From positions 1-38,250 of the IMG/VR virus record IMGVR_UViG_3300030117_002348: a stretch of DNA of 38,250 bases. One strand, given 5' to 3'. Below are positions 1 to 38,250 of this stretch, piece after piece. A program made the translations under genes and the position numbers. The stretch comes from a virus. The notes below the pieces were generated by a model. The model was not told the DNA's origin. It was given only the letters and a program-made list of their open reading frames with translations, and searched no databases. Positions within the stretch are counted from its first letter, which is position 1, and the number at the start of each line of letters is the position of its first letter.

Positions 1-39
1 TCGTGTACTGCAAAACTTTATGGAGTAAAAGAAGTATGA
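1..39 (+). CDS. C-terminal end of a tail paralog (partial)
   Basis: Only the last 12 codons are inside the window (frame 1, ending KLYGVKEV, stop TGA at 37-39). The ending matches the terminal motif of the five genes that follow (KTYGLR, FTLYKVV, FSLYGIRNY, YIYGVK, FKLYGLNK), so this is very likely the tail of a sixth member of the same family. The stop overlaps the next start as ATGA. The gene begins upstream of the window. Confidence 0.6.
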   Translation, partial: SCTAKLYGVKEV

Positions 40-560
40 GTAACCTAAGATTATTAAATGATACTACCGCTAGTTCTGTTGCAAGTTTATCTATAACAGA
101 TATTTTTTCTTCTGATTTTGATATATATAAAATAATAATTAATAATTTTAATGCTGATAGTAGTAATCCATTTTTACAATTTAGGTTTATTAATTCAAGT
201 GGAACTATAATTACAAGTTCACAATATAATAGTGCAAGTTTATATTTGAGAAGTTGGAATAGTGATATTGAATATAATGATGAACTCCAAACCTCAATGA
301 AAAATTTAGCTTTAACTAATAGTCAAACTACTGCTGATACTGGTGGTGCAGTATTTTATATCTTTGATCCATTTTCTGTATCTAGTTATACTTCTGTTAT
401 TGGGCAAAGTCAAGCACAAGAAACTTCAGGAACATATAGTTTTAAGGCTATTGGACAATTAAAACAGTTGCATAGTTGCACAGGTTTAAATATTAATTTT
501 TCATCAGCAAATGATGTTTCTTTAAATGTTAAAACTTATGGACTAAGGGTTGATACATAA
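36..560 (+). CDS. Tail/receptor-binding paralog 1 (beta-sandwich-like)
   Basis: 174 residues from the ATG at 36, chosen over the upstream in-frame GTG at 3 because it overlaps the previous stop as ATGA and gives the N-terminus MSNLRLLNDTTASSVASLSI, similar to its siblings. The protein is rich in Ser, Thr, Asn and aromatic residues with alternating hydrophobics, as expected for an all-beta fold. Shared landmarks are an early 'FDIYKIIINN' strand, a central G-rich 'GGAVFYIFDPF' segment and a terminal 'KTYGLR'. First complete gene of a tandem paralog array. Inferred to be an exposed tail or fibre component; the exact role is not readable from sequence. Confidence 0.55.
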   Translation: MSNLRLLNDTTASSVASLSITDIFSSDFDIYKIIINNFNADSSNPFLQFRFINSSGTIITSSQYNSASLYLRSWNSDIEYNDELQTSMKNLALTNSQTTADTGGAVFYIFDPFSVSSYTSVIGQSQAQETSGTYSFKAIGQLKQLHSCTGLNINFSSANDVSLNVKTYGLRVDT

Positions 561-1063
561 TGGGATTACAACAAGTATCAACATCAACAGTTTCAGGTAC
601 AGTAGCTAGTGTTACCTTAACAGGCATAGATAGTGATGATGTTTATATGGTTGCATTTGTTGGTTTAGCAACAGATACAGATAATGTAAATACAGATTTT
701 AGAATTACAAAATCGGGAACTGCACAATCTGATACTGAATATGATTATTCAAATAAAGATTTAAAAGCAGATACCTCTTTTAGTACTAATTATAACACAG
801 ATGAAAATCATTTAAGTTTTGCAAATATTGGAACAGGCGAAAGCGAAAAGGCAAATGGTATATTTTATTTATATGATTTTAATAATTCATCTGCATTTAG
901 TTTTGTAACTTATGAAACTGTTAATCGTAGAAGTACATCAGTTACTAGAGGAATAGCAGGAGGTTTTGTACACACAGTTGCAAGTGCAAGTGATGGTGTT
1001 CAATTTTTTATGTCTAGTGGAAATATTACAGGTGGAACATTCACATTGTATAAGGTAGTGTAG
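560..1063 (+). CDS. Tail/receptor-binding paralog 2
   Basis: 167 residues; ATG overlaps the previous stop by one base (TAATG). It shows the family pattern clearly: VSGTVASVTLTGIDSDDVYMVAF near the N-terminus (strand, 'GIDS-D-VY' turn, strand), a middle 'ANGIFYLYDFNNSSAFSFVTYE' block, 'GGFVHTVASASDGVQFF', and the end 'GGTFTLYKVV'. The same blocks occur in paralogs 3 and 5. No catalytic motifs or signal peptide are visible. Inferred to be a small beta-structured virion protein, perhaps a receptor-binding tip. Confidence 0.55.
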   Translation: MGLQQVSTSTVSGTVASVTLTGIDSDDVYMVAFVGLATDTDNVNTDFRITKSGTAQSDTEYDYSNKDLKADTSFSTNYNTDENHLSFANIGTGESEKANGIFYLYDFNNSSAFSFVTYETVNRRSTSVTRGIAGGFVHTVASASDGVQFFMSSGNITGGTFTLYKVV

Positions 1064-1067
1064 AGAT

Positions 1068-1706
1068 ATGAGTTATATACCAAAAGATGCAGTAACACAA
1101 TCCTTTAATAATAATAAAGGTGTGCTTACACCTAATCAAATTATTGAACTAGATAATGAAAATAAATTTACAAAGTATGGACAATTAGAATTATTACTTA
1201 CAAATGCTAGTATAAGTAGTGCATCAACAGTAGATTTTACAGGGCTTGATGACTATGGAGATTTTGATGTTTTCTTTCTTACTTTCCTTGATTTAACTAT
1301 TGCAAATGACAACAAAAGAATAGGTTTAGAGTTGTTAAGAAGTGGTGTTGCAAGTGGTACTAGCTATCATTCAGCAGCATCAGTCATGGAAGCAGATGGA
1401 ACTTTTACTGCTACAAAAAGCACATCTCTTCCTGGATTACGAATAACAGATAATATAGGAAGTTCTACAAATGAAAATGCAAATGGATATATATATATTT
1501 ATAATAGTTTAGATTCAACCAAACATACATTTATTACTTATCATTCTACATTTGTTAATTCATCAGGAGTTCCTGGTTGGGAATTTGGAAGTGGTGTTCA
1601 CCCATTAGCGAGATTTGATAATGGATTAAGATTTCACCCTGACATAAATGGTAGTTCTACTTTTACAGGTGGTAGTTTTAGTTTGTATGGAATAAGGAAT
1701 TATTAA
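1068..1706 (+). CDS. Tail/receptor-binding paralog 3 with N-terminal extension
   Basis: 212 residues, longest of the array. Residues 1-40 (MSYIPKDAVTQSFNNNKGVLTPNQIIELDNE...) are absent from the siblings, after which the family domain begins ('LLLTNASISSASTVDFTGLDDYGDFDVFFLTFLD'). Middle block 'NANGYIYIYNSLDSTKHTFITYHS', then 'GSGVHPLARFDNGLRFHPD' and the terminal 'GGSFSLYGIRNY'. The extra N-terminus resembles short segments that attach fibres to a baseplate or to a partner chain, so this may be the anchoring subunit of the set; that is inference. It starts 5 nt after the previous stop. Confidence 0.55.
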   Translation: MSYIPKDAVTQSFNNNKGVLTPNQIIELDNENKFTKYGQLELLLTNASISSASTVDFTGLDDYGDFDVFFLTFLDLTIANDNKRIGLELLRSGVASGTSYHSAASVMEADGTFTATKSTSLPGLRITDNIGSSTNENANGYIYIYNSLDSTKHTFITYHSTFVNSSGVPGWEFGSGVHPLARFDNGLRFHPDINGSSTFTGGSFSLYGIRNY

Positions 1707-2221
1707 TGGCTACTAACTTACAATTCTTAGATAAAATATCTTCTGGTGGAAGAGTAACTAATTTTGATTTGCAAAATATTTTTAATAAAGGTTACGATCA
1801 ATATAATATTTTTTTAAATGTAAATGATGCATCAGGTGATGGTTACATAGGTTTAAAATTTTTTGATGCTTCAGATGCAGTAATTACAGGTTCTGAATAC
1901 AGTCATGCAGGAAGAGAGTTTAAATCAAACACGAGTTTTGATAGCACTTGGAAAAGTGATAGTGCTTCACAAATAGCACCTATAATAACAGGTGGTGCTA
2001 CAGGTACAGGTGGAGGTGCATTAGTTAGAATATTTAATGCAGATAATTCAAGTAGTTTTACTTTTGTTACTTGTCAATCATCAATGACAGAAGGCACACC
2101 TAATTTAAGAGGAACTAAAACTATAGGTGTACATAAAACTGCAGAACAAATTACAGGTGTAAGATTTGCAGGTGTTTCACATTCATACGACACTACTGCA
2201 TATATATATGGAGTTAAATAA
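1706..2221 (+). CDS. Tail/receptor-binding paralog 4
   Basis: 171 residues; start ATG overlaps the previous stop (TAATG). Family features: 'GYDQYNIFLNVNDASGDGYIGLKFFDASD', 'GGGALVRIFNADNSSSFTFVTCQSS', 'TIGVHKTAEQITGVRFAG' and terminal 'AYIYGVK'. It is the most Gly-rich member in its centre. Same presumed structural role as its neighbours; sequence divergence between paralogs is high outside these blocks. Confidence 0.55.
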   Translation: MATNLQFLDKISSGGRVTNFDLQNIFNKGYDQYNIFLNVNDASGDGYIGLKFFDASDAVITGSEYSHAGREFKSNTSFDSTWKSDSASQIAPIITGGATGTGGGALVRIFNADNSSSFTFVTCQSSMTEGTPNLRGTKTIGVHKTAEQITGVRFAGVSHSYDTTAYIYGVK

Positions 2222-2748
2222 TGTCAGGTAGTTTAGTTTTAATACAAGAAACAACAGTGAGTTCAGCAGTAAGCTCTGTAACTTTAACAGGTATTGATAG
2301 CACTTATGATGTGTATAAGGTTGTTTTAGATAATGTTGTACCTGCTGATGATAATAAAGATTTATATCTAAACTACATAAAAGCTAGTGATAGTTCAGTA
2401 GATGCAACTGCTAATTATGATATAGCTAGTGCAGGTTTGTACGCTTCTTCTACATATCAAAACAATTCAGCTGAAAATCTCAATAATCAAAAGGTAATGT
2501 TCGCTAGAGGTAATGCTACAAATGAAATGTCAAGTTGTACAATTTATCTTTTTAGTACTTTTTCTAGTTCTGATTTTAGTTTTAACACAGTAGAAGCAAC
2601 TGGTTTAAACTTTAATTCTCAATTATATGGAGAACAAGGTGGTGGTGTTCATACAGTTGCTCAAAGTAATTCTGGTGTAAGTTTTAGTTGGGAAGATGGT
2701 GGAAATTTTACAGCAGGAACGTTCAAACTTTATGGACTTAACAAGTAA
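2221..2748 (+). CDS. Tail/receptor-binding paralog 5
   Basis: 175 residues; start overlaps the previous stop by one base (TAATG). Best copy of the family motif: 'SSVTLTGIDSTYDVYKVVLDNVVPADDNKDLYLNYIKASDSS', then 'CTIYLFSTFSSSDFSFNTVEA', 'GGGVHTVAQSNSGVSFSW' and end 'GTFKLYGLNK'. The 'TGIDS-YDVYKVV' signature is familiar from beta-sandwich proteins in tail-fibre regions of marine phages. Last member of the array; a 38-nt gap with a promoter-like sequence follows. Confidence 0.55.
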   Translation: MSGSLVLIQETTVSSAVSSVTLTGIDSTYDVYKVVLDNVVPADDNKDLYLNYIKASDSSVDATANYDIASAGLYASSTYQNNSAENLNNQKVMFARGNATNEMSSCTIYLFSTFSSSDFSFNTVEATGLNFNSQLYGEQGGGVHTVAQSNSGVSFSWEDGGNFTAGTFKLYGLNK

Positions 2749-2766
2749 CTAGTATGGTAGTATAAA
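2738..2766 (+). promoter_or_regulatory. Promoter-like sequence before tail-assembly gene
   Basis: TTAACA (2738-2743), a 17-nt spacer, then TATAAA (2761-2766), each one mismatch from the sigma-70 consensus. The predicted start site near 2773 would fall inside the GAAGGG ribosome-binding site of the gene at 2787, which weakens the call. The -35 lies inside the preceding coding sequence. Confidence 0.3.
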
Positions 2767-2786
2767 TACAGAAGGGACTATAGAAT

Positions 2787-3089
2787 ATGGCAACAAAAGA
2801 AGAGCTACAAGCACAAGCAGATGCAGAGATAGAAGCAGCAAAACCTTTAAATAAATCAGTTAATGGTGTTGTATCAGAATATAGTGATTCAGATTATGCA
2901 CAAGCAAAAATTGATTTAGGAAATCAAAAATGGAATGACCAAGAGTTTGGTTACATTGCTGCAAGACAATCTGCTTTTCCAAGTATAGGTGACCAATTAG
3001 ATATGATCTATTGGGACAAAGTTAATGACACAACTACTTGGAAGGACGCAATAGCTAAAGTAAAATCTGATAATCCAAAACCTGAATAA
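2787..3089 (+). CDS. Tail-fibre-assembly-like small protein
   Basis: 100 residues with a good ribosome-binding site (GAAGGG). The N-terminal half is helical and charged (MATKEELQAQADAEIEAAKP); the C-terminal half carries 'YIAARQSAFPSIGDQLDMIYWD' and ends 'AIAKVKSDNPKPE'. The combination RQ-A-[FY]P-IGDQLD followed by a 'VK...PKP' end is a pattern I recognise from small proteins beside tail-fibre genes in cyanophages and other marine phages, where they are thought to help tail-fibre assembly. Its place right after the tail paralog array agrees. Family function is not proven. Confidence 0.5.
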   Translation: MATKEELQAQADAEIEAAKPLNKSVNGVVSEYSDSDYAQAKIDLGNQKWNDQEFGYIAARQSAFPSIGDQLDMIYWDKVNDTTTWKDAIAKVKSDNPKPE

Positions 3090-3094
3090 GTCTA

Positions 3095-3103
3095 TGTTAT
3101 AAT
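3095..3103 (+). promoter_or_regulatory. Extended -10 promoter, possibly leaderless
   Basis: TGTTATAAT at 3095-3103 fits the extended -10 consensus TGnTATAAT. No good -35 is visible 17 nt upstream, as is usual for extended -10 promoters. The expected start site (about 3109-3110) coincides with the ATG of the next gene, so the transcript may be leaderless. Confidence 0.4.
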
Positions 3104-3109
3104 CCTTTG

Positions 3110-3235
3110 ATGGATTATTTAATTGGATTTATATTAGGATATTTTTGTCAAAAATTTTTTATTTGGTTAGATAAATTTGCTATACCTAAAGTTCCAGATG
3201 ATTATAAAGAAGAGGATTGGGACTGGATTAATTGA
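3110..3235 (+). CDS. 41-residue single-TM protein
   Basis: A 41-residue ORF. Residues 2-18 (DYLIGFILGYFCQKFFIW) are hydrophobic enough for one membrane segment; the C-terminus is acidic and Trp-rich (PDDYKEEDWDWIN). No ribosome-binding site is evident, but an extended -10 promoter places the transcription start at the ATG. The next gene's TTG overlaps the stop (TTGA). Function unknown; small membrane proteins of this kind are common in phage lysis or exclusion modules. Confidence 0.45.
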   Translation: MDYLIGFILGYFCQKFFIWLDKFAIPKVPDDYKEEDWDWIN

Positions 3236-3414
3236 GTACAAACGGTTTTACTACTAAAGAATACTTGCAACAAATCAAAGAAGATATTGATCAAGCAAAT
3301 GATCGCATAGATGAATTGCATGAGAAAATAAATAAGTCACCAACACGTCAAGAAATTTTAGGTTGGCTTGTTGCAATTACCAGTAGTGCTGCATTCTTAA
3401 ATAGTATAATGTAA
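3232..3414 (+). CDS. Small coiled-coil/TM protein (XhlA-like layout)
   Basis: 60 residues from a TTG that overlaps the previous stop. Residues 8-36 form a charged amphipathic helix, probably a coiled coil (KEYLQQIKEDIDQANDRIDELHEKI), followed by a hydrophobic segment at 43-59 (ILGWLVAITSSAAFLNSIM). This helix-then-anchor layout resembles XhlA/haemolysin-type accessory holins, but there is no specific motif, so the comparison is by architecture only. It sits directly before a two-TM protein, again as in holin pairs. Confidence 0.45.
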   Translation: MSTNGFTTKEYLQQIKEDIDQANDRIDELHEKINKSPTRQEILGWLVAITSSAAFLNSIM

Positions 3415-3416
3415 TA

Positions 3417-3689
3417 ATGGACGGCTACGCATTGTACTGGAATATATCAAAACGCATGGTTGCTGTATTTATAGCACAGGCATTGAGTGTTATTGGTGCA
3501 GGTAGTCTTGTAGGAATTGATGTCATACAGTCATCTTTACTTGCAGGACTATTAGGCGTAGCTAATGTCCTAGAGATCCTTGCTAGAAAATATTTAAATG
3601 ATGGTAAATTATCATACGAAGAAGTCAATCAAGCATTTGGTATCTTAGATAGTAAAACACATAATGACATGAATGGGAGAGATATATAA
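3417..3689 (+). CDS. Putative holin-like membrane protein
   Basis: 90 residues. Two hydrophobic stretches, about residues 11-30 (RMVAVFIAQALSVIGAGSLV) and 34-54, are followed by a charged C-terminal tail (RKYLNDGKLSYEEVNQAFGILDSK). Similar 'AQAL-VIGAGSLVG' proteins are common in marine actinophage-like contigs, where they are called holins or left unnamed. A second holin-like gene lies near the endolysin candidate at 7302, so one of the two may be an antiholin or have another role. Confidence 0.45.
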   Translation: MDGYALYWNISKRMVAVFIAQALSVIGAGSLVGIDVIQSSLLAGLLGVANVLEILARKYLNDGKLSYEEVNQAFGILDSKTHNDMNGRDI

Positions 3690-3733
3690 TGGCAGATCCT
3701 TGCTGCGGTGGTGGTTGTTGCGGAACTAATTAG
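3689..3733 (+). CDS. 14-residue Cys-rich micropeptide
   Basis: ORF of 14 codons plus stop, MADPCCGGGCCGTN, with its ATG overlapping the previous stop (TAATG), the same coupling used by real genes here. Four of 14 residues are Cys, arranged CC-GGG-CC. It could bind a metal ion or form disulfides, but such a short ORF could also be chance. It fills almost the whole gap to the next gene. Confidence 0.35.
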   Translation: MADPCCGGGCCGTN

Positions 3734-3738
3734 TTCCA

Positions 3739-5580
3739 GTGCTACACAAATTTAATACGTTAATACGTTTAGGTATTGTTCTTTTCTTAATTGCACCAAC
3801 ACCTTCTCTTGCGTATCACGTGACAACACAGGCACCGTACAATCAATCATTAGCTATAGACACAACCACTGGTGATATAACTATAGGTATATATACATCA
3901 GATGGTTTAGAAGATAGTACACCAGAAAAATACACAATATTTTTTGACATAGACAATGATGTAACTACAAATAGTTTTTGTGTTAGTACATCATTTGGAC
4001 ATACTGGTAATTTAGAATGGAACTATCACACGTTTTCTTTGTCAGATTTACAAACATATTTTGAAAATCCATACGGTAATTTTAGAGTTAAGATCAGGGC
4101 AGACAATGATACAGACAATAGTTTTTCTGATCTCACACAACAAATGAACATTGATATACCTAATGAATTACCTTTTGTAAATTTAGTATGGAATGGTTTA
4201 CCACAAACAACATGTAATGATACCTCTACAACTACTACAACAACTACAATTGCAGAGGATACAACTACAACATCATCTACAACTACAACGTTACCACCAA
4301 AAAAAGAAGAGACTCCTCCACCTCCTGCACCAGAACCTGAACCAGAACCTGAACCAGAACCTGAACCAGAACCTATACAAGTAGTTATGGACGATGGATC
4401 TGTAGCAGAATATACAGAAACAGAAGTAGAAGATGGCACAGTAGATAGAGATAACCAACGTGCAGCTAACGAAGATCTTTATGGTTGTGCGCTTACAGAC
4501 GCACAGATAGCAAGAGGTGATTGTGATATAGTTGAAACAGTTATAATAGAAGAAGATGAAGAAGTATTTGTGGAAGAAGGGGGAGAGGAGTTTCCTGATG
4601 ATGTTGTTGTACTTGATGACATGGAAGATCAGTATGATGACGAAGAGATTATCGAGCTTACTGAAGAAGAAGTTAAACGTGAAACTAAAAAATCTGAACT
4701 TAAAGAAGAGATTGAGATATTTGTATTTGAAGACGAAGAGGAGATTGAGGAGTTTATAGATACTGTTATAGAAATAGAAGAATTTTTAGAAGAGTTTGAA
4801 GAAGTAGAGATTATAATAGTAGAAGATCTAGATGATTTAGAAATAGATATAGATGATTTTGACACAGAGTTTGAGGAGATAGAAGAAGATGAGTTGGACG
4901 AAATATTACCTGGAGATGACACCGAGAGAACAGAGGAAGTTCAAGAGGAAGATGAGATCCTGGAAGAGAATGAAGAAGTCGTTTTAACAGAAGAAGAAGT
5001 AGCTGTAGAAGTTGCTGAAGTCGAAGAAGTTATAGAAGATATTATTGTAGAAGAAGTTACTACTGAAGAAGCTATAGAAGTTATCGAACAAGTCAACGAC
5101 ATAGGTGTACAAAACTTAGATCAAGCAACAGAAGAAGTACAAGAAGTTGTACAAGCTGTTGTAGAAGAAGCAATTGATAATGTAGAAGAACTTACTGAAG
5201 AACAAGTAGAAGTTGTCCAGGAAGTTTTACAACTTGATGAACCAGAAGACGTAGAAATTATAGCTGAAGCAGTTAAAGAAGACGAAGCTGTTGCAGAAGC
5301 TGTCGAAGAATACGTAGAACGTGCAGTAGAAAATGCAGACGTAGAAGATTACAACCTTGCTGATGTTGTAACAGAGGTACAAACAGAGGAGTTTCTTGCA
5401 GATCCTATAGGTGCATTCACAGATATTGACGTAGCTGCAATAGATCTTACAACTATTGGTGACACAATGACATCTACGCAAAAAGAAAAAGCACAGGAAG
5501 TTGTTGTACCTGTAATCATAGCTTCGCAAATTGTAGCTAGTGTGCAAGTAGTACCAGTTAGAATAAGACGTAGAGTATGA
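3739..5580 (+). CDS. Secreted, highly acidic Glu-rich protein
   Basis: 613 residues starting with GTG. Residues 1-25 are a clear signal peptide (basic MLHKFNTLIR, hydrophobic LGIVLFLIAP, AxA-like site SLA/YH). Residues 26-160 look like a beta domain. A Thr-rich stretch (about 165-190) and a PEPEPE repeat (about 200-212) form a wall-spanning-type linker. A short domain with two Cys ('DLYGCALTDAQIARGDCDI', about 248-266) follows, then about 280 residues dominated by Glu, Asp, Val and Ile in amphipathic repeats. The C-terminus is a hydrophobic stretch ending in RIRRRV, which could anchor it. Thr-rich linkers of this style occur in actinobacterial surface proteins. Host-surface modification or superinfection exclusion are possible roles; none is proven. 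Confidence 0.55.
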   Translation: MLHKFNTLIRLGIVLFLIAPTPSLAYHVTTQAPYNQSLAIDTTTGDITIGIYTSDGLEDSTPEKYTIFFDIDNDVTTNSFCVSTSFGHTGNLEWNYHTFSLSDLQTYFENPYGNFRVKIRADNDTDNSFSDLTQQMNIDIPNELPFVNLVWNGLPQTTCNDTSTTTTTTTIAEDTTTTSSTTTTLPPKKEETPPPPAPEPEPEPEPEPEPEPIQVVMDDGSVAEYTETEVEDGTVDRDNQRAANEDLYGCALTDAQIARGDCDIVETVIIEEDEEVFVEEGGEEFPDDVVVLDDMEDQYDDEEIIELTEEEVKRETKKSELKEEIEIFVFEDEEEIEEFIDTVIEIEEFLEEFEEVEIIIVEDLDDLEIDIDDFDTEFEEIEEDELDEILPGDDTERTEEVQEEDEILEENEEVVLTEEEVAVEVAEVEEVIEDIIVEEVTTEEAIEVIEQVNDIGVQNLDQATEEVQEVVQAVVEEAIDNVEELTEEQVEVVQEVLQLDEPEDVEIIAEAVKEDEAVAEAVEEYVERAVENADVEDYNLADVVTEVQTEEFLADPIGAFTDIDVAAIDLTTIGDTMTSTQKEKAQEVVVPVIIASQIVASVQVVPVRIRRRV

Positions 5581-5801
5581 AGTATATAAAAAAAATAATT
5601 AATTGGATAAAAGAAATACTTAAAGAGACAATAGCGCAGACATTTACACTGTTAGGTTTTTTTATTGCATGGCTTACATTGACTGGTACAGCAAAAGACA
5701 TTGTAGGTATTGCTATAATAATAAGTACAATCTTATGGTTGTTAACTATAGGATTACGTAAAGATAGTGATGAGCAACCATCACAGAAACGGAGCAGATA
5801 A
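5577..5801 (+). CDS. Two-TM small membrane protein
   Basis: 74 residues; ATG overlaps the stop of the secreted acidic protein (ATGA), implying co-translation. A basic amphipathic N-terminus (MKYIKKIINWIKEILKE) is followed by two hydrophobic segments at about 21-37 and 42-60, and a charged tail (RKDSDEQPSQKRSR). It could be a holin, or a membrane partner of the acidic secreted protein. No family recognised. Confidence 0.45.
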   Translation: MKYIKKIINWIKEILKETIAQTFTLLGFFIAWLTLTGTAKDIVGIAIIISTILWLLTIGLRKDSDEQPSQKRSR

Positions 5802-5869
5802 TGGCATACGGTTATGGTATGAAAAAAACAAAAAAGAAAAAGAAAAGTAAGCGTAAGAAAAAATACTAA
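5801..5869 (+). CDS. 22-residue poly-Lys protein
   Basis: ORF of 22 residues: an aromatic start (MAYGYGMKK) then almost only Lys and Arg. Both ends overlap neighbours as TAATG. Similar 'YGYGMKK + Lys run' mini-proteins occur in marine phage contigs next to other basic proteins. It probably binds nucleic acid or another polyanion; role unknown. Confidence 0.45.
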   Translation: MAYGYGMKKTKKKKKSKRKKKY

Positions 5870-6054
5870 TGGGAATGGGTGTTAAGCATTACCTTAAATC
5901 AGGAAAAGTATTTAAAGGTAAGTATCATAAAATGCCTAATGGTCAATTGCACAGTGGTGCAACACATTCTAAATCTTCTAAAAGACTTTATCATTACGGT
6001 CAATTGTCAAAGAAGGCGCAGCAAACTGCTAAGAAAAGTTGGAAACGATCATGA
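5869..6054 (+). CDS. 61-residue basic protein
   Basis: 61 residues, strongly basic (KHYLKSGKVFKGKYHKMPNGQLHSG). The phrase 'YLKSGKVFKGKYHKMPNGQLHSGATHSKSSKRLYH' is a pattern I associate with small proteins in marine phage contigs. No enzyme motif. It is coupled to both neighbours by TAATG and ATGA overlaps. Function unknown. Confidence 0.5.
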   Translation: MGMGVKHYLKSGKVFKGKYHKMPNGQLHSGATHSKSSKRLYHYGQLSKKAQQTAKKSWKRS

Positions 6055-6320
6055 GTATTACCTATAGAGGGGAAAAGTTTTCTGGTTATAATAAACCTAA
6101 GAGAACACCTGGACACAAAACTAAATCACATGCTGTTCTTGCAAAGAGCGGTGACAAAGTTAAGCTAATTAGATTCGGACAGAAGGGAGTTAGCGGTGCA
6201 GGTAAAAAACAAGACGCTAAGTCTAAAGCAAGACGTAAGTCCTTTAAGGCAAGACATGCTAAGAACATAGCAAAAGGTAAAATGTCTGCAGCTTATTGGG
6301 CTAACAAGACTAAATGGTAG
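6051..6320 (+). CDS. DUF6321-like small basic protein
   Basis: 89 residues from the ATG at 6051, which overlaps the preceding stop as ATGA; the in-frame TTG at 6039 is less likely. The sequence 'YRGEKFSGYNKPKRTPGHKTKSHAVLAK', 'VKLIRFGQKGVSGAGK' and 'KARRKSFKARHAKNIAKGKMSAAYWANK' matches my memory of the DUF6321 family, widespread in marine podoviruses and siphoviruses and almost invariant. Function of the family is not established. The high conservation suggests a structural or nucleic-acid-binding role. Confidence 0.65.
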   Translation: MSITYRGEKFSGYNKPKRTPGHKTKSHAVLAKSGDKVKLIRFGQKGVSGAGKKQDAKSKARRKSFKARHAKNIAKGKMSAAYWANKTKW

Positions 6321-6329
6321 GGAGAATAT

Positions 6330-6449
6330 ATGCCTTATAGTGAAAAACAAATGAAGATAGCAAGAATGGCACCGCCACGTAATAAGATTACAGGTGCAGA
6401 TTTTGCTATGTTAAAACAAAAGAAAAAGAAAAATGGCAAAAAAAAGTAA
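6330..6449 (+). CDS. 39-residue conserved marine-phage protein
   Basis: 39 residues, MPYSEKQMKIARMAPPRN followed by KITGADFAMLKQKKKKNG. The 'KIARMAPPRNKITGADF' string is a recurrent signature of small proteins in cyanophages, pelagiphages and related marine phages. Ribosome-binding site GGAGAA lies just upstream. The 3' end overlaps the next gene by 17 nt in another frame. Function unknown. Confidence 0.6.
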   Translation: MPYSEKQMKIARMAPPRNKITGADFAMLKQKKKKNGKKK

Positions 6450-6597
6450 ACCGATCTGGGATAAACCTAGACCAAAAGGATTAGGTAAACCTAAAAAACT
6501 TACACCTGCACAAAGAGCTAAAGCTAAAGCAAGAGCTAAAGCTAACGGTCGTAAGTATCCTAACATGGTGGATAACATTTGGGCAGCGCAGAGGTAA
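6433..6597 (+). CDS. 54-residue basic protein
   Basis: 54 residues: Lys/Pro-rich start (KPIWDKPRPKGLGKPKK), an Ala/Lys/Arg helix ('LTPAQRAKAKARAKANG') and a conserved-looking end 'RKYPNMVDNIWAAQR'. The 'YPN-VDN' end is shared with small proteins in other marine phages by my recollection. The gene starts inside the previous one. An AGAGG near its 3' end probably serves the next gene. Function unknown. Confidence 0.55.
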   Translation: MAKKSKPIWDKPRPKGLGKPKKLTPAQRAKAKARAKANGRKYPNMVDNIWAAQR

Positions 6598-6600
6598 CTC

Positions 6601-6726
6601 ACGAAAGTAAGTTGTCCCAAGTGCGACAAGAAAATGACGGTTGTAGTAGATCCATACAAGATATACTGTACAAACCGTGATTGTAAGGACTATACTGTGT
6701 ATAGACAAAAGAAGGCAGGGAAATGA
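6601..6726 (+). CDS. 41-residue zinc ribbon with apparent ACG start
   Basis: An open frame follows the previous stop (TAA 6595-6597) and encodes KVSCPKCDKKMTVVVDPYK then IYCTNRDCKDYTVYRQKK, ending at a TGA that overlaps the next ATG. Cys5, Cys8, Cys23 and Cys28 form a plausible zinc ribbon. There is no ATG, GTG or TTG before Cys5. The only near-start is ACG at 6601, which sits 6 nt after AGAGG (6590-6594), ideal Shine-Dalgarno spacing. The first in-frame ATG (6634) would remove two of the four cysteines. So either ACG is used or a base is wrong. Confidence 0.45.
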   Translation, partial: TKVSCPKCDKKMTVVVDPYKIYCTNRDCKDYTVYRQKKAGK

Positions 6727-7289
6727 AACTACAAGTAGTACGCACACAGTTTGGTAAAGACGCTACAAACGGTATGCTATTTATAGATGGCATGTTTGAG
6801 TGCTTTACATTAGAAGATCAAGAACAAGCAGTGAAGGTAAAATCCGAAACCGCAATACCATTAGGTTCATACAATGTTGTGCTTCGTGCAGAAGGTGGTT
6901 TCAATAAACGCTATGTTGCTAAGTACGGCAATACCTGGCATAAAGGAATGTTGTGGATACAAGACGTGCCAGGATTCGAGTGGATCTTAATACATACAGG
7001 TAACACTGACGAACATACTGCAGGTTGTTTACTTGTTGGTGAAACGCAACAAGACTTAGATAAAGGTAAAGACGGATTTGTTGGTGGTTCAGGCGACGCA
7101 TATAAAAAAATGTATCCTAAAGTAAGAAATGCTTTACAAGCAGGTGATAAAGTTACCATAGAATACACACACATAAACCTCGACGGTGCAGCAGCAGCAC
7201 CTGCAAAGACTTCCGATAACGATAAACTCGATCAGATACTAGAAAAAGTGTCACGTATGGAGACTAAGTTAAGAGGAAGAATTATATAG
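6723..7289 (+). CDS. DUF5675-type putative endolysin
   Basis: 188 residues. Residues 1-140 fit the DUF5675 pattern: 'GMLFIDGMFECFTLEDQ', 'AIPLGSYNVVLR', then the signature 'WILIHTGNTDEHTAGCLLVG' (about 95-114) with a conserved His and Cys, as in L,D-type peptidoglycan hydrolase folds. The family is common in phages and often beside holins, as here. After an Ala/Pro linker (about 155-162) a short helix (DKLDQILEKVSRMETKL) may oligomerise it. Assignment as the lysis enzyme is inference from family and neighbours; enzymatic activity of DUF5675 is not something I can confirm. Confidence 0.6.
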   Translation: MKLQVVRTQFGKDATNGMLFIDGMFECFTLEDQEQAVKVKSETAIPLGSYNVVLRAEGGFNKRYVAKYGNTWHKGMLWIQDVPGFEWILIHTGNTDEHTAGCLLVGETQQDLDKGKDGFVGGSGDAYKKMYPKVRNALQAGDKVTIEYTHINLDGAAAAPAKTSDNDKLDQILEKVSRMETKLRGRII

Positions 7290-7301
7290 ACTGGAGATAA
7301 C

Positions 7302-7493
7302 ATGAGTGATGAACTCAAAGCACTTATAGAAAAAGTTGTTTGGACATTCATTGAAGCATTTGGTTCTGCTTTATTGGTAGGTCCTGCGCTTGACTTAGAT
7401 ATTACAGCGATACAAGCTGCAGCAATTGCAGGTGGTGGATCAGTAATAGTTGTATTAAAAGAGTATGCAAAAAAACAACTCGCAGGTAAGTAA
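7302..7493 (+). CDS. Putative holin
   Basis: 63 residues with a good ribosome-binding site (GGAGATAAC-ATG). A hydrophobic/amphipathic helix at about 12-30 (VVWTFIEAFGSALLVGPAL) and a second at 34-52 (ITAIQAAAIAGGGSVIVVL) end in a basic tail (KEYAKKQLAGK). The 'QTF-EAF-A...DLDI-A-QAAA-AGG' style is typical of short class II-like holins of phages of Gram-positive hosts. It lies 12 nt after the endolysin candidate, forming a lysis pair. Confidence 0.6.
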   Translation: MSDELKALIEKVVWTFIEAFGSALLVGPALDLDITAIQAAAIAGGGSVIVVLKEYAKKQLAGK

Positions 7494-8685
7494 ACTTACT
7501 ACAACCCAACAGGACGTAGCACACAACGAAACAAAAGATACACCTAACCACCCAAATGGTTGGGAACCTGGAGTAGAGTTTAACTATAAAACCAAGACTG
7601 GGACAATAACAACAAGAGCTATGGACAATGCCAGTCCACAGTTTGATGACTTGCTTAGATCGTGGGGATTTGATCCTGAAAAATATTATATTCTAAATGA
7701 CACAATACGTGTAAGCACGTGGGATATGAATTTGGGCAAAGGAGACGTGCAACAAGCATGGGCATACAAAGCACAAATAATTTACAGAGAACATGCACTT
7801 GATCAAGATGATTATGATCGTATATCTAAATGGATACAAACATACAAGCGTAAAGCTAAACCTAAAATAACAAAACCTAAAGCTAGTTTCTTTGTTGCTA
7901 TATCTGATTTGCAATTAGGCAAGCGTGATGGCGGTGGTACAGAAGCTATTGTTAATAGATTTTTAGACAAGATAGATACAGTACGTGATCGTTATAACTT
8001 CTTACGTAAAGCAGGAGTGCAGCTAGATCAGTTAACAGTCGTGGGATTAGGTGACATCGTCGAAGGTTGTGTCGGCTTCTATCCACAAGCAATGGGACCT
8101 AACGGAGTCGAGTTGGATTATCGTAATCAAATGAAACTAGCTAGAAGAATAATAGCTAAAGCATTAGTAGAGTGGTCAAAAGATTTTGATCTAGTAGTTG
8201 TCGGTGCAGTACCAGGAAATCATGGGACTAAAAGAATTGCAAAAGGTATAGCACCTACAGGTGAGATGGATAACTATGACATAGAAGTGTTTGAGCAAAT
8301 AGCAGAAATCTTTGCAGACAAACCACAATACAAACATGTTAAGTTTGTTATACCAGATGAGCCACACTTATCACTAAACGTATGTGGAACAAACATTAGT
8401 TTTACGCATGGTCATTTAAGCACTGGATCTGGCAACATAGAAAACAAAATTATGAACTGGTGGAAGAACCAGACGTTTGGTGGTTTTCATTCAGGTGGAT
8501 CAAGCATTCTTGTTACAGGTCATTACCATCATCATCGTGAAATCAATGATCCTAGAACTTGGATACAAGTACCTAGTCTTGATGAGTCTACATACTTTGA
8601 ACACCAGGCAGGCAAGAAAACTAAACAAGGTGTAATGACTATGGTTGTTGATAAGAATGGACACAACAACAAAGAGATCGTATAA
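7465..8685 (+). CDS. Calcineurin-like metallophosphoesterase
   Basis: 406 residues; ATG at 7465 overlaps the holin 3' end by 29 nt, and the next in-frame ATG would remove about 50 residues. Metallophosphoesterase motifs are in order: 'VAISDLQLGK' (about 145-154, DxQ instead of the usual DxH), 'GLGDIVEG' (about 194), 'VVGAVPGNHG' (about 248), 'ISFTHGHL' (about 312) and 'LVTGHYHHHRE' (about 350). Residues 1-125 form an extra N-terminal domain. Related enzymes act on DNA ends or cyclic/linear phosphodiesters; the substrate cannot be told. A hairpin follows the stop. The DxQ motif and N-terminal domain are as seen in some actinophage homologues, by memory. Confidence 0.65.
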   Translation: MQKNNSQVSKLTTTQQDVAHNETKDTPNHPNGWEPGVEFNYKTKTGTITTRAMDNASPQFDDLLRSWGFDPEKYYILNDTIRVSTWDMNLGKGDVQQAWAYKAQIIYREHALDQDDYDRISKWIQTYKRKAKPKITKPKASFFVAISDLQLGKRDGGGTEAIVNRFLDKIDTVRDRYNFLRKAGVQLDQLTVVGLGDIVEGCVGFYPQAMGPNGVELDYRNQMKLARRIIAKALVEWSKDFDLVVVGAVPGNHGTKRIAKGIAPTGEMDNYDIEVFEQIAEIFADKPQYKHVKFVIPDEPHLSLNVCGTNISFTHGHLSTGSGNIENKIMNWWKNQTFGGFHSGGSSILVTGHYHHHREINDPRTWIQVPSLDESTYFEHQAGKKTKQGVMTMVVDKNGHNNKEIV

Positions 8686-8687
8686 AA

Positions 8688-8729
8688 AAGTAAGCCAGAT
8701 GTGTTCATAACACACACCTGACTTAGCTT
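8688..8729 (+). terminator. Imperfect hairpin after metallophosphoesterase
   Basis: Arms 8688-8704 and 8712-8729 can pair over about 14 positions with two mismatches and a bulge, closed by a short AT-rich loop. It begins 3 nt after the stop codon. The T-run that follows is weak, so this may be a partial terminator or an mRNA-end stabiliser. Confidence 0.35.
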
Positions 8730-8807
8730 TACTCTAATAGAATATGGCGTATTTAATTAGATAAAATACATAATAAACATCTTTTAGATCTTGTCAAGTA
8801 TAAAAGC

Positions 8808-8836
8808 AAAGCGGACTCACAGGTCCGCTTTATTGC
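8808..8836 (+). terminator. Hairpin terminator
   Basis: Perfect 9-bp stem: AAAGCGGAC (8808-8816), loop TCACAG, GTCCGCTTT (8823-8831), followed by ATTGCTT. The flanking A-rich 5' side means it could act in both directions. Marks the end of the lysis operon. Confidence 0.6.
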
Positions 8837-8879
8837 TTATGGAAGGAGTTGTCTTGCGTTATGACACGTAAGATACTCA

Positions 8880-8905
8880 TTGCATACAGTACTGCATGCT
8901 ATAAT
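8880..8905 (+). promoter_or_regulatory. Extended -10 promoter of candidate sRNA
   Basis: TGCTATAAT at 8897-8905 is a perfect extended -10. A TTGCAT at 8880-8885 resembles a -35 but is only 14 nt away, so the -10 alone probably drives it. The predicted start is near 8912, upstream of the two-hairpin region. Confidence 0.5.
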
Positions 8906-8911
8906 TATTGT

Positions 8912-8994
8912 CAAGTCACTTCATTGATCAGGGGTTTCCTCCTTTACCTTGATCCTTGACACCAGGTCATATTACTTCGATCTGGTGTTTTTAG
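8912..8994 (+). ncRNA. Candidate sRNA with anti-Shine-Dalgarno loop
   Basis: A region of about 83 nt bounded by an extended -10 promoter and a hairpin terminator, with no convincing coding content. Hairpin 1 pairs 8926-8933 (GATCAGGG) with 8947-8954 (CCTTGATC), 8 bp with one G-U pair; its 13-nt loop (8934-8946) contains CCTCCTTT at 8938-8945, identical to the anti-Shine-Dalgarno core of the 16S rRNA 3' end. Hairpin 2 is the terminator. C-rich loops that pair with ribosome-binding sites are known in some bacterial regulatory RNAs. A perfect 8-nt complement, AAAGGAGG, lies before the gene at 13911. Function is inference. Confidence 0.4.
8959..8994 (+). terminator. Rho-independent terminator
   Basis: Stem ACACCAGGTC (8959-8968) with GATCTGGTGT (8979-8988), 10 bp including one G-U pair, 10-nt loop, followed directly by a T-run (TTTT plus adjacent T's). 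Ends the candidate sRNA unit. Confidence 0.6.
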
Positions 8995-9002
8995 CAAAAA
9001 TC

Positions 9003-9031
9003 TTTACGATTTTAGATTTATGCTATATAAT
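9003..9031 (+). promoter_or_regulatory. Early operon promoter
   Basis: TTTACG (9003-9008), 17-nt spacer, TATAAT (9026-9031). The predicted start is about 9037-9038, directly at the GGGAGG ribosome-binding site (9038-9043) of the gene at 9049, so the leader is about 11 nt. No terminator is seen between here and 14180, so this promoter may drive the whole early block. Confidence 0.55.
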
Positions 9032-9048
9032 TATATTGGGAGGTAGTA

Positions 9049-9285
9049 ATGACTGCAATTAATACTACGTTTGACGATAACAAAATGTTATCCTCACTTG
9101 CTGAATCAGTAGGTAATACTGGTGTCGGCTTTGTTGTTATATATAAAAACAATCCTAAATATATAGACAGCATAAGTGAATTAAGAAACTGGTTGCGTAA
9201 GAACGGTCTGTACATACATGAGTACCAGATGTTTAATAACATGTTACATTTTGTATTTGTAAGATCAGAACGTGGCGGCGATTAG
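9049..9285 (+). CDS. 78-residue early protein, unknown
   Basis: First gene after the early promoter, ribosome-binding site GGGAGG 5 nt before the ATG. The protein alternates beta-like and helical stretches ('GVGFVVIYKNNPKYIDSISELRNWLRKNGLYIHEYQMFNNMLHFVFVR'), giving a compact alpha/beta look. No recognised motif. Being first in the early operon, it is a candidate host-takeover protein by position only. Confidence 0.5.
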   Translation: MTAINTTFDDNKMLSSLAESVGNTGVGFVVIYKNNPKYIDSISELRNWLRKNGLYIHEYQMFNNMLHFVFVRSERGGD

Positions 9286-9288
9286 TAC

Positions 9289-9507
9289 ATGAACATATTT
9301 ACAAGTCAAAAGGAGATGAAGAAGTGGGCGATAGCTATGGCTAACGCATGTGGTGGACAAGAAGTATCACAAAATTCTATAAAATTAAACAGTCCTAAAC
9401 CAAAAAAAGTAAATGATTTGACCATAAAATTTGTGTCAGATTACAACGCTATGATGAAAATAGCTATGGAAACTATTGCAGATGAAACAAAATTAGAGGA
9501 GGAGTAA
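9289..9507 (+). CDS. 72-residue early protein, unknown
   Basis: 72 residues, 'MNIFTSQKEMKKWAIAMANACGGQ' then a Lys/Asn-rich middle and a helical C-terminus (DYNAMMKIAMETIADETKLEEE). It starts 3 nt after the preceding stop without a strong ribosome-binding site. The C-terminal coding part carries the AGGAGG used by the next ORF. Not recognised. Confidence 0.45.
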   Translation: MNIFTSQKEMKKWAIAMANACGGQEVSQNSIKLNSPKPKKVNDLTIKFVSDYNAMMKIAMETIADETKLEEE

Positions 9508-9569
9508 TGTGGTTTGACGAAGTATTAATGGACGATCTTGATGATGAGTTAGAAGATGTCAGCACCTAG
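9507..9569 (+). CDS. 20-residue acidic peptide
   Basis: Short ORF (MWFDEVLMDDLDDELEDVST) with AGGAGG just upstream and a TAATG overlap with the preceding gene. Eleven of 20 residues are acidic or hydrophobic helix formers. It overlaps the next gene's start by 14 nt. Probably translated; function unknown. Confidence 0.4.
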   Translation: MWFDEVLMDDLDDELEDVST

Positions 9570-9801
9570 TCCACAAGATCGTGACGTAAAAGTAATGTTT
9601 ACTGATCACAGTACACGTGATTACATTATGACTGCAAGTAATATAAAAGAAGCAGAAGAAAAGTTTGACGCAATATTTAATGAGGTTGAGAAAAAAATTA
9701 ATGAGTTGTGTAAAGCAAATAATGTTGGTAAAGTTACTAAAGTCTGGTGTGAATATCACATAGATAAATATCATTATATGACAGAGGAGGAGGATACATA
9801 A
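9556..9801 (+). CDS. 81-residue early protein, unknown
   Basis: 81 residues: a beta start (DRDVKVMFTDHSTRDYIMTASN), a long charged helix (IKEAEEKFDAIFNEVEKKINELCKANN) and a second beta part (VTKVWCEYHIDKYHYM), ending in EEEDT. The GAGGAGGA near the 3' end is the ribosome-binding site of the next gene; stop and start overlap as TAATG. No family recognised. Confidence 0.5.
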   Translation: MSAPSPQDRDVKVMFTDHSTRDYIMTASNIKEAEEKFDAIFNEVEKKINELCKANNVGKVTKVWCEYHIDKYHYMTEEEDT

Positions 9802-10577
9802 TGGCATGGCAAGATGAGTACGATCAAGTAGAAGATAGACTAAAAAAATTTTGGGAAGACAATCCTAACGGTCGTATAGACACAAAGGTTATACATGTAA
9901 ACGCAGATTTTACAAATGCAATACATAGGTGTGAAGTTTACAAAGATATTAATGATGAGTTTCCTGTAGCAACAGGCATAGCACAAGATCAACAAGGACC
10001 AAAAGGTGCAAACCAAACCTCATGGATAGAAAACGGCGAGACGAGTTCAGTAGGCAGAGCTTTGGCGAACTGGAAGTACGCAGCAAAGAAGCGACCATCG
10101 GTCACAGAAATGCAGAAGGTGGAGAACTTGAAGGATACCCAAGTTACCAAGAGTGCAGCACAAACTAGCAATAGCAAAGGTTACACTCCTCCACCATCTG
10201 TACAAAAAAAACTTGATGGTGCAGTACAAGACAGTGATCTTACAGGTAAATCAATAGAAGATAAATTAGAAACTATTGGTGTATCAGTAGATGAGAAGGT
10301 TGTCATAACAAAAGGCACAGTCGAACCAAAGTGTATCAGTTGTGATAGTGAGTTGTGGGACAACAGAATGGACAAAGCTACTGGTAAAATAGGACAAAAT
10401 TATCCTGACTGGAAGTGTAAAAACAGAGAGTGTAAATCAGGTAAGAATGGCACACCACGTGCGTACTATATGGACAGCTACAGTGCTGAACAAAAAGCAC
10501 CAGAAGAGTGGTACATGCCAGAAGTAGTAAAGGCAAAAGATGTCAAAGAAATCAAAGAAGGCGAAGCGCCGTTCTAA
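9801..10577 (+). CDS. Erf/Rad52-like ssDNA-annealing candidate with Zn motif
   Basis: 258 residues. The N-terminal part (1-95) runs 'RLKKFWEDNPNGRIDTKVIHVN', 'CEVYKD...VATGIAQDQQGPKG' and 'SWIENGETSSVGRALANWKYA'. The last motif, E-xETSxxGRALA, is typical of phage recombination proteins of the Erf/Rad52-like type, including many actinophage proteins. A low-complexity linker (about 110-140) leads to a C-terminal domain with CISC (about 174-177) and CKNREC (about 212-217), a likely zinc site, then an acidic tail ending APF, like the tails of ssDNA-binding proteins. A PD-(D/E)XK nuclease and clamp-like gene downstream fit a replication/recombination block. Exact family is uncertain. Confidence 0.5.
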   Translation: MAWQDEYDQVEDRLKKFWEDNPNGRIDTKVIHVNADFTNAIHRCEVYKDINDEFPVATGIAQDQQGPKGANQTSWIENGETSSVGRALANWKYAAKKRPSVTEMQKVENLKDTQVTKSAAQTSNSKGYTPPPSVQKKLDGAVQDSDLTGKSIEDKLETIGVSVDEKVVITKGTVEPKCISCDSELWDNRMDKATGKIGQNYPDWKCKNRECKSGKNGTPRAYYMDSYSAEQKAPEEWYMPEVVKAKDVKEIKEGEAPF

Positions 10578-10623
10578 AAAACATATATACAGAGGTAATC
10601 CTAATTGGGCAGGAGATGATTGA
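10540..10623 (+). CDS. 27-residue basic protein overlapping previous gene
   Basis: ATG at 10540 lies inside the end of the 258-residue gene in a different frame and reads MSKKSKKAKRRSKKHIYRG followed by NPNWAGDD, stopping with a TGATG overlap into the next ORF. AAAGG lies 6-7 nt upstream of the ATG. The basic part shares DNA with the acidic C-terminus of the upstream protein. The intergenic part is fully used and coupling to the next gene is perfect, supporting it as real. Confidence 0.5.
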   Translation: MSKKSKKAKRRSKKHIYRGNPNWAGDD

Positions 10624-10742
10624 TGTTTACAGTAATAATACAATTAACAAGCGGTGGTGAGTTTGTTGACATAGAGTTTGAAAACGCACCTGCACATATA
10701 CCAGTACAAGTTAAAGAGGAGATAGTAGATGGCAAAGAATGA
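10623..10742 (+). CDS. 39-residue early protein
   Basis: 39 residues, MFTVIIQLTSGGEFVDIEFE followed by NAPAHIPVQVKEEIVDGKE; a short beta hairpin-like protein. The start overlaps the preceding stop (TGATG), the end overlaps the next start by 14 nt. An internal AAAGAGGAG serves the next gene. Not recognised. Confidence 0.45.
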   Translation: MFTVIIQLTSGGEFVDIEFENAPAHIPVQVKEEIVDGKE

Positions 10743-10872
10743 AAACGATCCAATTAATCCATTTGATGGTCCAGGAATAAAAGTTGGATCAGAAGAGTTT
10801 AAGAAGATGGTGTTAGATGTAATGATAAATAAACATAACAATCCTGACGAAGACTTTGATCTAACAAAGTGA
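10729..10872 (+). CDS. 47-residue early protein
   Basis: 47 residues, 'MAKNENDPINPFDGPGIKVG' then a helix (SEEFKKMVLDVMINKHNN) and acidic end (PDEDFDLTK). Ribosome-binding site AGAGGAG precedes it. Its stop overlaps the next gene's GTG start (GTGA). Function unknown. Confidence 0.45.
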   Translation: MAKNENDPINPFDGPGIKVGSEEFKKMVLDVMINKHNNPDEDFDLTK

Positions 10873-11186
10873 CGTATAAACCTTTACCAGATTATTTAAC
10901 AATACAACCTAGCAAAATAAATGGTTTAGGTTTGTTTACATTAGTTGACATAAGTAAAGGTGTAAACTTAGGCATGTCTCATATCATAGACTCGCCAACA
11001 TTAGATACTATACGCACACCGCTTGGTGGATTTATTAACCATAGTGACAAACCTAATTTAAAAAAAGTTTTAGATCATAGAAAATATTTTATATACACAA
11101 TCGTTGACATATCAATGGGTAGTGAATTAACATTAAAATACGAATGGTACGAAGTGGAAGGAGAAGACTATGAGTATGCGAGATGA
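10869..11186 (+). CDS. Compact SET-domain protein (putative lysine methyltransferase)
   Basis: 105 residues from a GTG overlapping the previous stop (GTGA). SET motifs appear in order: 'SKINGLGLFTLVDISKG' (15-31), the SAM-binding/catalytic 'GGFINHSDKPNL' (53-64, NHS-x-x-PN), 'KYFIYTIVDISMGSELTLKYEWY' (72-94, the I..G.ELT..Y block with catalytic-type Tyr91/Tyr94). It is close to the minimum SET size and lacks pre- and post-SET zinc regions. Small stand-alone SET proteins are known in some bacteria and phages. The protein substrate cannot be inferred; host chromatin-like or ribosomal proteins are possible. Confidence 0.7.
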   Translation: MTYKPLPDYLTIQPSKINGLGLFTLVDISKGVNLGMSHIIDSPTLDTIRTPLGGFINHSDKPNLKKVLDHRKYFIYTIVDISMGSELTLKYEWYEVEGEDYEYAR

Positions 11187-11445
11187 CATACTACAAATAT
11201 TATCTGATAACGAATGGCATTGTGCAGGAGAACTGTATGAGCTAGGCGTATCAGCACGTAATCGTATATCAGAAATACGACAAGACTTAGGTGAAGATTA
11301 CATACTAGGTGGCGAAGGTACACCATGTAAGATACCTGGACATTTTCACAAAGCAAAGAATTTGTGTATGTACAAACTAAACGATCAAGAAAAAAAACAA
11401 GAGTTATTGAATAGACTTGACAACCAAATTCAGCTACAGTTGTAG
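11170..11445 (+). CDS. Winged-helix-like small protein
   Basis: 91 residues, overlapping the SET gene by 17 nt. 'DDILQILSDNEWHCAGELYELGVSARNRISEIRQDLG' (5-41) reads as a winged-helix: first helix, 'NEWHCAGEL' turn-helix, recognition helix 'ARNRISEIRQDLG', then a wing 'YILGGEGTPC'. A C..H.H..C cluster follows (CKIPGHFHKAKNLC, 52-65), possibly a zinc site. Similar winged-helix proteins in phages sense or regulate DNA. Could be an early transcription regulator. Confidence 0.5.
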   Translation: MSMRDDILQILSDNEWHCAGELYELGVSARNRISEIRQDLGEDYILGGEGTPCKIPGHFHKAKNLCMYKLNDQEKKQELLNRLDNQIQLQL

Positions 11446-11446
11446 T

Positions 11447-11884
11447 ATGAAGGAAGTATTACAGAGTCGCGGCGCTAAAAATGTATGGGCAATGATGGAC
11501 GAATGTAATGGTTTTCTTGAAGCAATAACATACTGTATAGAAGAAGACATGTCAGAAAAGATAGATTTTTTTCCATACGATAGTGCAAGTGAATCTAATC
11601 TTGTTAAGTTAGTGCTGCAAGTAGATCCATCTTTTCCTACTAATCCTGGTCCACACTACGGTGGGGTTAGAGTCGGTATCGTTACTGGCAAAGGTGTTGG
11701 TGAACTTGAAGTCGTACATGATATGTATGATTATTTTAGTTACAACCTTGTATCACGTGGCACACAAATAGATTACGGTAGGTTGCCACGTGTTGATATG
11801 ATCGATTACATAAAATCTATAGCCAAGATTCTTAATACATCTAAAGCATTGAAGGGAAGAAAATTATTTAAGAAAAGGAAATAA
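11447..11884 (+). CDS. 145-residue early protein, unknown
   Basis: The ATG at 11447 lies one base after the preceding stop (11443-11445) and suggests re-initiation; an in-frame TTG at 11417 is an alternative start with 10 more residues. Contents: 'VWAMMDECNGFLEAITYCIEEDM', a beta part 'PHYGGVRVGIVTGKGVGELEVV', and a basic C-terminus (KALKGRKLFKKRK). No recognised motif. It precedes the nuclease gene with a TAATG overlap. Confidence 0.5.
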   Translation: MKEVLQSRGAKNVWAMMDECNGFLEAITYCIEEDMSEKIDFFPYDSASESNLVKLVLQVDPSFPTNPGPHYGGVRVGIVTGKGVGELEVVHDMYDYFSYNLVSRGTQIDYGRLPRVDMIDYIKSIAKILNTSKALKGRKLFKKRK

Positions 11885-12261
11885 TGTCAAAGCAAAAACA
11901 ACAGGGTACAAAGCTAGAAACATTTGTAGCAAAGATGTTAAATGGATCTAGGATTGCGGAAGGTGGTGTCAATGACAAGGGAGATGTGTTATTTAATTGG
12001 AACGGTCAAGACTTTTATGTTGAGTGTAAGGCAAGACAATCGTTAAATGTTACACGTGAGTTAGCTAAATCTATAAAGAAGTCGAAGTCGCAATTTACTG
12101 CACTTGTATGGAAGAGACTTGTAAAAACAGACAAGAGTCGTAGGCAACCAGATGGAGTACCGATCATAGTATGTTTGACATTAGATACTTTTATAGAGAT
12201 TGTAGAATCAAAAATAGGAAATGAATTTTATGAAGATCCGTTTTGGAAAAAATTGCCGTGA
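11884..12261 (+). CDS. PD-(D/E)XK nuclease (Holliday-junction-resolvase-like)
   Basis: 125 residues. Pattern of a small PD-(D/E)XK nuclease: Glu12 in the first helix ('GTKLETFVAKML'), 'AEGGVNDKGDVLF' with Asp34 at the start of the core strand, then 'FYVECKARQ' with Glu47-Cys-Lys49, and a following helix ('ELAKSIKKSKSQ'). Size and order agree with Hjc-type resolvases and VSR-related phage nucleases. A role in recombination or packaging clean-up is likely from its neighbours. Stop and next GTG overlap (GTGA). Confidence 0.6.
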   Translation: MSKQKQQGTKLETFVAKMLNGSRIAEGGVNDKGDVLFNWNGQDFYVECKARQSLNVTRELAKSIKKSKSQFTALVWKRLVKTDKSRRQPDGVPIIVCLTLDTFIEIVESKIGNEFYEDPFWKKLP

Positions 12262-12473
12262 GTCGTACTAATAATATAGATAAAGTAGCAAGACAAACTG
12301 CGATCAACTTGCAGCAACTGATGGCAAAAGTAGATTTTAAGTACAACAGACACCAACCATGTATAGTATGCCATGAGAAATTTGATCATCACATTGATCG
12401 ATTACCATGCGAAGCAGACAACAACAGAAAACAAATAGTGCGGCGCAACCGTTGGAGTAAAGACTTGACTTAA
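12258..12473 (+). CDS. Small Cys/His-rich protein (HNH-like or Zn)
   Basis: 71 residues from GTG at 12258 (GTGA overlap with the nuclease stop); an earlier TTG at 12243 is possible. The core 'RHQPCIVCHEKFDHHIDRLPCEADNN' has a CxxC, a His pair and a third Cys, then basic residues (RKQIVRRNRW). It might be a truncated HNH-like or zinc-ribbon DNA-binding protein. A full HNH motif is not present, so no nuclease activity is claimed. Confidence 0.45.
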   Translation: MSRTNNIDKVARQTAINLQQLMAKVDFKYNRHQPCIVCHEKFDHHIDRLPCEADNNRKQIVRRNRWSKDLT

Positions 12474-12513
12474 ATTATATCTTCGATTAGTTTATATATT
12501 AGGAAGGAGAGTT

Positions 12514-13347
12514 ATGAACGATACAAAAATCGAACATGATATAAAAATAAAGGTACAAGTTGAAGTTACCTTAGAAGATTTAAAACTTCTTAAAAACATG
12601 ACAACAATAGGCGTACCAAACAAGTATGCAGCGTCAACAAATCCAACACAAAGATTACATTTTGTTATACAAAATGGACAGTGGTGGGCATGGAGTACGG
12701 ACTCGTACATACTGGCACTCACTAAATTCCATACGAATGTAAATTACAAAGTAAGGACTGATGACAGCGTCAACAGAATAAATGCAGTATGTGATAATTT
12801 AGTAGCAAGTGTAAGTGTTACAGATTTTGCACAAGATGTTACAGATATAAATAAGTATTACAAGAAGGAGGATATTAACGGTAATGCTTATTTAGAATTT
12901 GATGGTTATGCTAAAAAACTACCGCCAAAAACAAAACATTTTGACGATATGGAAATTATTGTTGGCGGCACAAACGATATTACAATTGATTTTGTAAACA
13001 TAAAAATAGAGAATGCGCCTACATACTCCGTACTAAATCGTGGTGATGTAGTTAAAAGTGCGCGTGATATGTTTTTAGAGTTTAGCAAGGACGTGCCTGG
13101 AGCATTAGAACCAGACAAACGTAGACCAATTACACACATACAATACTCGCCAACTCATCTTAAAAAGGTTATGAATTTTTTAACCTTCAACAGAGATGAT
13201 CACTTTACGTACATGTATAACTATGACGGTGTATTTGCTGACGCAGTTTTATTTGAGAAAACATGTAGCGGCACTGACACTGCAACAGAGAAATTTGCAT
13301 GGATCATGCCGCAACGTAGTGAGCATGACATACAGGAGGAGGAATAA
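12514..13347 (+). CDS. Divergent beta-sliding-clamp-like protein
   Basis: 277 residues, strong ribosome-binding site AAGGAGAG. Features reminiscent of DnaN: 'VQVEVTLEDLKLLKNM' near the start, 'LHFVIQNGQWWAWSTDSYILAL' (about 49-70, like the a-TDg-rLa turn), 'ITHIQYSPTHLKKVMNFLT' (about 209-227, like the fnp-yl-d-l segment), and the end 'FAWIMPQR' (about 261-268), close to the MPMR C-terminus of bacterial clamps. It is shorter than host DnaN (about 366). No polymerase or clamp loader is in the window. It could tether host or phage polymerase, or compete with the host clamp. Confidence 0.5.
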   Translation: MNDTKIEHDIKIKVQVEVTLEDLKLLKNMTTIGVPNKYAASTNPTQRLHFVIQNGQWWAWSTDSYILALTKFHTNVNYKVRTDDSVNRINAVCDNLVASVSVTDFAQDVTDINKYYKKEDINGNAYLEFDGYAKKLPPKTKHFDDMEIIVGGTNDITIDFVNIKIENAPTYSVLNRGDVVKSARDMFLEFSKDVPGALEPDKRRPITHIQYSPTHLKKVMNFLTFNRDDHFTYMYNYDGVFADAVLFEKTCSGTDTATEKFAWIMPQRSEHDIQEEE

Positions 13348-13529
13348 TGTTGATGGACAAAATACATTTATTTTTCTACAAAAAAATGATGACCAAAATA
13401 AAACAGTTAGAAAAAGAAAATGATTACTTAAGGAGAGTAAATGAGATTTTATGGTCTTATATTCCTGAATCAGATTACGAGCTTAATGAAAAAATTTCAA
13501 AAGAAATAAATGAAGTGGAGGCAAAATAA
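13347..13529 (+). CDS. 60-residue coiled-coil protein
   Basis: 60 residues, ribosome-binding site AGGAGGAGGA. Mostly one helix: 'MMTKIKQLEKENDYLRRVNEIL' (14-35) has heptad-like leucines, then acidic 'PESDYELNEKISKEINEVEAK'. TAATG overlap on both sides. Likely dimerises; function unknown. Confidence 0.45.
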   Translation: MLMDKIHLFFYKKMMTKIKQLEKENDYLRRVNEILWSYIPESDYELNEKISKEINEVEAK

Positions 13530-13741
13530 TGATTTATATTTTAAAAGCCATAGAAGGTAACACAGTTAGTTATATAAAGTATAAAACATTACAAGAAGCA
13601 GAACAGCAGCTTGTCATGTGGCAGAAGGAAGACATGGGAACGGCAGACGACACGATCCATACATTTGCTTCATGGCAAGGCGCGTTTTCTTTTATGTTTA
13701 CAGAAGCCAATAGATTAGGCAGCACGGATAACGAAATATGA
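13529..13741 (+). CDS. 70-residue early protein, unknown
   Basis: 70 residues with GGAGG before the ATG. Beta start ('MIYILKAIEGNTVSYIKYKT'), helix ('LQEAEQQLVMWQKED'), then 'TIHTFASWQGAFSFMFTEANRL'. Stop overlaps the next ATG (ATGA). Not recognised. Confidence 0.45.
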   Translation: MIYILKAIEGNTVSYIKYKTLQEAEQQLVMWQKEDMGTADDTIHTFASWQGAFSFMFTEANRLGSTDNEI

Positions 13742-13911
13742 CAGACGTAATAAACAAAGGTGCAATATTTAACTGTCCATATTGTTTAAAAATGTTAGAA
13801 GTAGAACATTTCCATTGGACTGCATTGGAATGTTTATATTGCAAACTTACTATTGATATGGAAGAATATATTAATAGTGATGAGGGCGCCTGGTTAAAGG
13901 AGGAAATATAA
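13738..13911 (+). CDS. 57-residue zinc-ribbon protein
   Basis: 57 residues with ATGA overlap at the start. Cys13-x2-Cys16 and Cys32-x2-Cys35 ('FNCPYCLKM' and 'LECLYCKL') give a canonical zinc ribbon, followed by an acidic helix. There is a His-x-His between the pairs. Such ribbons often contact RNA polymerase or nucleic acid. No further assignment possible. Confidence 0.55.
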   Translation: MTDVINKGAIFNCPYCLKMLEVEHFHWTALECLYCKLTIDMEEYINSDEGAWLKEEI

Positions 13912-14129
13912 TGGAGTATCACTTTAATGTACTAACCCATTTTATCTTCGGTACTTCTGGCGTAATGCTTGGATATTATTTTGCTAATGAAATGTGGAGA
14001 AATAAAAGAATGTGGGAATGGAAGAGCGTACAACAACAGATAAGACTCCAGGAAGCAGAGATAAACAGATTAGAGTCGATAAACGATACTTTAGTCGTGC
14101 AATTAAAGGAGCTACGCATGAGTAATTAA
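13911..14129 (+). CDS. 72-residue TM plus coiled-coil protein
   Basis: 72 residues preceded by AAAGGAGG (13896-13903), the exact complement of the loop of the candidate sRNA at 8912. Residues 7-27 (VLTHFIFGTSGVMLGYYFANE) can span the membrane; 39-70 form a coiled coil (VQQQIRLQEAEINRLESINDTLVVQLKELR). Last gene before the terminator at 14180. Possibly a membrane-anchored host-interference protein. Confidence 0.5.
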   Translation: MEYHFNVLTHFIFGTSGVMLGYYFANEMWRNKRMWEWKSVQQQIRLQEAEINRLESINDTLVVQLKELRMSN

Positions 14130-14132
14130 TTA

Positions 14133-14166
14133 GTGATCATAATTTTTTATATTTTTTTATGATCAC
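14133..14166. repeat. Perfect 10-bp inverted repeat (GTGATCATAA)
   Basis: Arms GTGATCATAA (14133-14142) and TTATGATCAC (14157-14166) are perfectly complementary with a T/A-only 14-nt spacer. It lies just before the stronger terminator and may be an extra terminator hairpin or a dyad operator. Confidence 0.5.
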
Positions 14167-14179
14167 ATACAACAAAGAG

Positions 14180-14216
14180 AGCAGCGCTTCCGCCCTTGCG
14201 CTGCTTTCTTTTTTTT
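14180..14216 (+). terminator. Strong rho-independent terminator
   Basis: Stem AGCAGCGC (14180-14187) with GCGCTGCT (14198-14205), perfect, 10-nt loop, then TTCTTTTTTTT. Ends the early operon that begins near 9003. Confidence 0.85.
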
Positions 14217-14219
14217 ATA

Positions 14220-14247
14220 TTGAATTATTTTTTTATATTGTTAAAAT
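14220..14247 (+). promoter_or_regulatory. Promoter of the ardA operon
   Basis: TTGAAT (14220-14225), 16-nt spacer, TAAAAT (14242-14247), with TG at 14239-14240 making it an extended -10 (TGTTAAAAT). It directly follows the terminator and precedes the gene at 14269 with a leader of about 15 nt. Confidence 0.5.
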
Positions 14248-14268
14248 TATTATTGGAAGGAGATAATT

Positions 14269-14460
14269 ATGACATGGGAATATCCCCAGAGATTAGACAA
14301 ACACTGTACAAATAAATATTCTGTTTACAGGAACAGAGTCAACGGCGCTTTAATACTTAGAAGCGCAGAAGATTATGCAACCTCTCAGGTATATATTGGT
14401 TACAGTATACGAGAAGCTAAACGAATGTTTAGAAACTATTTGAAGGAGATGAAAATATGA
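14269..14460 (+). CDS. 63-residue early protein, unknown
   Basis: 63 residues with ribosome-binding site GGAAGGAG. 'DKHCTNKYSVYRNRVNGALILRS' then 'SQVYIGYSIREAKRMFRNYLKEM': a beta hairpin followed by a basic helix. This arrangement resembles small DNA-mimic or DNA-binding folds but no family is recognised. Overlaps ardA by 4 nt (ATGA). Confidence 0.45.
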   Translation: MTWEYPQRLDKHCTNKYSVYRNRVNGALILRSAEDYATSQVYIGYSIREAKRMFRNYLKEMKI

Positions 14461-15038
14461 AACTACAAACAAAAGACTACCTAGAAATCTGTCCAGGTTG
14501 TCTTGCTTGTTACAATCAAGGGCGCCTTACTTTTTATTGGTTTAGGTTAAATAAAGAAACAACACTAAAACAAATTGAAGCAGCGCTTGATATTGAAGAG
14601 ATACACAAGAGAGCAAAGACACCGTACGCATGCGGCGGTGATGAAGTACACATACAAGATAATGATTTCAACGGCGGCGAGTATATGACCGCTAAAGAAA
14701 TTTATGGGTATGTAAAGCTGCTGCGCCTGGTACCTTCATTTGATTATGTAAGAGCATTTAAAGAAATCTATTTGATGAATGATGAATTTGAATGGTTCGA
14801 AGCTAGCGATATGTTTAAAAGATTCGCTGAAGATGTCATGACGTTTGACAGCGACAGAGAATTTAATACGCACCTGGAAGACATATTCACAGAGACACAC
14901 GGCATTAATGATGACCAAAACCCATTATTAAATCCATTAATAAATTATATACAATGGGACGCAGTAGTTAGAGATATGAAAATGGACTGGGAAGAAGTAG
15001 AAATTAGCGGCACAACATACGCATGGAGGAAATTATGA
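14457..15038 (+). CDS. ardA: ArdA-type antirestriction protein
   Basis: 193 residues, ribosome-binding site GAAGGAG. ArdA blocks type I restriction enzymes by mimicking DNA. The family layout is readable end to end: 'CLACYNQGRLTFYWFRL' (15-31), 'IEAALD', 'EVHIQDNDFNGGEYMTAKEIYGYVKLLRL' (about 64-92), 'FEASDMFKRFAED', 'FNTHLEDIFTETHGI' (about 140-154), and the dimer/C-terminal block 'NYIQWDAVVRDMKMDWEEVEISGTTYAWRKL' (163-193, matching Y-I-D-x-x-R-D in ArdA). Strongly acidic, as expected of a DNA mimic. Slightly longer than the classical 165-170 residues. Among the surest calls in the early region. Confidence 0.8.
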   Translation: MKLQTKDYLEICPGCLACYNQGRLTFYWFRLNKETTLKQIEAALDIEEIHKRAKTPYACGGDEVHIQDNDFNGGEYMTAKEIYGYVKLLRLVPSFDYVRAFKEIYLMNDEFEWFEASDMFKRFAEDVMTFDSDREFNTHLEDIFTETHGINDDQNPLLNPLINYIQWDAVVRDMKMDWEEVEISGTTYAWRKL

Positions 15039-15238
15039 AAAGAAACGAAGTATATAATTTGTTGTTAAATTTTGCTGAAGGAGTCGAAGCAGACACAACA
15101 GCAGCAAAGCAGGTTATGGGAGTCGGTCGAGCTATACGCATATTAGATAACAATATCCGTGAGGTGATCACTCCGCAGCAGAAAACAAAGTACGACAAAC
15201 TGATCACAAAAATAAATGAGCAGTATGAAGGAGTCTAA
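15035..15238 (+). CDS. 67-residue helical protein
   Basis: Start ATG at 15035 chosen because GGAGG lies 5 nt before it and it overlaps the ardA stop (ATGA); an in-frame ATG at 15023 would use up that ribosome-binding site. Helical content 'NEVYNLLLNFAEGVEADTTAAKQVMGVGRAIRILDNNIREV', possibly a small DNA-binding protein. Not recognised. Confidence 0.45.
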   Translation: MKRNEVYNLLLNFAEGVEADTTAAKQVMGVGRAIRILDNNIREVITPQQKTKYDKLITKINEQYEGV

Positions 15239-15239
15239 A

Positions 15240-15362
15240 ATGGAGCCAAAAGTGTATACAATGTTTGTATCATTTACAGCTATGAATATAAAACAAGCAG
15301 TAGAATATGTACAAAATTTAGATAATAAAGATATATTAAGCTGTATTGAGGTTGATGAATGA
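15240..15362 (+). CDS. 40-residue early protein
   Basis: MEPKVYTMFVSFTAMNIKQA followed by VEYVQNLDNKDILSCIEVDE, one beta strand, a helix and a strand. Good ribosome-binding site (GAAGGAG). Overlaps the next start. Function unknown. Confidence 0.45.
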   Translation: MEPKVYTMFVSFTAMNIKQAVEYVQNLDNKDILSCIEVDE

Positions 15363-15577
15363 TGAATAAGAAATGGAGATTTATGTTAAAAAAATACGAA
15401 GAGCCAAAAGTATATGGTCTCGGTTATGTCAAGATGTTACAAAAGGAAGTAATAAAAGATATAGCCAAATTATTTAATGACAAATGGGAAGACATGGAGC
15501 TAGGCAGCAGTCAAGCGGATTTGGTTGAATCAAAAGTTATTAAATCAATTAATGACAGCTTCGAAGAATTACGTTAG
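15359..15577 (+). CDS. 72-residue helical protein
   Basis: 72 residues starting MMNKKWRFMLKKYEE (either of two adjacent ATGs may be used). The rest is a charged helix-rich protein ('LQKEVIKDIAKLFNDKWEDMELGSSQADLVESKVIKSINDSFEELR'). A GAGG lies upstream. No motif recognised. Confidence 0.4.
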   Translation: MMNKKWRFMLKKYEEPKVYGLGYVKMLQKEVIKDIAKLFNDKWEDMELGSSQADLVESKVIKSINDSFEELR

Positions 15578-15602
15578 AATTAATTTAAGGAAGGAGAGAA
15601 TC

Positions 15603-15746
15603 ATGCCTAGCGTTAACGTAGATAGCGAAACATATTTCCAGATATGTTTTATTACTGCTAAATCTTTAATGACTGATGAGCAAAAAGCAGAGCTTGACAT
15701 CATTATTGATAAAAGATTAGATGATCATTTCAAGAATGCAAAGTGA
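15603..15746 (+). CDS. 47-residue early protein
   Basis: 47 residues from ATG at 15603, after AAGGAAGGAGAG, which makes this start far better than upstream in-frame ones. Sequence 'MPSVNVDSETYFQICFITAK' and 'SLMTDEQKAELDIIIDKRLDDHF': strand then helix. Unknown function. Confidence 0.45.
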   Translation: MPSVNVDSETYFQICFITAKSLMTDEQKAELDIIIDKRLDDHFKNAK

Positions 15747-15876
15747 GATATTCACAGCGCATAGTTATTGCTTGATTTGTAGAAATACATTCGAATATCA
15801 AACAGTAGCAAATCATTTTGAAATGTTCTGTTCGCCTGAATGTAACGAAGCGTATCATTCACCAGTGCAAGCGTAA
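15736..15876 (+). CDS. 46-residue Cys/His zinc-finger-like protein
   Basis: 46 residues overlapping the previous gene by 11 nt. Cys12-x2-Cys15 ('YCLIC') and Cys32-x3-Cys36 ('FCSPEC') with nearby His residues suggest a zinc finger of the 'FCSxxC' type, like the one at the N-terminus of the terminase here. Last gene before the terminator at 15900. Confidence 0.45.
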   Translation: MQSEIFTAHSYCLICRNTFEYQTVANHFEMFCSPECNEAYHSPVQA

Positions 15877-15899
15877 TATAATATACGTACGAGAGAGAG

Positions 15900-15924
15900 C
15901 GCCGCAGCAATGCGGCGTTTTCTT
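15900..15924 (+). terminator. Rho-independent terminator with GCAA tetraloop
   Basis: Stem CGCCGCA (15900-15906), GCAA tetraloop (GNRA type), TGCGGCG (15911-15917), followed by TTTTCTT. Ends the ardA operon. Confidence 0.8.
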
Positions 15925-16217
15925 ATGCCGTCTGGTCTCTTCTGGTTTATGGATCACCTGGACTGATCAGCGCCAGGCGTTTATGATCACAAAATGGATC
16001 TCCAAATAAATCTACGTGATCATCTCTTTTTTAAAAAATAGTACGGTATTTGTTAGGCGAACGCATGAGCCACACGTACACACACAACCGACTACAAACG
16101 GCAGCACCGCGCAGCATAACCAGGTATACAATATACACATAGTTACATAACCCCCATACCTTAATCTGGCGGCGCAGAAAATATGTATGAATACGTCAAT
16201 ATTTATATGGCAATTTG
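15925..16217. other. Non-coding region with GATC-rich patch
   Basis: About 290 nt with no credible gene. Between about 15948 and 16022 there are five GATC sites, most in TGATCA-like palindromic context, plus CCTGG...CCAGG arms (about 15957-15977) flanking one of them. The rest (16040-16200) has no clear pattern apart from C/A-rich tracts around 16060-16100. Could hold an operator, origin or packaging signal for the nearby terminase; nothing decisive is visible. Confidence 0.35.
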
Positions 16218-16294
16218 TGGAGGTGGTAGGAGTCGAACCTACGTTGGTTAGATGAGTATTTGGATAAGCATGTAACCCTTACCAGATCACCCCC
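16218..16294 (-). ncRNA. tRNA/tmRNA acceptor-domain-like RNA, no anticodon arm
   Basis: Read on the minus strand: a 7-bp acceptor stem (GGGGGTG with CACCTCC) whose third pair is G-T, the G3-U70 identity pair of alanine tRNA and tmRNA; discriminator A; and a perfect T-arm (GTAGG, loop TTCGACT, CCTAC). Length 77 nt, like a tRNA. However, no 7-nt anticodon loop on a 5-bp stem fits. The start GGGGGTGATCTGG resembles a tmRNA 5' end, whose D-loop has no stem, and nucleotides 18-49 form a long hairpin (GGTTA-C-ATG with CAT-C-TAACC, internal loop, TAT/ATA) in place of D and anticodon arms. CCA is not encoded. A minus-strand promoter is just upstream. Alternatives: degenerate tRNA or attachment-site remnant. 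Confidence 0.5.
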
Positions 16295-16302
16295 ATGTCT
16301 AC

Positions 16303-16331
16303 AGTATACTATATATAGTGTAGACTGTAAC
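16303..16331 (-). promoter_or_regulatory. Minus-strand promoter for the tRNA-like RNA
   Basis: On the minus strand: GTTACA (16331-16326), 17-nt spacer, TATACT (16308-16303). The predicted start lies about 2-5 nt before the first base of the RNA at 16294. The same segment forms a dyad (GTCTAC 16297-16302 with GTAGAC 16320-16325) around ACTATATATAGT, which could be an operator. Confidence 0.45.
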
Positions 16332-16613
16332 CATACTATATGTAGTTGTGCTATATATTGTATTGTATGGTGCAGAGTCTAGTAATGGACGTATCGATCC
16401 CTGTGTCACTCCCAACCCAAACCAGTTTATTAAGTGTAGTAACGACGAATGCTCTCTCTCTAATAAATAAAATGTGAGGAAGATCCCTCGACGGACGACT
16501 AAGGCGGTCCTGCTAATCCAACCTATCGATTACGAATCATTATCTTGTAGTGTTTGTATAGGCAGGAACACCACAATGCTTATCCTTGATATGGTACACT
16601 ATAGCAGAGAGAT
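16332..16613. other. Leader region before the terminase gene
   Basis: About 280 nt without a convincing gene. A short hairpin GGAC/GTCC lies around 16494-16511 and a GAGG/CCTC hairpin near 16476-16490. A weak -10-like TACACT/TATAGC occurs about 20 nt before the terminase ATG. This must contain the start of the structural operon and perhaps the packaging site, but neither can be assigned. Confidence 0.3.
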
Positions 16614-18521
16614 ATGTCAAATAACGAAAAAATCACTATCTGCACTGCAGACAATTGTTTAGTCCCATTACCAGAAGGTCGTAAGAAGTATTGTAGTGAT
16701 AGATGTTCTAAAAGAACAAGACAACGTGCCTGGCGTGCAAGTAAACCAACAACAGATCTACAAGTAGAAAAGACTGTAGATGAGAATGTACAGAAGCGTA
16801 GAGGAGACTACTACGCCATTATGAAGAAAAAAAATTTTTTTGACGACATTTTACAAGGTAATAAAACAAAAAAAGAAGTAGCAAACATACTAAGCTGCAG
16901 TCCGTCTACAGTGTCAAGAGCTGTTGCAGCATACTTAGAAGACGTAGAGAAGGAAGCAGCGATCGAACGACGTGGGGACCCATTCGAGCTGCAGGCAGAT
17001 GTAGACTCTTTTGTAGAGTTTCGTGATGAATATTTCTTGACAGAGCAAGGTAAAAATTATGAAACACCTGACTTTCAAAAGAAGTGGATTGGTGCTATCT
17101 TAGATAGTATACAACACGGTAAACGTTTAATGGTTCTGTCACCACCTAGACATGGTAAAACAGATCTACTAACACACTTTTGCGTATACATGATTTGTAA
17201 AAATCCAAACATACGTATCATGTGGTGCGGTGGTAACGAAGATATTGCACGTAACTCCGTAGGTGCTGTACTAGATCACTTGGAGAACAATGAAGGACTT
17301 ATACAAGATTACGGAGACTGGGACGGATTTAGACCTTCTAATCGCGGCGGAAAAAGTTGGTCGTCCAGTCAATTTACTGTTGCAACTAGAACAGTCTCTG
17401 GTATTAAGTCGCCAACTCTTGTCGCAATTGGAAAAGGAGGTAAGATCCTTTCCAGAGACGCAGACCTTATTATTGCAGACGACATCGAAGATCATGGCTC
17501 AACTGTGCAACCAAGTGCTAGAGAAAACACAAGAAACTGGTGGACAACAACTTTACAGAGTAGAAAAGAAGAACATACAGGAATGGTCGTTATCGGATCA
17601 AGACAACACCCAGACGATTTATACCATCATCTCTTAGAAAACAAAGCATGGGAAACTATTGTAGATCGTGCGCATGATTTAGAAGTACCACTAGAAGATG
17701 AGTCTATAGATCATAGTAAACACATGTTGTGGGCTAGTAAACGTACACATAAATGGTTAATGGAACAGTTAGCTGCTGCAGAGACTACAGGTGGTAGAAA
17801 TATTTTTGAAATGGTTTATTTAAACAAAGCTATACCAGAAGGTATGGAATTGTTTACAGCAGAGATGATAGATCAGTGTTTAGACAAGTCAAGAAAATTA
17901 GGAGACATACCACCAGGTACAAGTCTTATTGCAGGATTAGATCCTGCTAGTACAGGTTATCAAGCAGCAGTGTTATGGGCATATAATGTAAAAACACAAC
18001 AAGTATGGCTTGTAGATATGAAAAACGATCAAGGCGGTGGTATACAAAAAGCACATAATCTAATGAAGGAATGGTATGACAAATACTGGTTATCACATTG
18101 GATTATAGAAGAAAACGGATTCCAACGCGCTATAGGACAAGATAGAGATATAAAACTATGGGCAGCTAATCATGGTGTACGTATAGAAGGACACCAGACA
18201 TACAAAAACAAATGGGATCCTACATTCGGTGTAACAAGTATGGTAGGCATGTATGAACAAGAAAAAATAAATATACCGTATGCAGACGCAAAAACACAAA
18301 GACTTGTAAATATATTTAGACAACAGTTAATTTATTTTTCACAAGCAGGTGCAAGTAATTCACGTAATGTAAAAACAAAAACTGACTTAGTTATGGCTAG
18401 TTGGTTCCCTATGAAACGTATACGCACCAATGTAAAAATGATGTTAGCAGAAGCAGAGAGCGACTATACTCCTTCTTATAGTTATTACAAACAAAGCGAA
18501 TACAACGAGGTTTTTTGGTAA
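16614..18521 (+). CDS. Large terminase with N-terminal zinc finger and HTH
   Basis: 635 residues. The packaging motor: ATPase plus nuclease. Residues 10-31 hold a C-x4-C...'YCSDRC' zinc finger; about 82-110 read as a helix-turn-helix ('TKKEVANILSCSPSTVSRAVAAYL'), as found in small terminases. Walker A is 'LSPPRHGKTDLL' (about 174-185), Walker B 'ADLIIADDIED' (about 284-294), a coupling motif 'GMVVIGSRQHPDDLY' (about 322-336), and the nuclease domain starts with 'IAGLDPAS' (about 439-446), with 'KTDLVMASWF' near the C-terminus. No separate small terminase is obvious upstream, so DNA recognition may be built in. The ribosome-binding site is weak (AGAGAG). Confidence 0.9.
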   Translation: MSNNEKITICTADNCLVPLPEGRKKYCSDRCSKRTRQRAWRASKPTTDLQVEKTVDENVQKRRGDYYAIMKKKNFFDDILQGNKTKKEVANILSCSPSTVSRAVAAYLEDVEKEAAIERRGDPFELQADVDSFVEFRDEYFLTEQGKNYETPDFQKKWIGAILDSIQHGKRLMVLSPPRHGKTDLLTHFCVYMICKNPNIRIMWCGGNEDIARNSVGAVLDHLENNEGLIQDYGDWDGFRPSNRGGKSWSSSQFTVATRTVSGIKSPTLVAIGKGGKILSRDADLIIADDIEDHGSTVQPSARENTRNWWTTTLQSRKEEHTGMVVIGSRQHPDDLYHHLLENKAWETIVDRAHDLEVPLEDESIDHSKHMLWASKRTHKWLMEQLAAAETTGGRNIFEMVYLNKAIPEGMELFTAEMIDQCLDKSRKLGDIPPGTSLIAGLDPASTGYQAAVLWAYNVKTQQVWLVDMKNDQGGGIQKAHNLMKEWYDKYWLSHWIIEENGFQRAIGQDRDIKLWAANHGVRIEGHQTYKNKWDPTFGVTSMVGMYEQEKINIPYADAKTQRLVNIFRQQLIYFSQAGASNSRNVKTKTDLVMASWFPMKRIRTNVKMMLAEAESDYTPSYSYYKQSEYNEVFW

Positions 18522-20263
18522 TGGTGTATACCCCAGATGAATTATTAATTAAGACTGACGACTTAAAAGGCATGCACGAACATAGCGGACATTATGAGTA
18601 CCGCGATAGAGTGCGTTCTATTATGAATGGTGGCAGCAACGGTATTGCTGCATTGTTAGGTGAGAGTGCAAAAAATTATGACATTGACTTACCTATACCA
18701 AATCTTATAAACTCTGGTCTTGAACACTTAGCACAAAAATTAGGGCGTATGCCAGACATAAAGGTAGACGCTTATGCAGAGAGTGATCGTGCAAAAGCAA
18801 AAGCAGAAAAACTAGAACGTATTGTATCTAACTTAGACAGTAGTTCTAAGATGGACATGCAGTTGCCACAAGCAGCTAGATGGCTACCTGGTTATGGTTT
18901 TTGTGTTTGGATTGTTAGACAGAAAATGTCACCTGACGGTATTATGTATCCACACGCAGAACTACGTGATCCTTATGATTGTTATCCAGGATATTATGGA
19001 CCAGACCAAGATCCAAAAGAATTAGCACTAATACGACTTGTACCTAATGCTGTAATTAAAAGCATGTATCCACAAGCAAAAGTTATGGTTGATGAGTCAA
19101 GTCAATTCCCATCAGGTTATAGTAAATTTAAATATCATGATGGTTTCCAAAGAGGTTGGGATAATCACACAGCAGACGGTACAGAACTTGTTGAGTATTA
19201 TGACGAAGAAGGTACTTATGTATTCTTACCAGATACAAAACAAATTTTAGACTTCACACCTAATCCTTTAAAATCTGGACCTAGATTTGTAATATCTAAA
19301 AGATTTAGTTTTGACAGATTGTCAGGACAATATGATCATGTATTAGGTTTGATGGCAGCTATGGCAAAGATTAACGTCTTATCCATAATTGCTATGGAAG
19401 ACAGCGTATTCACAGAAACGAATATTATTGGTGAATTAGAGAGTGGGAACTACAAGCGCGGTAGATTTGCAGTCAACTATTTAACACCAGGTTCACAAGT
19501 CGCTAAACCACCAAATAATGTTCCTTATCAGTTGTTTCAACAGATAGACAGGATAGAGAGACAACTACGTGTTGGTTCTAGTTATCCAGTAAGTGATGAC
19601 GCTATATCTCCTAACAGTTTTGTTACTGGTAGGGGATTGCAAGAGTTACTATCGTCCGTAGATCTAAACGTAAAAGAATATCAATTATCACTTAAAAATG
19701 CAATAGAAGAATTAGATTATAAACGTTTAGAAATGGACGAAGTGCTTAACGGTAATAAGAAAAAACCATTAGCAGGATATTTACAAGGCACTGCATTTGC
19801 AGAACAATATACACCTAGCACAGACATACAAGGTATGTACAAGACTAGACGTGTCTATGGAGTCATGGCAGGATTTGATGAACCTACAAAAATTGTATCT
19901 GGTTTACAATTATTGCAAGCAGGAATAATTGACAAAGAAACATTACAAGAAAACATGGACGGACTAGACAATGTACAAAAGATAAACGATAGAATATTAA
20001 AAGACGAGGCAGAACGTACATTATTTGAAACATTAAAAGTACAAGCTAGTCAAGGCGATCCAAAAGCAACAATGGCATTAGTACAGATTTATAAAAATCC
20101 AAACTCTATGCAATCTATATTAGATAAATTTTATACAGCAGAAGATCCAGAAGTACCAGAAGGAGAAGCAGCATTATTAGATCAATTAGGTGGACAACAG
20201 ATACCGCAAGGTCCTGCACCTGATATACGATCATTATTATTAGGAGGTGTGCAAGGTGGCTAA
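18521..20263 (+). CDS. Portal protein
   Basis: 580 residues from ATG at 18521, which overlaps the terminase stop (TAATG); an in-frame TTG at 18515 is less likely. Follows the terminase as portals normally do. The sequence has portal-like features: 'YRDRVRSIMNGG' near the N-terminus, 'LPIPNLINSGLEHLAQKLGRMPDIKVDA', a well-structured 'LRDPYDCYPGYYGPDQDPKE' wing/stem region, 'SSYPVSDDAISPNSFVTGRGLQEL' before a long helix 'VDLNVKEYQLSLKNAIEELDYKRLEM', and a Gln/Gly-rich C-terminus. Size is typical. Forms the dodecameric DNA channel at the capsid vertex. Confidence 0.8.
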   Translation: MVYTPDELLIKTDDLKGMHEHSGHYEYRDRVRSIMNGGSNGIAALLGESAKNYDIDLPIPNLINSGLEHLAQKLGRMPDIKVDAYAESDRAKAKAEKLERIVSNLDSSSKMDMQLPQAARWLPGYGFCVWIVRQKMSPDGIMYPHAELRDPYDCYPGYYGPDQDPKELALIRLVPNAVIKSMYPQAKVMVDESSQFPSGYSKFKYHDGFQRGWDNHTADGTELVEYYDEEGTYVFLPDTKQILDFTPNPLKSGPRFVISKRFSFDRLSGQYDHVLGLMAAMAKINVLSIIAMEDSVFTETNIIGELESGNYKRGRFAVNYLTPGSQVAKPPNNVPYQLFQQIDRIERQLRVGSSYPVSDDAISPNSFVTGRGLQELLSSVDLNVKEYQLSLKNAIEELDYKRLEMDEVLNGNKKKPLAGYLQGTAFAEQYTPSTDIQGMYKTRRVYGVMAGFDEPTKIVSGLQLLQAGIIDKETLQENMDGLDNVQKINDRILKDEAERTLFETLKVQASQGDPKATMALVQIYKNPNSMQSILDKFYTAEDPEVPEGEAALLDQLGGQQIPQGPAPDIRSLLLGGVQGG

Positions 20264-20492
20264 TCCATTTGATTATGAATTTACAAATTATAAGTTTGCT
20301 GATATTGTCAACAACTGCTTAGTTGATGTATGGCAAAAAACAGAGGAAACTATTGCAGATCATGAAGATGATATATACGCAGATGAACCAGTTATTACAG
20401 ACATGCCAACAGGTATGATTGTGCAATATATACCAAACGGTTTACTTATATGGTTTGGAAGACAGGAGGACATAGATGGCGAATGGCAGTAG
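20256..20492 (+). CDS. 78-residue protein after portal
   Basis: Start set at GTG 20256 since AGGAGG (20242-20247) lies 8 nt before it; an earlier GTG at 20247 overlaps that site. 'MANPFDYEFTNYKFADIVNN' then acidic helix and 'GMIVQYIPNGLLIWFGRQED'. It overlaps the portal end by 8 nt and the next gene by 17 nt. Unknown; small post-portal proteins are often head accessory factors. Confidence 0.5.
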   Translation: MANPFDYEFTNYKFADIVNNCLVDVWQKTEETIADHEDDIYADEPVITDMPTGMIVQYIPNGLLIWFGRQEDIDGEWQ

Positions 20493-20934
20493 TAGACAAC
20501 GTGGTAGAAGAGGTGGAGTTAAAAGACCTGCTGCAGTAAGTGGTCCAGGTAGATTATCTAGAAGAACAGATGGTGCCGCACCAACAATAGAAGATGTACG
20601 AGGTATGGTCAATGAGTCAGCAGGTGAAGAATCTGCACTTGTAGATCAAGTAAGACAAGGCAACATAGAACAACCACAAACAACATTTGCTGCACAACCA
20701 CAACAACCACCACAACAAATAGGTGGTGTAGCACCTGGTATAGCAGATGTATTTGCACCAGGAGAAGATGATTTAAATGCCTATACTCGTCCACCAATGG
20801 AAGATCAATTTTTAGAACCAGATGACGTTATGCTAATACGTGCAATGGCAGAAGTTAATCCTACTGCAGAACTTTTAGGTTTACTAAAATTTGCTTCTGA
20901 TAGGCAGATAGGTAGAACGCAGCGTAATATATAA
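20476..20934 (+). CDS. 152-residue Gln/Pro-rich head-region protein
   Basis: 152 residues. N-terminus basic and Gly/Arg-rich ('RQRGRRGGVKRPAAVSGPGRLSRRTDG'), a middle Gln/Pro tract (QPQTTFAAQPQQPPQQ, about 65-80) and an acidic/helical C-terminus. The phrase 'PAAVSGPGRLSRRTDG' is a pattern I recall from actinophage-like contigs after the portal gene. Mostly disordered; perhaps a head-internal or scaffold-like component. Confidence 0.5.
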   Translation: MANGSSRQRGRRGGVKRPAAVSGPGRLSRRTDGAAPTIEDVRGMVNESAGEESALVDQVRQGNIEQPQTTFAAQPQQPPQQIGGVAPGIADVFAPGEDDLNAYTRPPMEDQFLEPDDVMLIRAMAEVNPTAELLGLLKFASDRQIGRTQRNI

Positions 20935-23900
20935 TGCCAGAATTTCATAGAGATAATCCTGCGCAGGAACAAGAATTTTACAAAGAACTACAACGTAGAG
21001 AAGCAACCTATAAACGTGCTAAACAATCTATAAGTAAAGAAGACGCTATGCGTGCAAGTTCTATAGCAAAAGCATATCCAAACTTTTCACCAGATGTTAT
21101 TACTGCACTTACTACATTACAAGTAAAACCAGAAGCTACAGTTTTACAAGATATTTCTAAAATGATTGCACAATCTAATAGTAAAACTATTTTAGATAGA
21201 GTGTTTGATCCTATACAAGCAGGTGTACGTTTAGGATTTTTAGGATTAGAAGACTTATATAGAACAACTGTAGATAGACCTATTAACTCTTTTATTGCTG
21301 CTACATTTGGAGACAAAGCAGAAAATTTAACATTTAGAGAAGCATACAAGCAATCTGGTAAGTCAACTGTAAAACAATTGTTACGACAATTAGATAAAGG
21401 ACAAAAGGTAAATTTAGGAGAAGGATTTTTACCACAATCAGAAGTTTTTGATCCAGAAAATCCACAATCAAAATTTTATGACGAATATCAATACATGATT
21501 CGTTCTGGTTTTGACAGTGGTAGAGCGCAACAAATTATACAAAATTATCTAGGTACACCTATAACTGACATAGATAGAAAAATGCAAGAAGGTAATGAAA
21601 ACTTTACAATTACAAGTCAATACGGTACTGCACCTATATCTTTAGGTAGATCAATAGCTTTACAAGTTGCAGAACCAAACACAAGACCATTTAATGTTAT
21701 ATCTGGTGTATTAGACGCAGGTAAAGCATTATTCTTAGATCCTGCAAATTACATGGCATTAGGTTTAGGTGCGTTTTCTAAAAAAAGAAAATTACTTAAA
21801 ATACCTGATTATTTAGAAAAACAATTAGATGACATAGAATTAGATAAATTAACAAAAGCACAAAAAGAATACATTGGTGCTGTTAATAGAGGTTGGGGTT
21901 TACCTTTTATATCTGGTAGATCAGTATCTAATTACTTAGCAAAAGATCCTGGTGGTAACAAACTTATAGATTACTTTAGTGAATTAGATAGTCCTAATAA
22001 ATTTATAGAACTTACAGGTATTACAGATAGAGAAGCTATTGCTAGTTTTTTAGACATCTCACAAGATTTAACAAAGTCAAGTGCAGAAAAAAAAGAACTT
22101 ATGTCAAAACTAATAACAGAATTTTTAGAGGATCCTTTTGGTCCTTTTGGCACAGGACAAGCACCAACTGTAGGTGCTATAGGTAGATTCTTAGGTGGTG
22201 CTACAGAAGAATTATTAGGTGGTGTACCAAAAGGTACAGGTAAATTATTTGGTGCAAAAAAAGTTATAAAAACAAAACTCATGGATAGTCCAAACAGATC
22301 AGCAAGAATTTTATCTACATACGCAGGAGAGTTTCCATATAGGTATGTTGACAGTAATCAACTAGATGACGCAGTAACAAACATAAAAGGTTGGTTAGAT
22401 CAAACTACTGTAGATCCAATAGCTAAAGATCAGATTTTAAACAGAGCTGTACGATTAGAAGATGGTGATCAAACAGGATTATTTAATGTTGTAAAAGATA
22501 TGGTTACTTTTGCTACAGATGATTTAGTAGAAAAATATGGCGTTAACAAAGAAGACGCATTTACATTTAGTAGAATATTTGAAGATTATTTACCAGAGCT
22601 ACGTGCATATTTTATTGACGCAGTTACAGGTAACAATGTTGCAAATCCAGGTGCTAAATTAAGTCAAACAATTGTAGACAATAAAGCGTTTGTTAATCCA
22701 GATCCACACTTACTTACAGAGTTTATAAACAGGACTATACCTTTACCTGATCCTGGACAATTAGCAAAAGCTATGAACTCTATGTCATTAATAAGAGCTA
22801 AAGCGTCAGAAGCAGGTATTGACATGTTTAGTAAGTTACCTGCAAATATTAGACAAGGTACTTTATCTAAAATTATAGATAGTTATTATTCAGATTTTTG
22901 GAAACCATTTGTATTGTTACGTGGTGCCTGGTTACTACGTGTTGTAGGAGAAGAGCAGCTACGTATGTATACAAAAGGTTATGACAATATTTTTTCACGA
23001 CCATTGTCAGTATTGTCTTTAGGTTTACTAAAAAAACCTAGTACATCAGAAGCTGCAAGATGGACAAGTAAAAATGTTAAATTTACAGATTTACTAGGTA
23101 ACCCATTAGATGACGCATTGGAATGGCAACAAGCTAGTTCACGTAGATATGGTTCTGCTAATTTTGATCATTTGTTTGGCGGTGCATACAAAGCAGGTAG
23201 AAGAAGAAAAAAACCAGGTGTACACCCAATGGACGTTGTGAGTAAAGAAGACGCTTTACGTAATATAGAAACACAACCAAACCTTATGAAAAAATATTTT
23301 GATGACGGTATTGTACGTGAGATAGCACATTTACATTATGACAGATTATTTAACTTTTTATATAGAGGTGCTAATACAAAAAAACAAAGAGACTCAAGAT
23401 TAAAAGAATTTGTAGAAGGATCTAGTAGTCGTGCGCAAGAAATTATAGAAGCATATAGTAAAGGTGGACCAGAATATAGAGCAAGAATGAATACAGCAGG
23501 TGGTAGATATGCTTACGCAGAATCTATTACAGCTAGAGTAAACCAATTAGCAGGTGGTTCTTTTGATCAAAATTTAGATGTTTTAGAAGATTTAGGCAAA
23601 AGAATAAACATAGATGATTTAGATTTTGCTAATACACCATTTCCATTGTCAGTAGAAAAAGTAGCAAACAATAACATATTAGAAATGTTATTAAGAAATA
23701 GATTAAACAGAATAGACGGTACAAAATATATTGATGAAACATTAGATGATTTTTTTGACAGCATTAAAGATGGTGATCAAACATTATATAAAAAAGTTAA
23801 AAAAACATTATTGTCTGATGACTATATAGAAGATTTACCAAACATAGTTGCAGTAGGAAAAACAGATTATATAGATAATGCAGGTAAATTAGAGTTTTAT

Positions 23901-26318
23901 ACAAACAAAGCATTTGACGCATTAATGGGACAAAGAACAGATAATGCTTCACGATCACCTGTATTTAGACAAGCATACTGGAGAACTATATATGACATGC
24001 TTCCATATATGTCAGGCAAGATGAGACAAACTATGTTAGAAGGTGGATCATACACAGTAGATGGTAAAGAATTTAATGTAGTAGGTGCATTAAATGCAAA
24101 CTTACCAGGAGAAAATATGTTAGCAAGTTTCAAAGCAGACATAGGTTTACCTGCAAGTAAATTACGTAAAACAGACACAGATATAAATATTGACATGTTT
24201 CAACGTAAAGTAAAAGAATTAAATGACAGAGATACAAAATTAGATTTAGGTTTTGAAGATCTTGATGAAGAGTTTGAGAATGCATCTACTTTGCTTAACA
24301 ATAAACGATCAAAATTACAAAAACAGATAGATGATAAACAAGAAGAGCTTTACAAATTAGAGAGAGATATTTTTGGTACATACGGATCAGGAGTAACTTA
24401 TGAAGATGACATAGTGCCACAAAATATAAAACAACGTGTTGATGATATAGAAGAACGAATATTTGAATTAGAGAGTGAAATAGACGATGTACAAGATGTA
24501 TTTAATAACGTCTTAGCAGAAAAAGCAGAACTACTAGGATTTACAGATAAATCTGGTGACGTTGATTTAATTGATAGAATAGCAAAAGCTAGAGCTTTGA
24601 CAGAAGTGCAAGAGCTATTGTATGACTTAACTAAACGTAAAAAACTTGCATATAACTTACGTGGTATATTTCCATTCGGCGAAGCATACATAGAAATTAT
24701 GACTACATGGGCAAGGTTGTTAAAAGAAAATCCAGAAATATTACGTAGAGGACAAGTAACTGTTAATGCTGCACGTGCAAATAATCCATTTAGTCCTGTA
24801 GAAGGAGAAGGATTTTTAGGAGAAGATGAAGTTACTGGTGAAGAAGTATTTTATTATCCTATGATTGATGACTTTGTATCTGATAGATTATTTGGCGAAG
24901 ATAGAAATGTTGGTGTCAGATTACCTGGATACGCAGGATCATTAAACCTAGCGTTAGAAATTGTGCCTGGTATAGGTCCTGCAGTAGCTATACCTGCAAG
25001 TTTTTTTGTAAATGCTAGTCCAACATTTGATGAAGCTAAAAAAGTTTTATTCCCATACGGATTACCAGATGTTAGATCTGCAGGAGATTTGATTGCTGCA
25101 GCAGGTGTACCTGCATGGTTACGTAATACATACCAGGCATTGTACGCATACAACGAAGATGTAGGTCAAAATGAGATAACACGTATTGCAAGTAACACAA
25201 CTATTGACGTATACAGAATACTAAAAGCTGATGGTAGAGATGATAGGACTGCAGACATGCAAGATGAGTTAATGAAGGAAGCAAGACAAATTGCAAAAGG
25301 ATTGACTCTTATAAAAGCTATATCACAATTTGTTGGTCCTACAGGTCTTAATCCACGTTTTGATATAGGTAACGAAAAAAATGCAGGTCATATCTACAGT
25401 ATGCAAATATTGTCTGACAGGTATAGAGAGTTATTAGAAACACCACCTAAAGATCCAATAACTGGTAGATTTCTATACGCACCTGGAGATAATTATTCTG
25501 CTACAAAATTTTTTATAGATGAGTTTGGTTTTAATCCTATTGACATTGCAACACCAAAAACAGTTGTTATAGAGCCAAGACCAGTAGATGAACGTGGTGT
25601 TAAGTTCCAAAGAGAAAATCCAGAATTATTTAAACAATATAGTTTTACAGCACAATATGCAATACCACAAGGCGGCGGCGGTCCATTCGATTATGAAGCA
25701 TACGTAAGAACTATTGCTAACGAACAAAGAGAACCACTAAAACCAGAAGAATGGTTAGCAAAACGTAACCAGAGATTAGGTCAATTTTATATGGAAGAAA
25801 AACGTATATCTACATTACAAACATACGATATAACTGATCCATATCAAAACCTTATGCGTAATAGAGAATTAGCATTTAACAGAGATCTTGCTAGACAAAA
25901 ATTTCCTGGATTTGATTCTACTGTACCTGGTTTACCACAAACATCAACGTTAGAAATGCAATACGAAGAACTTAAAACATGGAAAAATAGTGACAAGTTA
26001 TCGTCTACACCAGTAGGTAAAGATTTACTTGTAGTATTTGGATTGATAAATACATTAGAAAAACGATCATTAAAAGCAGGTTTGTCTAAAAATGGTTGGC
26101 GTACATCACGTACTTTATTACGTGAGAGACAACAGCTACGTGATTTAATAGGTACATTAATAAATAAAAATCCAGATTTCCAAGTTGTTGCTGAACGTGT
26201 ATTGTTACCGTTGTTCCAAGAACGTACAGATTTCTTAGAAGATCTGCAATATGACTATGATACACTTAAAGAATACGGTGTATACTTACCACAGTTACCT
26301 GATACAGAGGATATTTAA
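20934..26318 (+). CDS. Giant virion protein 1 (1794 aa)
   Basis: 1794 residues, coupled to both neighbours by TAATG. No catalytic motif recognised. Mostly helical and charged, with hydrophobic patches (for example 'LNLALEIVPGIGPAVAIPASFFV' near 1345-1367, which could insert into membranes) and a coiled coil at about 1115-1190 ('LNNKRSKLQKQIDDKQEELYKLERD'...'DIEERIFELESEIDDVQDVF'). Very large helical proteins coded between portal and capsid genes are typically internal virion or ejection proteins that leave with the DNA. The C-terminal region is Pro/Tyr-rich. Assignment is by size, position and composition only. Confidence 0.5.
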   Translation: MPEFHRDNPAQEQEFYKELQRREATYKRAKQSISKEDAMRASSIAKAYPNFSPDVITALTTLQVKPEATVLQDISKMIAQSNSKTILDRVFDPIQAGVRLGFLGLEDLYRTTVDRPINSFIAATFGDKAENLTFREAYKQSGKSTVKQLLRQLDKGQKVNLGEGFLPQSEVFDPENPQSKFYDEYQYMIRSGFDSGRAQQIIQNYLGTPITDIDRKMQEGNENFTITSQYGTAPISLGRSIALQVAEPNTRPFNVISGVLDAGKALFLDPANYMALGLGAFSKKRKLLKIPDYLEKQLDDIELDKLTKAQKEYIGAVNRGWGLPFISGRSVSNYLAKDPGGNKLIDYFSELDSPNKFIELTGITDREAIASFLDISQDLTKSSAEKKELMSKLITEFLEDPFGPFGTGQAPTVGAIGRFLGGATEELLGGVPKGTGKLFGAKKVIKTKLMDSPNRSARILSTYAGEFPYRYVDSNQLDDAVTNIKGWLDQTTVDPIAKDQILNRAVRLEDGDQTGLFNVVKDMVTFATDDLVEKYGVNKEDAFTFSRIFEDYLPELRAYFIDAVTGNNVANPGAKLSQTIVDNKAFVNPDPHLLTEFINRTIPLPDPGQLAKAMNSMSLIRAKASEAGIDMFSKLPANIRQGTLSKIIDSYYSDFWKPFVLLRGAWLLRVVGEEQLRMYTKGYDNIFSRPLSVLSLGLLKKPSTSEAARWTSKNVKFTDLLGNPLDDALEWQQASSRRYGSANFDHLFGGAYKAGRRRKKPGVHPMDVVSKEDALRNIETQPNLMKKYFDDGIVREIAHLHYDRLFNFLYRGANTKKQRDSRLKEFVEGSSSRAQEIIEAYSKGGPEYRARMNTAGGRYAYAESITARVNQLAGGSFDQNLDVLEDLGKRINIDDLDFANTPFPLSVEKVANNNILEMLLRNRLNRIDGTKYIDETLDDFFDSIKDGDQTLYKKVKKTLLSDDYIEDLPNIVAVGKTDYIDNAGKLEFYTNKAFDALMGQRTDNASRSPVFRQAYWRTIYDMLPYMSGKMRQTMLEGGSYTVDGKEFNVVGALNANLPGENMLASFKADIGLPASKLRKTDTDINIDMFQRKVKELNDRDTKLDLGFEDLDEEFENASTLLNNKRSKLQKQIDDKQEELYKLERDIFGTYGSGVTYEDDIVPQNIKQRVDDIEERIFELESEIDDVQDVFNNVLAEKAELLGFTDKSGDVDLIDRIAKARALTEVQELLYDLTKRKKLAYNLRGIFPFGEAYIEIMTTWARLLKENPEILRRGQVTVNAARANNPFSPVEGEGFLGEDEVTGEEVFYYPMIDDFVSDRLFGEDRNVGVRLPGYAGSLNLALEIVPGIGPAVAIPASFFVNASPTFDEAKKVLFPYGLPDVRSAGDLIAAAGVPAWLRNTYQALYAYNEDVGQNEITRIASNTTIDVYRILKADGRDDRTADMQDELMKEARQIAKGLTLIKAISQFVGPTGLNPRFDIGNEKNAGHIYSMQILSDRYRELLETPPKDPITGRFLYAPGDNYSATKFFIDEFGFNPIDIATPKTVVIEPRPVDERGVKFQRENPELFKQYSFTAQYAIPQGGGGPFDYEAYVRTIANEQREPLKPEEWLAKRNQRLGQFYMEEKRISTLQTYDITDPYQNLMRNRELAFNRDLARQKFPGFDSTVPGLPQTSTLEMQYEELKTWKNSDKLSSTPVGKDLLVVFGLINTLEKRSLKAGLSKNGWRTSRTLLRERQQLRDLIGTLINKNPDFQVVAERVLLPLFQERTDFLEDLQYDYDTLKEYGVYLPQLPDTEDI

Positions 26319-28117
26319 TGGATAAAGATTTTAAATTAAGTTTTGTAAACAACATTATACAAGTAAGAAATTTTGCATTAGACGATGACATAACAGAAAT
26401 ATTATTAGATTTAGTAGACGAAGATATACCTGATCAGGTTTTTATAGCAAAAGTCTACACAGAATTAAATGTGTATGACACTGTAGGTGCAAATATGTCT
26501 AACGATCTTATAGATTTTAATATGCCTTATGGTATGACAGAGAGAAGAAGAACCACTAGAACACCATTAAATACTTTTAATGTAGCACTTAATGCAACTA
26601 CACAAAGTCTTTATGGATTAAATGACTGGAAAATTGGACAAACAGAAGATGATCAAAAAAGAAATGTAGATATTTATAGAGGTCTTGATATAGCTGCAGG
26701 TATACAAGGACCAGAAGGACCTGATAATGCTAGATTATATTATCAATATTTAAATGCTAAGTTAGATCAAATAGTAACTGATACAGGTTTATTAGGCGTA
26801 ATTGTAAGACCACCACAAGGTAACGGAGGTACAATTTATGTTACAGAAGATCTTGATGAGTATTTTAGAAACAATGCACCTGTAGATATATCACAAGGTT
26901 TTTATCCAATAGAAGGCAAAAGCTATAGAAAATATCCTGGTTTTGCTAGACCAACTATATTAACAAGACCTGCTATGCAACTTGACGAAGATACAAATAC
27001 ATGGAATCAAGTACCAGGTGAGTATATTGAATCTGTAGAATCATTTAGTCAAGAAGGTAGATTTAACACAGAGTTAGATATAGGTGATACTTTTAACGTA
27101 GCAGTAGGTACAAAGACTTCAGATGGTGCTTCTGTAGGAGAAGTACAATCATTAAGTAGAGATGAATTGTTGTTGTTAGAAGAAGAAGTTGCAGACGATC
27201 CTACAAAAGAAATAATATACACTGGTGGTACAAAAGATGAAGCACAAGCAGCATTAGATGGTTGGGTAGATTACAATACTAATTTAGCAACAGCACCAGA
27301 GTATGACATATTTGGTGGTATAACACCAGACTATGCAATATACAAACAACCAGATTTAGCAGACGCATTTAGAGATGGAGAACCTACAGCGTCACAAATG
27401 AAGGACGCGTTACTACCAGAACAGATATATGCAGGTAGTATTCCAGAAGAACAATTTTATGGTGGTACAGATCACATATCTGGACAAGGACCAGGACTTA
27501 ACAATACACAAAAAATATCATGGATTTCTTTAGCACCACAGGAAATAAAAGCAATACAAACAGATCTTATGCAAGCAGGTTATCTAGGTGTAGAAGAGTT
27601 TTTTTTAGAGCAAGGTGCGTGGCAAGATAACACTGCAGGTGCTATGTATTCTGCAATGGTTGACGCTAACTTAAACATGATAGATGTGTACTCACAACTT
27701 ACAGCAGAAAAAGAACGATATTTTAAGAAACCACCATTGACACCTAAAGTGTATCAAACACCATCACCAGGTTTTGTAAAGGATCAAATTGACGCTGCAC
27801 TCAAATCTGCAGGTGTTACACGTAAATTAACAGACGCAGAGCTTATAGCATTTTCAGAGTTTTATATACAAGCAGACAAAGATTATGACACAGCAAATGC
27901 AGAGTATCAAAAGAATTTAGATTTAGCTAATAGATTATTTCCTGGTTCACCAACAGAAATATCTATACCATCTACTGCTAGTGAAGAATTAGCAGCATAC
28001 GCTGAACGTCAGTTTGAACCACAGTTACAAGCACAACAGAAGGGTATACAAGAACGTAACGATATGAGTTATTTGTTTAGTTCTATAGATCAATTTGACC
28101 GTATGATCGGAGGATAG
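26318..28117 (+). CDS. Virion protein 2 (599 aa), unknown
   Basis: 599 residues, TAATG coupling to the giant gene upstream. Contains an N-terminal 'NIIQVRNFALDDDITEILLDLVDEDIPDQVFIAKVYTELNVYDTVGANMSNDLIDF', a beta-rich, Gly/Thr-containing middle and a helical C-terminus ('EELAAYAERQFEPQLQAQQKG'). A 'TKEIIYTGGTKDEAQAALDGWVDYN' segment near 300 is not recognised. It sits in the virion module between two very large proteins; probably structural. Similar segments recur in the 416- and 437-residue genes downstream only in general style. Confidence 0.45.
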   Translation: MDKDFKLSFVNNIIQVRNFALDDDITEILLDLVDEDIPDQVFIAKVYTELNVYDTVGANMSNDLIDFNMPYGMTERRRTTRTPLNTFNVALNATTQSLYGLNDWKIGQTEDDQKRNVDIYRGLDIAAGIQGPEGPDNARLYYQYLNAKLDQIVTDTGLLGVIVRPPQGNGGTIYVTEDLDEYFRNNAPVDISQGFYPIEGKSYRKYPGFARPTILTRPAMQLDEDTNTWNQVPGEYIESVESFSQEGRFNTELDIGDTFNVAVGTKTSDGASVGEVQSLSRDELLLLEEEVADDPTKEIIYTGGTKDEAQAALDGWVDYNTNLATAPEYDIFGGITPDYAIYKQPDLADAFRDGEPTASQMKDALLPEQIYAGSIPEEQFYGGTDHISGQGPGLNNTQKISWISLAPQEIKAIQTDLMQAGYLGVEEFFLEQGAWQDNTAGAMYSAMVDANLNMIDVYSQLTAEKERYFKKPPLTPKVYQTPSPGFVKDQIDAALKSAGVTRKLTDAELIAFSEFYIQADKDYDTANAEYQKNLDLANRLFPGSPTEISIPSTASEELAAYAERQFEPQLQAQQKGIQERNDMSYLFSSIDQFDRMIGG

Positions 28118-28118
28118 T

Positions 28119-31100
28119 TTGTCATTAGAAGATGATGTTATAGAAGTAAACAATGACTTTGTATACAATAAATTTAAAGATAAAGTACAAACTGCAGACA
28201 ATGTAATTTTTAAAGAAGCAGCAGATGGCACAATTGAGCTGCTTGTCATTAAGCGTAAACGTGGTCCACATAGAGATTTGTTTGCATTACCAGGTGGCAT
28301 ATTAGATGTAGAACTTACAAAAGAACAAATGATACAAGGTGTTGTAGATCCAGGCGCACCTAATTTTAGATCAACTGAAGTACATGATTTCTTAATGCCA
28401 TTTGATTCTAATGTAGTTTTAGACATTACAGATAACTACAGAGCAAACGAAGTATTTGGTGCAGAAGCACTTAGAGAAGCATTAGAAGAAGTAGATTTAA
28501 AAAGAAAATTTATAAAAAATAGTTTTTATTTACCAATTAAATATGATCGTTTTGATTGGGACGCAAGAGCAGCAGGTGGTGTAGATGTTGGTGGTATAGG
28601 AATAATTATTAAAGATGTTACACAATCTGATCTTGTTGACGGACAACCAGTTACATCTGTTGAAGAATGGATACCAAAAGCAAAAGATGACGCAATTGCG
28701 TATGAATGGATAAAACTAGATGATGTTATATCAGGAGAAAAACAATTAGCATTTGGTCATGTAGAGTTTGTAAGAGACGCATTATCAATATCAATGAAAA
28801 AAGATTTGTTAAATAAATCAAATAAAATAACAATGTTAAAAGGTAATTCTGTGTATACATATTATGATATTGATTTATTAGATGAGCAAATATACAAAAC
28901 ATCACAACGTAATTCACAAATAATTGCAAAAGCAAACGTTGTACGTAAACAGAATAATCAACCATTGATACCAACAGAAAATATAGATTCTATTGTTGAT
29001 CGTAAAAATAAAGCGTTTATAGATAGTATTAGAGGTTTAAGAAGCTATACAAGTAACAGTGCTAATCCAGTTAAATTTACTGCACAGATGCAAATGGAAC
29101 CTGATTTTATTTTTAGCGAATTGTTTGGCGATATAACTGATCAAGCATTGTACGCTTTGGATTTAAATGATAGTGACTTTGTAGGTTTTAAAGATTTAGT
29201 AGAAGTTCTTGATGACGAAAATAATTTATATAGAGAAACAGGGCAAGCATTAGCTGCTGATTCTTTAGAACTTACACCATCAGGTAGAAGAAAAGTAAAG
29301 ACTGAAATAAAAGATTTTTTATCTAAAAATTATAAAATGAAACTTAAATCAAAAATTAATCAAGGTATGTTAATTGGTGATTATATTGCAGCTATGGCAA
29401 ACAATGCAGATCAAATTATAAAAAGCAAAGACTTTAATTTAATTTTAGATAATTTATTAGACAGTGGATTGAAAATAGAAATAACACCTGACGGTAGTGC
29501 AATATCTGTTTTAGATTGGGGTTATGGCGATTTAGCAGAATATGTAAAGTTAGATGATCGTAACACTGTTATTACAGAAATGGGTTTATCTACAGCAGTA
29601 GATGACAATATTAATTATGTTAAAAATAATTATGGAGATGATGTAGGCAATGCTTTAGAAAACATTAGAGCTAAAAATAATAGATTTTTTGCAAGAACAT
29701 TTCCACCAGAAATATATATACCTTCTTGGGATTACTTTAAAGATAATGCTGTAGCTATGCCAGAAGCAATGTTAGAAACACAAAAGTTAAAATTAACAGG
29801 AGACAACAGACTGCAAGGTATGGTGTATCACGGATCACCTGGATTAAATATTAAAGGCAGAGCTGTCAATGAAATTATACAAAATCGTTTATTACCAATA
29901 TCAACAACATCACCATCAGTAGTAAATCAGTATCAAAACAACATGAATGGTCTAATAAATAAAATATCAACTGAAAATAATCTTAACTTTTTAGACTCTA
30001 GAAAATTTAGAGGTCAACAAATGTTAGTTCTTAATTATATGTACACAACTTCTAATCCGTTTTTAGCTACATCTTATTCAATGGGAGGTTGGAACGATGG
30101 TTCAATAGAACTTTTGAATTCACAAGCACATGACGCTTTTCATACAATTTTAAATCATACTGATGTTTTAAAACCAGATGATATTGATACATTAAATTTA
30201 ATTAAAGAAGATTTAAAAAGATTAGGTTTATCAATACAAGAACAAAATGGCAGTTTAAGAATTGTTGACGTTGACACAGGTATGAGACCACAATTGGCAG
30301 ATCCTATGGTTATGCAAGTAAAATTCGATGTGCCATCAAATGCAATACTGCATGCCGACATGCCAATTACAAGGCAACTAAAAAATCCTAATGTAACTAA
30401 ATTTTTACAAAATGTTTTAATTAATTTACAAGCAGATAATATGCTTGATGAAACAATAATTGACGACTTAATAAAAAATTTAATGGAAGTTATGGAAAGA
30501 GACGAAATAAATGCTGTTGGATATTTAGACGAAACAATGTCAAGTAACGTTATGGCACAATTGCAAGCAGCTATAGACGATCCAGATCGTGCAGGTGCAG
30601 CAACAAGAAAAACAATAAAAGATTACTATATAAGATCTTTAATAGATAAACAAGAAATATTTAAAAACAAAATAAATACTGTTGTGGGAGATGACGCAGG
30701 TTCATTAAGAACTTTAAATGAATTTTTACCACAATATTTATATGCAAAAGAAGCTATATCTCAACAAGGTTTAGATGACGCATTTGCGTATGTTAATTCT
30801 TTTGGTGATAATTTAATAAGACCAACTTATTTTGTTAATCAAAAAAATACAGCAGGACATGTATTATTTACTAAAAATTTAAATGATACATTTGCAAATG
30901 TAAAAAGAATTAATTTTGATGTTGCTTTAAATTTTGCAAATAATTTACCAATAGAATCTTTAGGTGGTAGCTATAGTGCTACACGTGACTTGTTATATTT
31001 ACAAAGATTTATGGAAGTAGTACGACCAGACACAGAAGTGTTTATGGATTTTATAGAGTATCATAAAAATCATGTTGGTTATAAACAAATAATAAAAAAC

Positions 31101-32561
31101 ATGGTACAAAATAAAATTGAACCAACTGAAGATTTATTGTTTGACATGGCTAATTCAGCAAGAGGATATACAAGCATTCATGACGTTAAAGTTAAAAATA
31201 AATATGATATAGATTTATTAAAAGAAGTAAAAAATCGTACTGCAAATTTAAATACAGAAGTTGATGACATTGTATTTTCTTTAAACAAAAATGTTGACGG
31301 TGACAAAACACTTATAAATTTTTTAAACAGAATGAATGGTTTACCGCAAAAACATGTAGAGGCTGTACCAAGATCTGGAGAATTTATTGACAGATTGTTA
31401 CTTAAATCTCTAGCGCAAAGCGGTATTGAAATTGTTGCAGGTACAGGAGGTAATCGTGCTGACGCATTAGCATATCATGATGTTTTTGGTATTGTTGATC
31501 CAGGCGATAAATTTGGAACTGGCATTCCAAGAGAAGCTAAATTTGAAATTAGTACTGTAGAACTAGATCCAGATAGAACAAGATTTTTAAATGATTTAAT
31601 ACTAGGTAACAGAAGTTTAGCAGACTTAGCTGATGATGAAATTAGAGCTATTGCAGAAATAATACCAATAGAAACAGTTATTAACAATGAAACATTGTCA
31701 CAAACAACTAAAGATCGGTGGTCTAAACTTTACAAAGATTTAAATATATACGATGACAGGTTTAAAAAAGCACCAGAAAATATAGCACCAAGACCTCTTG
31801 ATGGTGTGTTTTTACAAGAATTTGATGATTTAAGAAAAATGATGGCGCAACAATCTATCTTTGGTGATGTAGATGATTTAGAAATACAAAAGCATAAAAC
31901 AAAAGTTCTGAAAACTTTAGAAGGACAAGTTGATCCAAAAGACTTCACAAGAATGGTAAAATCTACAGGATTAGCAAGTACATTAGCAAATGGTTTAGAT
32001 ATAATTGACTTTGCAGTTATATATCCTGTAGCAATGGATATTTTGCTTTCTAGATCTTATGGTATAGGACAGGAAACAGAAACAATAGGTGGTGCAGTTG
32101 GACATGTAGTAGGAGATATTTATGATCCGTCAGAGAGAGATACAATGTTTGAACAAGCGTTTGGATCACCTGCAGATCCTGACTCTATAGCAGGTACTTT
32201 TAGTAGAGCTATGAGTGGAATTGCAAGAAGATTTGGTCGTCTAGCTAATCCTGGTGGTATGTGGGACGATATGATTGCTGATATAAAGGAAGGTTCTATT
32301 AACGCATTACAATTGGTAACTGATGGAGCAGGTATGAACGATTGGATATACAATGTTAAACGTGACATGTATGTAACACAAAAATTAAAACAAGAAGGTT
32401 ATGGTGATGGTAAAAAAGTACCATCAGGTCGTGTAAAAGAATTAGAAAACGAATATGAAACAGCAATACCAAATGATACTGATAGGTTTGGTTATACACT
32501 TGACAGGGACGAGGTTTCTTTTTCTGAATATTTTGGGAGTTATAGAGGATTTGATAAATGA
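28119..32561 (+). CDS. Virion polyvalent protein: split Nudix box + ART-like domain
   Basis: 1480 residues from a TTG behind CGGAGGA (28108-28114). Residues 25-215 look like a Nudix hydrolase: 'VIFKEAADGTIELLVIKRKRG', 'LFALPGGILDVE' (G59..E65) and 'REALEEVDL' (R119, E120, E123, E124). In the usual box the two halves are 7 residues apart; here an insert of about 46 residues lies between, and the last Gly is Asp. Around 566-740 are ADP-ribosyltransferase-like motifs: 'MVYHGSPG' (about 567), 'NPFLATSYSMGG' (about 645) and 'MVMQVKFDVPSNAILHADMP' (about 729), as in ART-type polyvalent proteins. The rest is helical. A virion enzyme acting on nucleotides or host targets at ejection is inference. Confidence 0.55.
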   Translation: MSLEDDVIEVNNDFVYNKFKDKVQTADNVIFKEAADGTIELLVIKRKRGPHRDLFALPGGILDVELTKEQMIQGVVDPGAPNFRSTEVHDFLMPFDSNVVLDITDNYRANEVFGAEALREALEEVDLKRKFIKNSFYLPIKYDRFDWDARAAGGVDVGGIGIIIKDVTQSDLVDGQPVTSVEEWIPKAKDDAIAYEWIKLDDVISGEKQLAFGHVEFVRDALSISMKKDLLNKSNKITMLKGNSVYTYYDIDLLDEQIYKTSQRNSQIIAKANVVRKQNNQPLIPTENIDSIVDRKNKAFIDSIRGLRSYTSNSANPVKFTAQMQMEPDFIFSELFGDITDQALYALDLNDSDFVGFKDLVEVLDDENNLYRETGQALAADSLELTPSGRRKVKTEIKDFLSKNYKMKLKSKINQGMLIGDYIAAMANNADQIIKSKDFNLILDNLLDSGLKIEITPDGSAISVLDWGYGDLAEYVKLDDRNTVITEMGLSTAVDDNINYVKNNYGDDVGNALENIRAKNNRFFARTFPPEIYIPSWDYFKDNAVAMPEAMLETQKLKLTGDNRLQGMVYHGSPGLNIKGRAVNEIIQNRLLPISTTSPSVVNQYQNNMNGLINKISTENNLNFLDSRKFRGQQMLVLNYMYTTSNPFLATSYSMGGWNDGSIELLNSQAHDAFHTILNHTDVLKPDDIDTLNLIKEDLKRLGLSIQEQNGSLRIVDVDTGMRPQLADPMVMQVKFDVPSNAILHADMPITRQLKNPNVTKFLQNVLINLQADNMLDETIIDDLIKNLMEVMERDEINAVGYLDETMSSNVMAQLQAAIDDPDRAGAATRKTIKDYYIRSLIDKQEIFKNKINTVVGDDAGSLRTLNEFLPQYLYAKEAISQQGLDDAFAYVNSFGDNLIRPTYFVNQKNTAGHVLFTKNLNDTFANVKRINFDVALNFANNLPIESLGGSYSATRDLLYLQRFMEVVRPDTEVFMDFIEYHKNHVGYKQIIKNMVQNKIEPTEDLLFDMANSARGYTSIHDVKVKNKYDIDLLKEVKNRTANLNTEVDDIVFSLNKNVDGDKTLINFLNRMNGLPQKHVEAVPRSGEFIDRLLLKSLAQSGIEIVAGTGGNRADALAYHDVFGIVDPGDKFGTGIPREAKFEISTVELDPDRTRFLNDLILGNRSLADLADDEIRAIAEIIPIETVINNETLSQTTKDRWSKLYKDLNIYDDRFKKAPENIAPRPLDGVFLQEFDDLRKMMAQQSIFGDVDDLEIQKHKTKVLKTLEGQVDPKDFTRMVKSTGLASTLANGLDIIDFAVIYPVAMDILLSRSYGIGQETETIGGAVGHVVGDIYDPSERDTMFEQAFGSPADPDSIAGTFSRAMSGIARRFGRLANPGGMWDDMIADIKEGSINALQLVTDGAGMNDWIYNVKRDMYVTQKLKQEGYGDGKKVPSGRVKELENEYETAIPNDTDRFGYTLDRDEVSFSEYFGSYRGFDK

Positions 32562-33445
32562 AGTTTGACGCGCGTAGTTTCCCAGTTATAGAAGGTGGTG
32601 GTGATTCTTATCCAGAAATAAAGTATATGGATAATGGTATTGGTGTAGTAGATCCAAATAGAATTATGGAAGCAATGATTAACTTTAGAAAATCAGGTGC
32701 AAGAGATTTAAATAATAGATCTAAAGTAGCATTTTATGACGGATCTACAGACATGATGGAAGATTTACTTACAATATTTGGTGTTGAGAGTGCAAGTAAT
32801 CGCACTAAAGATGGTGAGATTTTAAATATAAATAATGTTCCTTACAATGCACATGCAGAATTTAACGAACCAGGACGTGGTGAGAGTTATGGTCTTATGC
32901 AAATAGATGTAAGTGGTGACAATAAAACATACGTTATGATGGCTATGAATCCTAAGTATAGAGATATGTTAGCTAAAGAAAAAACAGTAAAAGCACGTAA
33001 TGCCTTAGGTGCTAAATTGTTTGAAGAAAACAGAGAAGAAGCAGTAGCATTTTTAAAAGACATAAACAACATAGATAAACACATGTTAATTGCTTCTACA
33101 ATATTTAACGATAATGGTCTTAATGGTTGGAAGGCATATAGTAATTACAACAGTGCAAACGTTGATCCTGGTTTTAAAGAATTATATGACAAGGTTGCCG
33201 AAGCAAATGAAAAGAGAGTATTTACAACATGGCAAGATGAAGTGACGATGGAGAATAAAAGAAACCAAGAAGATATGTTGCAATTATTATTAATGAGGGA
33301 TCAAATGCCTGTTAATATTAAAGATAGAGCGCTGTATCTCATAAATACTTACATAAATTTGAAAAGAGAAGCACCAGATATGACGGAATATGCTGACAAA
33401 AAAATAGAAGAACTAAAACCATTTGCAGGTATATATGGCAGCTAA
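32558..33445 (+). CDS. Lytic transglycosylase-like virion protein
   Basis: 295 residues, ATG overlaps the previous stop. The SLT-type signature 'GRGESYGLMQIDV' (about 106-118) contains the catalytic Glu109 followed by the family's GLMQI; 'NNIDKHMLIASTIFNDNGLNGWKAYSNYN' (about 168-196) fits the later Tyr/Trp region of this fold. A helical C-terminus follows. Phages carry such enzymes in the virion to open peptidoglycan during DNA entry, which agrees with its place among ejection proteins. Activity not proven. Confidence 0.65.
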   Translation: MKFDARSFPVIEGGGDSYPEIKYMDNGIGVVDPNRIMEAMINFRKSGARDLNNRSKVAFYDGSTDMMEDLLTIFGVESASNRTKDGEILNINNVPYNAHAEFNEPGRGESYGLMQIDVSGDNKTYVMMAMNPKYRDMLAKEKTVKARNALGAKLFEENREEAVAFLKDINNIDKHMLIASTIFNDNGLNGWKAYSNYNSANVDPGFKELYDKVAEANEKRVFTTWQDEVTMENKRNQEDMLQLLLMRDQMPVNIKDRALYLINTYINLKREAPDMTEYADKKIEELKPFAGIYGS

Positions 33446-34685
33446 TCTAATACCAGAACTACCAAGTGATACACAAGTATGGGAAGAAATAAATGAAGCA
33501 GGTCAAAGTATTTATTATCTTGTATACCAATTACCACAAGAAGCAGCGCAGTTATCACCTGGTTTAGAAAAATTTACATTTAGATATAGAGTAAATGACT
33601 TACAACAAATAACACAAGCAGCACAAGCAACAGTAGTTCCTGATGTTATTGTACGTAAAGATGGTGAAGTATACAATATAGAAGGTAACACAAGTATAGA
33701 TGTTGATGATTATATAAATAGTTTTTATTTTGGAACACATGAACAACTATCTGCAATAAGAGGACAGGTAGAAGCAGGTGCAACAGGATATGAATACTTT
33801 ATAGAATCATTAGAGACAGAAGCAAAGTATAAACCTTATATATTTAGTAAAGACGCACGTGGTAGATATGATTATCTAGCTGTTGTATTAGAAGCAGCTA
33901 AAGAAGGTAGAGTTGCAAGAGAAGCAGAGCTTGCACAAACAAACTGGTGGAAGACACATACATCTACAGAACGCCAGGAGATGTTATTTGCACATCAAGA
34001 TCCTGCAACATTTAGTAAAAGAGGTATACAAACTAGAGAAGATATTATAAGTAAAATGATGGCAGCAGGACTTACTACATTAGATCCTGCAATCATAGAC
34101 GCAATTACACAGAAGGCACAATACGGTACATTTACTGATACTGATATACAAAAGACAATACAGAAGTTAGCAAATCCATTAATAAGATATACTTTAGATC
34201 CAGAAGTAAAAGCTGCAGCAGAAGGCAAAACATTAGAAACAATAGAAATGACACGTGGTATAGAAGACGCAATCAATGCAATATTAGGACCTGGAGTTGC
34301 AGATAATTATAATTTAGATCAGTTACTTGCGGAATATCAAAGCAATCCTACAGCTTTTCAACAAGAATTTATACCTAAGTTACAGGATCAGTTTCAGACA
34401 AAATACGAACAATACAAAGGAACTAATGTTAGAGCTTACGAAGACATAGCACCAGATCTAAGAGCGGAGTGGCAATCTGTAACTGGTAGTATGCCTAATG
34501 AAACAACAGCACAATGGAAACAATTTATAGCTACTAACGATGTAGCAGAACGAAAAGATATAGCATTTGCGGCAGCAGCAGAATTAGGATCGCAAGTGTA
34601 TAGAGATCAAATTAAAGCAGACATGGAGAGAGTATTTGGAAGAGCAGGCGCTAGATCAACTGGCGGAGGTAGGTTTGGATTATGA
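33435..34685 (+). CDS. Virion protein 3 (416 aa), unknown
   Basis: Start ATG at 33435 preferred over TTG at 33423. 416 residues: a beta-like N-terminal part ('QSIYYLVYQLPQEAAQLSPGLEKFTFRYRVND'), a helical middle with 'TREDIISKMMAAGLTTLDPAIIDAITQKAQYG', and a Gly/Arg-rich end (RAGARSTGGGRFGL). Resembles helical internal virion proteins of marine phages only in general composition. Overlaps the transglycosylase gene by 11 nt and the next gene by 4 nt (ATGA). Confidence 0.45.
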   Translation: MAANLIPELPSDTQVWEEINEAGQSIYYLVYQLPQEAAQLSPGLEKFTFRYRVNDLQQITQAAQATVVPDVIVRKDGEVYNIEGNTSIDVDDYINSFYFGTHEQLSAIRGQVEAGATGYEYFIESLETEAKYKPYIFSKDARGRYDYLAVVLEAAKEGRVAREAELAQTNWWKTHTSTERQEMLFAHQDPATFSKRGIQTREDIISKMMAAGLTTLDPAIIDAITQKAQYGTFTDTDIQKTIQKLANPLIRYTLDPEVKAAAEGKTLETIEMTRGIEDAINAILGPGVADNYNLDQLLAEYQSNPTAFQQEFIPKLQDQFQTKYEQYKGTNVRAYEDIAPDLRAEWQSVTGSMPNETTAQWKQFIATNDVAERKDIAFAAAAELGSQVYRDQIKADMERVFGRAGARSTGGGRFGL

Positions 34686-35995
34686 GCATATTAAATAGAA
34701 TTTTGCAATTAGGACCTTTAATAGATGGTATACGTGGTTTACCACAAGCAACACCAAAGCCAGTATCACAACCTGCACCACAAGAAATTAGTGCAGACGT
34801 AGATCCTGCAGAACTTTTAGCTTCTGTTCAAGATGATCCTGGTGTTGTTGCTAATAGAGCAGCACAAGCAAGAGTAGCTGCATTAAACGTTCCACCACCA
34901 GGTGATAGTACACCACCACCAAGTGATCCTATAATCCCACCTGCAATAGATCCACCGACAGGTGGCGGCAACACAACATCTGACGAAACTGTTATAGAAA
35001 ACGGAAGAATACTTGTATATAGAATTACAAGAGATTCTAGTGGCAACATAGTTAGTAGAGAATTTTTAAGAGATTTAGGACCACAGAGACCAGAAGGCAC
35101 AGGCACACCTAGACCAGTTACAGCAGTACCTGGAGATCCAGTTGAACAGTTTAACGCAAGAGAGTTTGCACAAACTAATTATGGATTTTTAGGAGAAGAA
35201 TTAATAGAAGTATTTTTGTCAGAATACAATAGTAATGGCGGTGATGTTGATGAATCATTACGTGCTATGAGAGGTACACAAATATATAAAGATAAATTTC
35301 CTGGAATATTTAGAGAAGATGGTACAACATTAAGGTTTTCTACAGAAACACCAGAGCTTGATTATATAAAAATGAAGGAAGATTATTTTAACGCATTAGA
35401 AGATTACAATCTAAATCCTACATATTTTGAAGATAAAGTTACACAATTATTTGAGAATGATGTAGATCCAAGAACATTTACAAATAGGTTAGAGACAGCA
35501 TACGGATCTTTGTTTAATCAGTTTGACGCAGTTAAATCATACTATGTAGAAAATTATCCTGGTACTTTTCCTTCTACTGATGACATATCAGACGAAGCTA
35601 TATTTGCTAGTTTTATATCAGAAGATATATCAGCAGATATTATTGCACAAAGAATATCAGTATCACAAATAGGTGGTGCATTTAGAGAAGAAGACTTTGC
35701 AGTTTCTGCAGCACAAGCACAAAGATTAGTAAGTGCAGGTTTATCTGGTACTGGTGCGCAACAAATAGCACAAAGAGCAGAAGCTAGATTACCTAGATTA
35801 CAAAGGTTAGCAAGAAGATTTACAGGTAGAGATGACATATTTGGTTTGTCAGAGTTTATAGAATCAGAAGTTTTTGGTGAAGGAGTTGCTGCACAGGTAC
35901 GTGAGAGACTAGAAGCAGAACAACAGACAGCATTCTCACGTGAGAGTGGTGCTGTACAAACAGATGTTGGTGTAACAGGATTGGTAGAACAATGA
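34682..35995 (+). CDS. Virion protein 4 (437 aa), Pro-rich N-terminus
   Basis: 437 residues. After a short hydrophobic start (MSILNRILQLGPLIDGIRGLP) comes a Pro-rich disordered region (about 20-100, 'PPPGDSTPPPSDPIIPPAIDPPTGG'), then a helical domain ('NYGFLGEELIEVFLSEYNSNGGDVDESLRAM', 'YGSLFNQFDAVKSYYVENYPG') and a C-terminal helical repeat-like part ('AAQAQRLVSAGLSGTGAQQIAQRAEARLPRLQRLARRFTG'). I recall the last block in other marine phage virion proteins. Function unknown; probably an internal or neck component. Confidence 0.45.
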   Translation: MSILNRILQLGPLIDGIRGLPQATPKPVSQPAPQEISADVDPAELLASVQDDPGVVANRAAQARVAALNVPPPGDSTPPPSDPIIPPAIDPPTGGGNTTSDETVIENGRILVYRITRDSSGNIVSREFLRDLGPQRPEGTGTPRPVTAVPGDPVEQFNAREFAQTNYGFLGEELIEVFLSEYNSNGGDVDESLRAMRGTQIYKDKFPGIFREDGTTLRFSTETPELDYIKMKEDYFNALEDYNLNPTYFEDKVTQLFENDVDPRTFTNRLETAYGSLFNQFDAVKSYYVENYPGTFPSTDDISDEAIFASFISEDISADIIAQRISVSQIGGAFREEDFAVSAAQAQRLVSAGLSGTGAQQIAQRAEARLPRLQRLARRFTGRDDIFGLSEFIESEVFGEGVAAQVRERLEAEQQTAFSRESGAVQTDVGVTGLVEQ

Positions 35996-36165
35996 TAAAA
36001 TGGGTAAGAGCTAGAAACAAACAAGGTCAATTTATTAAAGATAAAGCATGGACCTTTTGGAATGACGCCTATAAAATAAAATTAACACAACCAGGAAAAA
36101 ATGCTTTAGCAGTAATTTTATGTGTTATAATAATATTACTGGCGTGGTCAGTTTCCGCCAGGTAA
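35992..36165 (+). CDS. 57-residue single-TM protein
   Basis: 57 residues from the ATG overlapping the previous stop (ATGA): basic N-terminus (MIKWVRARNKQGQFIKDKAW) and a hydrophobic C-terminal segment (ALAVILCVIIILLAWSVSA). A tail-anchored membrane protein. Unusual inside a virion operon; perhaps a membrane-inserting ejection peptide or an assembly/lysis accessory. Confidence 0.5.
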   Translation: MIKWVRARNKQGQFIKDKAWTFWNDAYKIKLTQPGKNALAVILCVIIILLAWSVSAR

Positions 36166-36345
36166 ATAATAGAACGACATTCTGGATTAGGGTTCCTACG
36201 TCCTATCCAAGTAATAAATTCGTAGAGGTGTTGTAAGCGTAGTTGCAGCGCCAATTCAGCATATAATCAAATACTGTAACCACTCCCAATATGAACCACA
36301 CCTTATTGGAGAACAGTGTAAACGTGTGAGAAATGGAGAATATCA
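36166..36345 (+). other. Structured intergenic leader before scaffold gene
   Basis: 180 nt without a gene. Hairpin GGAT-T-AGG (36184-36191) with CCTATCC lies near 36203-36209, CTACG/CGTAG arms flank part of it, and CTCC(C)AATA pairs with TATTGGAG around 36283-36311. TATAAT occurs at 36262-36267 without a good -35. Likely a 5' leader, processing site or promoter region that raises expression of scaffold and capsid genes. Confidence 0.35.
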
Positions 36346-36792
36346 ATGACAGACGAAACAATGGACAGCATGGATACCAACGATGGTATAAAAGGTTTAA
36401 GAGAAAAACTTAAATCTGTAGAACAAGAAAATAAAGAACTAAAGAATGTTGTAAAGACTTCTTTGTTTAAAGATGTTGGACTAGATCCTAACTCTGGTAC
36501 AGGTAAGATGGCATTCGATCTATATGATGGAAAACCAGATACTTCAGAACTAGGAACATGGCTTAAAGAAACTTATAACATAGATACTGAAGTACAGCAG
36601 AACAACGAAGTAGCTGCTGCAAAGATCGCAGAGAGTGACAATAAGCTAGAGACAATACAACAAAATTCTAGTGCTACACAACCTGAAGATTGGACACAGA
36701 AAATGCAAGAAATTATATCTAGCGATACAACTTCTGTTAAAGATAGTCTAAGAGCAAAATTAGCTTTACAAGAAGAACTTAAAAAAAGATAA
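36346..36792 (+). CDS. Capsid scaffolding protein
   Basis: 148 residues. Acidic start, a coiled coil at about 14-40 ('GIKGLREKLKSVEQENKELKNVVKT'), 'LFKDVGLDPNSGTGKMAFDLYDGKPDTSELGTWLKETYNI' (about 43-80) and a helical C-terminus. This order (coiled coil, then 'aGLdp-sG-ak--f-ly-G--d-ee---w-kE--') is standard for scaffold proteins directly upstream of capsid genes in actinophages. Located 32 nt before the capsid gene, with a structured leader upstream. Confidence 0.65.
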   Translation: MTDETMDSMDTNDGIKGLREKLKSVEQENKELKNVVKTSLFKDVGLDPNSGTGKMAFDLYDGKPDTSELGTWLKETYNIDTEVQQNNEVAAAKIAESDNKLETIQQNSSATQPEDWTQKMQEIISSDTTSVKDSLRAKLALQEELKKR

Positions 36793-36824
36793 TATCTCGT
36801 AAGAGAGAAGGGAAATAGTAGAAT

Positions 36825-37877
36825 ATGGCAGCAATATCAGGTGCTAATCCAATAGTTGCTAGTGACGTTAATAACTTTACTGGTGAATTATTTAAAATCA
36901 CACCTCATAGAACACCATTGCTAGCTGCTGCAGGCGGATTAAATGGAGGAGTTGCGATTAACTCAACATTCTTCCAGTTCCAAACACAAGATAATGCAAC
37001 AGTCTCTTCTGTTACACCAGACGATGAAGGTGGTTCACCTAACTATTCTGGAAGAAGCAGAAGCGCACAACAAGGTACACTACAAATTTTCCACGAAGCA
37101 GCACAAGTATCATATACTGCACAAGCAGCTTCTGGAGAAATTGTACCTTTTCAATTATCAGGAAACTATAAGAACTCCGATCCTGCATTAGCATTAGCAG
37201 GTAATAATCCAATTAACGATGAGCTAGCTTATCAAATGGAATTAGTATTAGAAACAGTCGCAAAGAAAGTAGAATGGTCAGCATTCAATGCACAATACAA
37301 TGACGGTACAACAGGTAACCGTCAGATGAGAGGTCTTGATCAACACTGTTCTTTATCAGGCGGCAACATTGTCTTCCATGACACAGCAGGTAATGGTTCT
37401 GGAACAGCACAAAAACTTAACTTTGATGTAATTGCAGACGCAATGAAAAAATTGTATGACGCAGGCGCACCAATGAGAAATCCTGTGCTTTTCTGTCAAC
37501 CAACAGCATTACTCGATCTTAATAAAGAAATGGTAAATGCAACTGTTGTATCAGGTAAGAACTATGGTATTTTACCTAGAGATAGAAATGTAGGAGGTGT
37601 TGACATTGATACAATTGTTACACCTTTTGGACAGATCGGACTAGCTTTGTCTGACTTCCTACCTGCAGGATCTAACGATGGTAAGAAAAACTTTATCGTT
37701 GACATGTCTTTTGTCAAACCAGTATTCCTTAACATTCCAGGTTATGGAACTATGTTTGTAAGAGACTTAGATCAAAACGATAATGCAAGAATTGCAAAAG
37801 CAGTATATATGGAAATGGGCTTTGACTTTGGTCCACAACAATATCACTGTGAAATTGATAACGTTTCAAACGCTTAA
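36825..37877 (+). CDS. Major capsid protein
   Basis: 350 residues, ribosome-binding site GAAGGGAA. Features of an HK97-fold coat protein: 'NNFTGELFKITPHRTPLLAAAGGLNGG' at the N-terminus, 'FQFQTQDNATVSSVTPDDEGGSPNYSGRSR' and 'FHEAAQVSYTAQAASGEI' (spine/E-loop-like), 'LAYQMELVLETVAKKVEWSAFNAQYNDGT' (spine helix), 'PVLFCQPTALLDLNKEMV', and the C-terminal 'GYGTMFVRDLDQNDNARIAKAVYMEMGFDFGPQQYH' domain. Size, upstream scaffold and downstream terminator all fit. Codon choice looks more uniform than in the neighbours, as expected for a highly expressed gene. Confidence 0.8.
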   Translation: MAAISGANPIVASDVNNFTGELFKITPHRTPLLAAAGGLNGGVAINSTFFQFQTQDNATVSSVTPDDEGGSPNYSGRSRSAQQGTLQIFHEAAQVSYTAQAASGEIVPFQLSGNYKNSDPALALAGNNPINDELAYQMELVLETVAKKVEWSAFNAQYNDGTTGNRQMRGLDQHCSLSGGNIVFHDTAGNGSGTAQKLNFDVIADAMKKLYDAGAPMRNPVLFCQPTALLDLNKEMVNATVVSGKNYGILPRDRNVGGVDIDTIVTPFGQIGLALSDFLPAGSNDGKKNFIVDMSFVKPVFLNIPGYGTMFVRDLDQNDNARIAKAVYMEMGFDFGPQQYHCEIDNVSNA

Positions 37878-37888
37878 TCAATAAATTA

Positions 37889-37932
37889 ATACTCTAAGAC
37901 CGCTTACTCCACCTAAGCGGTCTTTAGAGTAT
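37889..37932 (+). terminator. Strong terminator after capsid gene
   Basis: Near-perfect 18-19 bp stem with one bulged base: ATACTCTAA-AGACCGCTTA type arms (37889-37906 and 37914-37932) around the loop CTCCACC. It lies 12 nt after the capsid stop. The T-run is inside the stem only, so it may act as a partial terminator/attenuator lowering expression of genes beyond the capsid. Confidence 0.7.
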
Positions 37933-37940
37933 GCTAAAAT
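37932..37940 (+). promoter_or_regulatory. Extended -10 promoter after the capsid terminator
   Basis: TGCTAAAAT at 37932-37940 matches the extended -10 form with one mismatch in TATAAT and starts right where the terminator hairpin ends. The predicted start is near 37947, so the AAGGAACG ribosome-binding site (37941-37948) of the next gene is only partly inside the transcript. Confidence 0.35.
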
Positions 37941-37951
37941 AAGGAACGAAT

Positions 37952-38250
37952 ATGGCAAGATTTAAACAAGACTTAGTACAAATAGATAGCGGATCTACAG
38001 CTAGCGAAGGTTCCAATACAGACGGAATGCTTTTGTCAGGTATTATATTTCCATCAGCAATGACTGGATCTACAATAACAATACAATGGGCTTCAAGTCC
38101 TGGCGGTTGGAAGGACGTAAAAGAGACTGACGGATCTGCAGTAAGCTACACAATAAGTACAGATGATGTTGTAAGAGTTGATCCTAGTGGTTGGGCTTTT
38201 GCTTCTACAGGGTTTTTACGTGTAGTATCTGGATCTACTGAAGCTGCTGC
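37952..38250 (+). CDS. Virion protein after capsid (partial), beta-rich
   Basis: ATG after AAGGAACG; the frame runs off the window end (99 complete codons). 'MARFKQDLVQIDSGSTASEG' then 'NTDGMLLSGIIFPSAMTGSTITIQWASSPGGWKDVKETDGSAVSYTISTDDVVRVDPSGWAFASTGFLRVVSG': an all-beta protein. This pattern resembles small capsid-decoration or head-fibre proteins seen next to capsid genes in marine phages. The end is missing. Confidence 0.45.
   Translation, partial: MARFKQDLVQIDSGSTASEGSNTDGMLLSGIIFPSAMTGSTITIQWASSPGGWKDVKETDGSAVSYTISTDDVVRVDPSGWAFASTGFLRVVSGSTEAA

Follow-up and report, generated by a model that had tools for sequence, protein, structure and literature searches.

The window, that is, the whole stretch of 38,250 nucleotides analysed here (IMG/VR virus record IMGVR_UViG_3300030117_002348, positions 1 to 38,250), encodes on its minus strand a short RNA which, judged from its sequence, is the tRNA-like domain (TLD) of tmRNA without the mRNA and pseudoknot part. 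tmRNA is the bacterial RNA that rescues stuck ribosomes. What is new, and is indicated by comparative searches, is that TLD-only RNAs form a family widespread among phages; the closest case known before is that of Mycobacterium phage DS6A.

The RNA and its relation to tmRNA

The RNA reads GGGGGUG-AUCUGGUAAG-[GGUUACAUGCUUAUCCAAAUACUCAUCUAACC]-AAC-GUAGG-UUCGACU-CCUAC-CACCUCC-A, and its parts are listed in Table 1. All seven acceptor pairs form, the third being G3-U70, and a single middle hairpin stands where a D stem and an anticodon arm are missing. The original prediction had described a 7-bp acceptor with G3-U70, a discriminator A, a perfect T-arm, a hairpin at RNA positions 18-49 and a total of 77 nt, and each of these features was recovered in the sequence. 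The genomic tail after the discriminator is CAA (ACAA including the A), so CCA would be added post-transcriptionally.

Table 1. Coordinates of the RNA, its parts and its neighbours in the window
Feature	Position	Strand	Remarks
TLD-only tmRNA-like RNA, 77 nt including discriminator A	16218..16294 (5' end 16294)	-	pattern, RF00023, leave-out covariance model
Acceptor stem, 5' strand GGGGGUG, G3 at 16292	16288..16294	-	7/7 pairs kept in 7/7 variants
Acceptor stem, 3' strand CACCUCC, U70 at 16221	16219..16225	-	
D-loop-like segment without stem, AUCUGGUAAG	16278..16287	-	
32-nt hairpin, RNA positions 18-49	16246..16277	-	replaces P2 and the entire mRNA/pseudoknot part
T-arm, 5 bp, loop UUCGACU, perfect	16226..16242	-	
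Inverted repeat over the -10-like hexamer; two 12-nt arms with 92% complementarity and 5 nt between them	16297..16325	.	kept in 24/24 related contigs
Promoter-like GTTACA-17-TATACT, ends 8 bases before the RNA	16303..16331	-	-10-like hexamer invariant in 24 contigs
Terminase large subunit	16614..18521	+	phrog_38, E 5.3e-67; next large gene, opposite strand

Neither a tRNA nor a tmRNA was called by ARAGORN in the window, and Rfam gave no match there at gathering scores. In a permissive Rfam search of the window, tmRNA (RF00023) was the best model of its clan, with 30.1 bits (E 9.2e-11) and an alignment that spanned model positions 1-374 with the middle deleted; in a multi-record search the RNA scored 38.7 bits, and the window together with its group 38-45 bits. 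Both scores of the window RNA lie below the RF00023 gathering threshold of 47 bits. A leave-out covariance model (R2), made from 34 family members with no window-type sequence among them, gave the RNA as its sole match in the window (54.6 bits, E 1.5e-9), and the RNA was therefore placed in the family as a divergent member while its RF00023 score remained under the cut-off. The best score outside the elements in the companion search of 28 sources was 27.8 bits, and the annotated tRNAs of the element-bearing loci fell among these low matches (<=27.8 bits). Single-query BLAST against phages returned short T-arm matches only.

The features of the tmRNA TLD present in the window RNA are the 7-bp acceptor with G3-U70, the stemless D-loop and the T-arm. 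As had been proposed from the 5' end, the first 13 letters are identical to the tmRNA consensus in the RF00023 alignment; the consensus start of the canonical one-piece tmRNA (ssrA), GGGGguGAucuGG, is matched letter for letter. AUCUGG in the D-loop-like segment belongs to this consensus, and UUCGAC, which comes next in most tmRNAs, is absent. Two motifs that are common elsewhere in the family, UUCGA in the D-loop and an A-rich one at the apex, are missing from the window subfamily. The canonical tmRNA also shares the GA..GG motif of the stemless D-loop, but it is ~350 nt long and has an mRNA-like domain, a resume codon, a tag and pseudoknots, none of which the 77-nt window RNA contains: no mRNA-like domain with tag frame or pseudoknots was found by RF00023 alignment or ARAGORN. 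Likewise, no tRNA cloverleaf with a D-arm and a 5-bp/7-nt anticodon arm was found by ARAGORN, folding or the Rfam clan comparison, in which tmRNA outscored tRNA, and the claimed lack of an anticodon or D arm was thereby borne out. The folding energy is unremarkable (z = -1.44), and the case for the RNA rests on conservation, covariation and homology, not on folding energy.

Conservation and surroundings in the phage group of the window

The RNA is carried at the same place by 24 related contigs (window included), with a mean identity of 95% as against 85% and 81% in the 100-base flanks. Seven distinct variants occur, none of which breaks a pair of the acceptor or the T-arm, and the third T-arm pair changes on both sides from A-U to G-C. 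The hairpin has 96.1% of its cells paired in these variants; its changes fall mainly in loops and mismatches, one pair goes from A-U to G-U, and few pairs vary. Covariation inside the window subfamily is thus thin, with one both-side change, and proves little alone.

The original prediction had offered two further origins for the RNA. A decaying, degenerate tRNA or tmRNA gene would fit the sub-threshold Rfam score of the window subfamily and its lost D-loop motif; the excess of conservation over the flanks, the retention of all acceptor and T-arm pairs and the covariation of the wider family make such decay highly improbable. The second origin, an attachment-site remnant of ssrA or of a tRNA gene of the host, draws on the common reuse of 30-45 bp of tRNA or tmRNA 3' ends by phage att sites (PMC10865867). 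The best matches in ~700 actinobacterial and pseudomonadotan genomes, outside which the host may lie, were stretches of 26-30 nt of T-arm plus acceptor at 87-92% identity, with no long match in these genomes, and the seven best-match loci examined were all tRNA-Tyr genes. Moreover, the whole RNA is conserved, including the 5' acceptor strand, and its tail is ACAA rather than CCA. On the genomes searched, we give a relic of this kind very little credence. No integrase was found among the window ORFs scanned.

The promoter that had been predicted immediately upstream is present as a sequence, but it does not exceed chance by itself: two promoter-type sites were observed in the scan versus 2.0 expected from shuffles. 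As evidence, the promoter prediction was therefore set aside. The inverted repeat over the -10-like hexamer is a possible operator. All window proteins with a family match lie on the plus strand, and within that set of proteins the description of the RNA as the only minus-strand gene held. The RNA sits 320 bases upstream of the terminase gene, a neighbour from which it can be placed where the packaging/structural module begins. Most relatives in the phage group become similar to the window abruptly, after unrelated sequence, at window position ~16057, just before the RNA and the terminase; this sharp onset may be a module border or a packaging site. An ArdA-like antirestriction protein (PF07275, E 3.7e-7) is encoded at 14457-15038 on the plus strand. 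No host is claimed for the phage of the window, since its terminase and large structural protein match Streptomyces and Bacillus phages at 26-29% identity only.

The wider phage family and its alanine identity pair

When the pattern GGGGNTGAYNTGG-N25-55-GGTTCGANTCC was run over IMG/VR, 56 contigs were obtained, about half of them without DNA-level relation to the window. A looser pattern gave at least 120 matches in IMG/VR and 23 stretches in bacterial and archaeal genomes totalling 257 Gb, many of these stretches unable to form the acceptor stem. Of 247 actinomycete genomes, 2 have a match. Two broad scans, with at least 120 matches each, put the number of unrelated IMG/VR contigs with the TLD-only architecture at well over 150. 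The RF00023 cut-off was passed by 30 of the 41 phage records holding the element, always through matches of 65-83 nt over model positions 1-374.

Fully paired examples are mostly 74-83 nt long and share one layout. The acceptor stem is followed by a D-loop that has no stem but contains GA..GG and, in most cases, a motif like UUCGAC. Next comes a middle stem of ~7-8 bp, which bears an A-rich bulge on its 5' side and is topped by a small CC..GG hairpin; a linker resembling GAC then leads to the T-arm. In 81 representatives the middle stem runs uninterrupted for 6.75 bp on average, versus 3.24 bp in shuffled sequence. In an alignment of 41 diverse sequences, 85.2% of the cells of the named structure are paired (65.0% when shuffled), and 219 both-side changes were counted versus 91.8 in shuffles, a number that none of 500 shuffles reached. 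The covariation score was 0.478 versus 0.134 +/- 0.013 in shuffles (0/500 reach it), and structures with slid partners scored at most 0.131. Thus clearly covarying stems, which the original prediction had pointed to as a test of the RNA, are present in the wider family.

G3-U70 is the alanine identity element and is read by AlaRS. In an acceptor-agnostic pattern, the D-loop and T-arm motifs were fixed and the acceptor was left free except for C71, C72 and A73, so that bases 3 and 70 could vary; at least 120 matches were obtained in IMG/VR. Among the matches listed, all 71 unique elements have seven of seven acceptor pairs and not one has lost the identity pair G3-U70, whereas GC, CG, UA, AU and some GU occur at pairs 4-69, 5-68 and 6-67 of these elements. 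CUCC stands in 87 of the 87 elements among the matches listed, though the pattern permitted CNCC. The presence of U70 in every case where C would pair better argues for selection for AlaRS charging, by which the invariance of G3-U70 would be best explained. The view of the RNA as a mini-tmRNA-like, alanine-chargeable phage product is supported by the R2 match, by the 30 of 41 records above the RF00023 cut-off, by covariation and by the 71 of 71 elements with G3-U70 among the matches listed.

The same invariance would also be expected if the RNA acted mainly on AlaRS or EF-Tu, as an alanine sink or donor. A regulatory RNA, bound by a protein of the phage or the host through the apical hairpin and acting outside ribosome rescue, is part of this alternative, and it fits with the recurrence of the apical part of the middle stem across unrelated phages among the matches listed. 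However, the tmRNA-specific features that are kept (GA..GG D-loop, UUCGAC, GGAC linker, no anticodon arm) would not be needed by an alanine minihelix and count against an action of this type, which is regarded as improbable.

Several variants were recorded beside the family. In contigs L069, L073, L076, L102, L128, L221 and L227 a plain hairpin replaces the bulged stem in versions of 63-67 nt. A manA RNA (RF01745, 79 bits) lies at L020:4133-4328 (minus strand), ~110 nt upstream of the TLD-only RNA. A group of 68-69-nt elements on bacterial contigs has the acceptor (G3-U70) and T-arm of the phage family with a different middle, and those searched scored 43-49 bits with the family models: L137:7904-7971 (Rubrivivax), L138:3927-3994 and L143 (Poribacteria), L140:2507-2574 (bacterial contig), L149:6305-6373 (Sulfopaludibacter) and L152:5072-5139 (Bradyrhizobium). 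They are possibly another anticodon-less tRNA-like family. Strong members (66-87 bits) were found at L150:5119-5196, L146:150-228, L145:986-1062 and L142:1450-1523, on contigs binned as Bacteroidales, an archaeon, Gemmatimonadetes and Nitrosotalea, respectively; these are likely phage contigs or misbinned. A match in Pectobacterium phage Bobbio was dropped because its 36 bits with the family model fall within the tRNA range. ARAGORN 'tmRNA' calls of 300-650 nt in L026, L061, L063 and L103 looked spurious by eye, each joining an element end to distant sequence.

Predicted action on host trans-translation

Mycobacterium phage DS6A is listed as having a 'TLD only' tmRNA (Hudson et al. 2014, PMC4131195), and the 2025 tmRNA database paper, in which viral genomes are included, gives DS6A as the phage example of the CDS-less form (PMC11915505). 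As described in both sources, the DS6A RNA (tmID 11587; Phage__Mycobacterium.9) is, like the window RNA, phage-encoded, with little beyond the TLD and no tag frame; it was reported as a single phage case, whereas a wide family with a divergent subfamily is found here, the two being compared through the published description. No publication on a phage TLD-only family was found in a literature search, mostly of open-access papers. According to the passages of PMC4131195 that cite Mao et al. 2009, a molecule similar to the DS6A TLD, chargeable or not, strongly inhibits E. coli tmRNA, perhaps by titration of SmpB. By analogy, this work on a DS6A-type RNA would provide functional support for interference with trans-translation.

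On balance, it appears probable that the alanylated TLD-only RNA competes with host tmRNA for SmpB and stalled ribosomes and suppresses tagging. The tag frame and pseudoknots would have been replaced by one capped stem, host AlaRS would charge the RNA with alanine, and the charged RNA would bind host SmpB and EF-Tu. It would compete with the full tmRNA of the host both for SmpB and for those ribosomes that have stalled on broken mRNA. Since it has no resume codon and no tag, the RNA could not complete trans-translation, and in infection nascent phage (and host) chains would be spared tagging and proteolysis, to the presumed benefit of the phage. Neither SmpB nor a full tmRNA above the RF00023 cut-off was found in the 41 phage records, many of which are fragments (one 332-nt match scored 25.5 bits); the phages would probably use host SmpB.

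The invariant G3-U70 and the acceptor pairing favour an RNA that is charged and functional over a passive sponge. If titration of SmpB works with uncharged RNA, as Mao et al. 2009 are quoted in PMC4131195, the invariant pair is surplus to the decoy model; its invariance would exceed the needs of a pure SmpB sponge and points to ribosome entry. Alternatively, therefore, the alanyl-TLD may enter stalled ribosomes with host SmpB and take the nascent chain, which would then be released untagged, for instance by peptidyl-tRNA hydrolase, so that ribosomes keep turning over and phage proteins are spared. Such tag-free rescue resembles what has been proposed for the tag-less mitochondrial tmRNAs, which are conserved together with nucleus-encoded SmpB according to PMC11915505; but a related TLD-only RNA inhibited endogenous tmRNA in E. 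coli (PMC4131195), an additional, hypothetical step would be required to release the chain where there is no stop codon, and we consider this outcome unlikely. If it does enter ribosomes, the RNA may act there as a blocker or as a tag-free rescuer.

The TLD-only RNAs are probably a means by which phages block ribosome rescue or get around it. A more far-reaching proposal, put forward tentatively, is that TLD-only tmRNAs are widespread, selected and obligatorily alanylated, that they enter stalled ribosomes with host SmpB to a tag-free outcome and that their conserved apical hairpin brings in one more partner. If alanylated TLDs do give a tag-free outcome, trans-translation would be a common target of phage takeover. 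DS6A alone could pass for a curiosity, but the form recurs in many unrelated phages, among them isolated Streptomyces phages that have laboratory hosts. Two questions thus become testable: is trans-translation routinely blocked or rewired by phages, and can a message-less alanyl-TLD rescue a ribosome?

Loss of the message has parallels in organelles: PMC11915505 sets mitochondrial and plastid CDS-less tmRNAs beside DS6A, including mitochondrial forms without a tag frame and the ~65-bp plastid forms of Mallomonadaceae. These evolved by prolonged reduction alongside a SmpB partner encoded in the nucleus, whereas the window RNA is phage-borne and would rely on host SmpB. Full-length tmRNAs of phages, such as that of mycobacteriophage Bxz1 and the two-piece tmRNA of phage Melnitz, are also phage-encoded ssrA derivatives; unlike the message-less window RNA, these complete molecules could carry out tagging (PMC9004378, PMC4131195).

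A 2022 survey reported ARAGORN-detected tmRNAs in 402 of 18,146 phages (PMC9004378). In the loci scanned here, ARAGORN called no element correctly; the short form falls in an annotation blind spot, and five Streptomyces phage isolates of ~112-116 kb (LuckySocke, GiJojo, Alone3, pSt2308 and BRock) carry the element unannotated. They were found by BLAST with a first set of concatenated elements; a second such set gave no match. In these phages the element lies between the tRNA-Val and tRNA-Ser genes of a tRNA cluster, in which genes for thioredoxin and an RNA ligase are also found. The large tRNA cluster, the RNA ligase and a Ro-like RNA-binding protein encoded by these Streptomyces phages (L154, L155 and L278-L280) suggest that tRNA repair or protection operates alongside the TLD-only RNA.
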